From NCBI GenBank assembly GCA_016213845.1, contig JACQZN010000011.1, positions 1-64,000 of the forward strand: 64,000 nt of DNA, in the 5' to 3' direction. This stretch comes from Candidatus Wallbacteria bacterium (lineage in GTDB: Bacteria; Muiribacteriota; UBA6191; JACPRK01). The position numbers and the translations under genes are program-made. Shown here one piece after another: positions 1 to 64,000 of the stretch; positions within the stretch are counted from its first letter, which is position 1, and every line of letters begins with the position of its first letter. The notes beneath the pieces are model-generated. The model did not search any database and was not told the origin of the DNA. It saw nothing but the letters and a program-made list of their open reading frames with translations.

Positions 1-2142
1 GAGGCCTCGATTGCCTGGACGGCGCTGGATGGCGCCACCGAAGCGAAGGCCTGCACGGCCCGACAGGAGTGGGCCTGGAGCCTCGCCGGGCTTCTGATCG
101 TCGTGGCCGTGTTGGTCCGGCTGCAGCTGGCCGACCCGTTCTGGTTCACGCAGGACGACAACAGAGTCCAGTTCTTGCCTAACGTGCTCTTCGGATGCCG
201 GGCTGCCCTGGCCGGCCAGCTTCCAACCTGGAGCCCCCACGAGCTCCTCGGAACGCCGCTGATGGAACCCGGACACTACCCACTCACCTATCCGCCGCTC
301 TACTTGTGCCACTTCGTCGCCCGAAAAATCCTCGGCCAGGAGCAGCAGATCTTGCAGGTCTGGGCCTGGATTCACCTCACGCTTGGGTACCTGGCTGCCT
401 ACGTCTTCGCCCGGTTCGTCGGCATCCGACCCGCGCTGGCCGCTGCGGCAGCATCCTCATTCGTGCTCTCGGGCTTCTTTCTCATCCTGGGACGAGCCTG
501 GACAGGGCCTACCCCCGTCGCTCTCTGGCTACCGATCATGTCGCTTCCCGTCGCCCTTTTGCTCGCCCGCGAGCCCGATTGGCGGTTGGTCCCTTTTTCG
601 GGCCTGGCGATCGGAGGAGCGTTTCACTCGGCGAACACGCAGTTCTGGGCCTATTCCCTCGTCGTTCTGGCAGGGACTGCCGCGGTCGCCGCCACGTCGG
701 AGAGCTTCCGAAGGCAACGGCTTCCCCTCCTCCTCTCGGGTCTACTTCTGGGACTCGCCATCGCCGCGCCGGTCTTGATCCCGCAATTGGACTGGGTGTT
801 CCGCCTGCATCGCAGCGGGGGGGTCCACTGGGGTATTCTCTCGTTCTTCCCCAGGCTGCTCTTACCCTCCCCTCTCGTCGACGCCTTTCATCGGGACGGC
901 TGGAGCTCCCGAGGGGACGCCCTGGGACACCTGTTCTACTCCGGAACCGTCCTGACGCTCGTCGGGTGCGCAGCATTGGGCTTGCTCGTCGGAGCCTCGC
1001 TCTCCGGGCTGGGCTGCCGGATCCTGCGGCGGAACATCTGGCTGACGACAGCAGGCCTGGCCATGCTGCTGGCGCTGGGGCAGGACGGCCCGCTCTGGTG
1101 CCTGCTGGCAGCCTTGCCGGGCTTCTCGATGTTGAACCACCCGATCAAGCTTCTGCCGCAGATGACCTTCTTCCTGTCGGTTGGAGCCGCAATCATCCTG
1201 GAGCGCCTCCTGACAGCGCGCTCCTCAGGTGTCGCGGCCGAGAGGACTCTCTTCGGCTGCACGGCCCTGCTGCTCCTCTTCCACGCCAGCCCCTCGCTTC
1301 CCCCTTTCACCGAGTGGCGCTTCCCACTCCCTTACCCGCCCCTGCCGGGGCTGGTAGCAACCGAAGGCAGGCCCGGCGCAGTCGGCGCCGAGGCGCGTTA
1401 CATCCCGCTGGCGCAGGCGTGGGACAGGAATCCCGACAACCTCTGGAGTCTCTCCTTCGGCTTGCCGGCCCACTACGGACTGCTGTCGGCCGACGGCTAC
1501 AATCCACTGGTCCAGGCCTCGCCCGAAAACGTCCTCGCTTGCCAGAGGATGATCGCCGATCCGCTGGCGGCAGCGCGGGCCTACGGCATCCGGTGGGCCC
1601 TGCAGCGGCGGGGATACCGCCCGCCCACGGTGTTGCGAGACCTGAGCGACGCGGCCGACATGACGACCTCGAAGTACGATTCGCCCCTCCTGGCCGACAG
1701 CGTCTTCTCGGCCGGAAAGTTGGTAGCCGAGACCGAGGGCGTCCGCGTCTGGGAGCTTCCGCGGCCCGACCCGCTCGCCTTTGCGCGCCGCCGGCCCGAG
1801 CTGGCCTTGCCCGTGACGTTCCGCGCCGACGGGGTCGACGTCGAGCTCTCGGGAGCGACGGCCGGCTCGCCCGTGGTCGTGAACGTGCTGATGCGTCCCG
1901 CCATGCGGGGACGGATTGACGGCATCGAGGTGCCCCTGGCGAGCGACGAGTGGGGACGGGTGGTGGCCGAGCTGCCGGCCGGGGCGCGAAAACTCGAGCT
2001 GCGATACTGCCCGCGCTGGCAGCTCGGGTTTGCCGCAGCGGGACTGCTGACGGCGCTGGCCCTGGGGCTGGCCGGTTGGCTCGCCCGCAGACGTCCGCAG
2101 GACGCCCCCGCTACCGCCGGCCTCCCGCCTCCTGGACCTTGA
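1..2142 (+). CDS. Multi-pass membrane protein, YfhO/GT-C-like, 5' end outside window
   Basis: The frame is open to the first base of the window, so the true start lies upstream; an internal GTG at 103 is only the first possible start codon seen. The protein has many hydrophobic segments (about 10-12 by eye), a short first loop with QDDN after the first visible helix, and a C-terminal extracytoplasmic part that ends in one more helix and an RRR tail. The acidic motif after TM1, followed by an aromatic loop, is typical of GT-C/YfhO-type polyisoprenoid-dependent sugar transferases or their relatives. The later segment DGYNPL also resembles YfhO proteins. Substrate and activity cannot be told. 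Its last 32 bases overlap the convergent exoribonuclease gene. Confidence 0.7.
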   Translation, partial: EASIAWTALDGATEAKACTARQEWAWSLAGLLIVVAVLVRLQLADPFWFTQDDNRVQFLPNVLFGCRAALAGQLPTWSPHELLGTPLMEPGHYPLTYPPLYLCHFVARKILGQEQQILQVWAWIHLTLGYLAAYVFARFVGIRPALAAAAASSFVLSGFFLILGRAWTGPTPVALWLPIMSLPVALLLAREPDWRLVPFSGLAIGGAFHSANTQFWAYSLVVLAGTAAVAATSESFRRQRLPLLLSGLLLGLAIAAPVLIPQLDWVFRLHRSGGVHWGILSFFPRLLLPSPLVDAFHRDGWSSRGDALGHLFYSGTVLTLVGCAALGLLVGASLSGLGCRILRRNIWLTTAGLAMLLALGQDGPLWCLLAALPGFSMLNHPIKLLPQMTFFLSVGAAIILERLLTARSSGVAAERTLFGCTALLLLFHASPSLPPFTEWRFPLPYPPLPGLVATEGRPGAVGAEARYIPLAQAWDRNPDNLWSLSFGLPAHYGLLSADGYNPLVQASPENVLACQRMIADPLAAARAYGIRWALQRRGYRPPTVLRDLSDAADMTTSKYDSPLLADSVFSAGKLVAETEGVRVWELPRPDPLAFARRRPELALPVTFRADGVDVELSGATAGSPVVVNVLMRPAMRGRIDGIEVPLASDEWGRVVAELPAGARKLELRYCPRWQLGFAAAGLLTALALGLAGWLARRRPQDAPATAGLPPPGP

Positions 2143-4198
2143 GCAGCCCCTTGCGCGGGTCGACGGCCTTCACGCGGACCTCCAGCAGATCGCCCACCTG
2201 GTACTTGCGCCCTGGGGGAGGGTAGAACGGGATATCGAAGAGGTAGTCCGTGAGCTGCACGAGATAGCTCTCGTCGCGGACTTCCTGGATCACGGCCGGC
2301 GTCGGCTCGCCCACGCGGCCCGACAGGTACTTGAGGAGCCAGTACTTGTTCGACCAGCGCTGCGTGTTGTGGGCGGCCTCGACGGCCGATTCGGCGCCGC
2401 CGATCGCCTCGCGCAGCGCATCCTCGGTGTAGCCGGAATCGCCCTCACCCAGCGCCCGGCGGAGCTGTCGGTGCATCACCAGGTCGAGGTATCGCCGGAT
2501 CGGCGACGTCATCTGGGCGTAGCTCTCCAGCCCGAGACCCCAGTGGGGCCCCGGGGAGGTCTGCACCTGGATCTTCTTCACCATCGTCAAGAAGCGCCGC
2601 GACACGGCACCGGCACCGGCAGCGATCTCCTCCTGGGGTGGCGGCTGCACGCGATAGACGGCCGCCACTGCCCGCCCGGCGCAGAAGACTCCGGCGCACT
2701 GGTTGGCCAGGATCATCAGCTCGCTGACGACCACGTCGGCGACGCTCTCGCCCTGCCGCTTCTTGAGGGTGATGGTGCCGTCGGGCGCGACCCGGATCTT
2801 CAGCTCCGCCCGCTCGAAGACTCGCGCTCCGCGCCCGATACGCTGCTCCCTGAGCTTGCTCGCGAGAGCTCCAAGCGGAGCCAACGGATGCGCCGGGTCC
2901 TCGAGCATTTCGGCCGCCTCCTCATACGTCGCCGCCCGCTCCACGCGCAGCACCGACGGCGAAAAGAAGAACGACCGGAGGCGCGCCTCGGTGTCGACGT
3001 CGGCGAAGAGCGAGAGCGCCAACCTGGGCTGGCCGCTCAGCAGGCTCGCGGCCTCGTGCGAGATCGCCTCGGGAATCATCGGGATCGTGCGGTCCGGAAG
3101 ATAGACCGTCGTCGCTCGGCGAAAGGCCTCCCGATCGAGCGGCGAATCCTTCGGCACCGCAGCCGAAAGATCCGCGATGTGCACGCCGATGCGGAACCCG
3201 TCGGCAAGCCGCTCCAGGCTGAGCGCATCGTCGATGTCGCGCGTCTCGGAGTCGTCGACGGAGATTGCCGGCAGCTCCTGCAGGTCGAGCCTGGGCAGCC
3301 CACCCGGACCGCAGGTGAGCTGAGGAGAGCCGCCCGGGACGTAGAGACTCGCCAACGCTGCGGCGGCTTCGAGCACGACCGGGCTGGCCGCCAGCCCCTC
3401 GTTGGCCGCCGCCACCAGCTCCGGCGAGAAGCCGGTCGGGATGCCCTCTTTCAGGAGCATCAGGTTCTCGTCCGGCCCGAAGTCTCCGATCTCGACTAGG
3501 AAGCCGAACGCGCCGTCGGGGACCTCCTCGCCCAGCTCGTGCAGGAGGCCTGCGGCTTCGGTGTAGCCGGCGAAGTCCTCGCGATGGATGGCCAGCCCGC
3601 GGAGCAGGTCGATGTGCCGCTCGAGCCCCTCGGGGCGCGGGGGAGTATGCCCCAGCCGCGCGGCGCGGAACCAGGCGAGAGCATCGCCGCGCTCCCGCTG
3701 GCGGCGGTCCTGCTCGGCGAGCTGGCGGCGGGTCTCGGCCACGGCCTCGGCGGGCTTCGGCACATAGAGCTCGCCCTTCTTCTTGAAGTAGAGCGGGTCG
3801 TCGTGGAGTGCGCGCAGCAGGGCACTCTGGTGGTCGGAGCCGGTCGACTCGCCGAAATAGGTACGGGCCATCTCCTCCAGCGTGATGCCGTCGGTCTCGG
3901 AGCCGGAGAAGAACTCCCAGAGGTCCGCGAGCTCGATGGAGCCGGCCACGCCGAGCACGCGATCGCGGATGGCGGCCAGCCGCTCCTTGAGGTGCGGATC
4001 GGAGAGCGTCGGGTCGAGCATGTGGCTGGTCACGTGCGCCACCTTGTCGGCCGGGTAGCTGAACTCCTTGCCCGACTCGGTGAGCAACCGCAAGCTGGTC
4101 CCCTCCAACCGCTTGCAGATGGCCAGGAGGATACCCTTCTTGTCCTTGAACTCTATGACGGCGCCGGCTCGCAAGGGTGCAACGGCCATTCTTACCAT
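2111..4198 (-). CDS. RNB-domain exoribonuclease (RNase II/R family)
   Basis: This is a 3'-5' exoribonuclease that degrades RNA processively. The catalytic acidic cluster of RNB enzymes is visible as [11 protein letters not shown] near residues 313-324, followed by VHIADLS. The family signature [14 protein letters not shown] is near residue 570, and the C-terminus is a short S1-like OB strand set. About 300 N-terminal residues form an SH3/OB-like and winged-helix region that is less conserved, as in the short RNase II-like proteins of cyanobacteria and plastids. At about 695 aa it is close to RNase II in size and shorter than most RNase R. Two in-frame ATGs (4198 and 4189) are possible starts and neither has a clear ribosome binding site. 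It is divergent from uvrA; the 273 bp between them show no clear element. It is not certain whether to name it rnb or rnr. Confidence 0.88.
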
Positions 4199-4471
4199 GG
4201 AAATCGGAAGGCGCACGAACTCTTTGCCTCGATGCGGAGAGGTGCGGCCGCCCGGACATGGCGGGGCGCGCCAGGGTCTCGACAAGGTCGCGAGCCCGGA
4301 GGCGGAAAGCGGGGACTGGCTCCGGAAGCCCGCTTGAAATCTGGCAGTCGTCCGGTAGGTTGGCCGGGCTTCCGGCGCCTGTACCCGCTTTTCGCCGACC
4401 TTGTCCGTCGCCCTGCGGGGCGCGCAGCCCCCTCTTCCGGCGGGGGCGTCGGTCGTGAGAGGATTGCGGCC

Positions 4472-7309
4472 ATGGCCAGCACTATCTCCGTGCGCGGAGC
4501 ACGGGTCCATAACCTGAAGAACGTGTCGGTCGATCTGCCGCGGGAGGCGATGGTCGTCATCTGCGGCGTGTCGGGCTCGGGGAAGTCGTCGCTCGCCTTC
4601 GACACCATCTACGCCGAGGGGCAGCGGCTCTATCTGGAGTCGCTGTCGTCGTACGCGCGGCAGTTCCTGGGGCAGCGCACGAAGCCGGACGTGGACGAGA
4701 TCTCCGGGCTTTCGCCGACGATCAGCATCGAGCAGAAGACGGGCGGCTCCAACCCCAGGTCGACGGTCGGGACCATCACGGAGATCCACGACTACCTGAG
4801 GTTGCTTTACGCCGCCGTGGGGGTGCCGCACTGCTACAGCTGCGGCCGGGAGATCCGCCCGCAGACGGTAGATCAGATGGTCGATTTCCTGATGGCGCAG
4901 GGTACGGGGCGGGCGGTGACGCTGGCGGCGCCGGCGGTTCAGGGCAAGAAGGGGGAGCACAAGGACGTCCTGGAGGCGATCTTTCGCGAGGGATTCGGGC
5001 GCGTACGGATTGACGGGAAGCTCTACCGGGAGGGCGACGAGATCAAACTGGCGAAGACGAAGGCGCACGACATCGAGATCGTGGTCGACCGCGTGGCGCT
5101 GAAGGCGGGGAGCGAGAGCCGGCTGACAGATACGCTGGAGACGTGCGCGAAGGCGGGCGGCGGGATCGTGCACGTGTACGGGTTGGACCCGGCAGACGCC
5201 GAGGCGCGGACGGTGCTATCGAAGAAGGCGGCCTGCGTGGAGTGCGGTATCTCTTACCCGGAGCTCTCGGCGCGGCTATTCAGCTTCAACAGCCCTTTTG
5301 GCTCCTGTCAGTCGTGCGACGGGCTGGGCGTCGGCACGCGCATCGACCCCAGGCTGGTCGTGCCGAACGAGGAGCTGTCGCTCGGGGACGGCGCGGTGGC
5401 GGCGTTCACGGGCGAGCGGCACGGGGCGATGCAGGACTTGCTGGCGGCCGTGGCCGCGCGTGAGGGGATTCCGTGGTCCAAGCCGTTCCGGACGCTCTCG
5501 GAGAGACACCGGCGAATCGTCCTCGAAGGATGCGATGGAGAGTTCGAGTTCAAGGTCCGGCGGCTTTCGGGCAACGTCAAGGTCCGCAAGGCCTACGAAG
5601 GAGCGGTCGGATATCTGGAACGGCTCCGGGAGAAGGGCGCGATGGCCGACCATCTCTACCTGGCGCGCTTCAAGAACGAGATCCCGTGCGCGAGCTGTGG
5701 GGGAGCGCGACTGAAACCCGAGGCGCTGGCGGTGCAGGTGCACGGACTCTCCATCCGGCAGGTATCCGAGAAGTCGATCGCCGAGGCGCACGAGTGGTTC
5801 TCGCTGGTAGAGCTGACCGCGCGGGAGGTCCGGATCGCGGGGCTGGTGCTCAGGGAGATCCGCCACCGGCTCGGGTTCCTGCTGGACGTGGGGCTGCCGT
5901 ATCTGTCGCTGTCCAGGCGGGGTGACACGCTCTCGGGGGGCGAGGCTCAGCGGCTGAGGCTGGCGACGCAGGTCGGCTCACGGCTGACGGGGGTGGTCTA
6001 CGTGCTGGACGAGCCGTCGATTGGCCTGCACCAGCGAGACAACATGCGGCTGCTGACCACGCTGGGGCGGCTCAAAGAGCTGGGCAACACGCTGTTGGTC
6101 GTGGAGCATGACGAGGCGACGCTCCGGACGGCCGACTACCTGGTCGACGTCGGGCCCGGGGCGGGGCTCCACGGCGGAGAGATCGTGGCGGCCGGCCCGC
6201 TGCCGGAGTTCCTGGAGAAGGGGTCGTTGACGGCCCGCTATCTGACCGGCGCGGAGCGGATCCCCGTGCCCGGGCGGCGCCGCACGGGCAACGGGCTGGC
6301 GCTGGAGCTCGTGGGAGCTCGGCTCAACAACCTCAAGAGTGTCGACGTACGGTTTCCGCTGGGGACGTTCATCGCGGTGACCGGCGTGAGCGGGTCGGGG
6401 AAATCGTCGCTCGTCTCGGAGACATTGGCGCCGGCGCTGGCGCAGAAGCTGACGGGCGCGCGAGCCATCCCTGGGGAGCACGACCGGCTGGAGGGGGTGC
6501 GGCACGTCTCGGACCTGGTGACAATCGATCAGTCGCCGATCGGCCGCACGCCCCGTTCCAACCCGGTGACCTATACGGGGACGTGGGGGCCAATCCGGGA
6601 CGTCTTCGCGCAGACCCAGGACGCGCGCACGCGCGGCTACACGGCCAGCCGGTTCAGCTTCAACCGTCCGGGCGGCCGCTGCGAGGCCTGCGAGGGCGCA
6701 GGGACGGTCACCATCGAGATGAACTTCCTTCCCGATGTGGAGATGCCGTGCGAGGCCTGCAACGGCAAGCGTTTCAGCCGCGAGACGCTGGAGGTGCGCT
6801 ACAAGGGGCGCAACATCCACGAGGTGCTCGAGATGACGGTAGAGGAAGGGATCGAGTTCTTCGAGAGCTTCCCACCGATCCGGCGGCGGCTAGAGACGCT
6901 GGCAGAGATCGGGCTGGCCTACATGCATCTGGGGCAGTCGGCGACGACGCTCTCGGGGGGCGAGGCGCAGCGGGTGAAGCTGGCGCTGGAGCTGGCGCGA
7001 ATCGGCACGGGGCGGACGCTCTACATCCTGGACGAGCCGACGACGGGCCTGCACTTCGCGGACATCCGGATGCTGCTGGCGGTGCTGGACCGGCTGGTGG
7101 AGCGGGGCAACACGGTGCTGGTGATCGAGCACCAGCTCGACGTGGTGAAGTTCGCCGACCACGTCATCGACCTGGGGCCCGAGGGCGGAGACGGCGGCGG
7201 ACAGGTCGTGGCGACCGGCACGCCCGAGGAGGTCGCGCGCAACCCGCGCAGTCTCACGGCGCCGTACCTGGCGGAGGTGCTGGGGGGAGAATCGAGAATC
7301 GAGAATTGA
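4472..7309 (+). CDS. uvrA: Excinuclease ABC subunit A
   Basis: UvrA is the damage-recognition ATPase of nucleotide excision repair and works as a dimer with UvrB. The 945-aa product has two ABC modules: Walker [11 protein letters not shown] near residue 30 and again near residue 640, and two LSGGEAQR signatures. Zinc-finger CxxC pairs are visible (for example CYSCG and CQSCDG in the first half, CEACEGAG and CEACNGKR in the second). Length matches the family. The ATG at 4472 is preceded by GAGAGG; an open frame continues upstream but lies antisense to the exoribonuclease and is not coding. The last five codons and the TGA stop are written in a heptanucleotide repeat (7287-7318), so the SRIEN C-terminus is probably a repeat-derived tail. 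Confidence 0.97.
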
Positions 7310-7388
7310 GAATCGAGGAGCGGGCCCAGGGGAGAGCCCTTCGTGGCGACGCGGGCTACCCAATAGTGGCACCTCGATTCTCGATTCT
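7287..7388. repeat. Heptad tandem repeat with inverted partner at the end of uvrA
   Basis: Four tandem heptamers of the form GAATCGA (one is GAATTGA and supplies the uvrA stop codon) run from 7287 to 7318. The inverted partner lies at 7372-7388, giving a possible 17-bp stem with one G-T pair and a 53-base loop. It could end or stabilise the uvrA transcript. No U-run follows, so it is not a classical intrinsic terminator. Confidence 0.6.
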
Positions 7389-7400
7389 ATAAATCGCGGC

Positions 7401-7429
7401 TTGTCAGAAGCCGACACCTTTGCTATACT
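7401..7429 (+). promoter_or_regulatory. Sigma70-like promoter for the POTRA gene
   Basis: TTGTCA at 7401-7406 and TATACT at 7424-7429 are separated by 17 bp. Each box matches five of six consensus bases. Transcription would start near 7436, about 50 bases before the GTG start of the downstream gene, which has a GAGGAGG ribosome binding site at 7474-7480. Confidence 0.6.
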
Positions 7430-7486
7430 CCCGCGCTCTCCCACGAGAGGGCCAACGCCGACATTGCAGCCTCGAGGAGGTAACGG

Positions 7487-8275
7487 GTGTCCCGGATACC
7501 GGTTCTGGTCTTGCTTGCAACGGCATCGCTGGCAGTCGCCTGCCCGGGGGCAGAGGCGCTGACCAGGGTCGCAGGGGTGGAGGTGCGCGGCAGCGCGGCC
7601 ATCCGAGGGGCGGCCATGAAGCTCGGATTCGCCCGGGAGCTGGGACAGTCGCTCACGGACCAGGTGGTCGCGCGGGGTGTGGAGCGGCTCAAGCGCATCG
7701 GGCGAGCGGCGGGCGTGCGGGTGGACTTCCGCGAGACGCCCTCGGGAACGTGGATCTGCTACGAGGTGCGGGAGAACCCGGCCATCGAGTCGATCGAGTT
7801 CCTGGGCAACACGGCGATCAGCGACGGGGAGCTTCTGAAGGACTTCGCCGTGAAGCCGGGCGAGGTGCTGGACTGGGATCGGCTCTACAAGGAAGTCAAC
7901 CGCATCCCCGAGATCTACCTGGCGCGCAAGGGAGTGCTGTATGCGGGCGTTCTTTCGCCGCTGGCCGTGCAGGCCAACGGGGGAAAGGTTTCGATCTACG
8001 TCCAGGAGTTCCGGCTGAGGCGGCTCGAGGTGAAGGGAGTACGAGGCCACCTCAGAGATGCCGTCCTCGCCTCATTGCCCCTTCGGAGGGGGCAGGTGCT
8101 GCGAAGACAGGATCTCCTGGGTGGCCTCTTCAATGCGTACCAGCTTCCGGGGATTCAGGACATCGAGTACAGCCCCAAGTTCGATCGGGAACACGGGGAG
8201 ATCACGCTCGTGCTGAACCTGACGGAGGCCGGCCAGCCCGCTGCGTCACCAGCGGGCCGCGGAAAACTGAACTGA
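7487..8275 (+). CDS. Secreted POTRA-repeat protein without a beta-barrel
   Basis: This 262-aa protein has a short signal peptide (cut near PGAEA-L, about residue 25). Three repeats with the beta-alpha-alpha-beta-beta pattern of POTRA domains follow: about residues 28-95, 96-173 and 174-250. The second repeat has the typical ESIEFLGNTAISDGELL start, and the third reads RLEVKGVRGHLRDAVL. POTRA repeats normally precede an outer-membrane barrel in BamA, TamA or FhaC and bind unfolded polypeptide. Here the protein stops after the third repeat, so it has no barrel. A periplasmic chaperone or adaptor for outer-membrane assembly is the natural guess, but the function is inferred. The GTG start has a strong GAGGAGG site and its own promoter. 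The last 30 bases overlap the convergent gene. Confidence 0.72.
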   Translation: MSRIPVLVLLATASLAVACPGAEALTRVAGVEVRGSAAIRGAAMKLGFARELGQSLTDQVVARGVERLKRIGRAAGVRVDFRETPSGTWICYEVRENPAIESIEFLGNTAISDGELLKDFAVKPGEVLDWDRLYKEVNRIPEIYLARKGVLYAGVLSPLAVQANGGKVSIYVQEFRLRRLEVKGVRGHLRDAVLASLPLRRGQVLRRQDLLGGLFNAYQLPGIQDIEYSPKFDREHGEITLVLNLTEAGQPAASPAGRGKLN

Positions 8276-8578
8276 GGGATAGTGGACCGGTTCCATCTGG
8301 ACCGTGTCTCGAAGGGCCGTGGAGAGAGGCATCTCTCGCACGAACCGGACCGGCTTGAACTTCTCGATCTCCAGCTTGAGTTGAGCGGTCTGCTCGTCCA
8401 GGAAGTCCCGGAAATTGACGGTCCAGTGGATCTGGGTTCGCGTCTCCTGGGGGAACGGGATCTCCTTGCCCTGCCAACCCTCCTTGTGGAAAGCGCGGGG
8501 AGCCGCAGGATCGGCAGCCAGGGCTGCCGAGGAGAAGAGAATCGCCGCACCGAGGGACAACGTCAGAATGCGTCCCAT
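8246..8578 (-). CDS. Small secreted protein of unknown function
   Basis: The 110-aa product starts with a clear signal peptide ending ALA-A near residue 21, followed by about 89 polar residues with no cysteines and no motif I recognise. An AAGGAGG ribosome binding site sits 6 bases before the ATG, which makes the gene credible despite its size. A small hairpin (GTGCC/GGCAC around 8612-8630) lies in the presumed leader. It converges on the POTRA gene and shares 30 bases with its 3' end. The mature protein is probably periplasmic; the function is unknown. Confidence 0.6.
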   Translation of the reverse strand: MGRILTLSLGAAILFSSAALAADPAAPRAFHKEGWQGKEIPFPQETRTQIHWTVNFRDFLDEQTAQLKLEIEKFKPVRFVREMPLSTALRDTVQMEPVHYPSVQFSAARW

Positions 8579-8787
8579 GTTTCACCTCCTTCCGGACAAC
8601 AGGTGTTCGGGTGCCGAAGGCCGGCACCATTCTACTCTACGCGCGAGATGAAAAAAGGTTCCGCGCATGGTATCCTCCGGGGACCGGTCCGCGATTTCGG
8701 CCATGACGCGGACCATGACGTTTTCATGGGCCCGGCAACCGCGCGGAGAGCGCTCCCGCGAAGACGAGGGTCCAGACGAGGAGCGAG

Positions 8788-9510
8788 ATGAACGCCGCCA
8801 AGAAGCAGATGGCGAGGGAAGAGCAGCCGACTGAGAAGGTCAGCCTGGCGCGCAAGCTGAAGAAGCTGGGTTCGACGCTGGCCTTGAAGGCCGACATCCT
8901 GCGCACCAACAAGAACAAGGGGAGCACCGAGCACGTCAACAAGCTCTACAACCTGTTCGCCCCGTTCTACGACCTGGTCTGGCCGAGCATGAAGGACTAC
9001 ATGTCCAGCTGCCGCTACCTGGTCGACAAGTCGGTCCATGACGGAGAGTACGTGCTGGACGTCGGCACCGGGACGGGCGTGTTGTCGCTGCTGGTGGCGG
9101 AGCGCGGAAACCACGTGATCGGATTCGACCTGCACCCCAAGATGCTGGCCCGCACGCGCAAGAAGGCCGAGAAGCAGGGCAAGAAGAACGCGAACATGCG
9201 GCGTCTGACGCTCTGCCGCGGGGACGCGACCATCCTTCCGTTCGGCGAGCGCAAGTTCGACGTCGTGACGTCCGGTTTCATGCTGGTCCACCTCTCTCAC
9301 GAGCAGAAGATCAGCGCCGTCGCCGAGATGCGGCGCGTCCTGACCGATCGAGGCCAGATCGCGCTCCTGGAAAGCCGCGGCGAGCTCACGAAGCGCTACG
9401 ACACCCGGGAAGAATGGGAGCAGATCCTGCGAACCCTGGGGTTCGGCCGGCCCGTCATCGAGGACATCTACGACGTCTATCGAGTCATCTTCGCCACGAA
9501 GCAGGCGTGA
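8788..9510 (+). CDS. Class I SAM-dependent methyltransferase
   Basis: The 240-aa protein carries motif I DVGTGTGVLSLL near residue 90, an acidic residue at the end of the second strand (GFDLHPKML), and a motif II/III region RRVLTDRGQIALL, all typical of the UbiE/Methyltransf_11 group. The first 50 residues are lysine-rich and probably an unstructured or membrane-proximal tail. The substrate cannot be told; this is not the MenG of the quinone pathway, which lies at 37.6 kb. The ATG at 8788 follows ACGAGGAG. The gene seems to be transcribed alone and ends directly in a heptad repeat. Confidence 0.85.
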   Translation: MNAAKKQMAREEQPTEKVSLARKLKKLGSTLALKADILRTNKNKGSTEHVNKLYNLFAPFYDLVWPSMKDYMSSCRYLVDKSVHDGEYVLDVGTGTGVLSLLVAERGNHVIGFDLHPKMLARTRKKAEKQGKKNANMRRLTLCRGDATILPFGERKFDVVTSGFMLVHLSHEQKISAVAEMRRVLTDRGQIALLESRGELTKRYDTREEWEQILRTLGFGRPVIEDIYDVYRVIFATKQA

Positions 9511-9629
9511 GGCTTGAGAAGTGAGGCTTGAGAGGGGAAATCTGCGCCCCTGCTTCAGGCTTCAACAGCAAGTCCTAAGTCTCAAGCCCCAAGCCTCAAG
9601 CCTCAAGCCCCAAGCCTCGAGCCTCGAGC
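9511..9629. repeat. Heptad tandem repeat, inverted arms, after the methyltransferase
   Basis: Two GGCTTGA copies spaced by one diverged heptamer follow the stop codon (9511-9531). Seven tandem CTCAAGC-type heptamers run from 9581 to 9629 in the opposite orientation. The arms are complementary and could fold into a long imperfect hairpin between this gene and the ATP synthase promoter. The unit is the same heptamer (GCTTGAG) as the repeat after glnS. Confidence 0.75.
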
Positions 9630-9647
9630 CTGCCGCCGATTTCCATG

Positions 9648-9676
9648 TTGACTTGGGCCTGATGCCAGTGTACAAT
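9648..9676 (+). promoter_or_regulatory. Sigma70-like promoter of the ATP synthase operon
   Basis: TTGACT at 9648-9653 and TACAAT at 9671-9676 are separated by 17 bp; each matches five of six consensus bases. The predicted start of transcription is near 9683, about 70 bases before the first gene of the operon. Confidence 0.65.
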
Positions 9677-9755
9677 CGCGGTCCCCAGCATCGGTGATTC
9701 ATCTCTGGATGCGGGATCTCCGGCTCAGGGACCCCTCGGGAGGTGTGCAGTACCC

Positions 9756-9995
9756 TTGGACCGTCCTGACCGCGAGAGGCGTGAGGTTGTGTCGTGGGGC
9801 CTGGCGGCCATGGTGGGGACGAACCTCGTCGCATGTCTCGTGGTCGGAGCCGGGATCGGCTACGGATTGGACCGCTGGCTGGGGACGGCGCCAGTGATGA
9901 TCGCCGTCTGGGTGTTCGTGGGAATGGCCGCTGGGTTCGTGCAGCTTTACAGGACCGTGCGAAAGTTGGATGGAGACGGTCGTGGTGGTCCCTGA
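9756..9995 (+). CDS. AtpZ/AtpI-like small membrane protein of ATP synthase operon
   Basis: The 79-aa protein has two membrane helices, the first containing GIGYGLDRWLGT and the second GMAAGF. This glycine pattern with LDxxxGT between the helices is that of AtpZ/ATP-synthase protein I, which heads many atp operons and is linked to F0 assembly or Mg2+/Ca2+ movement. The start is a TTG at 9756 with GGGAGGTG 11 bases upstream; no in-frame ATG or GTG is closer. The 3' end overlaps the next gene by 26 bases, which points to coupled translation. Confidence 0.72.
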   Translation: MDRPDRERREVVSWGLAAMVGTNLVACLVVGAGIGYGLDRWLGTAPVMIAVWVFVGMAAGFVQLYRTVRKLDGDGRGGP

Positions 9996-10410
9996 AGTCG
10001 AGCGCGATGGCGGCCCGTTGCCGGGAATCACCCTGCACCGGTTTGCCCGAGCGGTAGTCTGGACCTCGGCGGCCGGGATCGGACTGGCGGCGGTGGTGCA
10101 CCTGGTGACCGGCAAGACCGGCCAAGGGCGAATCGAAGGGCTCGTGGCCGGAGGCGTCGGAGGACTGCTCTTGCTGGGTTCCCTGCCCTACGAGCTCAAG
10201 AGGCTCCTGGGCGAGGAGGGCCGGCAGCGGCGGCTCGGGTTTGCCGGATTCCTCGTGCTGGTGAAGTATCCCCTGGTCTTTCTGTCGCTCTATCCCCTGC
10301 TGGTCTGGAAGTGGGTCGATCCCCTCGGGTTTCTGGGAGGATTCGCCATCGTCCAGGTGGCACTGGTGCTCACGGGCCTTGCGTGCAGCTGGCGCCGCGA
10401 GCTGGGATAG
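9970..10410 (+). CDS. AtpI-like membrane protein preceding atpB
   Basis: The 146-aa protein has four predicted membrane helices (about residues 28-46, 58-74, 90-110 and 117-137), the usual layout of the ATP synthase I/AtpR family found just before atpB. These proteins help insert or stabilise the c-ring. Sequence motifs are weak in this family, so the call rests mainly on topology and position. The ATG at 9970 lies inside the previous gene. A gap of 51 bases with AGGAGAGG leads into atpB. Confidence 0.6.
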   Translation: METVVVVPEVERDGGPLPGITLHRFARAVVWTSAAGIGLAAVVHLVTGKTGQGRIEGLVAGGVGGLLLLGSLPYELKRLLGEEGRQRRLGFAGFLVLVKYPLVFLSLYPLLVWKWVDPLGFLGGFAIVQVALVLTGLACSWRRELG

Positions 10411-10461
10411 GGGGCCGTAACCGCCGTCGGCGGGCGCGGCAGCTCACAGGAGAGGAGCGAA

Positions 10462-11328
10462 GTGGCAGCTCTATACGCATCCGAGATAGCTTCCGGCGCG
10501 GCCGAAGGCGCCCACGCGGCGTCGGCCAGCGCGGCCCATCACGGCTTTCCGTGCGGTCACCACGAGGGGAGCTGGCTGCACCTGGGGACGCACTTGACCG
10601 GTCTGCCGGACTGGATCCTGATCACCTGGCTCCTGATGTTCCTGCTGGTCTACGTCTCCTACGTCGGGACGCGCCGGCTGCACCTGGCACCGCGCGGACT
10701 GCAGAACGTGCTCGAGTACATCTACGAGTCGCTCAACAACTTCGTTTGCGGAATCATGGGCCCCCGGGGCAAGGAGTTCACGCCGCTGCTGGGGACCTTC
10801 TTCCTGTTCATCCTCTGCATGAACCTGACGGGGCTGGTACCCGGAATGCTGTCGCCAACGGCCTTCCTGACCACCACGGTGGCTCTGGCCACCTGCGCCT
10901 TCCTGTTCGTGCAGTATCACGGCATCCGGGCGCACGGGCTGAAGAAGTACCTGGCCCACTTCGTGGGAGAGCCAGCCTGGCTCGGTCCCCTGATGGTGCC
11001 GGTCCACATCATCGGCGAGTTTGCCAAGCCGCTCTCGCTGTCCTTCCGACTGTTCGGGAACATCTTCGGCGAGGACAAAGTAATCATCGTCCTCGTGGGG
11101 CTGTCGCCGCTGGTGCTGAAGTTCATCCCGATCCCGGTGCAGTTCCCGATGATGCTGTTCGGGATTTTCACGAGCTTCATCCAGGCGCTGGTGTTCACGA
11201 TGCTGACGACCATCTACCTGACGGTGGCGACGGAGCATTCCGATCACGGCGACGAGCACGGACACGACGGTCATGGCGGCCACTCCGAGGGCAGCCACCA
11301 GACCGAAGGCGCACATCCTCAACACTGA
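10462..11328 (+). CDS. atpB: F0F1 ATP synthase subunit a
   Basis: Subunit a forms the two ion half-channels of F0. The essential arginine lies in KPLSLSFRLFGNIFGED, and NLTGLVPG marks the conserved earlier helix. The 288-aa protein has five to six membrane helices. Its ends are unusual: the N-terminus has several His residues (AAHHGFPCGHHE), and the last 32 residues hold nine His in a Gly/Asp/Glu background, which could bind metal. The start is GTG at 10462 with AGGAGAGG upstream. Confidence 0.95.
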   Translation: MAALYASEIASGAAEGAHAASASAAHHGFPCGHHEGSWLHLGTHLTGLPDWILITWLLMFLLVYVSYVGTRRLHLAPRGLQNVLEYIYESLNNFVCGIMGPRGKEFTPLLGTFFLFILCMNLTGLVPGMLSPTAFLTTTVALATCAFLFVQYHGIRAHGLKKYLAHFVGEPAWLGPLMVPVHIIGEFAKPLSLSFRLFGNIFGEDKVIIVLVGLSPLVLKFIPIPVQFPMMLFGIFTSFIQALVFTMLTTIYLTVATEHSDHGDEHGHDGHGGHSEGSHQTEGAHPQH

Positions 11329-11417
11329 ACTCAAGACCGGGGACGCGGGCATGGTGCCGGCGCCCCGAACCCACCGAGACCCGAGACCCGCACGACTGAT
11401 CCGAGGAGGAATCTGAA

Positions 11418-11720
11418 ATGGGTTACTTTGTAGCACTGGCTATCGCAGTCGGCTTCGGCCTTCCGCTTTGTGTTCTCTCCGCCGCCCAGGCCCAGGCCAA
11501 GGCCGCGACCGTCGCACTGGACGGCATCGCCCGGCAGCCCGAGGCCGCCGGCAAGATCCAGCTGGCGATGATCATCGCCCTGGCGCTCATCGAATCGCTG
11601 GTCATCTACGCGCTGCTGATGTTCTTCATGCTGTACGGGTCGCTGCCCTCGACGGAGGCCATGCTGAAGGCCGTCGCCGCCGAGTCGGCCGCCGCGTCCG
11701 CCGCTCCGGCCAGCCACTGA
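11418..11720 (+). CDS. atpE: F0F1 ATP synthase subunit c
   Basis: Subunit c forms the rotor ring. The 100-aa hairpin has the loop ARQPE (residues 38-42) and the ion-binding Glu59 in LALIESLVIY. Gln26 in helix 1 lies exactly 33 residues before Glu59 and Ser60 follows it. This is the same spacing as Gln32-Glu65-Ser66 of the Na+-binding ring of Ilyobacter tartaricus, although the Thr67 position is Leu61 here. The C-terminus carries an Ala-rich tail of about 25 residues beyond the normal end. The start ATG follows GAGGAGGAA. It lies 89 bases after atpB. Confidence 0.95.
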   Translation: MGYFVALAIAVGFGLPLCVLSAAQAQAKAATVALDGIARQPEAAGKIQLAMIIALALIESLVIYALLMFFMLYGSLPSTEAMLKAVAAESAAASAAPASH

Positions 11721-11761
11721 GTCGGGAGTTCGTGACGTGCTGAGGAGGCACGAGGTCTGAC

Positions 11762-12259
11762 ATGCTCGAAAACCTCGCAATCAACGGCAGAGATCTGCTC
11801 GTCCAGATCGGCGGTTTCCTGCTCCTGTTCTTGCTGCTGTCGCGGTATCTCTTCAGTCCACTTTCGGAGGCGATAGAGGACCGGGAGCGCCGGATCAAGG
11901 GCAAGATGGACGAGGCCGAGCGCAACGCCCTCGAGATGCAGAACATGCGCGAGGAGTACCAGCGCCGGCTGGCGACGATCGAGACGGAGGCCCGGGATCG
12001 GATCCAGTCCGCCATGAAGGAAGCGATGGCGACCAAGGACGAGATGCTGGAGACGGCTCGCTCGGAGGCCGAGAAGTTGCTCTCGCGCGGCCGTCAGGAG
12101 ATGGAGCGCGACCGGCAGAAGATGATGGTGGAGATGAGGGACAAGGTCGTCGATCTGGCGATCCTGGCTGCGGAGAAGCTCATCGAGAAGAACATCGATG
12201 ACAGGTCGCACCGGGCCCTCATCGACGACATCATCGAGCACGGAGTGAGACCGTCATGA
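11762..12259 (+). CDS. atpF: F0F1 ATP synthase subunit b
   Basis: This is the peripheral stalk subunit. A single N-terminal membrane helix (about residues 10-28) is followed by a long charged coiled coil and the C-terminal segment DLAILAAEKLIEKNID that contacts delta. The length of 165 aa is typical. Only one b-type gene is present, so the stalk should be a b2 homodimer. The stop overlaps the atpH start by four bases (ATGA). Confidence 0.93.
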   Translation: MLENLAINGRDLLVQIGGFLLLFLLLSRYLFSPLSEAIEDRERRIKGKMDEAERNALEMQNMREEYQRRLATIETEARDRIQSAMKEAMATKDEMLETARSEAEKLLSRGRQEMERDRQKMMVEMRDKVVDLAILAAEKLIEKNIDDRSHRALIDDIIEHGVRPS

Positions 12260-12810
12260 TCGCTCCGGGACTGGCGCGTCGCTACACCAAGGCGTTGTTC
12301 CATGCCGCGGTGAGCGCCGACGTGGTCGACGCGGTGGGCGAGGACCTGGCGCTGATCGCGAGGACCTTGAAGGGCACACCCGACCTGGCGCTGTTCCTGG
12401 GGCATCCCAGGGTGGGCCAGGCGCAGAAGCAGGAGCTCGTGCAGAAGGCCTTCGCGGGCCAGCTGCACGAGCTGACCCTGCGGTTCCTGACGCTGGTGCT
12501 CAAGAAGCGCAGGCAGGACGTGCTGGCGCAGCTGGCTCCCGAGTACTCGAAGCTGGTAGCCGCCTGGCGCAACCAGCTGACGGCGCAGGTGCGCTCAGCC
12601 GTCGGGCTGACGGAGGAGGAGCGCAAGTTCGTCGGCGCGGAGCTCTCCAAGCTGACGGGACGCAACGTGATCCTGGAAGAGCGCGTGGAGCCCGGGCTGC
12701 TGGGCGGGATGATCATCCGGTACGGTGACAAGCAGATTGACGGCAGCGTCCGACACCACCTGGAACAGCTCCGAGGGGAGCTGAAGAGCGCCAGGATCGT
12801 CTTCGATTGA
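12256..12810 (+). CDS. atpH: F0F1 ATP synthase subunit delta
   Basis: Subunit delta links the b-stalk to the top of F1. The 184-aa protein begins with the typical LARRYTKALFHAA helix and ends with LLGGMIIRYGDKQIDGSVRHHLEQL, the conserved C-terminal signature of OSCP/delta. The ATG overlaps the atpF stop, so translation is probably coupled. Confidence 0.95.
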   Translation: MIAPGLARRYTKALFHAAVSADVVDAVGEDLALIARTLKGTPDLALFLGHPRVGQAQKQELVQKAFAGQLHELTLRFLTLVLKKRRQDVLAQLAPEYSKLVAAWRNQLTAQVRSAVGLTEEERKFVGAELSKLTGRNVILEERVEPGLLGGMIIRYGDKQIDGSVRHHLEQLRGELKSARIVFD

Positions 12811-12842
12811 TCCGCCGGCCGCTAACGCATGGGAGTTGACCG

Positions 12843-14459
<1,617 letters not shown>

Positions 14460-14470
14460 GGTAGAAGCCG

Positions 14471-15370
14471 ATGGCACTGTCCCTGAGAGCGGTGCGGCGC
14501 AAGATCCGCACCTCCAAGAACCTGCAGAAGATCTTCAGCGCGATGAAGATGGTGGCCGCTGCGCGGCTTCGGCGCGTGCAGGAGCGCGTGACGGCGGGGA
14601 AGCCGTACGCGCTCAAGATGAAGCAGCTGGTCGAGGCGGTCGGTCCGTTCACCATTGGCGTGGAGCATCCGCTCTTGACGAAGCGGCCGACGCGGGAGAA
14701 CCCGTGCGTGGTCGTGATCGCCGGCGACAAGGGGCTCTGCGGCAGCTTCAACAACAACGCCCTTCGCAAGGCGCACACGTTCATCGACGAGCTGGGCGGC
14801 AAGTCGGTGCAGCTGATCACGATCGGCAAGAAGGCAGGAATCTACTTCCGCAAGCGTGGCTACCGGGTGGTCGAGAGCTTCAACCAGATCGGCGTCAACA
14901 GCCCGTTCTCGGAGGTCCAGAAGATCGCCGATGCGATGACGGAAATCTACGTGAGCGGCAAGGCCGACGAAGTCTGGGTGGGCTACACGGAGTTCATCAC
15001 GACGATGCGTCAGAAGCCGCACGTCGTGAAGTTCCTACCGATCGAGCCCCCCGGCCAGGCAGCCAAGATCGAGATCTCGATCACGGGCCGGCCGGTGACC
15101 GACAAGGAGTACATCTTCGAGCCCGGCGCGGCGGAGCTCCTCAAGGGACTGCTGCCGAAGTTCGTGCGCAATCAGGTGTACAAGTTCCTGCTCGAGTCGA
15201 TGGCGAGCGAGCAGGGGGCGCGCATGACGGCGATGAGCAACGCGACGGACAGCGCCGGCGACCTCATCAGCGACCTCACGATGGTGGCCAACAAGGCCCG
15301 CCAGGCGTCCATCACCAAGGAGCTGCTGGAAGTCGTCAGCGGCGCCGAGGCGCTGGCGGCCGAGGCTTGA
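14471..15370 (+). CDS. atpG: F0F1 ATP synthase subunit gamma
   Basis: This is the central rotor shaft. The 299-aa protein starts with the N-terminal coiled-coil helix (RAVRRKIRTSKNLQKI, then AMKMVAAARLRR), has the GDKGLCGSFNNN core motif and ends with the matching C-terminal helix SITKELLEVVSGAEAL. Length and motifs are normal for bacteria. Confidence 0.96.
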   Translation: MALSLRAVRRKIRTSKNLQKIFSAMKMVAAARLRRVQERVTAGKPYALKMKQLVEAVGPFTIGVEHPLLTKRPTRENPCVVVIAGDKGLCGSFNNNALRKAHTFIDELGGKSVQLITIGKKAGIYFRKRGYRVVESFNQIGVNSPFSEVQKIADAMTEIYVSGKADEVWVGYTEFITTMRQKPHVVKFLPIEPPGQAAKIEISITGRPVTDKEYIFEPGAAELLKGLLPKFVRNQVYKFLLESMASEQGARMTAMSNATDSAGDLISDLTMVANKARQASITKELLEVVSGAEALAAEA

Positions 15371-16905
<1,535 letters not shown>

Positions 16906-16906
<1 letters not shown>

Positions 16907-16965
16907 TGGAGTGAATCCACTCGGGGGTGTTGCCCCCGAACCCCTACAGGGGGCCAACGGCCCCC
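16906..16965 (+). promoter_or_regulatory. Three consecutive hairpins between atpD and atpC
   Basis: The gap holds three perfect stem-loops within 60 bases: GTGGA/TCCAC (16906-16920), TCGGGGG/CCCCCGA (16921-16939) and GGGGGCC/GGCCCCC (16949-16965). There is no U-run. They could act as an RNA processing or stability barrier that lowers atpC output, or be a degenerate repeat element. The remaining 135 bases to atpC show nothing else. Confidence 0.55.
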
Positions 16966-17100
16966 CGGACCCCCGATGAGCTGCGACTGGCGTGGGAGCG
17001 GGAGTCCGAGGCGAGATCGTGGATAGGCGATCGGGCCAGAAGCGGGACCGGCAGCATGGGCCCCAAACGCGAGTGAAAAGGCAGTTCGAGGCGAGACATC

Positions 17101-17523
17101 ATGGCTGAAGCAAGTTTCCACATCGAAGTCGTGACACCGGAGAGGCTCATCTACTCGGGCGACGCGGTGAGCGTCACGGCGCCCGGACGGCTGGGCTACT
17201 TCGGGATTCTCGCCAATCACCTTCCGATGGTGGTCGAGCTGGGGCTGGGGGAGCTGACCATCAAGCAGACCGACGGGAAGACGGTGCAGATGGCGCTGGT
17301 CGGGGGCTTCTTCGAGGTGTCCGCCAACAAGGCGATCGTGCTGGCCGATGGCGGAGAGCTGGCGGCCGAGATCGACCTGAACCGGGCACGCGCTGCAGCC
17401 GACAAGGCACGCAAGGCGCTCGAGGATCTGGAGAACCACAGCATCGATCGAGAGTTGATGCGGGCCGCGCTGGCGCGGGCAGAGACGAGACTGAAGGTCG
17501 CGCAGGACGCCGGGCGAGCGTGA
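17101..17523 (+). CDS. atpC: F0F1 ATP synthase subunit epsilon
   Basis: Epsilon inhibits ATP hydrolysis and links gamma to the c-ring. The 140-aa protein has the beta-sandwich start FHIEVVTPERLIYSGDA, the motif GRLGYFGILANHLPMV, and a two-helix C-terminal domain (residues 85-138). It is separated from atpD by 194 bases, unlike the tight spacing in the rest of the operon. A GGCGGCA heptad repeat follows its stop. Confidence 0.95.
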   Translation: MAEASFHIEVVTPERLIYSGDAVSVTAPGRLGYFGILANHLPMVVELGLGELTIKQTDGKTVQMALVGGFFEVSANKAIVLADGGELAAEIDLNRARAAADKARKALEDLENHSIDRELMRAALARAETRLKVAQDAGRA

Positions 17524-17842
17524 GGCGGCAGGCGGCAGGCGGCAGGCTTCAGGGTTTGTGAAGCAGTCCCCTGACGGTGCTTGGAGTCAGTGGGGCGAGT
17601 GAGACCAGGAGCTAAGCGACGCTCCTCCTACTTCGTGGTGCAGCACCGCCTGCTCGCTGTCTTCACGGCTTCAAGCGCCTGCTGCTTCCAGTCTCCTGAC
17701 GGCATCGCCCGCCGCTACTCACTACTCGCTACTCACTACTCACTACTTTTTTTGTGCATGTGGCGAGAGTCGATGCTATGCTGTCGGCGCTTTTGCCGAC
17801 CCTGAGGTCCCGGGGCCTGGAGCGGGACCCGAAAAGGAAGCT
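17524..17842. other. Intergenic region between atp and nuo operons with two heptad repeats
   Basis: These 319 bases hold no convincing gene. Three GGCGGCA units plus GGCTTCA start at the base after the atpC stop (17524-17551). A GGAGC/GCTCC hairpin lies near 17611-17629. Four CTACTCA-type heptamers plus a partial fifth run from 17715 to 17749 and end in a run of T. A weak promoter-like pair (TTGTGC at 17752, TATGCT at 17777, 19-bp spacer) may serve the nuo operon. Confidence 0.55.
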
Positions 17843-18481
17843 ATGAAGCGGTATCTGCTGGATATCTGGTACTCCGTGATCTCGACGCTCATCGGGATGA
17901 AGGTCACGTTGAAGCATGTCTTCACCCGTGAGGTGACCGTCCAGTATCCGGAGGTGAAGTTGCCGTTCCCGGATCGGTTCCGGGGGATGCTGTTCAACGA
18001 CATCGCGACGTGCATCAGCTGCGAGCTGTGCGCCAAGGCGTGTCCGGCAGACTGTATCGCGATGACGGGGGCGGGCAAGGGAAAGGCGCGCTACGCGCCG
18101 ATGTTCGACATCCACATCTACAAGTGCCTGTGGTGCAGCTTCTGCGTGGAGGCCTGCCCGACGGGGTCGCTCGTGATGTCGAAGGAGTACGAGATCAGCG
18201 GCTACAACCGGGATTGCATGATCCTGCACTTCGGTGAGGGTGTGCGGCCCGAAGGTGCCGAGGCGCCGATTCCAGGCACGATGCCGAAGGTGACAGGGCC
18301 CGAGCTGGTCACGCCGGCGCGGCCGCATGCGTGGGCCAACGCCTGGAAGAACAACCCGGCCCCCGTGGTCGAGAAGCCGAAGGCGGCAGCGGCACCGGCT
18401 GCGGCCAAGCCTGCGGCGCCGGCAGCGCCTGCTGCGCCCGCCGGAGACGGGGCTCCCCCGTCCGGGGCCAACGCAGGTTAG
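17843..18481 (+). CDS. nuoI: NADH-quinone oxidoreductase subunit I
   Basis: This is the ferredoxin-like subunit of complex I that carries clusters N6a and N6b. Two CxxCxxCxxxC motifs are present, at Cys57, 60, 63, 67 and Cys95, 98, 101, 105. The N-terminal amphipathic helices that dock to the membrane are present. After residue 150 the protein has a tail of about 60 residues rich in Ala, Pro and Lys that is not part of the normal fold. It heads the operon, which is unusual. AAGGAAGC precedes the ATG. Confidence 0.93.
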   Translation: MKRYLLDIWYSVISTLIGMKVTLKHVFTREVTVQYPEVKLPFPDRFRGMLFNDIATCISCELCAKACPADCIAMTGAGKGKARYAPMFDIHIYKCLWCSFCVEACPTGSLVMSKEYEISGYNRDCMILHFGEGVRPEGAEAPIPGTMPKVTGPELVTPARPHAWANAWKNNPAPVVEKPKAAAAPAAAKPAAPAAPAAPAGDGAPPSGANAG

Positions 18482-18503
18482 TGCGAGGAGCGGGAGACAG
18501 ACG

Positions 18504-19010
18504 ATGGATGCGATGCTTCAGGCCCTGGTCTTCTACATCTTCGCCGCGCTGACGCTCGGCGGCGCGGTGCTGGCCGCATTCTCGAGGAAGCTCGTCTACA
18601 GCGTGTTCTCGCTCCTGCTGACGTTCATCGGGGTGGCGGGCCTTTACGTGTTTCTCTCGGCGGATTTCCTGGCGGCCGTTCAGGTGTTGCTCTACGCGGG
18701 CGGGATTCTCGTGTTGATGGTGTTCGGCATCATGCTGACGCATCGGATCGCGGACGTGACGCTGGAGACTCAATTCACGCACCTGAAGACGGGCGCGATC
18801 ATCGCGGGCTCGCTCTGGCTGTCGCTCCTGTTCTTCCTGTCGCTGGCCCGCTGGCCCTTGCTCCAGAAGGTGCCGGCCTACGGTCCGACGACACGCGCCA
18901 TCGGGATGGGGTTCATGGGGGACTATCTGGTGCCGTTCGAGTACAGCTCGGTGGTGCTGCTGGTCGTCGTCCTGGGGGCGGCGACGCTGGTGCGCAAGGA
19001 GGTCGACTGA
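18504..19010 (+). CDS. nuoJ: NADH-quinone oxidoreductase subunit J
   Basis: The 168-aa membrane subunit has five helices. The conserved helix 3 with its pi-bulge motif reads LLYAGGILVLMVFGIML. It helps couple quinone chemistry to pumping. The ATG at 18504 is chosen because the membrane domain starts right after it (MDAMLQALVFYIF) and GGAGCGGGAG lies upstream; the longer open frame upstream overlaps nuoI in another frame. Confidence 0.93.
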   Translation: MDAMLQALVFYIFAALTLGGAVLAAFSRKLVYSVFSLLLTFIGVAGLYVFLSADFLAAVQVLLYAGGILVLMVFGIMLTHRIADVTLETQFTHLKTGAIIAGSLWLSLLFFLSLARWPLLQKVPAYGPTTRAIGMGFMGDYLVPFEYSSVVLLVVVLGAATLVRKEVD

Positions 19011-19012
19011 AC

Positions 19013-19357
19013 ATGCAGGTGATCGGCCTGACGCCCTACCTGGTGGTGGCGTCGACGCTCTTCTGTCTGGGCGTCTTCTGCGTGCTCACGCGCCGCAACA
19101 GCATCGGCATCCTGATCGGGGTGGAACTGATGCTGAACGCGGCCAACGTCAACATCGTGGCGTTCTCGCGCTACGTCGGAGACCCGGTGGGCGGCCAGAT
19201 CTTCGCGATCCTGGTCATCCTGCTGGCCGCCTCCGAGGCGGTCATCTTCCTGGGACTGCTGATGGCGGTCTACCAGAGATTCGACACGATCGAAGTGGAC
19301 AAGGTCAGTCTCTTGAAGGACGAGGTCCCCGGAGACGACGCCCACGAGCGGGCGTGA
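19013..19357 (+). CDS. nuoK: NADH-quinone oxidoreductase subunit K
   Basis: The 114-aa subunit has three membrane helices with the two buried glutamates of the proton path: one in IGVELMLNAANVN and one in LAASEAVIFLGLL. It begins two bases after nuoJ. The C-terminus is slightly longer than in E. coli, with an acidic tail. Confidence 0.94.
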   Translation: MQVIGLTPYLVVASTLFCLGVFCVLTRRNSIGILIGVELMLNAANVNIVAFSRYVGDPVGGQIFAILVILLAASEAVIFLGLLMAVYQRFDTIEVDKVSLLKDEVPGDDAHERA

Positions 19358-19384
19358 GGCCGCCGGAGGCAAGGTTGGATTGAA

Positions 19385-21433
19385 ATGACCCATTCACTCG
19401 CAATAGACGTCGCGCTGCTGGTCCTGCTTCTTCCTCTGGCCGCGTTCGTGATCCAGATCTTCCGGGGGCGCCAGCTGCCCCGCGGGGGCGATTGGGTGTC
19501 GATCACGGCGATCGTGCTCTCGCTCGTGGGCTCGTGCTTCATCGCCCGCGAGGCGCTGAGCGTGCGCAATCCAGGCTGGGGGTATCGCTGGGTCTTCGAC
19601 TGGTTCACGGTGGGAGCCAATCACATCCAGGTCGGCCTGCTGATCGACAACGTCACGGCCGTGATGCTGGTGGTCGTCTGCGGCGTCTCGGCGCTGGTGC
19701 ATGTCTACTCGACCTCGTACATGCACGGCGATCCGAAGTACCCCCGCTTCTTCGCCTACCTGTCGCTCTTCAGCTTCTCGATGCTGGGACTGGTGCTCTC
19801 GGACAACCTGCTGTTCCTCTACTGCTTCTGGGAGCTGGTGGGCCTGTCGTCCTACTTCCTGATCGGGTTCTGGAGCGAGAAACCGGCTCCAGCGGACGCC
19901 GCCAAGAAGGCCTTCCTCACCAACCGGGTGGGAGACGTCGGCTTCTTCCTCGGGATCATGATCCTCTGGACGCAGCTCGGCACGTTCGGCTATCACGACG
20001 TCTTCGCTGCGGTGGCGGCCGGCAAGGTCACGGGGAGCGCGAGCCTGCTGGGGCTGGTCGACGTCGGCTGGCTGACGCTGGCCGGTGTCTGCCTTTTCTG
20101 CGGGGCGGTCGGCAAGTCGGCGCAGTTCCCGCTGCACGTCTGGCTACCGGACGCGATGGAGGGCCCGACGCCTGTCTCGGCCCTGATCCACGCGGCCACG
20201 ATGGTAGCGGCAGGCGTGTACATGGTGGGGCGGCTCTACCCGCTCTTCACGCCGGAAGCGCTGATCGTGATCGCCTACACGGGCTGCATCACGGCCTTCT
20301 TCGCCGGCACCATCGCCATCACGGCGACCGACATCAAGCGCGTGCTGGCCTACTCGACGGTCAGCCAGCTCGGCTACATGGTGATGGGACTGGGGGTGGG
20401 CGGCTACACGGCGGGGCTCTTCCACCTGATGACCCATGCTTGGTTCAAGGCGTGCCTCTTCCTGGGAAGCGGCAGCGTGATCCACAGCCTGCACTCGCAG
20501 GAGATGCCTGAGATGGGGGGGCTGCGCAAGAAGATGCCGTGGACCTTCCTGACGATGCTGGTGGCAACGATGGCGCTCTGCGGAGTGCCGCCGCTGTCGG
20601 GCTTCTTCAGCAAGGACGCGATCTTGGCGGCCTGCCTGCAGTTCGGGCTGGAGCACAAGCGCCACCTGCCGCTGTTCTTCGTGGCGGCGGCAGGCGCGGC
20701 GATCACGACGTTCTACATGTTCAGGCTCATCTTCCTGACGTTCTTCGGTCAGCCGCGCGATCACCACAAGTACGACCACGCGCACGAATCGCCCGCAGGG
20801 ATCGTGCTGCCGCTGGTGATCCTGGCCGGGTTGTCGGTGTCGGCCGGCTGGGGAGGTTGGTTCGAGGAGATGGTCCAGAAGCCGTCGCTGGCCAGCTACG
20901 CGCCCGCGTCGCACGCGGCGGCGGCGCTGGCCGGGCACGGAGTGGAGCATGGGGATGGCGGCCATCACAGCTCGGCGCACACGATCGCGATGCTGGCCTC
21001 GCTGCTGGCAGTAGCCCTGGGGTTCGGCCTCTCGTTCCTGATGTACTACAAGCAAGCCATCAGCGCCGACGCCATGGCCGAGCGATTCCCGACGGTCTAC
21101 CGATGGCTCAAGAACAAGTACTACATCGACGAGTTCTATGACGCGTTGATTGTCCGGCCGCTCCTGGCATTCGAGGAGTGGCTGGCGCGATTCGACCTGG
21201 GCGTCATCGACGGGATCGTCAACTGGATTGCGCGGGCGACGGTTGTCGTGAGCGACATCGCCGGGCGCATCGACTTCTACATCGTCGACGGCCTCGTGAA
21301 CTGGTTCGGGGACTCGGTCCTCGACATCGGCCAGCAGGTTCGCCGGATCCAGATGGGGCGCATCCAGGAGTATCTGGTTGCGGCCTTCGCGTTGACCCTC
21401 ATCTTCGTCTTGACTCTCTCACTGGTGTACTGA
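19385..21433 (+). CDS. nuoL: NADH-quinone oxidoreductase subunit L
   Basis: This is the distal antiporter-like pump subunit of complex I. The 682-aa protein has the conserved VGLSSYFLIGFW region with its key Glu just before it, and the broken-helix motif QFPLHVWLPDAMEGPTPVSA. It ends with the long lateral helix and terminal anchor. A His-rich loop (AGHGVEHGDGGHH) precedes the C-terminal helices. The ATG follows GGAGGCAAGG. Confidence 0.96.
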   Translation: MTHSLAIDVALLVLLLPLAAFVIQIFRGRQLPRGGDWVSITAIVLSLVGSCFIAREALSVRNPGWGYRWVFDWFTVGANHIQVGLLIDNVTAVMLVVVCGVSALVHVYSTSYMHGDPKYPRFFAYLSLFSFSMLGLVLSDNLLFLYCFWELVGLSSYFLIGFWSEKPAPADAAKKAFLTNRVGDVGFFLGIMILWTQLGTFGYHDVFAAVAAGKVTGSASLLGLVDVGWLTLAGVCLFCGAVGKSAQFPLHVWLPDAMEGPTPVSALIHAATMVAAGVYMVGRLYPLFTPEALIVIAYTGCITAFFAGTIAITATDIKRVLAYSTVSQLGYMVMGLGVGGYTAGLFHLMTHAWFKACLFLGSGSVIHSLHSQEMPEMGGLRKKMPWTFLTMLVATMALCGVPPLSGFFSKDAILAACLQFGLEHKRHLPLFFVAAAGAAITTFYMFRLIFLTFFGQPRDHHKYDHAHESPAGIVLPLVILAGLSVSAGWGGWFEEMVQKPSLASYAPASHAAAALAGHGVEHGDGGHHSSAHTIAMLASLLAVALGFGLSFLMYYKQAISADAMAERFPTVYRWLKNKYYIDEFYDALIVRPLLAFEEWLARFDLGVIDGIVNWIARATVVVSDIAGRIDFYIVDGLVNWFGDSVLDIGQQVRRIQMGRIQEYLVAAFALTLIFVLTLSLVY

Positions 21434-21455
21434 AGCTCGGAGGAGGAAGGTTTCG

Positions 21456-22955
21456 ATGGGCAGCTATCTCCTGACACTGATGATCTTCGTGCCGCTCCTG
21501 GGCGCGATTGCCGTGCTCTGCGTGCCGAGTCGAGAGGAGAAGGTCCTCAAGACGGTCGCTGCCAGCGCTGCCGCCGTGCCGCTGGCGCTTGCGGTGCTCC
21601 TGTTCATGCAGTTCGACCGCGGCTCGACCGCGATGCAGTTCGTGGAGCGGGCGCCGTGGTTGCCGGCCTTCAACATCGAGTACTACATCGGCGTCGACGG
21701 CCTGTCGGTGCCGATGGTTCTGCTCACGGCGCTGCTTTCGTTCATCTGCACGCTGGCGAGCTGGAACATCGAGAAGGGCCTCAAGGGCTACATGGCGCTC
21801 TTCCTGTTGCTCGAGACCGGCATGATGGGCACGTTCTGCGCCCTCGACTTCTTCCTCTTCTACGTCTTCTGGGAAGTGATGCTCCTGCCGATGTACTTCC
21901 TCATCGGCATCTGGGGCGGTCCCCGGCGGGAGTACGCGGCGATCAAGTTCTTTCTGTACACCCTCGCCGGTAGCGTCCTGCTCTTCCTCGGCATCATCGG
22001 CCTCTACTTCTGGACCACGCCGCACACGTTCGACATCGTCCGGCTGGCCGAAATCGGCAAGACCCGCCCGCAGGAGTGGAATCCTCCCTTCCAGTGGCTG
22101 GTCTTCATCGCCTTCTACATCGCCTTCGCCATCAAGGTGCCGGTCTTCCCGTTCCACACGTGGTTGCCCGACGCCCACGTGGAGGCGCCGACCGCCGTAT
22201 CGGTCATCCTGGCGGGAGTGCTGCTGAAGATGGGGACGTACGGCATCCTCCGGTTCAACTACCCGATCTTCCCCGAGGCCGCGCAGTTCCTGGCGATCCC
22301 GATGGCCGTGCTGGCGTTCATCAACATGGTCTACGGAGCGCTGGTGGCGATGGCGCAGACGGACCTGAAGAAGCTGGTCGCTTACTCGTCCATCAGCCAC
22401 ATGGGATTCGTGATGCTGGGCATCGCGGCGGCGACCGTGCCGGGGAATCCCGGAGCGGCCGCGGCGGTGAACGGCGGTGTGCTGCAGATGTTCAACCACG
22501 GCTGTGTGACGGCCATGCTCTTCTTGCTGGTCGGCGTGATCTACGACAGGGCACACCACCGTGACATCTACGGATTCGGCGGCCTGGCCCAGGTGATGCC
22601 GACCTACACGGGGTTCGTGACGCTGGCTTTCTTTGCGGCGCTCGGGCTGCCGGGACTGTCCAGCTTCATCAGCGAGGCGCTGGTCTTCATCGGGTCTTTC
22701 CAGGCGTTCATGACCATCACGATCCTGGGCACGGCCGCCATCGTTCTGGGCGCTGCCTACATGCTCTGGACGCTGCAGCGTGTGTTCCTGGGTGAAGTGA
22801 ACGCCAAGTACGCGGCGCTGCCGGATCTGAGCCCCCGGGAGATTTTCTGCCTGACGCCGCTGGCAGTGATCGTGGTGATTCTGGGGCTCTACCCCTCCCC
22901 CGTGCTCGATCTGATGAATCCGAGCCTCACGCACCTGCTCACATTCTTCTGGTGA
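21456..22955 (+). CDS. nuoM: NADH-quinone oxidoreductase subunit M
   Basis: This antiporter-like pump subunit has 499 aa and 14 helices by eye. The key Glu lies in YVFWEVMLLPMYFLIG, and the broken-helix motif reads FPFHTWLPDAHVEAPTAVSV. A strong GGAGGAAGG site lies before the ATG. Confidence 0.96.
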   Translation: MGSYLLTLMIFVPLLGAIAVLCVPSREEKVLKTVAASAAAVPLALAVLLFMQFDRGSTAMQFVERAPWLPAFNIEYYIGVDGLSVPMVLLTALLSFICTLASWNIEKGLKGYMALFLLLETGMMGTFCALDFFLFYVFWEVMLLPMYFLIGIWGGPRREYAAIKFFLYTLAGSVLLFLGIIGLYFWTTPHTFDIVRLAEIGKTRPQEWNPPFQWLVFIAFYIAFAIKVPVFPFHTWLPDAHVEAPTAVSVILAGVLLKMGTYGILRFNYPIFPEAAQFLAIPMAVLAFINMVYGALVAMAQTDLKKLVAYSSISHMGFVMLGIAAATVPGNPGAAAAVNGGVLQMFNHGCVTAMLFLLVGVIYDRAHHRDIYGFGGLAQVMPTYTGFVTLAFFAALGLPGLSSFISEALVFIGSFQAFMTITILGTAAIVLGAAYMLWTLQRVFLGEVNAKYAALPDLSPREIFCLTPLAVIVVILGLYPSPVLDLMNPSLTHLLTFFW

Positions 22956-22970
22956 GAAAGGGACGCCTCG

Positions 22971-24449
22971 ATGAGAGCCAGTCTACTGAACCTGGATTAC
23001 CTGCTACCGGAGTGGATCGTTTGCGGAACGATCCTCGTCCTCATCCTCAGCTACTTGCTGGGCACGACTGACCGGCGCCGGCTCGCCGATCTGAGCGTGC
23101 TCGGGCTGGTCACTGCGCTGTTCTTCTCGGTGGTCACCTTCTTCGAGCCGGCGGTCGTGGGCCGTGTGTCGATCGGCAACGGGCTGTTGCAGGTCGATCC
23201 GTTCAGCCAGCTCTTCAAGATCCTGTTCCTGGTCTCGACCCTGGCCGCGGTGCTTTACAGCGCGGGCTCGGTGGAGATCCACGGCAAGCGCTGGATGGAG
23301 TTCAACTGCTTCTTGCTGGGCGTGACCAGCGGGATGATGTTCCTGGCAAGCTCGATGAACCTGATGATGGTCTATCTCAGCTTCGAGATGATGAGCCTTT
23401 CGAGCTACGTCCTGGCCGGCTACACGCGAGGCGATCCGCGAAGCACCGAGGCTGGCTACAAGTACGTGCTGTTCGGGGCAGTCAGCTCGGGCGTGATGCT
23501 CTTCGGCCTGTCGCTCATGTACGGGCTGCTTGGCACGCTCGACATGGGTCTTATGGCCCAGAGGACGGCGCTCGCGCAGTTCCCCGACCTGCACCTGTTG
23601 CTCTTGCCACTGACGCTGGTCTTCGTGGGGTTGGGGTACAAGATAGCCTTCTTCCCGTTCCACTACTGGGCGCCCGACGTTTATGAGGGCTCGCCCACGC
23701 CGGTGACGGCGTTTTTCTCGGTCGGGACGAAAGCAGCGGGGCTGGCGCTCCTGCTGCGGCTGCTCCTCGGGACGCTCAGCCTGGACCAGACGCAGGCGAT
23801 TCCGTGGGCCGGGGACCTGCTGGCGTTCCTGGCGGCAATGACGATGACGGTCGGCAACCTGGCGGCGCTCAACCAGGCGAACATCAAGCGCATGCTGGCC
23901 TACTCGGCGATCGCACACGCGGGCTACATGCTGATGGGCGTTGCGGTGCTGAACGTGGCAGGCGCGGAGGCCGTTCTTTTCTATCTCTTCGCCTACATGT
24001 TCACGAACCTGGGCGCCTTCACGGTGGTGGTGGCGCTGTTCAATCTATACCAGAGCGAGCAGGTCGACGAGCTGACCGGGATGGGCAAGCTCTTCCCGCT
24101 GGCGTCGGTCTGCATGGCGATCTGTCTGTTCTCGTTGACAGGGCTGCCGCCGACGGCGGGTTTCATCGGGAAGTTCTACGTCTTCGCGGCCGTGATCCAG
24201 AAGGGCTACTTCGTGCTGGCACTGGTGGGAGCGATCAACACGGCGATCTCGCTCTTCTACTACATGCGGATCATGAAGGCGTTCTACTTCCGGGAGCCGA
24301 AGGCCGAGATGCTCGCGGCCGGTCCGATGCCGTGCGGCTACAACGTGCTGATTGCGAGCTTGACGGTGCCGGTTCTGATCTTCGGGATCTGCTGGTCGCG
24401 GCTCTACGAGTACTGCAGCACCTCCATCTCGAGCCTGATCGCGCATTGA
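22971..24449 (+). CDS. nuoN: NADH-quinone oxidoreductase subunit N
   Basis: This is the third antiporter-like pump subunit, 492 aa. SFEMMSLSSYVLAGY carries the key Glu and FFPFHYWAPDVYEGSPTPVT the broken-helix motif. It is spaced 15 bases from nuoM. In the standard order this would be the last gene; here nuoA follows directly. Confidence 0.96.
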   Translation: MRASLLNLDYLLPEWIVCGTILVLILSYLLGTTDRRRLADLSVLGLVTALFFSVVTFFEPAVVGRVSIGNGLLQVDPFSQLFKILFLVSTLAAVLYSAGSVEIHGKRWMEFNCFLLGVTSGMMFLASSMNLMMVYLSFEMMSLSSYVLAGYTRGDPRSTEAGYKYVLFGAVSSGVMLFGLSLMYGLLGTLDMGLMAQRTALAQFPDLHLLLLPLTLVFVGLGYKIAFFPFHYWAPDVYEGSPTPVTAFFSVGTKAAGLALLLRLLLGTLSLDQTQAIPWAGDLLAFLAAMTMTVGNLAALNQANIKRMLAYSAIAHAGYMLMGVAVLNVAGAEAVLFYLFAYMFTNLGAFTVVVALFNLYQSEQVDELTGMGKLFPLASVCMAICLFSLTGLPPTAGFIGKFYVFAAVIQKGYFVLALVGAINTAISLFYYMRIMKAFYFREPKAEMLAAGPMPCGYNVLIASLTVPVLIFGICWSRLYEYCSTSISSLIAH

Positions 24450-24458
24450 GGGACGACG

Positions 24459-24845
24459 ATGCACTTCGATTACCTGTCAGTTCTGGTCCTGGTGGCGCTG
24501 GGAATCGGCAACGTCCTGTTCATGGTGGCGTTGCCCAAGCTGCTGCGGCCGTCGAAGCCAAACCCGCAGAAGCTGGTCGCCTACGAGTGCGGCGAGAACC
24601 CGGTGGGGACGAGCTGGATCCAGTACAACGCGCGCTTCTTTTCCGTCGCGCTGGTGTTCGTGGTGTTCGACGTGGAGATCGTGTTCATGTTCCCGTGGGC
24701 CGTGGTGTTCAAGTCGCTCTACAAGACCCAGGGGTGCGTGCCGTTCTGGGAGATGTTCACTTTCGTGCTGGTGCTGCTGGTCGGACTTGCCTACCTCTGG
24801 GCGCAGGGGCTCCTGGAGTGGGTCAAGTCGGTGAGGAAGGCGTGA
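24459..24845 (+). CDS. nuoA: NADH-quinone oxidoreductase subunit A
   Basis: The 128-aa subunit has three membrane helices and the long conserved loop [16 protein letters not shown] that contains the functional Cys near the quinone cavity. The Asp/Glu pair in [15 protein letters not shown] is typical. The gene begins nine bases after nuoN. Confidence 0.95.
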
Positions 24846-24849
24846 GGAC

Positions 24850-25440
24850 ATGGTGACGATGCCCATCCTGGAGAACCGCTTCGAAGAGAACGTCGTCTTC
24901 AGCACGGTCGACGAGATGATCAACTGGTGCCGGCTGTCATCGATCTGGCCGATGACATTCGGCCTGGCATGCTGTGCCATCGAGATGATGGCCGTGGGGG
25001 CCGGACAGTACGACCTGGACCGGTTTGGCGCGGGCGCGTTTCGAGCGACTCCGAGACAGTCGGACCTGATGATCGTGGCGGGGACGGTCACCTACAAGAT
25101 GGCGATCCGGATCAAGCGGCTCTACGAGCAGATGCCCGAGCCGAAGTTCGTGATGGCGCTGGGGGTCTGCGCCAGCGCCGGCGGCCCGTACTACGAGCAC
25201 GGGTACCACGTGCTCAAGGGCGTGGACAAGATCATCCCGGTCGACATCTACGTGCCGGGCTGTCCGCCGCGGCCGGAGGCTTTGTTCGACGGGTTGTTGA
25301 AGCTGCAGGAGAAGATCCGCCACCAGAAGGTTCTGCGGCGGCTGACGCCCCAGGAGAAGTCGGTCATCGACGAGACGACCCGCAAGTACGAGCTGGAGAC
25401 GCAGAAGCTGGCTCCGCTTCCCAAGGAGTACCAGGCATGA
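24850..25440 (+). CDS. nuoB: NADH-quinone oxidoreductase subunit B
   Basis: NuoB carries the terminal cluster N2. The four ligands are visible: adjacent Cys41 and Cys42 in [10 protein letters not shown], Cys107 in GVCASAGG, and Cys138 in PGCPPRPE. The 196-aa length includes a charged C-terminal tail of about 30 residues. A second ATG nine bases downstream could also start the protein. Confidence 0.95.
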
Positions 25441-25481
25441 GATTCGACCCGGGCCGCGCGGTCCGGGGAGGGTGAGAGGCG

Positions 25482-25961
25482 ATGCAGATCCAGGAGTTAT
25501 TCGAAGCGCTCAAGAAGAGGTTCGGTGACCAGGTGCTGGAGCTTGCGACCCCGGCGTCCGGGGAGCCGTCTGTGACGGTGTCGGCGGCTGCGGTGCAGGA
25601 CGTGGCGCTCTTCTGTCGCGAGGACAGCAGCCTGGAGTTCGACCAGCTGATGTGTCTTTCGGGCGTCGACTACCCGCCGGAGCACCTGGCGGTGGTCTAC
25701 CACATGCACTCGAGCACCAAGCACCACCGGCTCATCTTGAAGGCGATGGTGCCGAGGGAGGACCCGAAGCTGCCGACGGTCTCGCGCGTGTGGCGAACGG
25801 CGAACTGGCATGAGCGGGAGGCCTACGACCTCTTCGGGATCGTCTTCACGGGACACGCCAACCTGCGGCGCATCCTGCTTCCGCAGGACTGGGTCGGCTA
25901 CCCGCTCCGCAAGGACTACGTCTTCCCGACCGAGTACCGAGGGATCAAGTGCCATGACTAG
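25482..25961 (+). CDS. nuoC: NADH-quinone oxidoreductase subunit C
   Basis: This 30-kDa-type subunit of the peripheral arm is 159 aa, short but complete. The signature is WHEREAYDLFGIVFTGHANL, then PLRKDY. It is separate from nuoD, not fused as in E. coli. Its stop overlaps the nuoD start by eight bases. Confidence 0.94.
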   Translation: MQIQELFEALKKRFGDQVLELATPASGEPSVTVSAAAVQDVALFCREDSSLEFDQLMCLSGVDYPPEHLAVVYHMHSSTKHHRLILKAMVPREDPKLPTVSRVWRTANWHEREAYDLFGIVFTGHANLRRILLPQDWVGYPLRKDYVFPTEYRGIKCHD

Positions 25962-27084
25962 CAGTCGCGAGTTCAGAAGCCAGGAGATCTACGTCAACAT
26001 GGGGCCGCAGCACCCCAGCACGCACGGCGTGTTGCGCCTGATGCTGCGGACCGACGGCGAGATCGTGAGCGACGTGGCGCCGATGATCGGGTACCTGCAC
26101 CGGTGCGCGGAGAAGTACGGCGAATCGGGCACCTACCAGATGATGATTCCGTACACGGATCGCATGGACTATCTGGCCGGGATGAACTGCAACTGGGCGT
26201 ACTGCCTGGCGGTGGAGAAGCTGGGCAACGTGGTGGTGCCGGAGCGCGCGGAGTACATCCGCATCCTGGTCGGCGAGTTGAACCGGATTGCCAGCCACCT
26301 GATCGCGTTCGGGACCTACGGGCTGGACCTGGGAGCCTTCACGCCGTTCTTCTATGCGCTCGACGAGCGAGAGAAGATCCTAGACCTCTTCGAGATGGTC
26401 TGCGGCGCGCGCCTCACCTACAGCTACTTCCGCATCGGCGGCGTGGCTGCCGATCTGCCCGAAGGCTGGGTGAAGCGCTGTCATGAATTCGTCGACTTCT
26501 TCCGCAAGCGGATCGACGAGTTCAACGAGCTCTTGACGTACAACTACATCTTCATCCGGCGCACGGCCAACATCGGCGTCATCCCGGCAAACATGGCTGT
26601 CGACTACGGCTGCACGGGGCCGGTGCTGCGCGGCAGCGGGGTGCGGCGGGACACGCGCGTGGACGAGCCGTACGGGCTCTACCCGCGGCTGCGCTTCCAT
26701 ATCCCGATCGGAATGGGCGAGAAGGGCTCCGTCGGGGACTGCTGGGATCGCTACATGGTTCGCATCCGGGAGATGGAGCAGTCGTGCGACATCATCAAGC
26801 AGGTGCTCAAGTCGATGCCCGAAAAGGGTGACGTACGCGCGAAGGTGCCGAAGGCTTTCAAGCCGCCGAAGGGCGAGGTTTACGTTCGTTCGGAGAGCTC
26901 CAAGGGAGAGCTCGGGTTCTACATCATCAGCGACGGCACGGAGCGGCCGTACCGTGTGAAGGCGCGCTCGCCCAGCCTCTCGAACCTGTGCGTGTTGCCG
27001 GCGATCTCCGACGGCATGATGATCGCCGACCTGGTCGCCACCCTGGGCAGCCTCGACATCGTGATGGGTGAAATCGACCGCTGA
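25954..27084 (+). CDS. nuoD: NADH-quinone oxidoreductase subunit D
   Basis: This 49-kDa-type subunit forms most of the quinone pocket. The conserved N-terminal loop GPQHPSTHGVLR with its quinone-facing His is present, and the C-terminus ends DIVMGEIDR as in most bacteria. The 376-aa form starts at the ATG at 25954, inside the end of nuoC; the open frame extends further upstream only as an antisense-free overlap with nuoC and is not used. Confidence 0.95.
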   Translation: MTSSREFRSQEIYVNMGPQHPSTHGVLRLMLRTDGEIVSDVAPMIGYLHRCAEKYGESGTYQMMIPYTDRMDYLAGMNCNWAYCLAVEKLGNVVVPERAEYIRILVGELNRIASHLIAFGTYGLDLGAFTPFFYALDEREKILDLFEMVCGARLTYSYFRIGGVAADLPEGWVKRCHEFVDFFRKRIDEFNELLTYNYIFIRRTANIGVIPANMAVDYGCTGPVLRGSGVRRDTRVDEPYGLYPRLRFHIPIGMGEKGSVGDCWDRYMVRIREMEQSCDIIKQVLKSMPEKGDVRAKVPKAFKPPKGEVYVRSESSKGELGFYIISDGTERPYRVKARSPSLSNLCVLPAISDGMMIADLVATLGSLDIVMGEIDR

Positions 27085-27137
27085 GCCTGGGTCCGCCCCC
27101 CCTTCTGGAGCAGTCACTACCCTTCGGGAGTCAAAAG

Positions 27138-28355
27138 ATGAACGATAGCTACGGAGTCCGCCACCTGCAGAAGCACATCTGGGAGAACCACGCTTTCTCC
27201 CACATCTTCAACGCCGACTTCCTCGGATTCGCGTTGATGGTCATCGCGGGCGTTGCGCTCCTGACGTTCGTGCTGGTGTACGGGATGGTGGCGGTCTGGG
27301 CAGAGCGGAAGGTCGCCGGTCACATCCAGGATCGCCTGGGCCCGATGCGGGTCGGCTGGCACGGCTGGCTGCAGTCGCTGGCTGACGGCGTGAAGCTGAT
27401 GCTCAAGGAAGACATCATCCCGACGATGGCGGACAAGCCGCTCTTCATCCTGGCGCCGCCGCTGGTGTTCCTGGCGGCATTCACGGCGTATGCCGTGCTG
27501 CCGTTCAGCTCCCGAGCGCAGCTGGCCGACCTCGACATCGGCGTTCTGTACATCACGGCCGTGACCAGCCTGGGCGTGGTCGGGATCATCATGGCCGGCT
27601 GGGCGTCCAACTCGAAGTGGCCGCTTTACGGGGCGATGCGATCGGCGGCGCTGGTGGTGAGCTACGGAGTGCCGCTCGGGCTCTCGATGCTCCCGGTGCT
27701 GATGCTCTCCGGCAGCCTCTCGCTGCAGGAGATCGTCGGCAACCAAGGGGGGGGCATCCTCCACTGGAACCTGTTCCAGGCGTTCCCGTTCATGCCGCTG
27801 GCGTTCCTGGTTTTCTTCATCTCGAGCCTGGCAGAGACGAACCGCGTGCCGTTCGACATCGCCGAGGCGGAATCAGAGCTCGTGGGCGGCTATCACACGG
27901 AGTACTCGGGCATCAACTTCAGCCTCTTCTTCATCGCGGAGTACTCGGCGATGCTGCTCTCGTGCGGCGTCGCCGCGACGCTGTTCCTGGGCGGCTACCT
28001 GCCGCCTGCCTTCCGCACGCTCGGGATGATGGGACTGCCGCGCTTGCTGGCGTGGCTGGCGCTGGGCCTGTTTCTCCTTTGGCGTTTCACGAGCTTCTGG
28101 GAGCGCCGGCAGTTCAGCGAAGCGCTCTTTTTCGCCGTACTGACGTTGGCCGGACTTCTGCTCTGGCGCACGTTCCCGCACCTGTTCTGGTTCCTCACCA
28201 AGACCGGGGTGCTGTTCCTGGTGATGCTCTGGCTGCGGTGGACCCTGCCGCGGCTCCGGATCGACCAGATGATGTACATGTGCTGGAAGGTGCTCACGCC
28301 ACTGGCGTTCGTGAACCTCTTTGGCACCAGCCTCTGGTGGATGTGGGCGAACTGA
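27138..28355 (+). CDS. nuoH: NADH-quinone oxidoreductase subunit H
   Basis: This is the membrane subunit that joins the quinone site to the pump chain. WAERKVAGHIQDRLGPMRVG and the acidic loop ETNRVPFDIAEAESELVGGYHTEYSG, here cited only by its parts ETNRVPFD and AEAESELV, are diagnostic. At 405 aa it is longer than usual (about 330), with extra residues at both ends. It closes the operon. No nuoE, nuoF or nuoG follows. Confidence 0.95.
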   Translation: MNDSYGVRHLQKHIWENHAFSHIFNADFLGFALMVIAGVALLTFVLVYGMVAVWAERKVAGHIQDRLGPMRVGWHGWLQSLADGVKLMLKEDIIPTMADKPLFILAPPLVFLAAFTAYAVLPFSSRAQLADLDIGVLYITAVTSLGVVGIIMAGWASNSKWPLYGAMRSAALVVSYGVPLGLSMLPVLMLSGSLSLQEIVGNQGGGILHWNLFQAFPFMPLAFLVFFISSLAETNRVPFDIAEAESELVGGYHTEYSGINFSLFFIAEYSAMLLSCGVAATLFLGGYLPPAFRTLGMMGLPRLLAWLALGLFLLWRFTSFWERRQFSEALFFAVLTLAGLLLWRTFPHLFWFLTKTGVLFLVMLWLRWTLPRLRIDQMMYMCWKVLTPLAFVNLFGTSLWWMWAN

Positions 28356-28408
28356 GCCGCCGCGGCGCGAGCGACCTGAGCGGGTGACCGCGCTAGCGGG
28401 GGACCGGC

Positions 28409-31168
28409 TCAGGGCTTCCAGTCGAGGTCGAAGTAGCCGGTGCCGAGCGCGCTGGCCGGCGAGTCCTCGAGATAGTTGAGATCGACGACGAGGTAGTCCG
28501 GCTTGCGCCAGTCGTGGCCGGCAAGCAGCTCGAGCGCGGCGACTGAGTTGCCCGTGACCGCGACGGCATACCGGGTGCGCTGCCTGGGGTTCGGACCGAC
28601 CAGTTGCAGACCCAGCACCGTTCCTTCGTACCTGGCCTTCCCAACTTCGATTGCGGACGTGGTGATGCGAACGGACATCGCCGAGAGCAGCTCGGGGAGC
28701 CGCTTGCTAGCCGCCGGAGTACCGAAGAGGACCAGGTTGCGGCCGGCCTCGTCCTCCTTGGTGATGGCGGATTCGGGCTTTACGATGACCTTCCCGTTGA
28801 ACTTCTGCTCCCAGCGCCGGGCGCTTTCGCGGGCGACGCGCTCGACGGCAGCCGCGTCCGGCCCCATGTCGCCGAAGGCGTAAATGAACGGCGAACTGAA
28901 GGCATGCTCTATCGGGCCCTCCAGACCCGCGCGCTTGCGCAGGGTGGTCGAGGGCGGAGAGGCGCCGGCGCTCCACTTTCCGGCAGTCACGTGCATGCGG
29001 GCCCATCCGTCGGGGCCGGTCGGCAAAGCCAGCTGCGTGCCATCGACGGTGACCTCCAGGGCAGCGCCCGTGACGACCGAGGTGCCTGCAGTCGAGAGAG
29101 CGAGGGCCGTCACATTCTCGAGCTCGACCCGGGAGGCGCCGTCGGTGGAGCGTTCCGCTTGAACGGATGAAACGAGTCCGTAAACCCGGACGTCCTCGAT
29201 CTCGGTCCACCAGGCACGGCCGTAGCTCAGGCGGCTCGTCACAAAGGTGACCTTTTGCCGAATTCGCTGCGGGGCGGAGGCCTCGAGAAACGCGAGGGCG
29301 GCCTCCCAGGAAGCGGTGGTGCCTGCATCGGGGCCTGCGTCGACGAGCTGATGACGAACGCTCTCGTCCTTGAGGATGCGCGCGAGCTTGGATACCTGAG
29401 CCTTGAGCGTCGGGTTGGTTGCGGCGCAGGACAGGAAGACTGACATTCCGGCGGCGTTGCGGGCGTGGGTCAGCGCGCTACGGGACTCGAAGAGCCCGGC
29501 GAGCCACAGTGGCGGCTCCTTGCGCCATTCCTGGGTCCACGCTGCGACCTGATCGGGCACGGGATCGAACGCCGCGATGCCCGAGAAGCGGTCCGGCTTG
29601 CGAAGGGCCAGCTCGAGGGCGGCGGTGCCCCCTTCCGCCACACCGCCCAGAAAGATCCGCTCAGTGTCGACCGGCAGCGTCGCCAGCACGTCCTCGATGG
29701 CTTCGTCGACATCGAGAGCAGAGGGGCCTCGATAGGTCGCCTCCAACCCTCGGCCGTGGGGGGCCAGAACGAAGAAGCCGTGCTTGTCGGCGGCGGCCGA
29801 GAGGTCCCCCGAGCCGAAGAAGCTGGTCTCGTCGTCGTTCAGATCGGAGAGGGCCACGAGCAGGGGCCGTTTGGTGCCGGCCTCGAGTCCGGCCGGGAGC
29901 CTGACGGCGTACGGCTGCAGGGTCCCGTCGAGGGAGGAGCGATAGGCGCGGCGAAGCACGCCCGATCGGCCCTGGTACGCCGGCCGCCCGGCGATGGCAG
30001 CGGCGAGGGTCGACTCGAGGTCGTCGAGGTCGGAAGTGATGCGAGAGGCCAGGACCGTGGTCAGATGCTCTGCGTCCAGGCCGGCGGCGACTTCTGCGGC
30101 CAGGTTCTCGCAATGCACGGCGATGCGGCTGGCGGGATGGCCGGCTGTCCAGCTCGCGAGCCGGGAACGGGCTCCAGAGAGCCGCGCGCGCACGGAGCCG
30201 GCATCCAGGGCCACCAGTGTCAGCCCGGCCAGAGAGCGCTCGCCCAAGCGGACCTCGAGGCGGTGGGCGCCTGCGGACAACGCCAATCCCTTGAGGCGAT
30301 AGGTTGAGGGATCGCCCTGGAGCGCGACGTCGCCTGCCCAGAGGAGCTTGCCGTCCAGAAGAACCCGCAATGGGCTGGCGGCAGCAGCGTCGGTCTGGTG
30401 AAACCCCAGATGCACCTTTGGGTCCGAGCCCGGGGGGACGACCTCTTGCTCTGCGCTGAGACGCGCCACGAGCTTGCCCGGACCCGGGGGAGCAAGCTGC
30501 AGGACCAGGTGCGTCCCGGCAGGCTGGCCAGCCGCGACGAAGGGTAGCTCGACCACCTTGTCGGCCGTGCGATCGCGGATGCGGAACCCGAATGGAATCG
30601 GCGCCTCGCCGGCGGGCAGGGCGCCGGCCAGCGTCAGCCACGGCGCTGCCAGCTCGTAGGCGACCTCGTTCTGCTCCTCGGCGCGGCGCACCGCCACCTC
30701 GGTGCCTTCGGGTCCCCTGCGGCGATGGAAAAGGTTTCGGTCCAGTTTCCCCGACTTGAAGCGCTTGTACACGGGTCTGTCGCCGCGGGTCGACGAAAGG
30801 AAGAGCTCCGCGCCACCCAGGGTGACGATGGCGGCGTCGGCGCTGGTGGAGTCGGACTGCCGCAGCGACGTGAGCGTCGGGTCGACGACCGAGACGCCGA
30901 CGTAGAGCCGCTCGGGGGTCCAGCCCAGGTAGAGGCGCGTTTTGCCCATCTCGAGGGAGGGCGCCATCGGTAGATCGGCCAGGGAACCGTCGATCCTGGG
31001 TAACTGCTCCAGGTAGGGTACGCGCAGGAGCAAGACCGGCCCGCTGGTGAGCGAAGTCGGCGCGACCTTCTCCAGGGTTGGGGTCGGCCCCGCCAGTGGC
31101 GCGGCGAGCAACCCTGCCGGAAGCGCGCTGAACGCGAGGGCCGCGCGGGCAAGACGGAGCAGGCTCAT
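28409..31168 (-). CDS. Large secreted protein with CBM9-like and inactive alpha/beta-hydrolase domains
   Basis: The 919-aa product starts with a signal peptide (cleavage near LLAAP, about residue 24). Residues 50-200 resemble CBM9-like sandwich domains seen in secreted enzymes (IDGSLADL, then TRLYLGWTPERLYVGVSV). Residues 400-620 look like an esterase/PHB-depolymerase-type alpha/beta hydrolase, with PLLVALSDLND and an elbow GGVAEGGTAALELAL. In this elbow the nucleophile serine is Ala511 (codon at 29636-29638), so hydrolysis is unlikely. The remaining 300 residues are beta-rich and unassigned. The ATG at 31168 has AAAGGAG seven bases upstream; an ATG five codons earlier lacks one. It is divergent from gltX. 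Confidence 0.65.
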   Translation of the reverse strand: MSLLRLARAALAFSALPAGLLAAPLAGPTPTLEKVAPTSLTSGPVLLLRVPYLEQLPRIDGSLADLPMAPSLEMGKTRLYLGWTPERLYVGVSVVDPTLTSLRQSDSTSADAAIVTLGGAELFLSSTRGDRPVYKRFKSGKLDRNLFHRRRGPEGTEVAVRRAEEQNEVAYELAAPWLTLAGALPAGEAPIPFGFRIRDRTADKVVELPFVAAGQPAGTHLVLQLAPPGPGKLVARLSAEQEVVPPGSDPKVHLGFHQTDAAAASPLRVLLDGKLLWAGDVALQGDPSTYRLKGLALSAGAHRLEVRLGERSLAGLTLVALDAGSVRARLSGARSRLASWTAGHPASRIAVHCENLAAEVAAGLDAEHLTTVLASRITSDLDDLESTLAAAIAGRPAYQGRSGVLRRAYRSSLDGTLQPYAVRLPAGLEAGTKRPLLVALSDLNDDETSFFGSGDLSAAADKHGFFVLAPHGRGLEATYRGPSALDVDEAIEDVLATLPVDTERIFLGGVAEGGTAALELALRKPDRFSGIAAFDPVPDQVAAWTQEWRKEPPLWLAGLFESRSALTHARNAAGMSVFLSCAATNPTLKAQVSKLARILKDESVRHQLVDAGPDAGTTASWEAALAFLEASAPQRIRQKVTFVTSRLSYGRAWWTEIEDVRVYGLVSSVQAERSTDGASRVELENVTALALSTAGTSVVTGAALEVTVDGTQLALPTGPDGWARMHVTAGKWSAGASPPSTTLRKRAGLEGPIEHAFSSPFIYAFGDMGPDAAAVERVARESARRWEQKFNGKVIVKPESAITKEDEAGRNLVLFGTPAASKRLPELLSAMSVRITTSAIEVGKARYEGTVLGLQLVGPNPRQRTRYAVAVTGNSVAALELLAGHDWRKPDYLVVDLNYLEDSPASALGTGYFDLDWKP

Positions 31169-31178
31169 TCTTGCTCCT

Positions 31179-31208
31179 TTCATAGTGAGGAGCGCCCCGT
31201 CATGTCAA
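31179..31208 (-). promoter_or_regulatory. Possible promoter for the secreted pseudo-hydrolase
   Basis: Read on the minus strand, a perfect TTGACA (31208-31203) is followed after 18 bp by TATGAA (31184-31179). The predicted start of transcription is only a few bases before the ATG at 31168, so the message would be nearly leaderless and would lose most of the AAAGGAG site. That conflict lowers confidence. Confidence 0.35.
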
Positions 31209-31266
31209 GTGACGCTCCCCTGTGATAAGCTGGGCGTCCCATCTTCGATTGGAGGTCGGATCTTTC

Positions 31267-32694
31267 ATGGCGTCCCTGAATCCGGGTGTGCGCGTACGTT
31301 TTGCGCCGTCCCCCACCGGCGCACTCCACCTGGGCGGAGCCCGCACGGCGCTGTTCAATTACCTGTTCGCGCGACACAACAACGGACGCTTCATAGTCCG
31401 GATCGAAGATACCGATCGCGCCCGCTCCACCAAGGAGTCGGAGCTTGAGATCTTCGAGATGATGGAGTGGATGGGGATGCGGTCCGACGAGCCGGTGGAG
31501 CGGCAGACGGAGCGCATGGGTCGTTACGAGGCAGTGGCCTCGCAGCTTCTGGCGGCCGGGGCGGCCTACCGGTGCTACTGCACGGCCGAGGCGATCGAGC
31601 GCGACCGGGCGGCGGCCGAGGCGGAGGGCAAGGGTTATCGCTACCCGGGGACGTGCCGCGAGCTTTCGTCCCCACCGCCAGGAGCGGGCCCGTTCGTTCT
31701 CCGGCTGAAGGTGCCTCAGGCCCGGGCCATCGAGATCGACGACCTGGTGCGGGGAAAGGTCGTGGTGCGCTCCGAAGAGGTGGACGACTGGATTCTGGTG
31801 CGTTCGGAGGGCACTCCGACCTACAACTTCACGGTGGTCGTGGACGACACCGACATGCGCATCACTCACGTGATCCGGGGCGAAGATCACCTGGCGAACA
31901 CGCCGAAGCAGATCCTGCTCTACCAGGCGATGGGGAAGCCGGCACCGGCGTTCGCCCACGTATCGATGATCCTGGGCAGTGACAAGACGAAGCTTTCCAA
32001 GCGGCACGGGGCGACCTCGGTGCGGCAGTTCCGGGAGCAGGGAATCCTGGCGCCGGCGCTGCTCAACTACCTGGCGCGGCTGGGCTGGTCACACGGCGAT
32101 CAGGAGGTCTTCACGCTCGACGAAATGATCCGACTCTTCGAGCTCGAAGAGGTGAACCCGGCCGCGGCCGTCTTCAACCCCGAGAAGCTCCTCTGGGTCA
32201 ACGCGCAGCACCTCAAAGCCCTTGCTGACGGCGATCTGTGCGCCCAGGCCCTCGACTACGCGCGATTCACGAAGCGCCCCGAGGCCGGGTTGATGGCGGA
32301 TGCCGACTGCGCAAGCCGGGCGATGGGGAGTCTCAAGACGCGGGCCCGGACGCTGGCGGAGCTGCTCGACCAGGTACGGCCGTTCCTGACGGAGCGGGTG
32401 GAGTTCGAGAGCGGACTCCTGGAAGCCGTATCGGCACCGGAGAAGAGCGCGCTCCTGGGCGAGGTCTCGAACTGGCTCGCCGCCCGCACCGACTTCGAGG
32501 CGACGCGGCTGGAGCAGGATTTCCGGAGCTGGTGCGAGCAGAAGTCGCTGAAGCTGGGCGAAGTGGCCCAGCCGCTTCGAATTGCGCTGACGGGCCGCAA
32601 GGCAAGCCCGCCGATCTTCCAGGTCATCGAGGTTCTTGGCAAGCGAAGGACCATCGACCGGATCGCCGCCGTTTGCGGGGCGGCCTCGAGGTGA
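31267..32694 (+). CDS. gltX: Glutamyl-tRNA synthetase
   Basis: This class I synthetase charges tRNA-Glu. The 475-aa protein has the HIGH-type motif [14 protein letters not shown] near residue 12 and the KMSKS-type motif [10 protein letters not shown] near residue 240. The C-terminal anticodon-binding helices are complete. The ATG at 31267 has GGAGGT ten bases upstream and fits the conserved N-terminus ([11 protein letters not shown]). Its stop lies four bases before the glnS start, so both are probably co-transcribed. Confidence 0.96.
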
Positions 32695-32698
32695 GAGC

Positions 32699-34441
32699 GT
32701 GAGCGAGTCGCGCGAGAAGCCGGCGGGCATGGGACGGGATGGCACCGAGCCGGCCGCGAAGCCGTCGGGAGATTTCATCCGAACCATCGTCGGCGAGGAC
32801 CTTCGCACGGGCAAGAACGGGGCACGCGTGGCGACGCGCTTCCCCCCTGAGCCCAACGGCTATCTGCACATCGGGCACGCCAAGTCGATCTGCCTCAACT
32901 TCGGCATCGCACGGGACTTTCCGGGCGGCACGTGCAACCTGCGGTTCGACGATACAAACCCTGCCAAGGAAGAGGTGGAGTACGTCGAGTCGATCGAGGA
33001 GGACGTCCGCTGGCTCGGGTTCAGTTGGGAGGATCGGCTCTACTACGCCTCCGACTACTTCGGGAAGCTCCACGACTATGCGGTCGAGCTGATCCGCAAG
33101 GGCAAAGCCTACGTCTGCGACCTGTCGGCCGACGAGATCCGCCAGCACCGCGGGACGCTCACGGAGCCGGGGAAGGATAGCCCGTATCGGAACCGAGGCG
33201 TGGAGGAGAACCTCGAGCTCTTCGCGCGCATGCGGGGCGGCGAGTTCGACGAGGGCTCGCGGGTGCTGCGGGCCAAGATCGACATGGCGTCGCCGAACAT
33301 CTGCATGCGGGACCCGGCGATGTACCGCATCAAGAAGGCGCCGCACCACCGCACGGGTGACGCCTGGTGCATCTACCCGATGTACGACTTCGCGCACTGC
33401 ATCTCGGACATGATCGAGGGGATCACGCACTCGATCTGCACGCTGGAGTTCGCCAACAACCGGGAGTTGTACGACTGGTTCCTGGACAACCTGGACGTGC
33501 CTTGCCACCCGCAGCAGATCGAGTTCGCCCGGCTCAACCTCAACTACACCGTGCTGAGCAAGCGCAAGCTACTGGAGCTGGTGCAGGAGGGCCACGTGAG
33601 CGGCTGGGACGACCCGCGGATGCCAACATTGCGCGGCATGCGGCGCCGGGGTTACACGCCCGAAGCGATCCGAACGTTTTGCGAGCGCATTGGCGTGGCC
33701 CGGACGGACAGCGTGGTCGACATCGGAATGCTGGAGCACGCGATCCGTGAGGACCTGAACCTCCACGCGCCCAGGGCGATGGCCGTACTGAGGCCGCTGA
33801 GGGTCGTCATCGAGAACTACCCCGAGGGCCAGGTCGAGGAGTTCGACGTGCCGATCAACCCTGAGGACCCGGCGGCCGGGACGCGCAAGGTCCCCTTCTC
33901 GAGGGAGCTCTACATCGAGCAGGACGACTTCCGGGAAGTCCCGCCGCCCAAGTACTACAGACTCTCCCCGGGCAAGGAGGTGCGGCTGAGGTCGGCCTAC
34001 TTCCTGACCTGCAACCGCGTGCTGAAGGACGGCGAGGGGCGGCCGGTGGAGCTCCGCTGCAGTTACGACCCGGCCTCGCGAGGGGGAGCGTCGCCGGACG
34101 GACGGAAAGTGAAGGCGACCATCCACTGGGTCTCCGCCGCGCACGCTGTGGATGCCGAGGTGCGGCTCTACGACAAGCTTTTTGCGACACCGAACCCGGG
34201 TGAGGGCAGCGGGGACTACCGGCAGAACCTCAATGACGGGTCGCTGGAGCGGCTCTCGGATTGCAAGGTCGAGCCGGGGCTGGCCAATGCCCTTCCGGGC
34301 AGCCGGCACCAGTTCGAGCGGCTCGGGTACTTCTGCGTCGACACGGTCGACTCGCAGCCCGGGAAGCTGGTCTTCAACCGTACGGTGACGCTGAGGGACA
34401 CGTGGGCGAAGATCGAGGCCGGGGAGAGGAAGCAGGGTTGA
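32699..34441 (+). CDS. glnS: Glutaminyl-tRNA synthetase
   Basis: GlnRS charges tRNA-Gln directly. The 580-aa protein has [15 protein letters not shown] near residue 50, LSKRKL as the KMSKS-type motif, and the two C-terminal beta-barrels that read the anticodon. The start is taken as GTG at 32699, four bases after the gltX stop with GAGGTGAG upstream; an ATG at 32729 is the alternative. The TGA stop lies inside the first unit of a GGTTGAG repeat. Confidence 0.95.
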
Positions 34442-34491
34442 GGGTTGAGGCTTGAGGCTTGAGGGTTGAGGCTTGAGGGGGGAGGCTTCAG
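34436..34491 (+). repeat. Heptad tandem repeat overlapping the glnS stop codon
   Basis: Eight consecutive heptamers follow without a gap: GGTTGAG or GCTTGAG six times, then GGGGGAG and GCTTCAG. The first unit contains the glnS TGA. The same heptamer, in both orientations, occurs after the methyltransferase at 9511-9629. Confidence 0.8.
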
Positions 34492-34734
34492 GAACCAGGA
34501 TTCGGACCTCAGGTGGCAGGCGCGAGGGGGAAGGTAGAAGCGGGGGGCCGGAGTCGGTTCGGACGCAGGGGCACTCGGTTGGGGGTGAGGAGAGGGTGTG
34601 GCGGCAGGCCATGGGGGCATGTGCAGCCTGTGACACCTGCAGGTTGGACGGCCTGCGCCAGCTCGTGCGGCGTGGCCAGTGCCTTCCACCTTCCATCTTC
34701 CAGATTCCACCTTCTCGCTTCTCAATTCTGATCC
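34492..34734. other. Intergenic stretch before tRNA-Glu without a gene
   Basis: These bases are rich in G on the first half and in C/T on the second (TTCCA-type runs near 34684-34715) and carry no convincing reading frame, ribosome binding site or terminator. Together with the repeat and promoter they fill the 335-base gap between glnS and the tRNA. Confidence 0.5.
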
Positions 34735-34763
34735 TTGACAAACGGCTCTGGGCGTGCGATCAT
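34735..34763 (+). promoter_or_regulatory. Promoter of tRNA-Glu
   Basis: A perfect TTGACA at 34735-34740 is followed after 17 bp by GATCAT at 34758-34763 (four of six). The predicted start of transcription is near 34770, just before the tRNA 5' end, which fits a stand-alone tRNA promoter. Confidence 0.6.
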
Positions 34764-34776
34764 CAGGCACACGCTG

Positions 34777-34851
34777 GGCCCCATCGTCTAGCGGTTAGGA
34801 CGCTGCCCTCTCACGGCGGAAACAGGGGTTCGATTCCCCTTGGGGCTACCA
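34777..34851 (+). tRNA. tRNA-Glu (anticodon CUC)
   Basis: A full cloverleaf can be drawn by hand. The acceptor stem is GGCCCCA/TGGGGCT (one G-T pair), the anticodon stem CTGCC/GGCGG with loop CTCTCAC gives anticodon CTC, and the T arm is AGGGG-TTCGATT-CCCCT. The discriminator base A is followed by an encoded CCA. It reads GAG codons. It lies just downstream of gltX and glnS. Confidence 0.96.
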
Positions 34852-34996
34852 GGTCCGGCCGCGGCTGAAGTCGAGTCGCGAAGCAATCGGACGGAAAGCG
34901 GCGAAATGTCCGTCGGCAGGGCGTGCAAACGGCCGAAATCACTGGTATTCTTTGATTTTGGAGCGTTTTTTGTACTGTCGACGGAAGGATTGAACG

Positions 34997-35233
34997 ATGA
35001 GGGCAGCCGGTACGCAGTATCGATTCGACTTGCGAGTGGGCAAGGAGCGGTTCTACGTGGGCATCTACAATGGAGCCCGCCTGAAGATCCTGCTCAATGC
35101 GTTGAGACCGGGCACCGGGTTGGTCCTGACGCGCGACGGCAACGCGGTGGCAATGGAGTTTGCCAGCCCGGCCAGCGCGCTCGCGTGGTTGGATCGCCAA
35201 TCAACCGACCTGGGCCAATCGAAGGCAGCCTGA
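34997..35233 (+). CDS. Small hypothetical protein
   Basis: The 78-aa reading frame begins with ATG after GGAAGGA and encodes a soluble, slightly basic protein with alternating hydrophobic residues (RFDLRVGKERFYVGIY) that could form strands. I recognise no family. It follows tRNA-Glu, whose downstream region has a T-run near 34970 but no clear hairpin. It could also be non-coding. Confidence 0.45.
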   Translation: MRAAGTQYRFDLRVGKERFYVGIYNGARLKILLNALRPGTGLVLTRDGNAVAMEFASPASALAWLDRQSTDLGQSKAA

Positions 35234-35278
35234 GCCCGGACAGCGGGACCAGGCGACCGTTGCGCTTGACGCCCGGCG

Positions 35279-37249
35279 TCAACTCGCGGGCTCTGAAATC
35301 GGGAAGTAGAGCGTGAAGGCCACGCCGCAGGGGTGGATGTTTTCGACCTCGATCCGGCCGCCGTGCTGCTCCATGATGCCGTGGCAGGCCGCCAGCCCCA
35401 ATCCAGGCCCCTTTCCGACGCCTCGCGTCGTGAAGAAGGGCCTGAAGAGCTGACGCAAATTCTCCTCAGCTATCCAGGGACCGTCGTTGAAGATCCGGAC
35501 GGCGACTGCGGGATGCGGTCCCGGCACCTGGAATGTCTCGACGCGCACGACGCCGGCTTGCTGGCTCTCATTGAGGGCCTTGTAGGCGTTGTCCAGGATG
35601 TTGGCGAAGACTTCCTGGCTCTCGGCTTCGTTGATCGCGATGAGGGGCAGCCCCTGCTGCGGGGTGTACTCGAGCCGGATCCCGGACATCTCGAAGAGCC
35701 CCGACATCAGGTTGAGCGCGTTGGAGAGCGGTACGTGCACGTCCAGGTAGACCTTGTTGCCGTGGCGGTAGCGCGCAAAGGCGGTGAGGCTGAGGATGAT
35801 CTTCTGGCACCGGAGCGCGTGGCTGTAGATCTTCTCGAAGGCGTTCTGGGCCTGGGGCCCGTCGAGCCTTTCGTTGGAGCCGATCTCGGCGTATCCGAGG
35901 ATGATGGCGAGGGGGTTGTTGAGCTCGTGGGCGGCCCCGGCAATCATCTGAGCGAGCGCCGCCAGCACCTCGGTGCGCTGTAGCTGATACTGCATCGCGC
36001 GTTCCTGGGCCACAGCGCGGCGCACCTCCGTGACGTCCTCCATCAGCACGGCGATCTTCGGGATCGGCGTACCGAGGTACCCGTTCCCGGCGGCCACCGG
36101 AGTCGAGGTGATCTCGAAGGTGCGCAGCTCGCCCGAGGGCGTCTGGATGGCCGCCTCGAGCACGGCAGGTCCCGCTGCGTGTGCAGCAGGCGTCGTCAAG
36201 TTCTTGTGCCAGTCCGGCCTTGCGAAGATGTCGTTCATCGCGCGTCCCAGCAGCTGGGTAGCCGACAGGCCAGCCAGGCCTTGAAAGGCGAGATTGCTGT
36301 AGACGACATGACCCGCGTCATCGGTGGCGAAGATGGGCGCAGGAAGCGTGTCGAGCAAGATCTCGTGGAAGCGCCGCAAGCCGCTCAGGTGGCCGATCTG
36401 ATCCTCGAGGAGGGAGACCTTCCGCTTGTAGTAGCCGGTCATCTGGAGGGTCTGACCTCGCCGGATGAGGGAGCTTATCGTGTCGAGCAGCTTCTTGCTG
36501 TCGATCGGCTTCGTGAGGTAGTCGACCGCGCCCGCCTTGAGGGCGTCGACGGCGATCTCGGTGGAACCGTGGCCTGTGAGCATGGCCACCAGCGTGTCCG
36601 GATCGCTGGCCAGGATCCTGCGCAGCAGCTCGATGCCGTTCATGTCCGGCAGCAGGTAGTCGGTCAGGACGAAGAACGGGTGCTCGGTCTCGACGATTTT
36701 GAGAGCCTCGCGCGCTGTGTGGGCCGTGTAGATCGGGTACTTCAGGGGCTGCAACACACGGCAGTAGACGCTCAGCAGATGCTCCTCGTCGTCGACGATG
36801 AGGATTCGCTTCTCCATCCGCGGCTCCGTCGCGGCGGAGGGATCGAGCAGGGCCTCGACCCGCTTGAGGAAGTGCTCGATGCGGCACGGAAGCGAGATGA
36901 ACTCGGAGGCTCCGGTGTCCTCGAGAAGCTCCTTGCTCAGCCCTTCCTTGAATGTTCCGGAGACAATCAAGATCGGAATTCTGTTGAGGTCGGCGTAAGC
37001 CGGGGAACGCAGGATTCGGGTGAAGCGGATGCCATCCAGGTCGGGCATGTGGATGTCGGTGACGACCAAGGAGAAGGACTCGCGCTCGAGCAGCTCCAGG
37101 GCCTCGATGGCGCCGGTCACCAGGGCAACGCGGTACCCCGCGTTCTGGAGCACCTTGCCGAACATCCCGCGGACCGATGCGTTGTCGTTGACGAACAGGA
37201 TGGATCGGGCCGTCGCTCGATCAGGCCCGACTTTGTCCGCGGGGTCCAT
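35279..37249 (-). CDS. Histidine kinase with two N-terminal receiver domains and PAS
   Basis: The 656-aa soluble protein has the order REC (about 15-133), REC (147-262), PAS (292-410), HisKA (428-495) and HATPase (535-650). The HisKA phospho-acceptor is His441 in AHELNNPLAIILGY, and the ATPase has GKGPGLGLAACHGI. The second receiver is complete (Asp153/154, Asp197, Thr225, Lys247). The first keeps Asp65 but has Asn-Asp for the acidic pair and Leu120 where the conserved Lys should be. It has no membrane segment, so it senses an internal signal or is driven by phosphotransfer. The ATG has GGAGGG upstream. It is convergent with the small gene before it. Confidence 0.9.
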   Translation of the reverse strand: MDPADKVGPDRATARSILFVNDNASVRGMFGKVLQNAGYRVALVTGAIEALELLERESFSLVVTDIHMPDLDGIRFTRILRSPAYADLNRIPILIVSGTFKEGLSKELLEDTGASEFISLPCRIEHFLKRVEALLDPSAATEPRMEKRILIVDDEEHLLSVYCRVLQPLKYPIYTAHTAREALKIVETEHPFFVLTDYLLPDMNGIELLRRILASDPDTLVAMLTGHGSTEIAVDALKAGAVDYLTKPIDSKKLLDTISSLIRRGQTLQMTGYYKRKVSLLEDQIGHLSGLRRFHEILLDTLPAPIFATDDAGHVVYSNLAFQGLAGLSATQLLGRAMNDIFARPDWHKNLTTPAAHAAGPAVLEAAIQTPSGELRTFEITSTPVAAGNGYLGTPIPKIAVLMEDVTEVRRAVAQERAMQYQLQRTEVLAALAQMIAGAAHELNNPLAIILGYAEIGSNERLDGPQAQNAFEKIYSHALRCQKIILSLTAFARYRHGNKVYLDVHVPLSNALNLMSGLFEMSGIRLEYTPQQGLPLIAINEAESQEVFANILDNAYKALNESQQAGVVRVETFQVPGPHPAVAVRIFNDGPWIAEENLRQLFRPFFTTRGVGKGPGLGLAACHGIMEQHGGRIEVENIHPCGVAFTLYFPISEPAS

Positions 37250-37557
37250 GCATCCCTCCAGGCGTCCGGTCCGACCAGACGGTCACCGAGTTGCTTAACA
37301 CATCGTCGTCTCAATGGCGAGCCCGGCCTGCCATGGGGCGAAATGCGGGGACACACGACTCATTTTCCGGATCCGCGTGGGCTCTCGGTTCTCCGACGCA
37401 TCAGGAAATGAGTCGTGTGTCCCTCTATTTCGGGCTGGGGCTTGGGCACGATCGGACGCGAGGGGCCTCCCTACGGGACATGCACGCATGCGGGAGGCCC
37501 GCCTTGCCGGGCCGAGGCGCCAATGATACACTGCGCGGGGCGATCGGACGAGGGAAG
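37250..37557. other. Intergenic region holding a palindromic element
   Basis: The 308 bases between the divergent histidine kinase and menG carry the palindromic repeat at 37341-37430 and otherwise no reading frame with support. An inverted GCAT-rich stretch (CATGCACGCATGCGGGAGG) near 37479-37497 is visible but not interpretable. Confidence 0.5.
37341..37430. repeat. Palindromic repeat with GGGGACACACGAC arms, copy 1
   Basis: The left arm at 37341-37368 and the right arm at 37404-37430 are inverted copies with one indel and two mismatches, around a 35-base loop. The core GGGGACACACGAC/GTCGTGTGTCCC is the same as in the copy at 48676-48732. It resembles REP-type palindromes that are moved by RAYT/Y1 transposases, but no such gene is in the window. 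Confidence 0.75.
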
Positions 37558-38280
37558 ATGACGCTGCAACACGTGCCCGCGGGTCCTGAGCGCGCCAGCA
37601 TGGCGCGCGAGCTCTTCGGGCGGATCGCGCCGCGCTACGACCTGGCCAACCGGGTTCTGAGCGGATGTCTCGACGTCTGGTGGAGGCGCGTGGCCGCTTC
37701 CGAGGTCGCTCCGGCGCCGGGTGAACGCGTCCTGGATCTCTGCACGGGCACGGGCGACCTGGCGCTCGAGCTGGAGAGAACTTCCGGGCACCAGGCGGAC
37801 GTCTTCGGCGCCGATTTCTCGACGCCGATGCTATCTCTGGCCCGGGCCAAACACCAGAAGGCGGGCCGCGTGGCACGCCTGGCGGCAGCAGACGGCATGG
37901 CGCTTCCGTACCGCGACGGCGTCTTCGACGCAGTGACGGCCTCCTTCGGGGTCCGGAGCTTCGCCGACCTTGCGCGCGGCATTCGCGAGATGGCACGAGT
38001 GACCCGGCCGGGAGGACGCGTGGCGATCCTGGAGTTCACCACCCCGGAGCCCGGGCTCTTCCGTCAGCTGTACCTTTTCTATCTGCAGCGCGTGCTACCG
38101 TTCATCGGCGATACCCTGAGCGCCAGCCCCGGAACCTACGCCTACCTGCCCTGCACGGTCGTGGAGTTCCCGTCCCAGCCGGAGCTGGCACGCCTGATGG
38201 CCGACTGCGGCCTGCGGAATGTCCGATACCGCAACTTGACGTTCGGGGTGGCGGCGTTGCACCTGGGTATCCGAACATGA
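37558..38280 (+). CDS. menG: Demethylmenaquinone/ubiquinone methyltransferase (MenG/UbiE)
   Basis: This SAM-dependent C-methyltransferase performs a late step of menaquinone (or ubiquinone) synthesis. The 240-aa protein has VLDLCTGTGDLALEL (motif I), the family signature ASFGVRSFADLARGIREM, and RPGGRVAILEFTTP. The FGRIAPRYDLANRVLS start is typical of UbiE. The ATG at 37558 is preceded by GAGGGAAG at short spacing. It overlaps the next gene by four bases. The quinone type cannot be told from this gene alone. Confidence 0.92.
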   Translation: MTLQHVPAGPERASMARELFGRIAPRYDLANRVLSGCLDVWWRRVAASEVAPAPGERVLDLCTGTGDLALELERTSGHQADVFGADFSTPMLSLARAKHQKAGRVARLAAADGMALPYRDGVFDAVTASFGVRSFADLARGIREMARVTRPGGRVAILEFTTPEPGLFRQLYLFYLQRVLPFIGDTLSASPGTYAYLPCTVVEFPSQPELARLMADCGLRNVRYRNLTFGVAALHLGIRT

Positions 38281-39632
38281 GTCGCATTTCCGTCGACGAA
38301 GACGAATTCGAGAGGCAGGAGCTCCTGCAGCTTCTGCGCGAGGGCGACAGCGCCGGCTTCAACGCGCGGCGCCACCAGCACAGCTACAAGCGGATCGACC
38401 TGAGCCGCTCCGAGCTCATCTTTGCCGAGCTCGAGGGCGTCGTCTTGATGGAGGCTGATCTGGCGGAGAGCAACTTCTCTGGCTCCAACCTCTCCAACTC
38501 GAACCTCAGGGGCGCCTTTCTCAGCAACTGCGACCTGTCGGGAGCCGACCTGCGGGCGACGGACCTGACGGGTGCCGACCTCACGTTCGCCAACCTGACG
38601 GGCGCGCAGCTTGCGGGCGCGAACCTGCTCGGCGCCAACCTCTCGGACGCGCTTCTGCCAGGTGCCGACCTCACCGGAGCGAACCTGCGCTCCGCGGACA
38701 TGCGCCGGGCCGACCTGCGCAACGCCAGCCTCACGCGCGCGGACGTGTTGACGGCGAACCTCGAGGGAATCCGCGGGGCACCGGACGACTTCCTCAGGAT
38801 AGGGGACACCTTCGAGCAGGGAGCCGATCGTGCCGTGAAGACGGGCAGCTTCGAGGAGGCGCTCGTGCTCTACGACGGAGCCGACCACTTCCTGCAGCAG
38901 GGCCAGCACTTCCGCAAGCGCGCGGAGCTGTTCCGCAAGGTCGTCCGGCTGGCGAACACCCTGGGGATCGCGCCCGACCAGCTCCACGCCCGGGGAACCC
39001 GGTTGCTGCTGGCGCTGGCCAAGGCGCGGGCCGACGCTGCCGCGTCCGGGCATCAGGCGGACGCCGAAGAGCTGAGACGGCTACACGACGCCCTGCGGCA
39101 GGAATCGGGCGTCCCCGAAGAGGCTCCGGCCAACCTGGTTGCCCCAGAGCTTCGCGAACTGACGCGGACCGACCTGCAGCGCCACGCGGCGGTGGCGCTC
39201 CGGCTGTTCCACCGCTTCGATGTCGACTCGCTGCTGGTGCGCCTGGGCGAGCTGCTCGACTCGATGGATGAAACGACTGTGCTGGATCTGTCGGTGCGAT
39301 TCGGCATCCCGGACCTGCAGTTGAGCCGCGCAGGCGAGACCCTCACGGCCGAGGGCGAGGAGCTCGATCGGCTCAGGGGAGAGAACTTCCTGGACGTGTT
39401 GAAGCAGAGGCTGCGGGCCACGATCTGCAGCGAGAACGGCGCCGTTTACGCGGCCTGGCGCAAGGACGAGGTGAGCTCGCTGGAACCGCTCATCGTCATC
39501 CTGCTCAAGGAACTGGCGGTCCCGTCACCTTTCAGAATCTTGGCGCCCGTGCTGGCGGCGCTCATCGTCAAGTCGGGCCTGGCGCGATACTGCAACTGGG
39601 TGGCCACGGCGGGCAGGCTCCCCATCGCCTGA
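38277..39632 (+). CDS. Pentapeptide-repeat protein with C-terminal helical domain
   Basis: Residues about 39-165 form a run of A(D/N)LXX pentapeptides (for example GADLRATDLTGADLTFANLTG, seen as successive fives), which should fold as a right-handed beta-helix of six or so coils. After it comes a helical region with a TPR-like segment (FEEALVLYDGADHFLQQG) and a C-terminal domain I do not recognise, ending near a hydrophobic segment. No signal peptide. The function is unknown; pentapeptide domains act as binding scaffolds. The ATG overlaps the menG stop, so the pair is co-translated. Confidence 0.8.
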   Translation: MSRISVDEDEFERQELLQLLREGDSAGFNARRHQHSYKRIDLSRSELIFAELEGVVLMEADLAESNFSGSNLSNSNLRGAFLSNCDLSGADLRATDLTGADLTFANLTGAQLAGANLLGANLSDALLPGADLTGANLRSADMRRADLRNASLTRADVLTANLEGIRGAPDDFLRIGDTFEQGADRAVKTGSFEEALVLYDGADHFLQQGQHFRKRAELFRKVVRLANTLGIAPDQLHARGTRLLLALAKARADAAASGHQADAEELRRLHDALRQESGVPEEAPANLVAPELRELTRTDLQRHAAVALRLFHRFDVDSLLVRLGELLDSMDETTVLDLSVRFGIPDLQLSRAGETLTAEGEELDRLRGENFLDVLKQRLRATICSENGAVYAAWRKDEVSSLEPLIVILLKELAVPSPFRILAPVLAALIVKSGLARYCNWVATAGRLPIA

Positions 39633-39644
39633 AAGCCTGGCCGC

Positions 39645-42491
39645 ATGCCGAGCTGGATTCGCGCCGCAGCCGGTTTCTGTCTTCTCCTCTCGGGCGCGGC
39701 CGGCCTCGTCTACGAGGTCGTCTGGGAGCGCTACCTGCGCTCGCTGATGGGCAACACGACGGGAGCCGTGACGGCCGTGCTGGCGGCCTTCATGGGAGGC
39801 ATCGCGCTCGGCGGATGGCTCTTTGCGGGCGCGGCCCAGCGATCCCCTCGCCGGCTGCGGCTCTACGCGTGGTTGGAGCTCGGCTGCACGCTGCACGCGC
39901 TGGCGTTTCCGGCGCTGCTCTCGGCCGTCGGCGCCTTTCACGCCTGGGCCATCGCGGGCGCCGAAGAAACGAGCCTGGGGCTGGAGCTGGCCCGGCTGGC
40001 GCTGGCCTGCGGACTTCTCCTGCCCCCGGCCGTCCTGATGGGCGGGACGGTGCCGCTCCTGGCGGGCGAGGTCGGTGCGACGCACCTACCCGCGCTCTAC
40101 GCGGCGAACAGCCTGGGCGCAGTGGCGGGCTGCCTGGCCGCCGGCTTCTGGCTGATCGAGTGGCTGGGGCTCCGGGCCAGCCTGAACCTGGCGGCCTGCC
40201 TGAATGTGCTCGCGGCGCTGATCGCGCTCATGGCCGCACGTCTGGGCGAGGGCGGCGCGCTGTGCCGGGCGAACGGCCCGGAGGCCGGAGAGGTCGTTGC
40301 CGAGCGACCAATCCTGGCGGGCGCGTTTCTATCCGGGGCCGCCTCGATGACCCTGGAGGTCGGGTGGACCCGGCTCCTGGCCATGCTACTGGGTTCCTCT
40401 GTTCACTCCTTTGCGCTGATGCTGGCGTGCTTCATCTCCGGCATCACTGCCGGGGCCTGGTCGATCGGCCCGGGGGTGGCCGGAAGGGTGGCGGCGATGG
40501 GCTTCGTGCGTGGCCAGGTCCTGGCAGCCTTTCTGGCGCTCCTGGCCTTGCCGCTGGCCCATGGGCTCCCCACGGCATTCGTCCACATCAAGACGAGCGC
40601 CAGCTGGAGCTTCGGCGCCTTCCAGGCCGTGCAGTTCGTGCTGTCCGGGCTGATGATGCTGCCGGCGGCCTTCTTCTTCGGAAGGACCTTCCCGCTGGCA
40701 GCGCGCGCGATCGCTCCGGAGAGCGGCGGGGCGGCCGTCGGCAGGCTCTATGCTGCAAACACGGCCGGTACGCTCGCAGGCGCCGTTCTGGCCGGCGTTG
40801 TTCTGGTGCCCGGGTTGGGCGTACGGCTCACCTTGATCCTGGGCGCGTTGGGTTGCCTGGCCGCCGCGGCGTTCGCGGCGCTTTCGGCAATGACGGTTCG
40901 CGAGTTGGCGCTGGGCATGCGGGCACCGGCGGCGGCGCTGGCCGTCCTCTTCGCCGTGCTGCCGTCCTGGAACCCGATGATCCTGACTCAGGGCGCGTTC
41001 CGGCTGAGACGGGCTCCGGTCTCGGAGCCCTCCGGCGAACCGTCGAAGCCCAGACGGCAAGTCGTCTTCTTCCGTGAGGACGCCACCACGACGGTGTCGG
41101 TGGAGGAGTTCGGCACGGGCGCGCGAACCTTGCGCGTGAACGGAAAGGCGGACGCCTCCACACGCGAGGAGGACATGCGCACGCAGCTCTTGCTGGCTCA
41201 CGCGCCCCTGGTCCTGCACCCGCACGCGCGCGACGTCCTGGTGATCGGACTGGGGAGCGGAACGACCATGGCCGCGGCGCTGGCCCACCCGATCCGGCGC
41301 GCCGATTGTGTGGAGCTGTCGCCCGCAGTGCGAGAGGCGCTCCCGCTCTTCGAATCAATCAACCGCGGATTCTGGAAGAGCGACGGCCGCGCGCGCATCC
41401 TGGTGAACGACGCCCGGACCTTTCTGCTGGGGACGCCGAATCGCTACGACTGCATCGTCTCCGAGCCGTCGAACCCCTGGGTGGCCGGCGTCGCCAGCCT
41501 GTTCAGCCAGGAGTTCTTCGAGCTCTGCCGTGATCGGCTCAATCCGGGCGGGGTGATGGCGCAGTGGCTCCACACCTACGAGTTCGACGAGCAGGTGTTC
41601 AAGATCCTCCTCCAGACGTTTCGCTCCGCTTTCCCTCACGCCGTGGCTCTGAGGCTCGAGACGAACGATATCCAGCTTCTCGGCTCCACGAGGCCGATCC
41701 GTCCCGATTTTGCCGCGGCCAGGGCCCGGATGGGGCTGCCGGCCGTGGCGTCGGACCTGCGGCGGGCAGGCGTGAATGACCTCTTCTCGCTGGCGGCACT
41801 CGCCTGTTTCAGCGAAACGGGGCTGGCCGAGTACTCCGCAGGGCAGGCGGTGCATACGGACGACTTCCCCATCGTCGACTTCCTGGCGTCACGCGCCTTC
41901 TTCGCCTCGGCGTCGGTCGCGCTCCCGGACGCGCGCTACCGGTTCGGCGCCACCGACTCGCTGGCCGCGCAGCTCCTGGGGGGGAAGCGCCCCGACGCCC
42001 GGCAGCTGCTGGCGTTCGCTCGAGGGAACCTGCGCCGTTACTCCCGGGAAGCCGTGCTCGATGCCGCGCTGGAAGCGGCGGCTGCATTGCCGGCCGACGT
42101 CGACGCGCAGCGGACGGCTGCCGACGCGCTGCTCGAGATGGACGAACGGATCGCTGCGCTCGAGCACGCGCGGGCGGCGGCCAAGCTGCGGGCGGGGCCG
42201 CGCGAGCTGGAGATGCTGTACCGGTGCGCGATGGGCGTGGCCCCGCTGCGGCAGCCATTCTTCGAGCCGCCGGACGTCTCGGAAGCGATCGCGGCCAAGC
42301 TCCAGCTGAGGGTGCTCGAGCCGGCCCAGGTCCCCCACCGGTTGGATCTGGTGCGCGCCTACCTGCTGGGCGCACGCTGGCCGGAGGCCGAGCGGGAGCT
42401 CCAGTCACTGCTGGTGGTGGAGCCGTCGCATCCTGCGGCGCTGGAGCTTCTGGCGCGATTGCGCGAGCAAGAGCGGCGCCGGGTGGAGTGA
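39645..42491 (+). CDS. Fused membrane/spermidine-synthase-like protein with TPR-like tail
   Basis: The 948-aa protein has about 10-12 membrane helices in residues 1-445, starting with the typical FLLSGAAGLVYEVVWER-like entry (here CLLLSGAAGLVYEVVWE). A spermidine-synthase-like Rossmann domain follows (residues 500-720: VLVIGLGSGTT near 530, then DARTFLL and YDCIVSEPSNPW). TDDFP near 737 is also typical of this family. The last 180 residues look like helical repeats. Members are common in GC-rich bacteria, but the substrate is unknown and polyamine synthesis is not shown. It begins 12 bases after the pentapeptide gene. Confidence 0.82.
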   Translation: MPSWIRAAAGFCLLLSGAAGLVYEVVWERYLRSLMGNTTGAVTAVLAAFMGGIALGGWLFAGAAQRSPRRLRLYAWLELGCTLHALAFPALLSAVGAFHAWAIAGAEETSLGLELARLALACGLLLPPAVLMGGTVPLLAGEVGATHLPALYAANSLGAVAGCLAAGFWLIEWLGLRASLNLAACLNVLAALIALMAARLGEGGALCRANGPEAGEVVAERPILAGAFLSGAASMTLEVGWTRLLAMLLGSSVHSFALMLACFISGITAGAWSIGPGVAGRVAAMGFVRGQVLAAFLALLALPLAHGLPTAFVHIKTSASWSFGAFQAVQFVLSGLMMLPAAFFFGRTFPLAARAIAPESGGAAVGRLYAANTAGTLAGAVLAGVVLVPGLGVRLTLILGALGCLAAAAFAALSAMTVRELALGMRAPAAALAVLFAVLPSWNPMILTQGAFRLRRAPVSEPSGEPSKPRRQVVFFREDATTTVSVEEFGTGARTLRVNGKADASTREEDMRTQLLLAHAPLVLHPHARDVLVIGLGSGTTMAAALAHPIRRADCVELSPAVREALPLFESINRGFWKSDGRARILVNDARTFLLGTPNRYDCIVSEPSNPWVAGVASLFSQEFFELCRDRLNPGGVMAQWLHTYEFDEQVFKILLQTFRSAFPHAVALRLETNDIQLLGSTRPIRPDFAAARARMGLPAVASDLRRAGVNDLFSLAALACFSETGLAEYSAGQAVHTDDFPIVDFLASRAFFASASVALPDARYRFGATDSLAAQLLGGKRPDARQLLAFARGNLRRYSREAVLDAALEAAAALPADVDAQRTAADALLEMDERIAALEHARAAAKLRAGPRELEMLYRCAMGVAPLRQPFFEPPDVSEAIAAKLQLRVLEPAQVPHRLDLVRAYLLGARWPEAERELQSLLVVEPSHPAALELLARLREQERRRVE

Positions 42492-42580
42492 GTGATGCCT
42501 GAGCGCGGCTGGCCCCGCACGTCTTCTCGGAGACCATGCGGAGCCAGCTGCTCGTTTCACTCGTGCAACCGTCCGGAGTT

Positions 42581-43063
42581 CTAGGGGGGGCCGTCGCTGC
42601 CCGGATCGCCAGACGCACCGTCGCCAGACGAGGGCTTCGAGCCACCGGGGAGACTCCCTTTTGGGCCTCGGCCTGAGCGGCAGGCGGCTGCGGCCTTCTG
42701 GGCCGACATCCTGGCCAGCCTGAGCGCCCGGGCGGCCTCGCCGCATTTCTGTTCGGCGATCAGCTTCTCCGCGGATTGTACGTGGCCGGCCGCTTCGTCG
42801 AGGAGCTTCTGCGCCTCGGCGCGCTTGGCCTGGGGACATTTCTCGATGCGCTTGGTGGCCTGCTCCAGCCGCTTGCGGGCGCGCTCCAGGTGCTTCTTCA
42901 CTCGGTCGCACTGGCGGCCGGCCTTCTTGCCCGCGGGCTTGGCCTCGGGGGCGGCAGTCCCGGACGTCGAAGCGCTCGCTGCCGTAGAGGCTTCGGCCCA
43001 GACACCGGCCGGCAGCAGGCAAAGCGCCAGCGCCGCGGCGGGAATGCGTCTCTTCCAGTTCAT
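42581..43063 (-). CDS. Small secreted coiled-coil protein
   Basis: The 160-aa protein has a signal peptide ending VWA-E (about residue 23). A Lys/Arg/Ala-rich helical segment follows (about residues 45-130) with four Cys spaced widely (CDRVKK, EKCPQAKR, QKCGEAAR, AACRSGR), and a Gly/Ser/Pro tail. The Cys could pair in the periplasm. AGGAGG lies before the ATG. No family is recognised. A 59-base gap separates it from the uracil-DNA glycosylase upstream, so it may be the last gene of that operon. Confidence 0.65.
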   Translation of the reverse strand: MNWKRRIPAAALALCLLPAGVWAEASTAASASTSGTAAPEAKPAGKKAGRQCDRVKKHLERARKRLEQATKRIEKCPQAKRAEAQKLLDEAAGHVQSAEKLIAEQKCGEAARALRLARMSAQKAAAACRSGRGPKGSLPGGSKPSSGDGASGDPGSDGPP

Positions 43064-43122
43064 CGGTGTACCTCCTGTTCGACGCGGGGCGCGAGCGGCC
43101 CCGCAAAATGCGAGCGACAGGC

Positions 43123-43800
43123 TCAGAATAGCGACTGCTGACCGGGTTCCGTGGCTGGCGGCGGCGCGGCTAGCATCCCCCCCGGCGCCAGCGCGTCGTA
43201 ACGCCGGCGCAGCTCCTTCATCGACTGCCACGTCTGCCACTTGGGGCTGCCGACCGTTCGCTGCTGATTGCGCAATAGGAAGCTGGGATGGTAGAGCGCC
43301 TGGAGCTGGATGCCGTCCTTCCAGTCGAAGAACTGCCCCTGGCAACGAGTGATCCCAGGAGCGGTCTTCCCCAGGAAGAACGATTTGGCGACGTTGCCGA
43401 GCATGCCGATCAGCTTGGGGCGGATGATGCGGATCTGCTCGAGCAGGATCGGACCACACTCGGCCATCTCCTGGTCGGTCGGCGTGCGGTTTCCGGGCGG
43501 CCGGCACTTCACGACATTGGTGATGTAGACGTCACTGCGGGCGAAGCCGACACTCTCCAGGACCTTGTCGAGGAGCTGGCCGGCCGGGCCTACGAACGGC
43601 CGGCCTGAGAGGTCCTCCTGCTCTCCGGGGCCTTCGCCGACGAACATCAGGCGGGCGGCAGGGTTTCCTTCGCCGAAGACGAACTTGGTGCGGGTCCGGC
43701 AGAGCGTGCAGCGCATGGGGCGCTCGCAGGCGGACCGGAGGCCTTCGAGCTGGGCGTTCAGGGCCGCAATCTCTTTCTCAGAAGGGCGAACATCAGGCAT
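43123..43800 (-). CDS. Uracil-DNA glycosylase, family 4 (Fe-S)
   Basis: This enzyme removes uracil from DNA in base-excision repair. The 225-aa protein has GEGPGEQEDLSGRPFVGPAG-type motif A near residue 55 (shown as GEGPGEQEDL and RPFVGPAG) and HPSFLLR as motif B. The four cluster ligands fit Cys31, Cys34, Cys99 and Cys115, including the C-x15-C spacing of family 4. GGGAGGTG precedes the ATG. Its start lies 43 bases inside the 3' end of the proline-rich gene, so it is translationally linked to it. Confidence 0.93.
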   Translation of the reverse strand: MPDVRPSEKEIAALNAQLEGLRSACERPMRCTLCRTRTKFVFGEGNPAARLMFVGEGPGEQEDLSGRPFVGPAGQLLDKVLESVGFARSDVYITNVVKCRPPGNRTPTDQEMAECGPILLEQIRIIRPKLIGMLGNVAKSFFLGKTAPGITRCQGQFFDWKDGIQLQALYHPSFLLRNQQRTVGSPKWQTWQSMKELRRRYDALAPGGMLAAPPPATEPGQQSLF

Positions 43801-45431
43801 GCGAAAACACCTCCCATCACGAGGGGAAGCAACGGACGACCGCGCCGCCGGGCGCCGGGCGCCTGGGGCAGCGCAGGGTGAATCAACGGCGGCGGCTGGG
43901 CCGGTTCCACGAAGGGAGCGGGTGGCGGCACCGGCACGAATGGTACGGACTGAACGGCCGGCGCAACGGGCGGCGGGGCCACAGGAGCCGGAGGCTCCGG
44001 CGGAGGCTTTGGCTCCGTTTTAGGCACGGTGGGCGGCGCGGACGGGGGAGGAACGGGCTCGGGAGAAGGCGGAGGGCGCACCGGCGGCGGCGGAGCTGGC
44101 TCGGGCGGAGGCAGCGGCAGCGGCTCTCGTTCGGAAGCGCTCGGAGACGGGATCGGCGCGGGTGGCACGACGTCGGAAGTGACGCCGAACCGGAGCTCGA
44201 CTTCGCGAAGCCGCTCCCGAGCTTCTGAGAGAGCTGGGTCGGCGCGCAGCGCCCGGGCGAACGCGTGCGCCGCATCCTCCGGTCGTTCCATCGCCAGGTA
44301 CTGCCGGCCTGCCTCGTAAAAGGCCATGGCCTGGCTCGACGAGCGGGCCACGGGCGCCTCGGGAGCGGGTGGCGTCGCATCCGGGGCGGCAGCACCGGAG
44401 GAGCCGCCCTGGAGCGGCGGATCCGGAGCGCGCTCGGCCACACGCGGTGGCGCAGGCGGCAAGGTTGGCGGCGGGGGCTCATGGGCGCGGTCGGGGGTGG
44501 CCGGCGCCACGGGCGGCAGGGCCGGCACTCCAGCCGCCGCCGGCCTTCGAGAACGCCGCGGCGGCCGCTGGGGAACGGGAGCTGCAGCCGCCCCGGGCTC
44601 GCTCGGCGCTGTTTCGGGGGCTGAGCTTGCGGCCGTTCGTAGCGGCCGCCGTCCTGTTCGCTGCGAGCGGCGCCTTGGCGCGGAGGGCGTGTCGGTCGCC
44701 CCTGCCCGCGGGCCCAGCGACTGCGCCAGACTCTCGAGGAGACGCGTCATGGGCTCCGCGGCCCGTCCATCCCCGGAAGCGCGCGCGACCCAGCTGCCGA
44801 CCTGCGCCTCGAACCAGACCCGGCCGGTTCCGCTGTCCGTGCCTGAGAAGACACACGTGCCGATCCGCCAGCGTAGCGGTTTCTCCCTGCGGTGCCGAGC
44901 CTCGAGAGCGAAGCGGGCTCGCCGAGGTGACGCGAAGTAGGCGAGCTCGAGCTCGAGCTCGGGACGATCGCGGGGAGCGGCTGGCTCGGCGGCAGGCTCG
45001 GCGGCCGGTGGGCGGCCGGAGCGCCGGGCCCTGTATCTCTCCAGCAGAGCCTCGATCTTTCCCATTTTTCTCGGCGGCTCCACCGGGTCGTTCGAGTCGG
45101 TTTTCCCCGAGGGCGCCAACTTCAGCGTGAGCCACCGGCGTCCGCTGTCACGCAGGACCGAGACCAGCTCGAACCCCTCGAGGGAGAGCTCGAAGCCGCG
45201 CGCCATGCGGCGCGCCCACGAGTGACTCGAGAGACCCTCCACAGGCAAGGGAGCATCGGGAAAGTCCAGCGGGAAGCGCGACGGGCCGACCGCCGCCAGG
45301 GCTACCGCGGCCAGGGCGGGCAGAAGCGGGAACAGGATTGGCCAGGTGCGTCTCCTGCGGGAAGCCGCAGGCGTCGGGCGAGGGCGCATGAACGGTCCCG
45401 CTCCGACCGCGTAGCGCCTGGGAGCGTTCAC
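43758..45431 (-). CDS. Proline-rich membrane protein with TPR-like segment
   Basis: The 557-aa protein has one membrane helix at about residues 29-49, an Ala/Pro/Arg-rich spacer, a TPR-like pair of helices near residues 362-412 (AFYEAGRQYLAMERPEDAAHAF), a long Pro-rich linker and a second hydrophobic segment near 533-552 followed by RKRLRP. It should span the envelope or expose a long flexible region. The start is a GTG at 45431 that overlaps the upstream stop (GTGA); an ATG 14 codons later is possible. It lies between a cyclic-nucleotide-binding membrane protein and the uracil-DNA glycosylase. The function is unknown. Confidence 0.68.
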   Translation of the reverse strand: MNAPRRYAVGAGPFMRPRPTPAASRRRRTWPILFPLLPALAAVALAAVGPSRFPLDFPDAPLPVEGLSSHSWARRMARGFELSLEGFELVSVLRDSGRRWLTLKLAPSGKTDSNDPVEPPRKMGKIEALLERYRARRSGRPPAAEPAAEPAAPRDRPELELELAYFASPRRARFALEARHRREKPLRWRIGTCVFSGTDSGTGRVWFEAQVGSWVARASGDGRAAEPMTRLLESLAQSLGPRAGATDTPSAPRRRSQRTGRRPLRTAASSAPETAPSEPGAAAAPVPQRPPRRSRRPAAAGVPALPPVAPATPDRAHEPPPPTLPPAPPRVAERAPDPPLQGGSSGAAAPDATPPAPEAPVARSSSQAMAFYEAGRQYLAMERPEDAAHAFARALRADPALSEARERLREVELRFGVTSDVVPPAPIPSPSASEREPLPLPPPEPAPPPPVRPPPSPEPVPPPSAPPTVPKTEPKPPPEPPAPVAPPPVAPAVQSVPFVPVPPPAPFVEPAQPPPLIHPALPQAPGARRRGRPLLPLVMGGVFACLMFALLRKRLRP

Positions 45432-48400
45432 CTCAGCTCCGCCCTGGGGGTGGCCAGGTCCTCGAGCGTCTCGTAGCTGGCGAGATACTCGCGCATGACG
45501 CGCCGGAACTCCTCCCGAGCTAGCGTCAGGACCCGGCTGCGGGCCTCGGCAACGAGCGAAGGGCCCGACTTCACATCCTCCAGCAGCGCCCGCTCGCCGA
45601 AACACTGGCCCGTCGTGAGCGTGTCGAGCCGCTTTCGAGCGCCTTTGTCGGGAGCGTCGAGCACGGCCACGCGCCCGTCCTGAACCAGGTAGAGGCGATC
45701 GATTGGATCGTCGGACTTTAGGAGGACCTTGTTGGCCGGGTGTTGCTCGGCCTCGAGCCGGGCGGCCAGCTTGCCGATCTCGGCGGCAGGCAGGACGCTC
45801 AGCGCCGGGATGGTCCGCAGGAAGCCGCCGTAACGCACCAGCATCTCCAGCAAGCCTGCGATCGATTCGCCCCCCCCCATCAGCCGCTCCAGATCGCCGC
45901 GTCCCAGCGTGTAGAGCTCCACGTCCTCGCAGGCCACAACCGATGCGGCACGCCGCCCGCTGGAGACAAACGCCGATTCGCCGAAGCAATCGCCGGTCAC
46001 CAGATGGCCCAGCGGCTCGGCGTGACCCGACGGGTCCTCTCGCAGCACGGTCAGCTCGCCGCGCGCCACGACGTAGAATCGATCGGCCGGGTCGCCCTGG
46101 CGCACCACACGATCCCCGGCGTGGTAGCGCTCCAGCCTGACGACACGCATCAGCGCGCTGAACTCGGACTCCGCCAGGCGCGAGAAGAACGGCACGCGTG
46201 CGATCTCGTCGAGCCGGTCCGCGGCTGCGACGTCGGAGACGCCGGCCGGAAAGCTCTCGGGCATGTAGTGGCGCAACAGCTCCTGCTCGAACCAGTAGAG
46301 ATCGCCCATGGCCGTGCTGCGCGCCCAGGACGCGAATCGCCGGCCGGCCCGTTCGACGATGGACTCCTCCAGGAGGTCGAGCGTGCGCTTGAGGACGCCG
46401 ATCAGCCAGGCGGCGTCGCGCTCCTCCCATCCAGCGACGTCGAGCTCGCGATTGACGAGCAGGGCCTCGCCCTTGAACTCGCGCTCGGCGAGCCGGTTGA
46501 AAGCGCGCACCATGGCCTCGGCCTTGCGCTCGCCCAGGCCCATGGCATAGAGGGCGACGATGTTGTTGACGAGGACCTGGGCCGCCAGGAGCAGCATCTC
46601 GCGCTGCCCGCTGCCGGCGTTGGCGACCCGCGGAAAGCCGACCGGGCGGCGCCACTGGTGATCTACCCAGAGTCGCGTGGCCACGGCCGCAGCGATGGCC
46701 AGCGGCCATGCGGCAACCTCCCATCGGATGCTGCCGGTCTCGGGCCAGGTCCCGGGCTCGATGGTGAAACCGAACGCGCCTGCTGCGGCAAGCGCCAGCA
46801 GCGAGAGACCCAGGGGGCGCCAGAAGTGGCACGCGGGCGAAGCGGCGTGGATGCAGATGGGCCCGACTGCCGCCAGGGCGACCCCGACTCCCGCGACGAG
46901 ATCGAGGGCATCGAGCAGGCCGAAGACCGAGGGGTTGCGCCAGAGGCCGAAACCCGCGACGGCTAGCAGCACAGGCACGATGCACGTCAGCAGCGCGCTC
47001 TCGAAGCGGGTGGCCGGCACCAGGTTCGCCTCGCGCCGCAGGTGCCAGGCCGCCAAGAGCAAGAGCAGCGAGGAGAGACGCGTGGCGACCCCGATGGCCG
47101 AGGACGACGGCATCCAGGCGGCGAGGAGCCCGGCGTGCGCGGCCGCGCCGGCCGCCCACGTGAGGGAGCGCACGCCGGCGAAGAGCCCCAGCGCGAACAC
47201 GGCGGCGCCGACGGGCGAGCCCTGAAACGTCTTGCGCGCACGCATCAGGGGGAACATGGCGATGAAGCCGGCGATGCCGCAAACCATCCTCGCCATCGCG
47301 GCGTCGCAGAACATCACCAGCCCGAGCGAGAGCATCGCCGCCAGTGGCGTGACCAGCGTGGCCAGGACGCGGCGTCCCAGCGGCCGCACGAAGCAGGAGA
47401 TCGGAATCCAGACGACCAGCGCGAGCGCGTAGAAGAAGGCACCCAGGATGCCGGCGAGCACGCCGGCCAGCGCGACCCGCGAAAGAGCGGGCCCCTCGGC
47501 GAAGAGCTGCCGGGCGGGGCCGGACGAGAGGTCGCCATAGAGGTGGACGCCCAGCTTCAGCGCTAGCAGCGCCCAGACCATGCCGGCGGCTGCATAGAGG
47601 AACAGGGCGCGTTCCTCCTCGGAGAGCTTCTCGCCTCGGAGCTTTCCGGTCCATTTGCGGCTGAAGAGCGCGAACGCCTTGTCGCGAAGGCTTTCGCGAC
47701 CCAAGAGCATCTGGTAGAGCCGGCAGCCATCTGTGTCGTAGATGGGGCTGACGTCCAGGAACAGCATGAGGAGCCCCACGGTGACGAGCTGCGCCAGCAA
47801 CGGCTCCGGCAGCGGGGGCGGGTGCAGCTGCAGCGCCAGCGCCGCGACGCCTGCCATCGAGAGCGGGGCCCAGAGTCCCGCCAGCAGCGCGCCGGCCTGC
47901 GCCGCCCGGCCGGCCAGCAGCATCCCGCTGCGATCGACGAAGAGCGACGGTACGCCGCTCGAGAAGCCCAGGCCCCAGCACGGGATGTCTCGACCGGACA
48001 CCAGGATGGCGCAGCCGACGACCACCTGCCGCCAGGAGACCGCGAACCAGGCGGCCAGCAGGAGCCCCCAGACCGATCCCCCTTTGGGAATCAGGTGAAG
48101 GCCGGGCTCGGCCAGCAGACCCCTGAGGAAAATCAGCCCGCAAAATGGAAGGAAGATCAGAAAGAACCCGACGAAAACCCGGAAGGCTTTGTCGAGCCTC
48201 TCGTGAGCGTCGATGCGGCCGCAGACCAGCCCGCGCCTGCCGGGAACGCCGGGTCCCCAGGCCGCGCCGGTCAGCAGACCCTCGCGGACGAACCTGAGCA
48301 ACGCCTGGCCCACGCGGTCCGGCCCCAGCGGCGGTGAAGCGCGGAGCATCTCGCCGATCAGGTCTTCAACCGTGCGAGTCCCGTCCAGCAGCCTCCAGAT

Positions 48401-48607
48401 GGCAGCCTCGGAGGCCGACAGCTCCAGGTAGCGCCCCTCGTCGGGATGCAGGAGCACGGCGCGACCGTCTCCCGGCGCCGCCAGCTCCTCGACGTCGTCC
48501 CGCCGGCGTGGCCGCCGTTCCAGCAGCGGCTGCGAACCCACCGTGTGCGGACGCCGAACCGCGGCTTCCGCCGGCTCGGCTGCGACCTGTTCCGCTTCGT
48601 CTTCCAT
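45428..48607 (-). CDS. PqqD + inactive M50-like membrane protein with two cyclic-nucleotide-binding domains
   Basis: The 1059-aa protein (counted from the ATG at 48607; another in-frame ATG at 48664 adds 19 residues; neither has a clear ribosome binding site) begins with a PqqD/RRE-like domain at about 45-115 (VLLHPDEGRYLELSASEAAIW, then LLDGTRTVEDLI). About 12 membrane helices follow. The first ones match YydH-type M50 proteins (SGRDIPCWGLGF, and DTDGCRLYQMLLG as in the NPxxxxDG segment), but the HELGH position reads RQVVV at 193-197, so no zinc site can form. Two CNB domains lie at about 800-911 and 926-1046. The first has a full phosphate-binding cassette (CFGESAFVSSGRRAAS); the second lacks its Arg. 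The upstream boundary is a 27-bp perfect palindrome. Confidence 0.8.
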   Translation of the reverse strand: MEDEAEQVAAEPAEAAVRRPHTVGSQPLLERRPRRRDDVEELAAPGDGRAVLLHPDEGRYLELSASEAAIWRLLDGTRTVEDLIGEMLRASPPLGPDRVGQALLRFVREGLLTGAAWGPGVPGRRGLVCGRIDAHERLDKAFRVFVGFFLIFLPFCGLIFLRGLLAEPGLHLIPKGGSVWGLLLAAWFAVSWRQVVVGCAILVSGRDIPCWGLGFSSGVPSLFVDRSGMLLAGRAAQAGALLAGLWAPLSMAGVAALALQLHPPPLPEPLLAQLVTVGLLMLFLDVSPIYDTDGCRLYQMLLGRESLRDKAFALFSRKWTGKLRGEKLSEEERALFLYAAAGMVWALLALKLGVHLYGDLSSGPARQLFAEGPALSRVALAGVLAGILGAFFYALALVVWIPISCFVRPLGRRVLATLVTPLAAMLSLGLVMFCDAAMARMVCGIAGFIAMFPLMRARKTFQGSPVGAAVFALGLFAGVRSLTWAAGAAAHAGLLAAWMPSSSAIGVATRLSSLLLLLAAWHLRREANLVPATRFESALLTCIVPVLLAVAGFGLWRNPSVFGLLDALDLVAGVGVALAAVGPICIHAASPACHFWRPLGLSLLALAAAGAFGFTIEPGTWPETGSIRWEVAAWPLAIAAAVATRLWVDHQWRRPVGFPRVANAGSGQREMLLLAAQVLVNNIVALYAMGLGERKAEAMVRAFNRLAEREFKGEALLVNRELDVAGWEERDAAWLIGVLKRTLDLLEESIVERAGRRFASWARSTAMGDLYWFEQELLRHYMPESFPAGVSDVAAADRLDEIARVPFFSRLAESEFSALMRVVRLERYHAGDRVVRQGDPADRFYVVARGELTVLREDPSGHAEPLGHLVTGDCFGESAFVSSGRRAASVVACEDVELYTLGRGDLERLMGGGESIAGLLEMLVRYGGFLRTIPALSVLPAAEIGKLAARLEAEQHPANKVLLKSDDPIDRLYLVQDGRVAVLDAPDKGARKRLDTLTTGQCFGERALLEDVKSGPSLVAEARSRVLTLAREEFRRVMREYLASYETLEDLATPRAELR

Positions 48608-48675
48608 GGGTTGCCCCGGCACCGTCCGGAGAAGCTCCGAGTATACGCCAGCCCCCCAGCCCATTCAATGTAAGG

Positions 48676-48732
48676 AAAAACTGGGGACACACGACCTATT
48701 TCTGCGAAATAGGTCGTGTGTCCCCAGTTTTT
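48676..48732. repeat. Perfect palindromic repeat with GGGGACACACGAC arms, copy 2
   Basis: Two perfect 27-base inverted arms (48676-48702 and 48706-48732) surround a TGC loop. The right arm ends in a run of T, so the element could also terminate transcription on both strands. The core is the same as in the element at 37341-37430. It sits between two divergent genes. Confidence 0.85.
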
Positions 48733-48751
48733 TTTCTATGCTGCGGGCGAG

Positions 48752-49516
48752 ATGCCGCCCCTCGTGCTGGCTGCGGGAGTCTTCGCGACGGCGTATGCTG
48801 CCGCGGCGGCGACGCGATGGCTGCCGGCGGACGTGAGCGTTTCCTGGTGCCGCCTGGTGAGCGGGTGGCTCTGCATCGGGGCGGGAGTCACGTTTGTCGG
48901 CATCGGGCGGCGGCAGCGGGTCGAGCCTGCGACGATCCCGATGGCCGTATTGGCCGCGGCAGCGCTTCTCTGGGGGATGGGCCGGCTGGGGCTGGACTCG
49001 ACGCCTGCGCTGCTGCTCAGGGACCTGGCCCAGCTTTCGGCGGCAACCCTGCTTGGCGCGTTTCTCGCCGGCCACATTTCCAGCGGCGAAATCCTCCTGG
49101 CCCTCGGGATCGTCGTGACGGTGACCGACCTCTGGAGCGTTCACGGCGGCGTGACGCGGACGCTGATCGAGGCGAAGGTCGTCGACCACTTCCTGGTCAA
49201 CTTCCCGGTCTTGCTGCAGCCCGAGGTCGGCTTCTTCATCGGCACGTCCGATTTCGTGATGGCCTCGCTCTACATCACGTGCTCCGAGCGGCTCGAGCGG
49301 GCCTGGTGGCGTGCCCCGGCCGCCATCGCCGCCGGGATGATCGCCGCCGGGACGCTCGCGATCACGCTCCGGATTCCGCTGCCGGTGCTTCCCTTCATGG
49401 TGGTCACCTACCACCTGGCCTTCCCGCGCGACTACACCCTGGGCCGGGAGGGGCTCAAGCTGCTGGCGGCGGGACTGGGGCTCGTGGGCGCGCTCGCCCT
49501 GCTCTATCGCCCCTGA
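48752..49516 (+). CDS. Presenilin-like (A22-type) nine-helix membrane protein
   Basis: The 254-aa protein is almost entirely hydrophobic, with eight to nine helices. Three marks of presenilin/signal-peptide-peptidase-type proteases are seen in order: Asp126 in TVTDLWSVHGG, Asp167 in FFIGTSDFVMASLY (the position of the GxGD motif, here GTSD), and LPVLPF at 210-215 (where archaeal homologues have the PAL-type LPALPF). Spacing between the two Asp (41 residues) is short but possible. I infer an intramembrane aspartyl protease homologue; whether it is active is open because the GxGD glycine is Ser. It has no close partner: the genes on both sides are divergent or convergent. The ATG at 48752 has only a weak site. 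A generic integral membrane protein is the alternative. Confidence 0.55.
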   Translation: MPPLVLAAGVFATAYAAAAATRWLPADVSVSWCRLVSGWLCIGAGVTFVGIGRRQRVEPATIPMAVLAAAALLWGMGRLGLDSTPALLLRDLAQLSAATLLGAFLAGHISSGEILLALGIVVTVTDLWSVHGGVTRTLIEAKVVDHFLVNFPVLLQPEVGFFIGTSDFVMASLYITCSERLERAWWRAPAAIAAGMIAAGTLAITLRIPLPVLPFMVVTYHLAFPRDYTLGREGLKLLAAGLGLVGALALLYRP

Positions 49517-49519
49517 CGC

Positions 49520-51667
49520 TCACTGGCCCAGGCTGCCCAACTGCTTCCACTCGCCCCACCCCGCGATGGCTATCCGGGCCGCTCCCCGGTCCTCGCTGCA
49601 GAGCGCCAGAGCCTTCCGCGCCTCGGCCGCATGCAGCTGCGCGGCAGCCAGGTTCTTGGAGAAAATGGCGAGCAGGAACCCTTCCAGGTACACCCAGGCA
49701 GAGAGCGTGCTCCTCTTTCCGGCAGCCATCCCCGGACCGTCCGCCCGAAGCTTGGACTCCGCCTGGGTCCAGAGCGCCAGCGCCTCGGCGTGCTGTCCGC
49801 GAGTCCGCAGCCGCCAGAGCCGCGTCATCACGTAGCCCAGGTCCTCGCGCAGCAGAGATTGCGCCGTTGCGTTTCCCAGGGCGCTGGCGTGGGCGGTCCC
49901 TGGGGTCCAGAGTATGCGCTCCTCCTCGAGTGCCCGGTGGAACGTCACCCACTCGCCCAGCGCGGTCGCCTGCTGCTCCCATCCGGAAGCCAACTTCCAC
50001 TGGCGCTCCCAGGCCGAATAGAAGCCGCCGGCTGGCAGGCTGAAGAGATTCGGGAATGGGAACTTCGCGTCCGGACCCAGGTTGGCGCCGAAGGCGTTCC
50101 AGAGACAGGCGGCGTGAGCAGTGTGCGCGCGAATCAGCACGACGCCGGCATCGAAGCGCTCGACCGCCTGGCATTCGGCGGAGTCCCGGAGATACGCGAG
50201 CGCCTCCAGGGCTCGACGCGCAGGCGCCGACTCGAACAACTCCAGGAGAGTCGAGGCATCCTTTGAGGCCTTTTTTACGGCGACGACGAGCGAGAAATGG
50301 CCCCCGACGGTCCGACCGGCGACCTTGTCCCAGGCGCTGAACCACCGCCGGACCTCACAGCGCGCGACATCCAGCGGCGTGATGTGGCCGCCCTTGCCTT
50401 CGAGCTTCGCGCAGTCGGGCGAGGCGATGCGGGGATAGACCGCCGGCAGGACCAGCTCCGCGGCAGCGGGCGGGGGTGGCGAGGATGTCGGGGGCGGCGG
50501 GGCAGCAACGGAGGGAGCGTCCACGGGAAGGGCCGGGGGCGGGGCTTGCGGATCGTGCGAGCGGAGCAGCCAGGAGCCGGCGGCCGCGGCCAGGACGAGC
50601 AGCGCGGCGGCCCCGGCAACGAGGACGCCCGGGGGGACACGACGCAAGTCCGGCTCGTGGCGCGCCGGGCGCGAGGCCGCCGGCATCCGCGCCATCGAGA
50701 CCGTCATCGGCGCCTGCAAGCTCTTGCTCATGCGGGCCCCGCCGGGTGTGTCCTGCGAGGAGTCGGGCCCGGGGACGGCGGCCATCGAACCGGTCGTCCG
50801 CCTTCCCGGGCGATCGGGGGGCGGCGGCTCCTTTTCGCTCGCGGTCGCCTTCAGAGCAGCGACCTGCAGCGCTCTGTGGACGGTGCGCATATCCTTGTAG
50901 CGCTGGCCCGGGTCTCGCGACAGCATCTTCATCAGCACCTCGGCGACCTCGGGGGCCAGCCGCGGCAGCAGCGAGCGGATGGGATACGGGGGTGACTTGA
51001 CGCGGGCCATCGCCTCTTCGGCCGGCGTGTCGCCAGTGAAGGGGCGCCGGCCGGTCAAGAGCTCGTAGACGATGACAGCCAGCGAGAACTGGTCCGACGC
51101 TGGGCTGGCCTTCTCGTGTTCGAGCTGCTCGGGGGCGACGTAGCCGGGCGTGCCGAAGATGATCCCCTCGCGCGTCTGCACCGACGAGCCGGCCGATTTG
51201 GAGATGCCGAAGTCGGTGAGGAGCGGCCGTTCGCGGTTCTCCATCAGCACGTTCTCGGGCTTGAGGTCGCGGTGGATCACGCCTAGGCGGTGAATCTCGG
51301 CGAGCGCGTCAGCCAAGGTGATGGCGACGAGCATCGCCTGCGCGGTGGGCATCGTTCCCTGGCGGATGCGGTCGCGTAGCGTGCAGCCGTTGATGAGCGG
51401 AAGGGCGATGTAGCCGTGGGAGCCCTCGACGCCGTAGTCGAGCACGGCGACGACACCCGGGTGGTTGATCTTGCTGGCGACGAGCGCCTCGTGGCGGAAC
51501 CGCGCGACTGCGTCGGCATCGGCGAGGGCTTTTTCCGAGAGCACCTTGAGCGCCACGGGGCGATTGAGATCGAGCTGCACGGCCTGCCAGACGGTACCGA
51601 AGCCGCCCTCGCCCAGGATCTTCACCGGGCGATACTTCCGCGAGATGGCGATCGGGAAGTCAGTCAT
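49520..51667 (-). CDS. Membrane-anchored Ser/Thr protein kinase with extracytoplasmic domain
   Basis: The 715-aa protein has a complete Hanks-type kinase domain (residues about 12-270): G-loop GEGGFGTV at 19-26, Lys41, HRDLKPEN at 132-139, DFG at 152-154 and GTPGYVAPE. A Pro/Arg-rich linker and a single membrane helix (346-368) follow, then a C-terminal domain of about 330 residues with Trp- and Ala-rich helices that could act as an outside sensor. No PASTA repeats are seen. It lies 18 bases after tsaD on the same strand, so both may be one transcript. Confidence 0.92.
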   Translation of the reverse strand: MTDFPIAISRKYRPVKILGEGGFGTVWQAVQLDLNRPVALKVLSEKALADADAVARFRHEALVASKINHPGVVAVLDYGVEGSHGYIALPLINGCTLRDRIRQGTMPTAQAMLVAITLADALAEIHRLGVIHRDLKPENVLMENRERPLLTDFGISKSAGSSVQTREGIIFGTPGYVAPEQLEHEKASPASDQFSLAVIVYELLTGRRPFTGDTPAEEAMARVKSPPYPIRSLLPRLAPEVAEVLMKMLSRDPGQRYKDMRTVHRALQVAALKATASEKEPPPPDRPGRRTTGSMAAVPGPDSSQDTPGGARMSKSLQAPMTVSMARMPAASRPARHEPDLRRVPPGVLVAGAAALLVLAAAAGSWLLRSHDPQAPPPALPVDAPSVAAPPPPTSSPPPPAAAELVLPAVYPRIASPDCAKLEGKGGHITPLDVARCEVRRWFSAWDKVAGRTVGGHFSLVVAVKKASKDASTLLELFESAPARRALEALAYLRDSAECQAVERFDAGVVLIRAHTAHAACLWNAFGANLGPDAKFPFPNLFSLPAGGFYSAWERQWKLASGWEQQATALGEWVTFHRALEEERILWTPGTAHASALGNATAQSLLREDLGYVMTRLWRLRTRGQHAEALALWTQAESKLRADGPGMAAGKRSTLSAWVYLEGFLLAIFSKNLAAAQLHAAEARKALALCSEDRGAARIAIAGWGEWKQLGSLGQ

Positions 51668-51685
51668 GGGGCTGGCGTCATCGCG

Positions 51686-52681
51686 TCAAGCGACATCGGG
51701 CTCGAGCTGGGCGACGGCGTTGAGATCGAGCGGGCTGGTCTGGCCCTGGGCCAGGCGGAAGAAGGCCAGGCTCGCGACCATCGCGGCGTTGTCCGTGCAG
51801 AGCGCGGGCGGGGGGCAGAAGACGCGGGCACCTCGTGCGGAGGCGCGCTCGGTGAGCACGGCGAGGAGCCTGCGATTGGCAGTGACGCCTCCGGCCATCG
51901 CGAGCTGGCTGCGGCCGGTCAGTTCCAGGGCCCGCTCGACGCGCGTTGCAATGCAGTCGATCACGGCCGCCTGCAACGACGCCATCAGATCGGGCAGGGC
52001 GTGCTTGCCGGAGCCGAGCGCCAGCGCTGCGGCCGTCTTGAGGCCGGAGAAGCTGAAATCGAGAGGGTTGGAGCGGGCGACTGGGCGGGGCAGCGCTACG
52101 GAAGCAGGATCGCCCTGGAGCGCCTGCTGCTCGACATAGCGGCCGCCCGGGAAGGGCAGCCCGGCCAGGCGCGCAATCTTGTCGAGCACCTCGCCGGCCG
52201 CGTCGTCGATGGTTCTGCCGAGGACCCGGAACTGGCCGGCCGCGGGCACGTCCAGGAGGAGCGTGTGGCCGCCCGAGACGACCAGCCCCAGAAACGGGAA
52301 CTGGAGCTCGGGAGTGTGGATGAAGTTGGCGAAGAGGTGGGCCTGCAGGTGATTGACGCCGATGAAGGGCTTGCCGGCTCCGAGCGCCAGCGCTTTTCCA
52401 AGCGCCAGCCCCACCAGCAGCGAGCCGAGCAATCCCGGGCCGTAGACCGCGGCGACGGCGTCGGCGTCGTCGAGCCGGCGGCCGCTCTGCTTCCAGAGGA
52501 GCTCGAGCAGCCCCGGGAGGGCGGTGAGGTGATCCCGGGCGGCCAGCTCGGGGACCACCCCCCCGTACGGCGCGTGCGTGGCGATCTGGGAGCTGACCAG
52601 GCTGGCGACGACGCTGCGGCCGTCTTCGACCAGGGCCAGCGACGTGTCGTCGCATGAGGTTTCGATTCCCAGGACCAGCAT
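51686..52681 (-). CDS. tsaD: tRNA N6-threonylcarbamoyladenosine transferase TsaD
   Basis: TsaD transfers the threonylcarbamoyl group to A37 of tRNAs reading ANN codons. The 331-aa protein starts with LGIETSCDDTS, has the metal-binding NHLQAHL pair of His, SGGHTLLL, and the CTDNAAM motif with its metal-binding Asp near residue 300. Length is normal. It is divergent from mutL. Confidence 0.96.
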   Translation of the reverse strand: MLVLGIETSCDDTSLALVEDGRSVVASLVSSQIATHAPYGGVVPELAARDHLTALPGLLELLWKQSGRRLDDADAVAAVYGPGLLGSLLVGLALGKALALGAGKPFIGVNHLQAHLFANFIHTPELQFPFLGLVVSGGHTLLLDVPAAGQFRVLGRTIDDAAGEVLDKIARLAGLPFPGGRYVEQQALQGDPASVALPRPVARSNPLDFSFSGLKTAAALALGSGKHALPDLMASLQAAVIDCIATRVERALELTGRSQLAMAGGVTANRRLLAVLTERASARGARVFCPPPALCTDNAAMVASLAFFRLAQGQTSPLDLNAVAQLEPDVA

Positions 52682-52785
52682 GCGCCCCCATTTTACTGCA
52701 CCGCGTGGCCTATCCCGCCTCGGGGCTCAGGACGGACCAGATTGGGAAGCGCCCGGGCGGGGATGAAAAGTCGTGTATGGCCAGG

Positions 52786-52791
52786 TATAAT
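52786..52791 (+). promoter_or_regulatory. Perfect TATAAT box just before mutL
   Basis: TATAAT at 52786-52791 would give a transcription start near 52798, two or three bases before the GTG at 52801. The expected -35 position reads ATGAAA, which is poor. If real, mutL is transcribed nearly leaderless and the ATG at 52777 cannot be the start. Confidence 0.35.
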
Positions 52792-52800
52792 CGCGAGGCC

Positions 52801-54621
52801 GTGGCCACCATCCGAGTGCTGGATGATCACCTGATCAACAAGATCGCCGCCGGCGAGGTCGTTGCGCGGCCGGCCTCGGTCGTCAAGGAGCTGCTCGAAA
52901 ACTCCCTGGACGCGGGGGCCAGCCGGATCGAGATCGAGATGGAAAGCGGGGGCGTCGCGCTCTTGCGTATCACCGACGACGGCCACGGGATGGCCGAGGA
53001 CGAGGCCTTGCTGGCGCTCTGCAGGCATGCGACGAGCAAGATCGCGACGGAGCAGGACCTCGACGACATCCGGACGCTCGGGTTCCGAGGGGAGGCGCTG
53101 CCGAGCATCGCCGCGGTGAGCCGGCTCGAGATCCGGACGCGACCGCGGGCAGCCCAGGGCGGAACGCGCATCGCGGTGGTCGGCGGCAAGGTCCAGGAGA
53201 CGCGCCCGGTCGGAACGACGGTCGGAACGACAATCGTGGTGAGGGAGCTCTTCTTCAACACGCCGGCGCGGCTGAAGTTCCTGCGGTCGGAGAGCACGGA
53301 GACGCGGCACATCATCGAAACGGTGACGGAGGCGATCCTCGGCCACCCGGACGTGAGCTTCAAGCTGTCGGTGGAGGGGCGGGCGCCGATTCTCTCGTCG
53401 CCCGGGACCGGGAAGCTCTTCGACGCGATGGTCGCCGTCTTCGGGCCGGCGACCGCGCGCGCGATGCTGGCGCTTGCGCCCAGGCAGCACCCGGAGCTGC
53501 CGTACGCGGTCAGCGGATATGTCTCCCGCCCCGACGTGAACCGAGCCACGCGCAACGCTTTTCACCTCTTCGTCAACGGACGGCCGGTGCAGCTACCGCA
53601 GCTGGCGCGGGCGGTGGCGGACAGCTACCACGCGTACCTGCCGCGAGGTCGGTGGCCCGTTGCGGTGCTCTTCGTGCAAGCGGCGGCCTGGGCGGTGGAT
53701 GTGAATGTGCATCCGCAGAAGCTGGAAGTGCGGCTGCACCAGCCGGAACGGCTGGCCGGGCTGCTGGGCGCGGCGGTGAAGGACGCGCTCTCGGGTGAGC
53801 GGCGGCCGGAGACCGTCCAGCCAGCGGGCTCACCGCTCGACCCCGAGCCGCCGGCCCAATGGACTCCGGCGCGGCAGCGGCCGGTGCTGCCCTACCTGCC
53901 GCCGCCGGCGGCGATGCGGCCGAACCTGGTATCGCAGCCGGCCACGCCCGCCACGCACTCGACACCGAGCTCGCCATTCGACTCCGAGGACCCGATCGAG
54001 CCGCTGCAGCCGCTCTTTTCGAGGGGCGTCCCGGCCACGGGCGCCGACTGGGAGGGGATGACGCTGCTGGGCCAGGTGTTCCGCACGTTCGTCGTCGGCG
54101 TGGCCGGCGACCAGCTCTACTTCATCGATCAGCACACGGCGCACGAGCGAGTGCTCTACGAGGAGAACGTGGAGAAGATGGCACGGCGCGCGCTCGAGAC
54201 GCAGCCGCTCCTGCTCCCGGTGACGGTGGAGTGTCCGCGCCGCGCCGAAAAGGAGCTGGAGGATGCTGTGGCGCTTTTGACACTTCACGGCTTCGAGTGC
54301 GACGTCTTCAGCGGCGGCACGCTGGTGGTGAAGACCGTGCCGGTGATGGAGCGCGGCATCGACGTGCGGGAGGTCATGCGGGAGCTCCTGGAGGAGGCGA
54401 CAGGCTCAGGTCCCATCGAAGAGCGACAGGAGAAGGTCGCGCGGATGGTGAGCTGCAAAGCGGCCGTGAAGTCGGGGGACCCGCTCTCGGAGGCGGAGAT
54501 GAAGACGCTCGTGCGGGACCTGGCGCGCACGAAGAACCCGCTGCGCTGCCCGCACGGCCGGCCGGTGCTCCTGCAGTTCGGCCAGGACGAGTTGAAGAAG
54601 CTCTTCGAGAGGAACTGGTGA
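52801..54621 (+). CDS. mutL: DNA mismatch repair protein MutL (endonuclease type)
   Basis: MutL links MutS to strand incision. The N-terminal GHKL ATPase is clear: IAAGEVVARPASVVKELLEN, then TDDGHGM and GFRGEALPSI. The C-terminal part has the endonuclease motif DQHTAHERVLYEE (near residues 443-455), ARMVSCKAAVKSGDPL and CPHGRPV, so it should nick DNA itself and no MutH is expected. The GTG at 52801 fits the family's start (IRVLDDHLINKIAAGEV); an in-frame ATG at 52777 adds eight residues. The linker between the two halves is Pro-rich. The stop overlaps the miaA start (GTGA). Confidence 0.95.
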   Translation: MATIRVLDDHLINKIAAGEVVARPASVVKELLENSLDAGASRIEIEMESGGVALLRITDDGHGMAEDEALLALCRHATSKIATEQDLDDIRTLGFRGEALPSIAAVSRLEIRTRPRAAQGGTRIAVVGGKVQETRPVGTTVGTTIVVRELFFNTPARLKFLRSESTETRHIIETVTEAILGHPDVSFKLSVEGRAPILSSPGTGKLFDAMVAVFGPATARAMLALAPRQHPELPYAVSGYVSRPDVNRATRNAFHLFVNGRPVQLPQLARAVADSYHAYLPRGRWPVAVLFVQAAAWAVDVNVHPQKLEVRLHQPERLAGLLGAAVKDALSGERRPETVQPAGSPLDPEPPAQWTPARQRPVLPYLPPPAAMRPNLVSQPATPATHSTPSSPFDSEDPIEPLQPLFSRGVPATGADWEGMTLLGQVFRTFVVGVAGDQLYFIDQHTAHERVLYEENVEKMARRALETQPLLLPVTVECPRRAEKELEDAVALLTLHGFECDVFSGGTLVVKTVPVMERGIDVREVMRELLEEATGSGPIEERQEKVARMVSCKAAVKSGDPLSEAEMKTLVRDLARTKNPLRCPHGRPVLLQFGQDELKKLFERNW

Positions 54622-55601
54622 CGGGCCGTGGGGCGCTGCCCGACGGGGTCCGCCTGCTGGTGCTGACCGGCCCGACGGCATCGGGAAAGACGGCGGTGGC
54701 CGTGCAGCTGGCCGAGCAGCTCGGGGGCGAAGTCGTCAGCGCCGACTCGATGCAGGTTTACCGAGGACTTGCCATCGTGAGCGCCGCGCCGTCGGAGGCC
54801 GACCGGGGACGGGTTCCGCACCACCTGCTCGGGATCATCGAGCCCAGGGAGAGGTTCGACGCCGCTCGGTTCCGGTCCAAGGCGCTGGAGCTTGCGGTCG
54901 AGATCGCGGGACGGGGCCGGGTGCCGATCGTGGCGGGCGGCAGCGGGCTCTACCTCTCGGCTCTCGTGGACGGCCTCTCCGAGCTGCCCAGGGCCGACGC
55001 GGCGCTGCGCCAGGAGTTGACGGAGCGATCGAATCGTGAAGGGCCGGGGTGGCTGCACGCAGAGCTCGAGCGGCTGGACCCGGAGGGGGCGGCGCGGCTG
55101 CACCCCAACGACAGCCACAGGCTGGTGCGGGCGCTGGAGATCTGCCGGCTCACGGGCCGCCCCTACAGCGTGCAGGTCGGCGCCCGCCGGCCGCTAGTCG
55201 CGGAGGCCTTCGCCGCGTTCGCGCTGGACGTGCCGCGGGAGGAGCTCTGCCGGCGCATCGACCTGAGGGCCCGGCGGATGCTGGAAGACGGGGCGCTGGG
55301 CGAGGTGGCCCGCATCCTGGGTGTCGAGGGCAGCCCGGCCTCCGCGGGGCCGGCGGGCCTGGCAGCGCTTCCGACCGCGCGACAGATGCTGGGTGTGCCT
55401 CAGCTGGCGCCATGCCTGGCGGGTGAGGAGCCCGTGGCGGCCGGGCTGGAACGGCTGGCCCGCGACACGCGGCGCTTCGCGCGCAAGCAGCTGGCCTGGT
55501 GCCGGCGGCTGCGGGGGGTCCGGTGGATCGCCGCGCCCGACGGCAGGGCGGCCTCCGAAATCGCCGACGAGATCTCCACCCGCTGGAAGGCCGGGATGTG
55601 A
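54618..55601 (+). CDS. miaA: tRNA dimethylallyltransferase MiaA
   Basis: MiaA transfers the dimethylallyl group to A37 of tRNAs reading UNN codons. The 327-aa protein has the P-loop GPTASGKTAVA near residue 18, SADSMQVYRGL, and GGSGLYLSALVDGL. The GTG start overlaps the mutL stop by four bases; the longer frame upstream is inside mutL and is not coding. The mutL-miaA order is common in bacteria. Confidence 0.95.
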   Translation: MTGRGALPDGVRLLVLTGPTASGKTAVAVQLAEQLGGEVVSADSMQVYRGLAIVSAAPSEADRGRVPHHLLGIIEPRERFDAARFRSKALELAVEIAGRGRVPIVAGGSGLYLSALVDGLSELPRADAALRQELTERSNREGPGWLHAELERLDPEGAARLHPNDSHRLVRALEICRLTGRPYSVQVGARRPLVAEAFAAFALDVPREELCRRIDLRARRMLEDGALGEVARILGVEGSPASAGPAGLAALPTARQMLGVPQLAPCLAGEEPVAAGLERLARDTRRFARKQLAWCRRLRGVRWIAAPDGRAASEIADEISTRWKAGM

Positions 55602-55663
55602 TTCCATGCGCGCATGCGCACCGAGCGGTCCCCCAGCGCGTTCCCGGGCAGGAGCCCACGGCG

Positions 55664-56632
55664 ATGAGTGAAAACGCGATCTCGCTCGTGCTCACCAACT
55701 ACCAGGGGCGCGCGAACCTGGAGGCCTACCTGCCGCGGAACCTGGCGGTGGTCCAGGGAACGCCCGTGATCGCAGAAGTCATCGTCAGCGACGACGGCTC
55801 GACGGACGATTCGGTCGCCTGGCTTCGCGAGCGCCACCCGCAGGTGCGGGTCGTGGCACTCGCCGAGAATCGAGGGTTCGGCGCCGCCGCCAACGCGGCC
55901 TTCGAGGCCGCTCGCTCCCCCTATGTCCTCAACATCTCCAACGACATGCTGCTAGAGCCCGGCACCGCAGAGGCTCTCCTGGCAGGGTTCATCCGAGAGG
56001 ACGTTTTCTCGGTCAGTGCACGCCTTCTGGACCCGTCGGGCGCCACCGAGAAGGGACGAACCGTCCCGACGTTCGCCGTGGGCGATCTGAAGATCTGGCG
56101 CGCGCTCGCCTCGCGCTCCGGCGAAACAGCCCCGGCCGGCGGGAAGCTGCAGCATTTCAGCGGAGCCATCGGCCTCTTCGACCGCCGCATCTTCCTGGAG
56201 CTCGGCGGCTTCGACGACCTGTTCCTCCCGTTTTTCGCCGAGGAGACCGACCTCTGCTACCGCGCCTGGAAGCGCGGTTACCGGCTGCTGTACGAGCCCG
56301 AGGCGAAGGTCGTGCACCACCACCGGGAGTCCGGGACCATCCTCCACCACTTCAGTAAACGCATCCGCCGAGTCCAGTTTGGTAAGAACCGCCTCCTCTT
56401 CGTCTGGAAGAACATCCACGACCCGCTCTACGTGGCGCTCCACGGCGCGAACCTCGCCGCCCGTACGGCGCTCTCATGGGTGGCGCTCGACTTCGACTTC
56501 TACCGCTCTCTGGCCGGGGCGCTCGCCCGGTTGCCGGAGGTGCTACCGCGCCGCCGCGCCGAGCGGGCGCTCTCGCGCCGCTCCGACGCCGCCGTCTTCG
56601 CCGAGTTCAGCAAGGCCATCTTCCCCAGGTAG
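55664..56632 (+). CDS. Family 2 glycosyltransferase
   Basis: The 322-aa protein has a GT-A fold: SLVLTNYQGR at the start, the SDDGSTDDS nucleotide-binding Asp pair, NISNDMLLEPG as the DxD-like segment, and EETDLCYRAWKRGY, a motif of rhamnosyl- and related transferases. The ATG at 55664 follows GGCAGGAG. No membrane anchor is seen. It lies 62 bases after miaA; no other polysaccharide gene is near, so the acceptor is unknown. Confidence 0.85.
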   Translation: MSENAISLVLTNYQGRANLEAYLPRNLAVVQGTPVIAEVIVSDDGSTDDSVAWLRERHPQVRVVALAENRGFGAAANAAFEAARSPYVLNISNDMLLEPGTAEALLAGFIREDVFSVSARLLDPSGATEKGRTVPTFAVGDLKIWRALASRSGETAPAGGKLQHFSGAIGLFDRRIFLELGGFDDLFLPFFAEETDLCYRAWKRGYRLLYEPEAKVVHHHRESGTILHHFSKRIRRVQFGKNRLLFVWKNIHDPLYVALHGANLAARTALSWVALDFDFYRSLAGALARLPEVLPRRRAERALSRRSDAAVFAEFSKAIFPR

Positions 56633-56818
56633 CGCCTCTGTCCGGATCCATGACGGCCCTGTCCGAAGGCATGACAGCGGCCGGGGCAGTCTGCACTGCA
56701 GTCCGTCCCGGCCATTCGGCAACGCGGGTGCGGCTTCTCGGGGGCGTTTCGACAACTGGTGCCTTCCTTGCCTCCGCCCACACCGGCAATCCGCGGTGTC
56801 CGGCAAGGAGGCGTCCCG

Positions 56819-59800
56819 ATGGTGCGAAAAGTCACGCAGTCGATTCCGGCAAAGTTCCTGGCTGTCCTCTCGCTCGTCGCCTGGCTCGCCTTGCCGCCCG
56901 CGGCCCTTGCGGGGGGCGACCATGCCCACGCCGCGGGAGAGCCCTGTCACCACGACTCCCGGGAGAACCATGCGCCGGCCATCACGGCCTGGGGGCCGGC
57001 GACGGCCAACGCGGGCAGCACCGTGACTCTCTCCAGCTGCCCCTTCGACCCCGACGGGGACTCGCTCACCCTCGTCTGGAAGGTGACCGACGCCGCGACG
57101 GGCAGGGTGCTGGGCTGCATCGGCACCGGCCCCAGCGTCCGCTGGCATGCGCGATACGCGGGCAGCTTCGTCTTCTCGGTCACAGCCCGCGACCCGGGCG
57201 GCCTCGAGGCCCGCGCCGAGACCTCGCTTGGGGTCAACGCGGTCCCACGCGTCGCCATCACCGGGCCACGCGGCGGCGCGCCCGGAAGCACCGTGACCCT
57301 GCAGGCCGCGGGCAGCGACGCCGACGGCGATGCCGTGACTTACGCGTGGGCGCTGGTCGGCGGGACCGGCCCGGCGTTCCCGGTCGGGGACGCGACCGGC
57401 TCGAGCTTCGCGTTCACGCTGCCGGCAGCCGGCTCCTACGTCCTGGCGGTCATTGCCCGAGACGGGCGCGGAGGTGCCGCAAGCGCGCAGTACACGGTGA
57501 TCGGCAACACGCCCCCGTCGGCCGCGGCCGGTCCGGACCAGGTCGTTCTGGCCAAGCGGCCCGCCGTGCTTCCGGGCTGCGCCTACGATGCCGACGGAGA
57601 CCGGCTCTCCGTCCTCTGGTCCCGACACCCGACCGACCCGGGCGACGGCCCGGCAGTGACGATCCGTAGCCCCCGCTGCCCGACGGCCCAGTTCACGCCG
57701 CCGGTTCCGGGTACCTACAACTTCGAGTTCCTCGTGACCGACATGCATGGCGCGACCGCCGCCGCCACGGCCCGGATCACGGCCATCGCCGCCGAGAACC
57801 GCCCGCCCGTCGTAACCGTGACGCCGCCGGCCTGCGCCACCGCGGGCGAGTGGCTCCCGCTCAGGGCCAGCGCGTCGGATCCCGACCGGGACCCTGTCAG
57901 CTACCGATGGACGGTGCCGGCCGGCGTCACGGTGAGGAACCCCCGCTCTGCCACGCCTCTCGTGCTGGCCGCCAACGCGGGCACCTACTCGATCGAGGTC
58001 GTCGCCGAGGACGGCCAGGGAGGCTCGGCAAGGGCGGGGCTGGAAGCCACGTTCGGCCCGAAGCTGCAGGTGGCGATTTCGGGCCCGTCAGAGACTTTCT
58101 GCCACACGCCTATCCAGCTCGCCTCCGAGCTCACCGGCGACACAGGCAGCGGCGTGGAGTACCGCTGGTGCCGGGTCGGCGGTAGCCAGGCCGCCGTCTC
58201 GATGGACGGGGTCGAGTCGCCCGCGCTCTGGTTCAAGGCGAGCCAGCCCGGTACCTACGTCGTCGAGCTGAAGGTGACGAACGCGGCCTGCGGCAAGGGG
58301 ACGGCTCGGTTCTCCATCCGCGTGCTCGACACCTCGGTGAAGGCGCGCGCTAGCCTGGGCGTCACCGCGGCGGTACCGATGACGGTGACCAGCTTCACGT
58401 TGACAAACAGTTCCATGGTCGAGACGCTGACGTCGACCTCGCCCTCGCCGGTGGCGAGCTTCGTGGTCACGGTGACGGAAGGCCGTACGGTGAGGCTCCT
58501 CGACCTCGACGCCCAGCTCACGCTGGTCAACAAGGGGACGACGGGGATGCCGGTGACGGCGGTAGCGATGGTGGTCCGCTACCGCTCTACCGAGTGCGGG
58601 TGGCTCGAGGCCGGGCCAGCCATCCTTGGGGACGCCGGCGCGTTGCGCTCGCACCTGCCGCCCAACCCGCAAGGCTCGCTCCAGATGTTCGACACCGCCG
58701 GCAATCCGATCCCGGGCGAAGGTCTGCCCGCACTTGCTGCCGGCTCGACCTCCACGTTCCGGTTGCGCGGCCGCTTCGACATGACCTGTCTGGGGCTCGA
58801 CGCCCGCACGCCGGTGACGGTGAAGGTCTGGACGGTCTTCCCCGAGGACTCGCGGCGCTGCACGTGCGGCAGCGAGCAGCACCGCCACGGCATGCGCTCG
58901 GTCTACGCCATCCAGCACTGTGTTCACCTCTGCAACCCGGTGCGAGTGAACGAGAAGGTCACCCTGACGGATTCTCTGACGCACCTTCCGGACGCGGCGT
59001 TCGTCGGCCCGCTCACGCTCGCCGTGAAGGGCCGCACTGCCGACGGCGTGGAAGTGACGGGCACCATCGGCGCCGACTCGATGTTCCAGCAGACGCTCTG
59101 CGCGACTGGCCGAGCCGGCGCCCGGTCCGTGTTCACGGCCGCGGGGCCGGTCGCCTTCGTGGCAGGTCGATGCGGCAGCACCGCAGCCGCCACGACAGCG
59201 TCGCTGGCGGGCACGGTGAGCTCGGAGGCGGCCGCGCAGAATCTGCACGGCAGCCCGGCCTCGTCGAGCATCGGCCTCATGGCGCTCGACTGCCAGCCTG
59301 CGCCGGTTGCCGCGGGCGACTTCGTGACCTACACGCAAGGCGGCTGGGGCACGGTGCCGCGCGGGCAGAACCCGGGGACGATTCGCGAAGCAGGCTTCCC
59401 GACCGTCTTCCCGGCGGGCCTCGCGATGGGAGGCATCCACCAGGTCATCCTGACGAGCTCCCAGACCGTCGAGCGGTTCCTGCCGCAGGGCGGCCCGCCC
59501 AGTGCCTTCACGACAAGCGCCATCGATCCGCAGTCGACCGCGGCGGGGGTGCTGGGCGGGCAGCTCGCTGCGGCCTCGCTCAACGTCGCGTACTCGGCGG
59601 CGGGCCGGCTGGCGCAGCGTGATCCCTCCCCCCTCGGAGCGCTCATGGTAGCGACCGGTCCGTTTGCGGGGACGACGGTCTCGGCGCTGGTGGCCATGGC
59701 CAACCGCGCCGTCGGCGGCGACCCGGCGGCGCTGCCGGCCGGAACGACGCTTTCGGACCTGAACGATGCGTTGACTCGCGTCAACGAGTGTTTCGACAAC

Positions 59801-59836
59801 GGTGCCATCAGCACGGGCTTCCTGCGGAGGCCTTGA
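56819..59836 (+). CDS. Large secreted protein with PKD-type domains
   Basis: The 1005-aa protein begins with a long signal peptide ending AALA-GG (about residue 31) and a His-rich start (GGDHAHAAGEPCHH). About five PKD/Ig-like domains of 85-95 residues follow to residue 510; each has a DxDGDxLxxxW-type strand. After a beta-rich middle with several Cys comes a distinct C-terminal region from TYTQGGWGTVPRGQNPG (near 840) to LNDALTRVNECFDNG, a pattern I have seen at the end of other secreted repeat proteins. It is likely a cell-surface or matrix protein. A strong AAGGAGG precedes the ATG at 56819. No sorting tail is visible. Confidence 0.75.
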   Translation: MVRKVTQSIPAKFLAVLSLVAWLALPPAALAGGDHAHAAGEPCHHDSRENHAPAITAWGPATANAGSTVTLSSCPFDPDGDSLTLVWKVTDAATGRVLGCIGTGPSVRWHARYAGSFVFSVTARDPGGLEARAETSLGVNAVPRVAITGPRGGAPGSTVTLQAAGSDADGDAVTYAWALVGGTGPAFPVGDATGSSFAFTLPAAGSYVLAVIARDGRGGAASAQYTVIGNTPPSAAAGPDQVVLAKRPAVLPGCAYDADGDRLSVLWSRHPTDPGDGPAVTIRSPRCPTAQFTPPVPGTYNFEFLVTDMHGATAAATARITAIAAENRPPVVTVTPPACATAGEWLPLRASASDPDRDPVSYRWTVPAGVTVRNPRSATPLVLAANAGTYSIEVVAEDGQGGSARAGLEATFGPKLQVAISGPSETFCHTPIQLASELTGDTGSGVEYRWCRVGGSQAAVSMDGVESPALWFKASQPGTYVVELKVTNAACGKGTARFSIRVLDTSVKARASLGVTAAVPMTVTSFTLTNSSMVETLTSTSPSPVASFVVTVTEGRTVRLLDLDAQLTLVNKGTTGMPVTAVAMVVRYRSTECGWLEAGPAILGDAGALRSHLPPNPQGSLQMFDTAGNPIPGEGLPALAAGSTSTFRLRGRFDMTCLGLDARTPVTVKVWTVFPEDSRRCTCGSEQHRHGMRSVYAIQHCVHLCNPVRVNEKVTLTDSLTHLPDAAFVGPLTLAVKGRTADGVEVTGTIGADSMFQQTLCATGRAGARSVFTAAGPVAFVAGRCGSTAAATTASLAGTVSSEAAAQNLHGSPASSSIGLMALDCQPAPVAAGDFVTYTQGGWGTVPRGQNPGTIREAGFPTVFPAGLAMGGIHQVILTSSQTVERFLPQGGPPSAFTTSAIDPQSTAAGVLGGQLAAASLNVAYSAAGRLAQRDPSPLGALMVATGPFAGTTVSALVAMANRAVGGDPAALPAGTTLSDLNDALTRVNECFDNGAISTGFLRRP

Positions 59837-59857
59837 AGGAACACCCAGGCGGACAGA

Positions 59858-59893
59858 GGGCCCGCGCTCCGAGCTAGTCTCGAGCGCGGGCCC
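59858..59893. terminator. Palindromic bidirectional terminator between two convergent genes
   Basis: A perfect 12-bp stem (GGGCCCGCGCTC with GAGCGCGGGCCC) surrounds a 12-base loop that holds the stop codon of the minus-strand gene. No U-run follows on either side. Its place between two convergent ends supports a terminator or RNA-end-protecting role. Confidence 0.6.
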
Positions 59894-62800
59894 GGCGGCG
59901 CCGCTCCACCAAGGCGAGCGGGAAGAGGAGCGCCAGGAGGTCCAACCACGCCGCAGCCCCTGAGGCCGCCGCCAGCCGGCATCCGCCGCCGCCGCCCTCG
60001 CCGGCTTCGCCGGTGGCGCCGCCGACGCTCGGCGAGGTCGCCAGCACCCGAGCGGTGACACCCGGGCCGCCGACCAGGCTGATGTTGACAGCGACTATCC
60101 CAGAAGCGCCGAACACGAGGTCCGTCGGACCCTGGGTGGAGAGCTGCAGCGTGTAGGTGCGAAGGACCTGGGCGGGCGTCGTGCGCACGCCGGAGGCGTC
60201 TACGACCTCCAGGGTCACCACGGCGCCGTCGGCGGTCCCGGCGGGCAGGCTCACGCCCGCCAGCGTGGTCGAGCCGTCCGCCGCCAGCGTGCCGGGCGCG
60301 GTGCCGAGCGGCGTGTCGCCGATGAACAGCCTGACCTGCTGTCCGGCGGTCCCCTGCTGCGTTACGACCAGATAGAGCGGTTCACTCCGATCGCCTGGCG
60401 GCGTCGCGTCGACCGTGAGCTCGAAGATGTACTCGATCGGCGCCACCGACACCATTTCGGGGGCGGTGAACTCGGTGCGCACCGCGAACGGGTTCGAGAT
60501 GACGCCGCGCGGGCCGGTGATCTGGCGCCAGGCGTAGGTGACGGCGACGGCGCGCCCCAGATCGCGGACCAGCCGCGAAGAGCTGCCGTCCAGCACGACG
60601 GTCCTCTCGCCCGCCGTGCCGACGAAAGGCACCGCCACCGGCGTGATCGCAAAGTTGGCCTCGGGGACGCTGCTGTCCTCGGAGTCGACGATGACGCGCA
60701 CGATCTTCCTGAGATAGAGCCCGCTCGGGATGCCCTGATTGTTCCGAAGCGCCACGGTGCACTCGAAGACGTGCACGCGCGACGTCGTCGGTGCGAAGGC
60801 CGTCTGGGACCTGAGAGCGCGCGTGTCCCGCTCTCCTGCATTGCTCAAGAGCACCGGCGGGCCGGCCACCTGCCGCCAGGCGAAGTCGAACCGCTGATTG
60901 CTCGGGTTGCCGTCGAGGTCCGCGGTCAGCGTGACCGTGGTGCCGCGCGAGACCCTGAGCGAACGCACGACACCGACCGTCACTTCGTTGTCGAGGCCGA
61001 TGCCGATGGCAGTCGTGGTCTCGGCCGTGGCACGCAGCGAGAGGCCGGGAAGGACGTCCCTGGCGACGATCACGGTGATGAGCGTGAAGTCGCTCGACCC
61101 GCGCGTGTCGGTCACGGTCAGCCGGAACGTGCGGCTTCCCTCGACGTCGGTGGCGAAAGAGATCGTCGGCGCCATCGGCGACGGCAGGAGCGAGACCGTC
61201 CTTCCGGCCGTCTGCGTCCAGGCGTAACTGAGCCGATCGCCCGCGTCGGAGTCGTTGGAGCGGGAACCGTTCAACACGACTCTGCGGCCCGGTGGCACGG
61301 TCAGATACGGCTGCAGGAAGCTGCGTGAGCGCACGGTGGTCAGGTCCTCGGCCAGGACGACGGCGCGCGGGGCGGTGTTGCCCAGGGCCACGCCGATGGC
61401 GACGCGGTCGGGGACGCTCTCGTAGAAGCCGTTGCGGACGCGGAGCTCGAACTCGTAGCGGCCAGGCAGATCCGGACGGAAGCTCGGGAAGGCGGTCCTG
61501 GCGGCCGCCAGGGTTACCGACGACCCGGCGGGCCGCTCGGCCACGGACCAGTTGTAGGTGAGCGGGAGGCGCTGCGGGTCGCTCGAATCGCGGCCGTCGA
61601 GCTGGATGTAATCCCGAAGCGTGCCGTTGCTCAGCGGGTCGGGGAAGGTCGCGGCGAGCGTGTTGTCGGCGTTGCGGGCCATCGTGTAATCGCGCGAAAG
61701 CCCGGCGTCGGCCGCTGGCAGGCGGGTGATGGGGTCGTACATGGTGACCTCGACTGCGGCGGTCGAGGCGAGCGAGCCCGAGCGTGCAGTCACCTCGAAC
61801 TCGTAGGCGCCCGCGGCCGCCATGGGCGAGCCGGCGTCACCCAGGCGCGCCGTGCCGAAGGTGACTCGGGGCGCCGGTGAGGTAGCGTCATCGAACGTGG
61901 CCAGCAGGCTGCCGCCGCCCGGGGCCGCGCCCAGGTCAGGCGCTCGGACCACGCGCCACTCGTAGGAGACCGGAGTCCGGTTCGCATCGCTCGACTGGGT
62001 GGCATCGAGGCGCACGCTGAGCGTGGTCTCGGCGGTCGTGACGACCCCTGCGCGCGTCAGGACCGCCTGTTGCGGCACACCGGCGTCCGCCGCGGGCGCG
62101 ACGTCATCGACCGTGATCGTGACGACGGCGGAGCCCGTCAGCTCGCGGGCGTCCGTGACGACGAGACGGAAAACGTACTCGCCGGCCACGAAGGCGTCGT
62201 ATCTCAGGGCCGGACCACTGACCGCTGTCGTTGCAGCCCCGGCAGGCGCCGAGACGAGCGACCAGTCGTAGGCGGAAATGTCGCCGTCGGCGTCGGTGCT
62301 GCTCGAGCCGACCAGCTCGACCAGGTGAGGGCCGCCGGAGAGCTGCTGCGCAACAATCTTGGCCACGGGAGCGGATGGCAGGAGGCCCGCGGTGAACGCC
62401 TGGACCCTGGCGAAGACGGCGACGGAGCGCTCCGTGCCGTCGCTGGCGGTCAGCTCGAGCACGTAGTCGCCCGCGGCGTCGGGCGTGAAGGAGGTACGCG
62501 GGTCGGTCGAGTTGTTGGTGCCAAGGGAAGCGTCGACGACCAGGCTGCCTTGCGGAACGGCCGTGAAGTGCCATCGGTAGGTGAGAACATCGGAGGCGTC
62601 GGGATCGGTGGCGCTGCCCGTGAGCTCTACCAGTCTTCTTACCTCGGTGAGCACGGACACGGAGGGCACGCTGGCGGCCGGGCGAGTGTTCAGGATGTCG
62701 ACGGCGAAGGTGACGGGCTGGGAGTCCTGGGCGCCATCATTGACGACGAGTTGCAAAGTGTAGCGGCCCTTGACCGTCGACCTGAACAGCGGCCGGACGG

Positions 62801-64000
62801 CTGTGGTCGAGTCGTTGGGGGTGACGCTGCTGACTCCGGCCCCGGCCAGCACGCGCCAGCGGTAGACGAGCGGGACGCTTTCCGGGTCGGCGGAACCCGA
62901 GCCGTCGAGGGCGACGGCGGCCGTGGTGCGGCCGACGAGGTCGCCGGAGACGCGCGCCACGGGCGGATCGTTGACCACGAGAGTCGCCGTGACGTTGCGC
63001 TCGGCAGGCTGGGAGACGGCCGTACCGTCGCTCACGGTCAGGCGCACGTGGTAGGTCCCGGCTACCGACGCCGTGAACGTGGTCGTGAAAGCGGCGGGCG
63101 AGCCGTTCGGCGAGAACGTGGGGGTGAGTGGCCCGCTCACCAGGCTCCAGGTGTAGGAGAGAGTGTCCTCCGGGTTGGGATCGAGCCCTTGGCCCTGCAG
63201 CGTCACGACGGTCCCGGCGGGAACTGTGGAGGGCGCTGTGAAGGCAGCGATGGGCGCGGTGTTGGTTAAGGTGACGGTTGTGGTCGATGCGGCGGAGTCG
63301 ACGAGATCGTCGTTGACGATCAGGCGGACCCGGTAGGTGCCCTTGGCATCAGGTTGGAAGAAGGGCCTCGCCGCGCTTCGTGCGTTGTTCGGCTGAATAC
63401 CGGCGGTGGTGACCCGACTGGCGGCGGGGAGGCTCTCGAAGGTCCACTTGTACGTGAGCAGCGTTGCCGGGTCGGCGTCACTCGAGGAGGAGCCGTCGAG
63501 CCGAGCGAGCGTGGCGGCCGTGGTCGTCTGCGGCGTACCCGCGGCTGCGACCGGACGGGTGTTGGTGACGTTGACGTTGACGGTGATGGCCTCGGAGAGC
63601 ACGGTGCCGTCCTCGACCCGCAGCGTCAGGATGTACTGGCCGGGCACGTCGGGAGTGAAAGTGGTGCGGCCGGCCGCTGTCGTGTCGTTGGGGCGGAGAC
63701 TGCTGGTGCGGACTGCGCTTCCCGAAGGGATCTGGAAGAGCGTCCAGTGATAGATGAGCTGGTCCTCTCCGTTGGGGTCGCTCGAGGCCGTGCCGTCGAC
63801 GGTGACGGTCGAGCGCAGGCTACCGGAAGTGGAGGACGCGGCCACGGTGGGAGGCGAGTTTGAGACGTTGACCGTGGCCGTGTCGACGAGAGAGTCGAGG
63901 ACGCCGTCGTTGACGACCAGCCCGACGACGGTGGAGCCCTTGCGGTCCGGCGTGAATCGAGTGACCGCAGACGAGACCGTGCCGTTCGGGCTGAAGGAGG
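59874..64000 (-). CDS. Giant PKD-repeat surface protein with Gly-Cys sorting tail, 5' end outside window
   Basis: The frame is open to the last base of the window, so the N-terminus is missing; about 1375 residues are seen. Eleven complete PKD-type domains of about 90-110 residues and one partial follow each other, each with a DGSxSxDxxxxxLxYxW core (for example LDGSSSSDADPATLLTYKW). The C-terminus has GGGGGCRLAAASG, a hydrophobic helix (AWLDLLALLFPLALV) and RRRRARARD. This Gly-Cys, helix, Arg-cluster order is that of Synerg-CTERM/MYXO-CTERM-type sorting tails, which suggests anchoring or processing at the envelope. It converges on the other PKD gene; the 37 bases between them hold most of the palindrome. 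Confidence 0.85.
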   Translation of the reverse strand, partial: SFSPNGTVSSAVTRFTPDRKGSTVVGLVVNDGVLDSLVDTATVNVSNSPPTVAASSTSGSLRSTVTVDGTASSDPNGEDQLIYHWTLFQIPSGSAVRTSSLRPNDTTAAGRTTFTPDVPGQYILTLRVEDGTVLSEAITVNVNVTNTRPVAAAGTPQTTTAATLARLDGSSSSDADPATLLTYKWTFESLPAASRVTTAGIQPNNARSAARPFFQPDAKGTYRVRLIVNDDLVDSAASTTTVTLTNTAPIAAFTAPSTVPAGTVVTLQGQGLDPNPEDTLSYTWSLVSGPLTPTFSPNGSPAAFTTTFTASVAGTYHVRLTVSDGTAVSQPAERNVTATLVVNDPPVARVSGDLVGRTTAAVALDGSGSADPESVPLVYRWRVLAGAGVSSVTPNDSTTAVRPLFRSTVKGRYTLQLVVNDGAQDSQPVTFAVDILNTRPAASVPSVSVLTEVRRLVELTGSATDPDASDVLTYRWHFTAVPQGSLVVDASLGTNNSTDPRTSFTPDAAGDYVLELTASDGTERSVAVFARVQAFTAGLLPSAPVAKIVAQQLSGGPHLVELVGSSSTDADGDISAYDWSLVSAPAGAATTAVSGPALRYDAFVAGEYVFRLVVTDARELTGSAVVTITVDDVAPAADAGVPQQAVLTRAGVVTTAETTLSVRLDATQSSDANRTPVSYEWRVVRAPDLGAAPGGGSLLATFDDATSPAPRVTFGTARLGDAGSPMAAAGAYEFEVTARSGSLASTAAVEVTMYDPITRLPAADAGLSRDYTMARNADNTLAATFPDPLSNGTLRDYIQLDGRDSSDPQRLPLTYNWSVAERPAGSSVTLAAARTAFPSFRPDLPGRYEFELRVRNGFYESVPDRVAIGVALGNTAPRAVVLAEDLTTVRSRSFLQPYLTVPPGRRVVLNGSRSNDSDAGDRLSYAWTQTAGRTVSLLPSPMAPTISFATDVEGSRTFRLTVTDTRGSSDFTLITVIVARDVLPGLSLRATAETTTAIGIGLDNEVTVGVVRSLRVSRGTTVTLTADLDGNPSNQRFDFAWRQVAGPPVLLSNAGERDTRALRSQTAFAPTTSRVHVFECTVALRNNQGIPSGLYLRKIVRVIVDSEDSSVPEANFAITPVAVPFVGTAGERTVVLDGSSSRLVRDLGRAVAVTYAWRQITGPRGVISNPFAVRTEFTAPEMVSVAPIEYIFELTVDATPPGDRSEPLYLVVTQQGTAGQQVRLFIGDTPLGTAPGTLAADGSTTLAGVSLPAGTADGAVVTLEVVDASGVRTTPAQVLRTYTLQLSTQGPTDLVFGASGIVAVNISLVGGPGVTARVLATSPSVGGATGEAGEGGGGGCRLAAASGAAAWLDLLALLFPLALVERRRRARARD

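Follow-up and report, generated by a model that had tools for sequence, protein, structure and literature searches.

A predicted M50-type pseudoprotease fused to PqqD and tandem cyclic nucleotide-binding domains in Candidatus Wallbacteria

Organization of the locus

The window, which is the whole stretch of 64,000 nucleotides analyzed here, comes from a MAG of Candidatus Wallbacteria. The gene of interest, called the window gene below, is a minus-strand ORF at 45428-48664 that encodes a protein of 1078 residues. The start at 48607 given in a preliminary description of this DNA is an in-frame ATG at residue 20, and this codon may be the true start. The same description had assigned a PqqD domain, an M50-like core, and two CNB domains to the protein, and this set was confirmed by Pfam, NCBIfam, and profile comparison. 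The features are listed below, where "active" and "dead" denote proteins with and without HExxH, respectively.

45428..48664, minus: protein of 1078 aa with the order PqqD, predicted dead M50, membrane extension, CNB, CNB; orthologs L009 and L010; dN/dS 0.16 vs L010
48284..48460, minus: PqqD/RRE-like domain, residues 69-127 (PF05402, E 4.3e-8, 33.8 bits vs cut-off 23.4)
47630..48217, minus: M50-like membrane core, residues ~150-345 (hhalign vs HExxH-bearing PqqD-M50 profile; NF041824, E 1.1e-11)
48017..48031, minus: RQVVV, residues 212-216, HELAH in active relatives (alignments)
47927..47956, minus: GVPSLFVDRS, residues 237-246, kept counterpart of G.PaaFVDtSD in active relatives (alignments)
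47720..47734, minus: TDGCR, residues 311-315, counterpart of the third-ligand LDGY motif (alignments)
46541..47629, minus: membrane extension, residues 346-708, ~10 predicted TM segments (hydropathy, alignments)
46220..46540, minus: helical linker preceding the CNB pair, residues 709-815, LYWFE at 789 (LYW.E conservation)
45878..46132, minus: CNB1, residues 845-929, intact phosphate cassette (PF00027; dN/dS 0.057)
45497..45787, minus: CNB2, residues ~960-1056, cassette Arg lost (second PF00027 stretch; cassette listing)
43758..45431, minus: TPR/proline-rich protein gene, ~557 aa (sequence; weak TPR matches in Pfam)
48677..48731, no strand: near-perfect inverted repeat in the divergent gap upstream of the window gene (sequence)

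This domain order holds over the full length of the window protein when it is aligned and placed in a tree with relatives of both kinds, active and dead. The PqqD domain exceeds the Pfam gathering score only in the window ortholog group, and neither the paralogs L041 and L042 nor the relative L043 gives a match. The membrane extension following the core is also present in the active relatives in the alignments, and LYW.E of the linker is conserved in the paralogs and most active relatives. Hydropathy predicts approximately 14 TM segments in total.

The GTG start codon of the downstream TPR/proline-rich gene overlaps the TGA of the window gene by 4 bases (GTGA), and the encoded protein has hydrophobic stretches near both ends. 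A gene of this kind is also located directly downstream in L009 and L010. The annotated neighbors at 35-60 kb encode UbiE, pentapeptide repeats, spermine synthase, UDG, a Ser/Thr kinase, TsaD, MutL, MiaA, GT2, and PKD proteins. The inverted repeat at 48677-48731 (GGGGACACACGACCTATTTC) shares GACACACGAC..ATTT with another at 37350-37421, and both are possibly REP-like/REP-type or terminator elements. The divergent gene at 48716-49516 (plus strand) encodes a membrane protein of 266 aa, in which TVTD, GTSD, and PVLP recall presenilin motifs. A presenilin-like identity was dropped, since Pfam gave nothing below E 10 and the PDB nothing better than E 0.4.

M50-like core and loss of the zinc site

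The residues in the position of the zinc-binding motif should be noted. In a profile-profile alignment (302 columns, E 1.1e-7), R212-Q-V-V-V falls exactly under the HELAH of HExxH-bearing PqqD-M50 proteins, which were taken from other genomes of the same class and order. No HExxH was found anywhere in the window protein, the sole HE being that of HERLD at 154. These observations bear out the loss of HExxH claimed in the preliminary description. The Asp of the third zinc ligand is retained in TDGCR of the window protein and in the corresponding motif of L042, whereas L041 and L043 have lost it. Several dead copies also retain the G(V/L)P..(F/Y)VD and DG motifs of the core.

The Pfam M50 model does not match the core. 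The best NCBIfam match is the daptide M50 model NF041824, which covers residues 1-425 with a score of 44.5 bits against a cut-off of 300. Together with the profile-profile alignment, this match agrees with the claimed similarity of the membrane part to M50 and with the claimed relation to PqqD-M50 (YydH-type) proteins. No solved structure related to the core was found by profile search, and no PDZ domain was found in the window protein. The fold assignment of the core relies on sequence profiles, because the AlphaFold model of residues 54-438, built with two close orthologs, has a pLDDT of 40. On sequence grounds, the window protein is predicted to be a pseudoprotease, a catalytically dead representative of the family of CNB-fused PqqD-M50 membrane proteins. 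This is indicated by its homology to active PqqD-M50 proteins, by the H, E, and H having been lost from every dead copy, and by the retained M50 frame and CNB pair.

CNB domains

cNMP_binding (PF00027) matches the window protein in two stretches with E 2.5e-38. The phosphate cassette of CNB1, FGESAFVSSGRRAASV, contains both Glu and Arg (FGESAFVSSGRRAAS), and that of CNB2, FGERALLEDVKSGPSLV, is without Arg (FGERALLEDVKSGPS), as the preliminary description had noted. The CNB2 cassettes are degenerate in every copy examined from Wallbacteria family f1. In the sequence profile comparison, the tandem CNB domains best match PKA/PKG regulatory domains, followed by channels such as SthK. Class III cyclase matches are found at 21 places in the window genome, so that cyclic-nucleotide ligands may be expected. 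The resemblance to PKA/PKG tandems and the presence of cyclases make cyclic-nucleotide control plausible.

Distribution of the family

Orthologs of the window gene are found in two other MAGs titled Candidatus Wallbacteria, with identities of 97% (L009) and 77% (L010). The window genome (G000) contains two more full-length dead paralogs, which are approximately 30% identical to the window protein. Further relatives, none of them with HExxH, come from the same genus and from another family within the order. One ortholog of the paralog L041 (G030:C386, L148:4968-7987) is split into two ORFs by a sequencing error or a recent disruption. The search of the phylum gave no active PqqD-M50-CNB copy. 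In G000, a MAG 84% complete, the search for this type of M50 protein gave no active relative that passed the E-value limit.

PqqD-M50-CNB-CNB proteins were also found outside the phylum among genomes sampled across the domain. HExxH is kept in 14 sampled proteins of ~1000-1140 aa (6 in the first genome sample, 14 in all after the second), among them one from each of the 10 genomes sampled from family f137. Dead relatives exist outside the phylum as well. The order CNB-CNB-PqqD-M50 is seen in two proteins; a protein of this order (L108:7328-9025, G307) has QELGH for HExxH and ends early in the core, and is possibly frameshifted.

A plasmid search by protein gave CNB matches alone. Other long CNB proteins of the window genome proved to be unrelated to the family; they are of the TLC transporter-HEAT-CNB and metallo-beta-lactamase-CNB types. 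L048:406-5274 in this genome combines a TLC-type ATP/ADP transporter, HEAT repeats, and a CNB domain, and L049, L050, and L054 have a metallo-beta-lactamase fold followed by a pair of CNB domains at the C-terminus. Fusions to CNB domains occur commonly in these genomes.

The preliminary description knew of no described system with this set of domains. We likewise found no paper on the combination, or on any M50-CNB fusion, in the openly licensed literature, and the CNB-fused PqqD-M50 family is apparently undescribed. The set is not unique to the window protein, however, since it recurs outside the phylum with and without the catalytic site.

Phylogeny and selection

In the tree of the PqqD-M50 part, a branch with support of 97/97 separates the CNB-fused proteins from the HlyD-type ones. 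In the full-length tree, the active proteins included form one side of a 99/99 branch, which is recovered in 100% of bootstraps, and the dead proteins are all on the opposite side, though the long branches among the latter call for caution. A single change between the two states suffices on this tree, and we infer from the active HlyD-type relatives that its direction was from active to dead. The Wallbacteria copies group together with support of 97/93 when G031 is included and 100/100 when it is omitted.

In comparison with the 77% identical ortholog L010, dN/dS (NG86) is 0.16 overall, at a dS near 1. CNB1 gives the lowest value (0.057), the M50 core gives 0.21, and the 29 codons around the former catalytic helix give 0.34. 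The window protein is maintained by purifying selection, and its nucleotide site is the most constrained segment.

The possibility that the gene is a decaying pseudogene or a MAG artefact should be considered here, since the window MAG is 84% complete and the split ortholog in G030 exists. This possibility is hardly credible. There are three full-length paralogs in the window genome, orthologs in other MAGs, and dead relatives outside the phylum, and the dN/dS of 0.16 refutes it unless the alignments are wrong.

GspG-like gene adjoining dead members

Dead CNB genes mostly share an operon with a small GspG-like gene. This gene lies directly downstream of a dead CNB gene in 22 loci from 7 genera, all 22 CNB proteins being without HExxH. 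Its first start codon overlaps or abuts the CNB stop codon by 1 to 16 bases in 20 of the loci; in the other two, it follows the stop codon at a distance of 15 or 18 bases. The gene also follows dead relatives outside the phylum. Among 386 genomes sampled around G132, all 17 strong matches to the partner adjoin a dead CNB gene. In 17 chosen genomes, six with active copies have no such gene. Counted by genus, 7 of 11 dead genera have the GspG-like gene, against 0 of 7 active ones (Fisher p 0.013; the sample is small, the test is post hoc, and the genera are related).

The encoded partner has one N-terminal hydrophobic/TM segment by hydropathy and shares the D.W...Y and S.G.D....DD motifs with GspG. 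The profile of the partner also retrieves true GspG proteins (T2SSG, E 7.6e-33), and the kinship to GspG rests on these motifs and this retrieval. The GFTLIE prepilin motif is absent, no T2SSG match is above the cut-off, and profile searches gave no match among solved structures and GspG at only E 0.089 in NCBIfam. The partner is probably a small single-pass membrane-anchored protein resembling GspG, with its topology predicted from hydropathy.

In the window genome, the GspG-like gene adjoins two of the three paralogs, the two partners being 29% identical (E 2e-16), and is absent directly downstream of the window gene. A third GspG-like gene (G000:C75, L157:7132-7536) is not beside a CNB gene; this copy and its counterpart in G029 are the two unlinked copies among 17 chosen genomes. 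The window genome thus holds three dead paralogs and three GspG-like genes, and the C75 copy might serve as the partner of the window copy. The AU test rejects the grouping of all partner-linked dead genes in one clade (p 3.8e-5), as the window group, which is unlinked, nests inside the Wallbacteria branch. In the simplest reading, the linkage was lost in the window group.

A zinc-finger gene with a product of ~70 aa, giving weak C5HCH/DUF2180 matches, is found next to or within ~2 kb of several active loci and the dead L043. The window copy has neither a GspG-like nor such a zinc-finger neighbor. The zinc-finger genes are as follows.

L107:9234-9434: ~70 aa zinc-finger gene
L109:4437-4649: ~70 aa zinc-finger gene
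L110:3675-3902: ~70 aa zinc-finger gene
L123:5325-5534: ~70 aa zinc-finger gene
L153:2246-2524: ~70 aa zinc-finger gene
L043:6402-6599: ~70 aa zinc-finger gene

Comparison with known proteins

Proteins with PqqD-M50-HlyD order, annotated as "putative peptide zinc metalloprotease" (YydH type; L061-L064, L069, L112, L114, and L115), share the N-terminal PqqD-like domain and the M50-type core with the window protein. They keep HExxH and LDG/LDS, and have an HlyD-like C-terminus and no CNB, whereas the window protein ends in the CNB pair. RseP-type bacterial site-2 proteases have the M50 ancestry of the membrane core in common with it. Unlike them, the window protein is without HExxH or a detected PDZ domain and has the added PqqD and CNB domains. 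The daptide biosynthesis protease of NF041824 is the nearest NCBIfam model to the core, but the score is far below the cut-off as described above, and no daptide genes are seen near the window gene. CNB domains are also joined to peptide-handling membrane proteins in the TIGR03896 bacteriocin-type transport-associated protein and in cyanobacterial CNB-bearing peptidase-ABC exporters, although the match to these is limited to the CNB part. As for the partner of the sister loci, it differs from GspG, the major pseudopilin of type II secretion, in being coupled to a CNB gene as well as in the missing prepilin motif.

Among inactive intramembrane proteases of known role, those of the animal rhomboids are the best studied. 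The iRhoms have an intramembrane protease fold that has lost its catalytic residues and is under selection, and they act directly on rhomboid clients without proteolysis (PMC3149277). The analogy is functional, since iRhoms belong to an unrelated serine-protease family in animals and have no PqqD or CNB domains. No paper describing an inactive M50 intramembrane protease in bacteria was found in the openly licensed literature.

Possible function

The best explanation is a pseudoprotease gated by cyclic nucleotides, to which a single-pass membrane client would bind without being cut, and we give this explanation slightly less than an even chance. Clients of site-2 proteases are generally single-spanning type II proteins (PMC8144685), and the single N-terminal TM segment of the GspG-like partner fits this class. 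A dead core kept beside a single-pass protein suggests, with iRhoms as the analogy, that the client is held and not cut. The M50-like core would still bind the TM helix of a single-pass (type II) client, which would be held intact, and the PqqD domain may help to recognize the client or a partner. A cyclic nucleotide on CNB1 might switch binding, or relay signals between the client domain outside and the cytoplasm. The most likely client in the case of the window copy would be the downstream TPR protein, or else the product of the unlinked third GspG-like gene on C75. Operon linkage to the GspG-like gene does not prove binding. Binding without cleavage, controlled by nucleotides, had already been put forward in the preliminary description and is judged to be right as an idea, with client binding and gating as its conjectural parts.

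That description had also proposed a role in RiPP systems, in which the PqqD domain binds a ribosomal precursor peptide that is moved through or across the membrane under cyclic-nucleotide control. The PqqD domain above the cut-off, the daptide protease and ScmD as the nearest curated models, and YydH, which is thought to process the epipeptide YydF (PMC7026026), are consistent with such a role. However, neither RiPP enzymes nor an exporter nor a precursor was found among the 10 annotated neighbors of the window gene in a Pfam scan, and no cluster of the three was recognized around the paralogs and relatives, for which the gene lists of a simple ORF caller were inspected visually. The active relatives instead adjoin nadD, gatCAB, or the small zinc-finger gene. 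The proposal is not supported by these results, and we regard it as improbable.

Nucleotide gating of a different kind is conceivable if the M50 relic and the membrane extension form a cyclic-nucleotide-gated transporter or anchor, with the PqqD domain and the M50 groove binding nothing. The ~14 predicted TM segments, the CNB match to channels after PKA/PKG, and the divergence of PqqD in the paralogs point in this direction. Against it, the G(V/L)P..(F/Y)VD and DG motifs are kept in several dead copies, and no channel or transporter family in Pfam or NCBIfam matches the window protein; we consider a scaffold or channel unlikely, though worth bearing in mind. The dead protein might also be a regulatory decoy, either protecting single-pass substrates against active M50 proteases or joining these proteases in inactive hetero-oligomers. 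The direct action of iRhoms on their clients sets an example (PMC3149277), and the order (G031) and class of the window genome include active PqqD-M50-HlyD proteins. The lack of an active PqqD-M50-CNB copy in the phylum searches and of an active relative in G000, within the limits given above, makes this alternative rather unlikely, and the fixed operon partner argues for a dedicated client.

Under the preferred explanation of a nucleotide-gated pseudoprotease, a wider picture is possible, which we hold only tentatively. The dead members may represent an old bacterial branch of cyclic-nucleotide-sensing intramembrane pseudoproteases, under selection inside and outside the phylum and holding a pilin-like client uncut, that is, an M50-fold counterpart of iRhoms regulated by cAMP or cGMP. 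The family unites an active and a dead branch under a single architecture, and the dead members have a coupled candidate client next to them, so that the loss of catalysis, the binding of clients, and control by second messengers are all open to testing in a single system. If true, this picture would further suggest that intramembrane proteolysis by the active branch is controlled by cyclic nucleotides.

What the first reader, a model, noticed from the sequence alone, without database searches (positions are those of the whole stretch)
48752..49516. Presenilin-like membrane protein with a variant catalytic motif
Seen: a 254-aa, eight-to-nine-helix protein with Asp126 (TVTDLWSVHGG), Asp167 (IGTSDFVMASLY) and LPVLPF at 210-215, in the order and type of the two Asp and the PAL motif of A22 intramembrane proteases. 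Known: archaeal presenilin homologues carry LPALPF and GxGD. Inference: this is a divergent bacterial member in which GxGD became GTSD. Bacterial members of this fold are rarely described, so it may be a new subfamily or an inactive relative.
Basis: partly seen in the sequence, partly recalled or inferred. Interest (0 to 1): 0.7.

Follow-up and report, generated by a model that had tools for sequence, protein, structure and literature searches.

The report
Bacterial presenilin-like membrane protease family
The gene belongs to a family of bacterial membrane proteins, scattered over several phyla and absent from the Pfam and NCBIfam libraries, that keeps the two catalytic aspartates and the proline motif of presenilin, the Alzheimer's-disease protease, so it is probably a bacterial protease that cuts other proteins inside the membrane.

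Summary
Window 48752-49516 (+) is a real, purifying-selected gene (dN/dS 0.2-0.3) for a 254-aa protein with about nine hydrophobic segments, Asp126, GTSD167 and LPVLPF. Alone it matches nothing in Pfam, NCBIfam or PDB. Genome searches found relatives in 25 genomes of its phylum and in several other bacterial lineages. In the broadest alignment (17 rows) only four columns are invariant: Asp126, Gly164, Asp167 and Pro211, the GxGD/PAL catalytic set. Family profiles hit presenilin-1/2 first among 177,635 PDB sequences (E 4e-5 to 7e-4; 0.0018 from own-phylum members alone). GxGD is canonical in several other lineages; the second Gly is Ser, Thr or Ala in this phylum and elsewhere, a change whose Ala version slows but does not abolish known enzymes. 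I read it as a diaspartyl intramembrane protease of a bacterial branch related to family A22, with the Asp-Asp loop predicted outside (SPP-like orientation). By their cut-offs it is not a member of PF01080 or PF06550. The structure model failed (pLDDT 36), so active-site geometry and activity are unproven. No paper on bacterial presenilins was found in the held literature.

The parts
48752..49516 (+). Gene for the 254-aa presenilin-like (A22/GxGD-related) polytopic membrane protein
   Evidence: Open frame with same-genus homologues at 96% and 65% identity, dN/dS 0.21 and 0.29
49127..49141 (+). Codons of D126-L-W-S-V130: first predicted catalytic Asp, in hydrophobic segment 5
   Evidence: Asp invariant in all family members aligned; aligns in register with D257 of presenilin-1 in a sub-threshold stretch
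49241..49252 (+). Codons of G164-T-S-D167: GxGD-equivalent motif with the second predicted catalytic Asp
   Evidence: G164 and D167 invariant; aligned with GLGD385 of presenilin-1
49382..49393 (+). Codons of P211-V-L-P214: PAL-motif equivalent at the start of hydrophobic segment 8
   Evidence: P211 invariant; 44 residues after the second Asp in 21 of 23 sequences; aligned with PALP of presenilin-1

Best explanation
The gene encodes a diaspartyl intramembrane protease of a bacterial branch related to family A22 (presenilin/signal peptide peptidase) that Pfam and NCBIfam do not recognise. Asp126 and Asp167 on neighbouring helices would activate a water molecule in the membrane, with the PVLP loop shaping the substrate site next to them. 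The positive-inside rule places the Asp-Asp loop outside the cytoplasm, as in SPP and opposite to presenilin. That suggests substrates with type II orientation, such as leftover signal peptides or single-span membrane regulators. Ser166 in place of the second Gly of GxGD is a tolerated small-residue change that may tune rate or specificity. Shown: gene, conservation, motif order and spacing, and profile similarity to presenilin. Inferred: fold, catalysis, orientation and substrate.
For: Family profiles against 177,635 distinct PDB sequences: own-phylum-only profile (no GxGD member) has a single hit, presenilin-1, E=0.0018; 17-member profile, single hit presenilin-1, E=0.0036; diverse profiles hit presenilin-1/2 at E=4.3e-5 to 7.3e-4, with the next unrelated hits at E>=0.02. 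The aligned stretch puts G-x-x-D and PVLP onto GLGD385 and PALP, and TM6 aligns D126 to D257 collinearly below threshold. None of 2000 shuffles of the presenilin stretch comes near the real score (20.2 bits against at most 8.5 for the own-phylum profile). As a yardstick, an SPP fragment finds presenilin only at E=0.076. In the broadest alignment only D126, G164, D167 and P211 are invariant. Several relatives in other lineages carry canonical GLGD, GVGD, GMGD or GIGD with PALP or a close variant. dN/dS 0.21-0.29. Ala at the second Gly lowers but does not abolish MCMJR1 and presenilin activity (PMC2947513). Positive loops follow the Asp2 and PAL helices.
Against: P0001 alone has no Pfam, NCBIfam or PDB match. 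No genome match reaches the PF01080 or PF06550 cut-off. Similarity in the first-Asp region is weak: 27 of 2000 shuffles reach the real score with the best profile, and the own-phylum profile shows no signal there. The Tyr before Asp1 (YD motif) is absent and the second Gly is Ser. There is an extra hydrophobic segment after the PAL helix and one fewer before Asp1 than in presenilin. The structure model is unusable. No substrate or activity is known.
Confidence: 0.72

Rival explanations
1. Pseudoprotease or sensor: the presenilin-like fold is kept but used for binding or sensing membrane peptides, not cutting; the GxGD change reflects loss of catalysis.
For: Second Gly replaced by Ser, Thr or Ala in the whole phylum; fusions of the domain to a HisKA_7TM-like region in four genomes and to HAMP plus a nucleotide cyclase in another suggest signalling roles.
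Against: Both Asp and the first Pro are invariant in every member aligned, including those with SD, TD or AD; pseudoproteases usually lose catalytic residues. The Ala variant at this Gly keeps reduced activity in MCMJR1 and presenilin (PMC2947513).
Confidence: 0.15
2. Type IV prepilin peptidase (A24) relative: also GxGD-type diaspartyl, but cutting outside the membrane core.
For: A24 enzymes are bacterial and share the GxGD signature; a gene with a prepilin methylation motif lies about 4 kb from one relative.
Against: No A24 family among the Pfam matches of P0001 or any relative; A24 has no PAL motif (own knowledge), while this family has a fixed Asp2-to-Pro spacing of 44; PDB profile hits are presenilins.
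Confidence: 0.03
3. Unrelated polytopic membrane protein (for example a transporter or scaffold) with a chance resemblance of motifs.
For: Single-sequence searches find nothing; membrane helices give weak spurious matches (GABA-A receptor at E 0.02-0.05); no reliable model.
Against: Four family profiles (overlapping membership) all rank presenilin first in the PDB with the motifs in register, and the only invariant columns are the catalytic ones.
Confidence: 0.1

Closest known systems
Presenilin (MEROPS A22A, Pfam PF01080)
   Same: Asp1 ... GxxD ... P-[AVG]-[LIM]-P in the same order; best PDB match of every family profile except the three-row A3; Asp2-to-PAL distance 44 residues against 48 in PS1
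   Different: No YD, second Gly S/T/A in this phylum, short Asp-Asp loop without the presenilin cleavage-site loop, predicted inverted orientation, extra C-terminal helix, below the PF01080 cut-off
Signal peptide peptidase and SPP-like (A22B, PF04258)
   Same: Predicted orientation (Asp-Asp loop outside); no large insert between the Asp; RF after the GxGD helix resembles the RFD of SPPL2A shown
   Different: Not matched by Pfam; SPPL2A (PDB 9k92) not hit at E<=10 by the family profiles; no YD
Archaeal presenilin homologue PSH/MCMJR1 (PF06550, PDB 4hyc)
   Same: Prokaryotic multi-pass membrane protein with two Asp and GxGD; similar D-x-x-S-V run after Asp1
   Different: PF06550 finds none of 382 bacterial genomes; family profiles do not hit 4hyc at E<=10; PSH has no clear PAL motif (PMC2947513)
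Type IV prepilin peptidase (A24, PF01478)
   Same: Bacterial, multi-pass, GxGD-type diaspartyl
   Different: No profile match; no PAL motif (own knowledge); catalytic Asp lie in soluble regions in A24 (PMC2947513)

Membership tests
GxGD/A22 superfamily (presenilin-SPP, broad sense) | Two membrane-helix Asp in order, invariant across the family | tested here: met
   D126 and D167 invariant in 23 cross-phylum sequences and in the 17-row broad alignment
GxGD/A22 superfamily (presenilin-SPP, broad sense) | GxGD at the second Asp | tested here: not met
   Window has GTSD; the first Gly is invariant, the second is G, S, T or A across the family; canonical GxGD in several other lineages
GxGD/A22 superfamily (presenilin-SPP, broad sense) | PAL motif near the C-terminus | tested here: met
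   PVLP in the window, PALP/PAIP/PALV in relatives; first Pro invariant; fixed spacing in 21 of 23
GxGD/A22 superfamily (presenilin-SPP, broad sense) | Tyr before the first Asp (YD) | tested here: not met
   T, A, V, M or L in nearly all members; Y only in L070
GxGD/A22 superfamily (presenilin-SPP, broad sense) | Sequence-profile similarity to a known member | tested here: met
   Presenilin-1/2 are the only PDB hits with E<0.01 in four profile searches
GxGD/A22 superfamily (presenilin-SPP, broad sense) | Fold with the two Asp and PAL in one site | tested here: inconclusive
   AlphaFold2 with two near-identical sequences gave pLDDT 36.5, pTM 0.27
GxGD/A22 superfamily (presenilin-SPP, broad sense) | Asp-dependent intramembrane cleavage | not testable with these tools
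   Needs an enzyme assay
Pfam PF01080 Presenilin | Score over the curated cut-off (34.3 bits) | tested here: not met
   No hit for P0001; best relative L069 16.7 bits, E 0.0033, over the GxGD-PAL stretch; genome search none over cut-off
Pfam PF06550 SPP (archaeal) | Score over the curated cut-off (23.9 bits) | tested here: not met
   0 of 382 bacterial genomes, while H. volcanii and M. acetivorans controls ring
A24 prepilin peptidase (PF01478) | Pfam match | tested here: not met
   Not among matches up to E 10 for P0001 or the relatives scanned

The most novel reading that the evidence does not exclude
Bacteria of several phyla carry their own branch of presenilin/SPP-type intramembrane aspartyl proteases, which by profile search resembles eukaryotic presenilin more than it resembles the known archaeal PSH. 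In one phylum it tolerates Ser, Thr or Ala at the catalytic GxGD glycine, and in some lineages it is fused to signalling domains (7TM histidine-kinase input region, nucleotide cyclase). It would be an aspartyl arm of bacterial regulated intramembrane proteolysis beside rhomboid and site-2 proteases.
Probability: 0.5. Interest if true: 0.8.

Novelty: new variant of a known kind. Interest (0 to 1): 0.62.

Why it matters
Presenilin/SPP proteases are treated as eukaryotic and archaeal. PMC2947513 says the lack of simple prokaryotic examples held the field back. A bacterial family with the same catalytic set offers small enzymes for structure and mechanism. It would also give a natural experiment on the GxGD glycine, whose mutation changes amyloid production, and reopen the question of where presenilin came from. 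It would add an aspartyl class to bacterial intramembrane proteolysis.

Tried and rejected
Single-sequence Pfam, NCBIfam and PDB searches of P0001: nothing. Related loci in genome contigs: only the 96% copy, Ca. Wallbacteria; viral contigs: none. AlphaFold2: only window and the search for related loci sequences are permitted, so the alignment had two near-identical rows and the model is unusable; no fold search was run on it. The reciprocal PF01080 search re-finds one A22-like locus at E 0.156 only, while controls also ring below cut-off. Gene neighbourhood: conserved in one family (TPR protein, A22-like, DapF, AMMECR1) but different elsewhere, so no substrate could be named. Two ORFs upstream in G002 look like antisense, Arg-rich frames. 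The tree was not used to place presenilin: no full eukaryotic or archaeal sequences were at hand, and its long branches are unsafe. A plasmid search failed on coordinates and was not repeated.

Full report
OBSERVATION. The window frame 48752-49516 (+) translates to the 254-aa protein described. Hydropathy gives nine hydrophobic segments, about 3-21, 33-51, 59-77, 87-105, 104-122 running on to D126, 159-177, 188-206, 206-224 and 234-252. The gene is real: two same-genus genomes hold homologues at 96% and 65% identity, with dN/dS 0.21 and 0.29 and changes most frequent in third codon positions. The 96% copy lies in a metagenome-assembled genome titled Candidatus Wallbacteria.

FAMILY. P0001 alone matches no Pfam or NCBIfam model and no PDB chain (the PDB search gives only chance hits at E 0.4 or worse). 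A search of related genomes found homologues in 25 of 57. A profile survey of 382 bacterial genomes found 38 with a match, 25 in the window's phylum and 13 outside it, one of these (G248) a marginal fragment. Further surveys added more lineages: 8 of 116 around G055, 2 of 2 in the phylum of G305, and 13 of 289 around G151, overlapping sets. Pfam's archaeal SPP model found none of the 382.

ACTIVE-SITE CONSERVATION. Within 17 sequences, 16 from the phylum and one from outside, the invariant columns include Asp126, WSV, G-x-T, a Pro, Gly164, Asp167, Pro211 and Pro214. In the 17-row alignment spanning the widest range the only invariant columns are Asp126, Gly164, Asp167 and Pro211. The Asp2-to-Pro distance is 44 in 21 of 23 sequences. 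Relatives in other lineages have GLGD, GVGD, GMGD or GIGD with PALP, PAIP, PVIP, PGIP or PALV; the window's genus has GTSD, others of its phylum GLTD, GMAD, GISD, GLSD or GSTD, and further lineages GVSD, GVAD, GFAD or GPAD. So the first Gly never changes and the second is always small.

LINK TO PRESENILIN. Four family profiles, with overlapping membership, were run against 177,635 distinct PDB sequences. The own-phylum profile, with no GxGD member in it, has one hit up to E=10: presenilin-1, E=0.0018. The first profile has one hit, presenilin-1, E=0.0036. The two diverse profiles hit presenilin-1/2 at 4.3e-5 to 7.3e-4, with GABA-A receptor chains next at 0.02-0.05. A fifth profile, of only three divergent members, finds nothing. 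The alignment sets GxxD on GLGD385 and PVLP on PALP; a sub-threshold stretch sets D126 on D257, collinear. None of 2000 shuffles of the presenilin GxGD-PAL stretch approaches the real score. The first-Asp stretch alone is weak (27 of 2000 with the best profile). PSH (4hyc) and SPPL2A (9k92) are in the PDB set but are not hit. Pfam Presenilin touches one relative, L069, at E=0.0033, below its cut-off, over the GxGD-PAL stretch.

WHAT THE SER MEANS. PMC2947513 reports that G219A in the archaeal enzyme lowers its rate of proteolysis, and that G384A in presenilin decreases Abeta40 production. [quoted passage not shown] A small residue here therefore tunes rather than kills. With Asp, Asp and Pro never lost, I judge activity more likely than not.

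ORIENTATION. Lys and Arg gather in the loop after the Asp2 helix and after the PAL helix in most members, and the Asp-Asp loop is near neutral. By the positive-inside rule the former two are cytoplasmic and the Asp-Asp loop is outside: the SPP orientation, opposite to presenilin (orientation of the known enzymes is my own knowledge). There is one hydrophobic segment fewer before Asp1 and one more after PAL than in presenilin.

CONTEXT. In the window the gene stands alone, facing a Ser/Thr kinase gene on the other strand (kinase named by eye from the translation). In one family of the phylum it sits between a TPR gene and diaminopimelate epimerase and AMMECR1 genes. A TPR gene also lies two genes away in G286, another lineage. 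In G010, G014 and G018 it is fused to a HisKA_7TM-like region (weak Pfam match, shown for G018) beside an M16 peptidase. In G169 it is fused to HAMP and a nucleotide cyclase domain. These hint at signalling or peptide turnover but name no substrate.

LIMITS. The PMC open library shows no paper on bacterial presenilins in the searches made, but subscription papers, including Raut et al. 2021 on archaeal roots of these proteases, are not held.

VERDICT. A real, conserved bacterial family, unlabelled in Pfam and NCBIfam, related to presenilin/SPP proteases. The window protein is a member of that family with a variant GxGD. It is not a member of PF01080 or PF06550 by their own cut-offs.

Noticed in passing
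window 48676-48732: Perfect 27-bp inverted repeat (3-nt loop) 19 nt upstream of the ATG; four copies of the CTGGGGACACACGACC palindrome in the 6.2-Mb genome, apparently a dispersed palindromic repeat.
   Followed up: partly
L064 6306-9707 (-), genome G169: 1134-aa protein with an A22-like N-terminal domain (Asp, Asp and Pro kept) fused to a HAMP and a nucleotide cyclase domain.
   Followed up: partly
L087 8721-10532 (-), L088, L090, L025: About 600-aa proteins with a HisKA_7TM-like N-terminal region fused to the A22-like domain; in L087, L088 and L090 an M16 peptidase gene is adjacent.
   Followed up: partly
L068, L070, L072 (G331, G043, G193): More divergent branch with GFAD/GPAD and PALVP; L070 has YDAFLVLTPLGFTQKLM, which by eye resembles presenilin TM6 more than other members, but its profile finds nothing in the PDB.
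   Followed up: partly
window 45428-48664 (-): 1078-aa multi-pass protein; by eye an N-terminal PqqD-like part, a degenerate site-2-protease-like core and cyclic-nucleotide-binding-like C-terminal repeats; not searched.
   Followed up: no
genomes G026, G031, G033, G035 (same family as many carriers): One genus (g16) of the carrier family lacks the gene in all four genomes searched, while most sister genera keep it.
   Followed up: no
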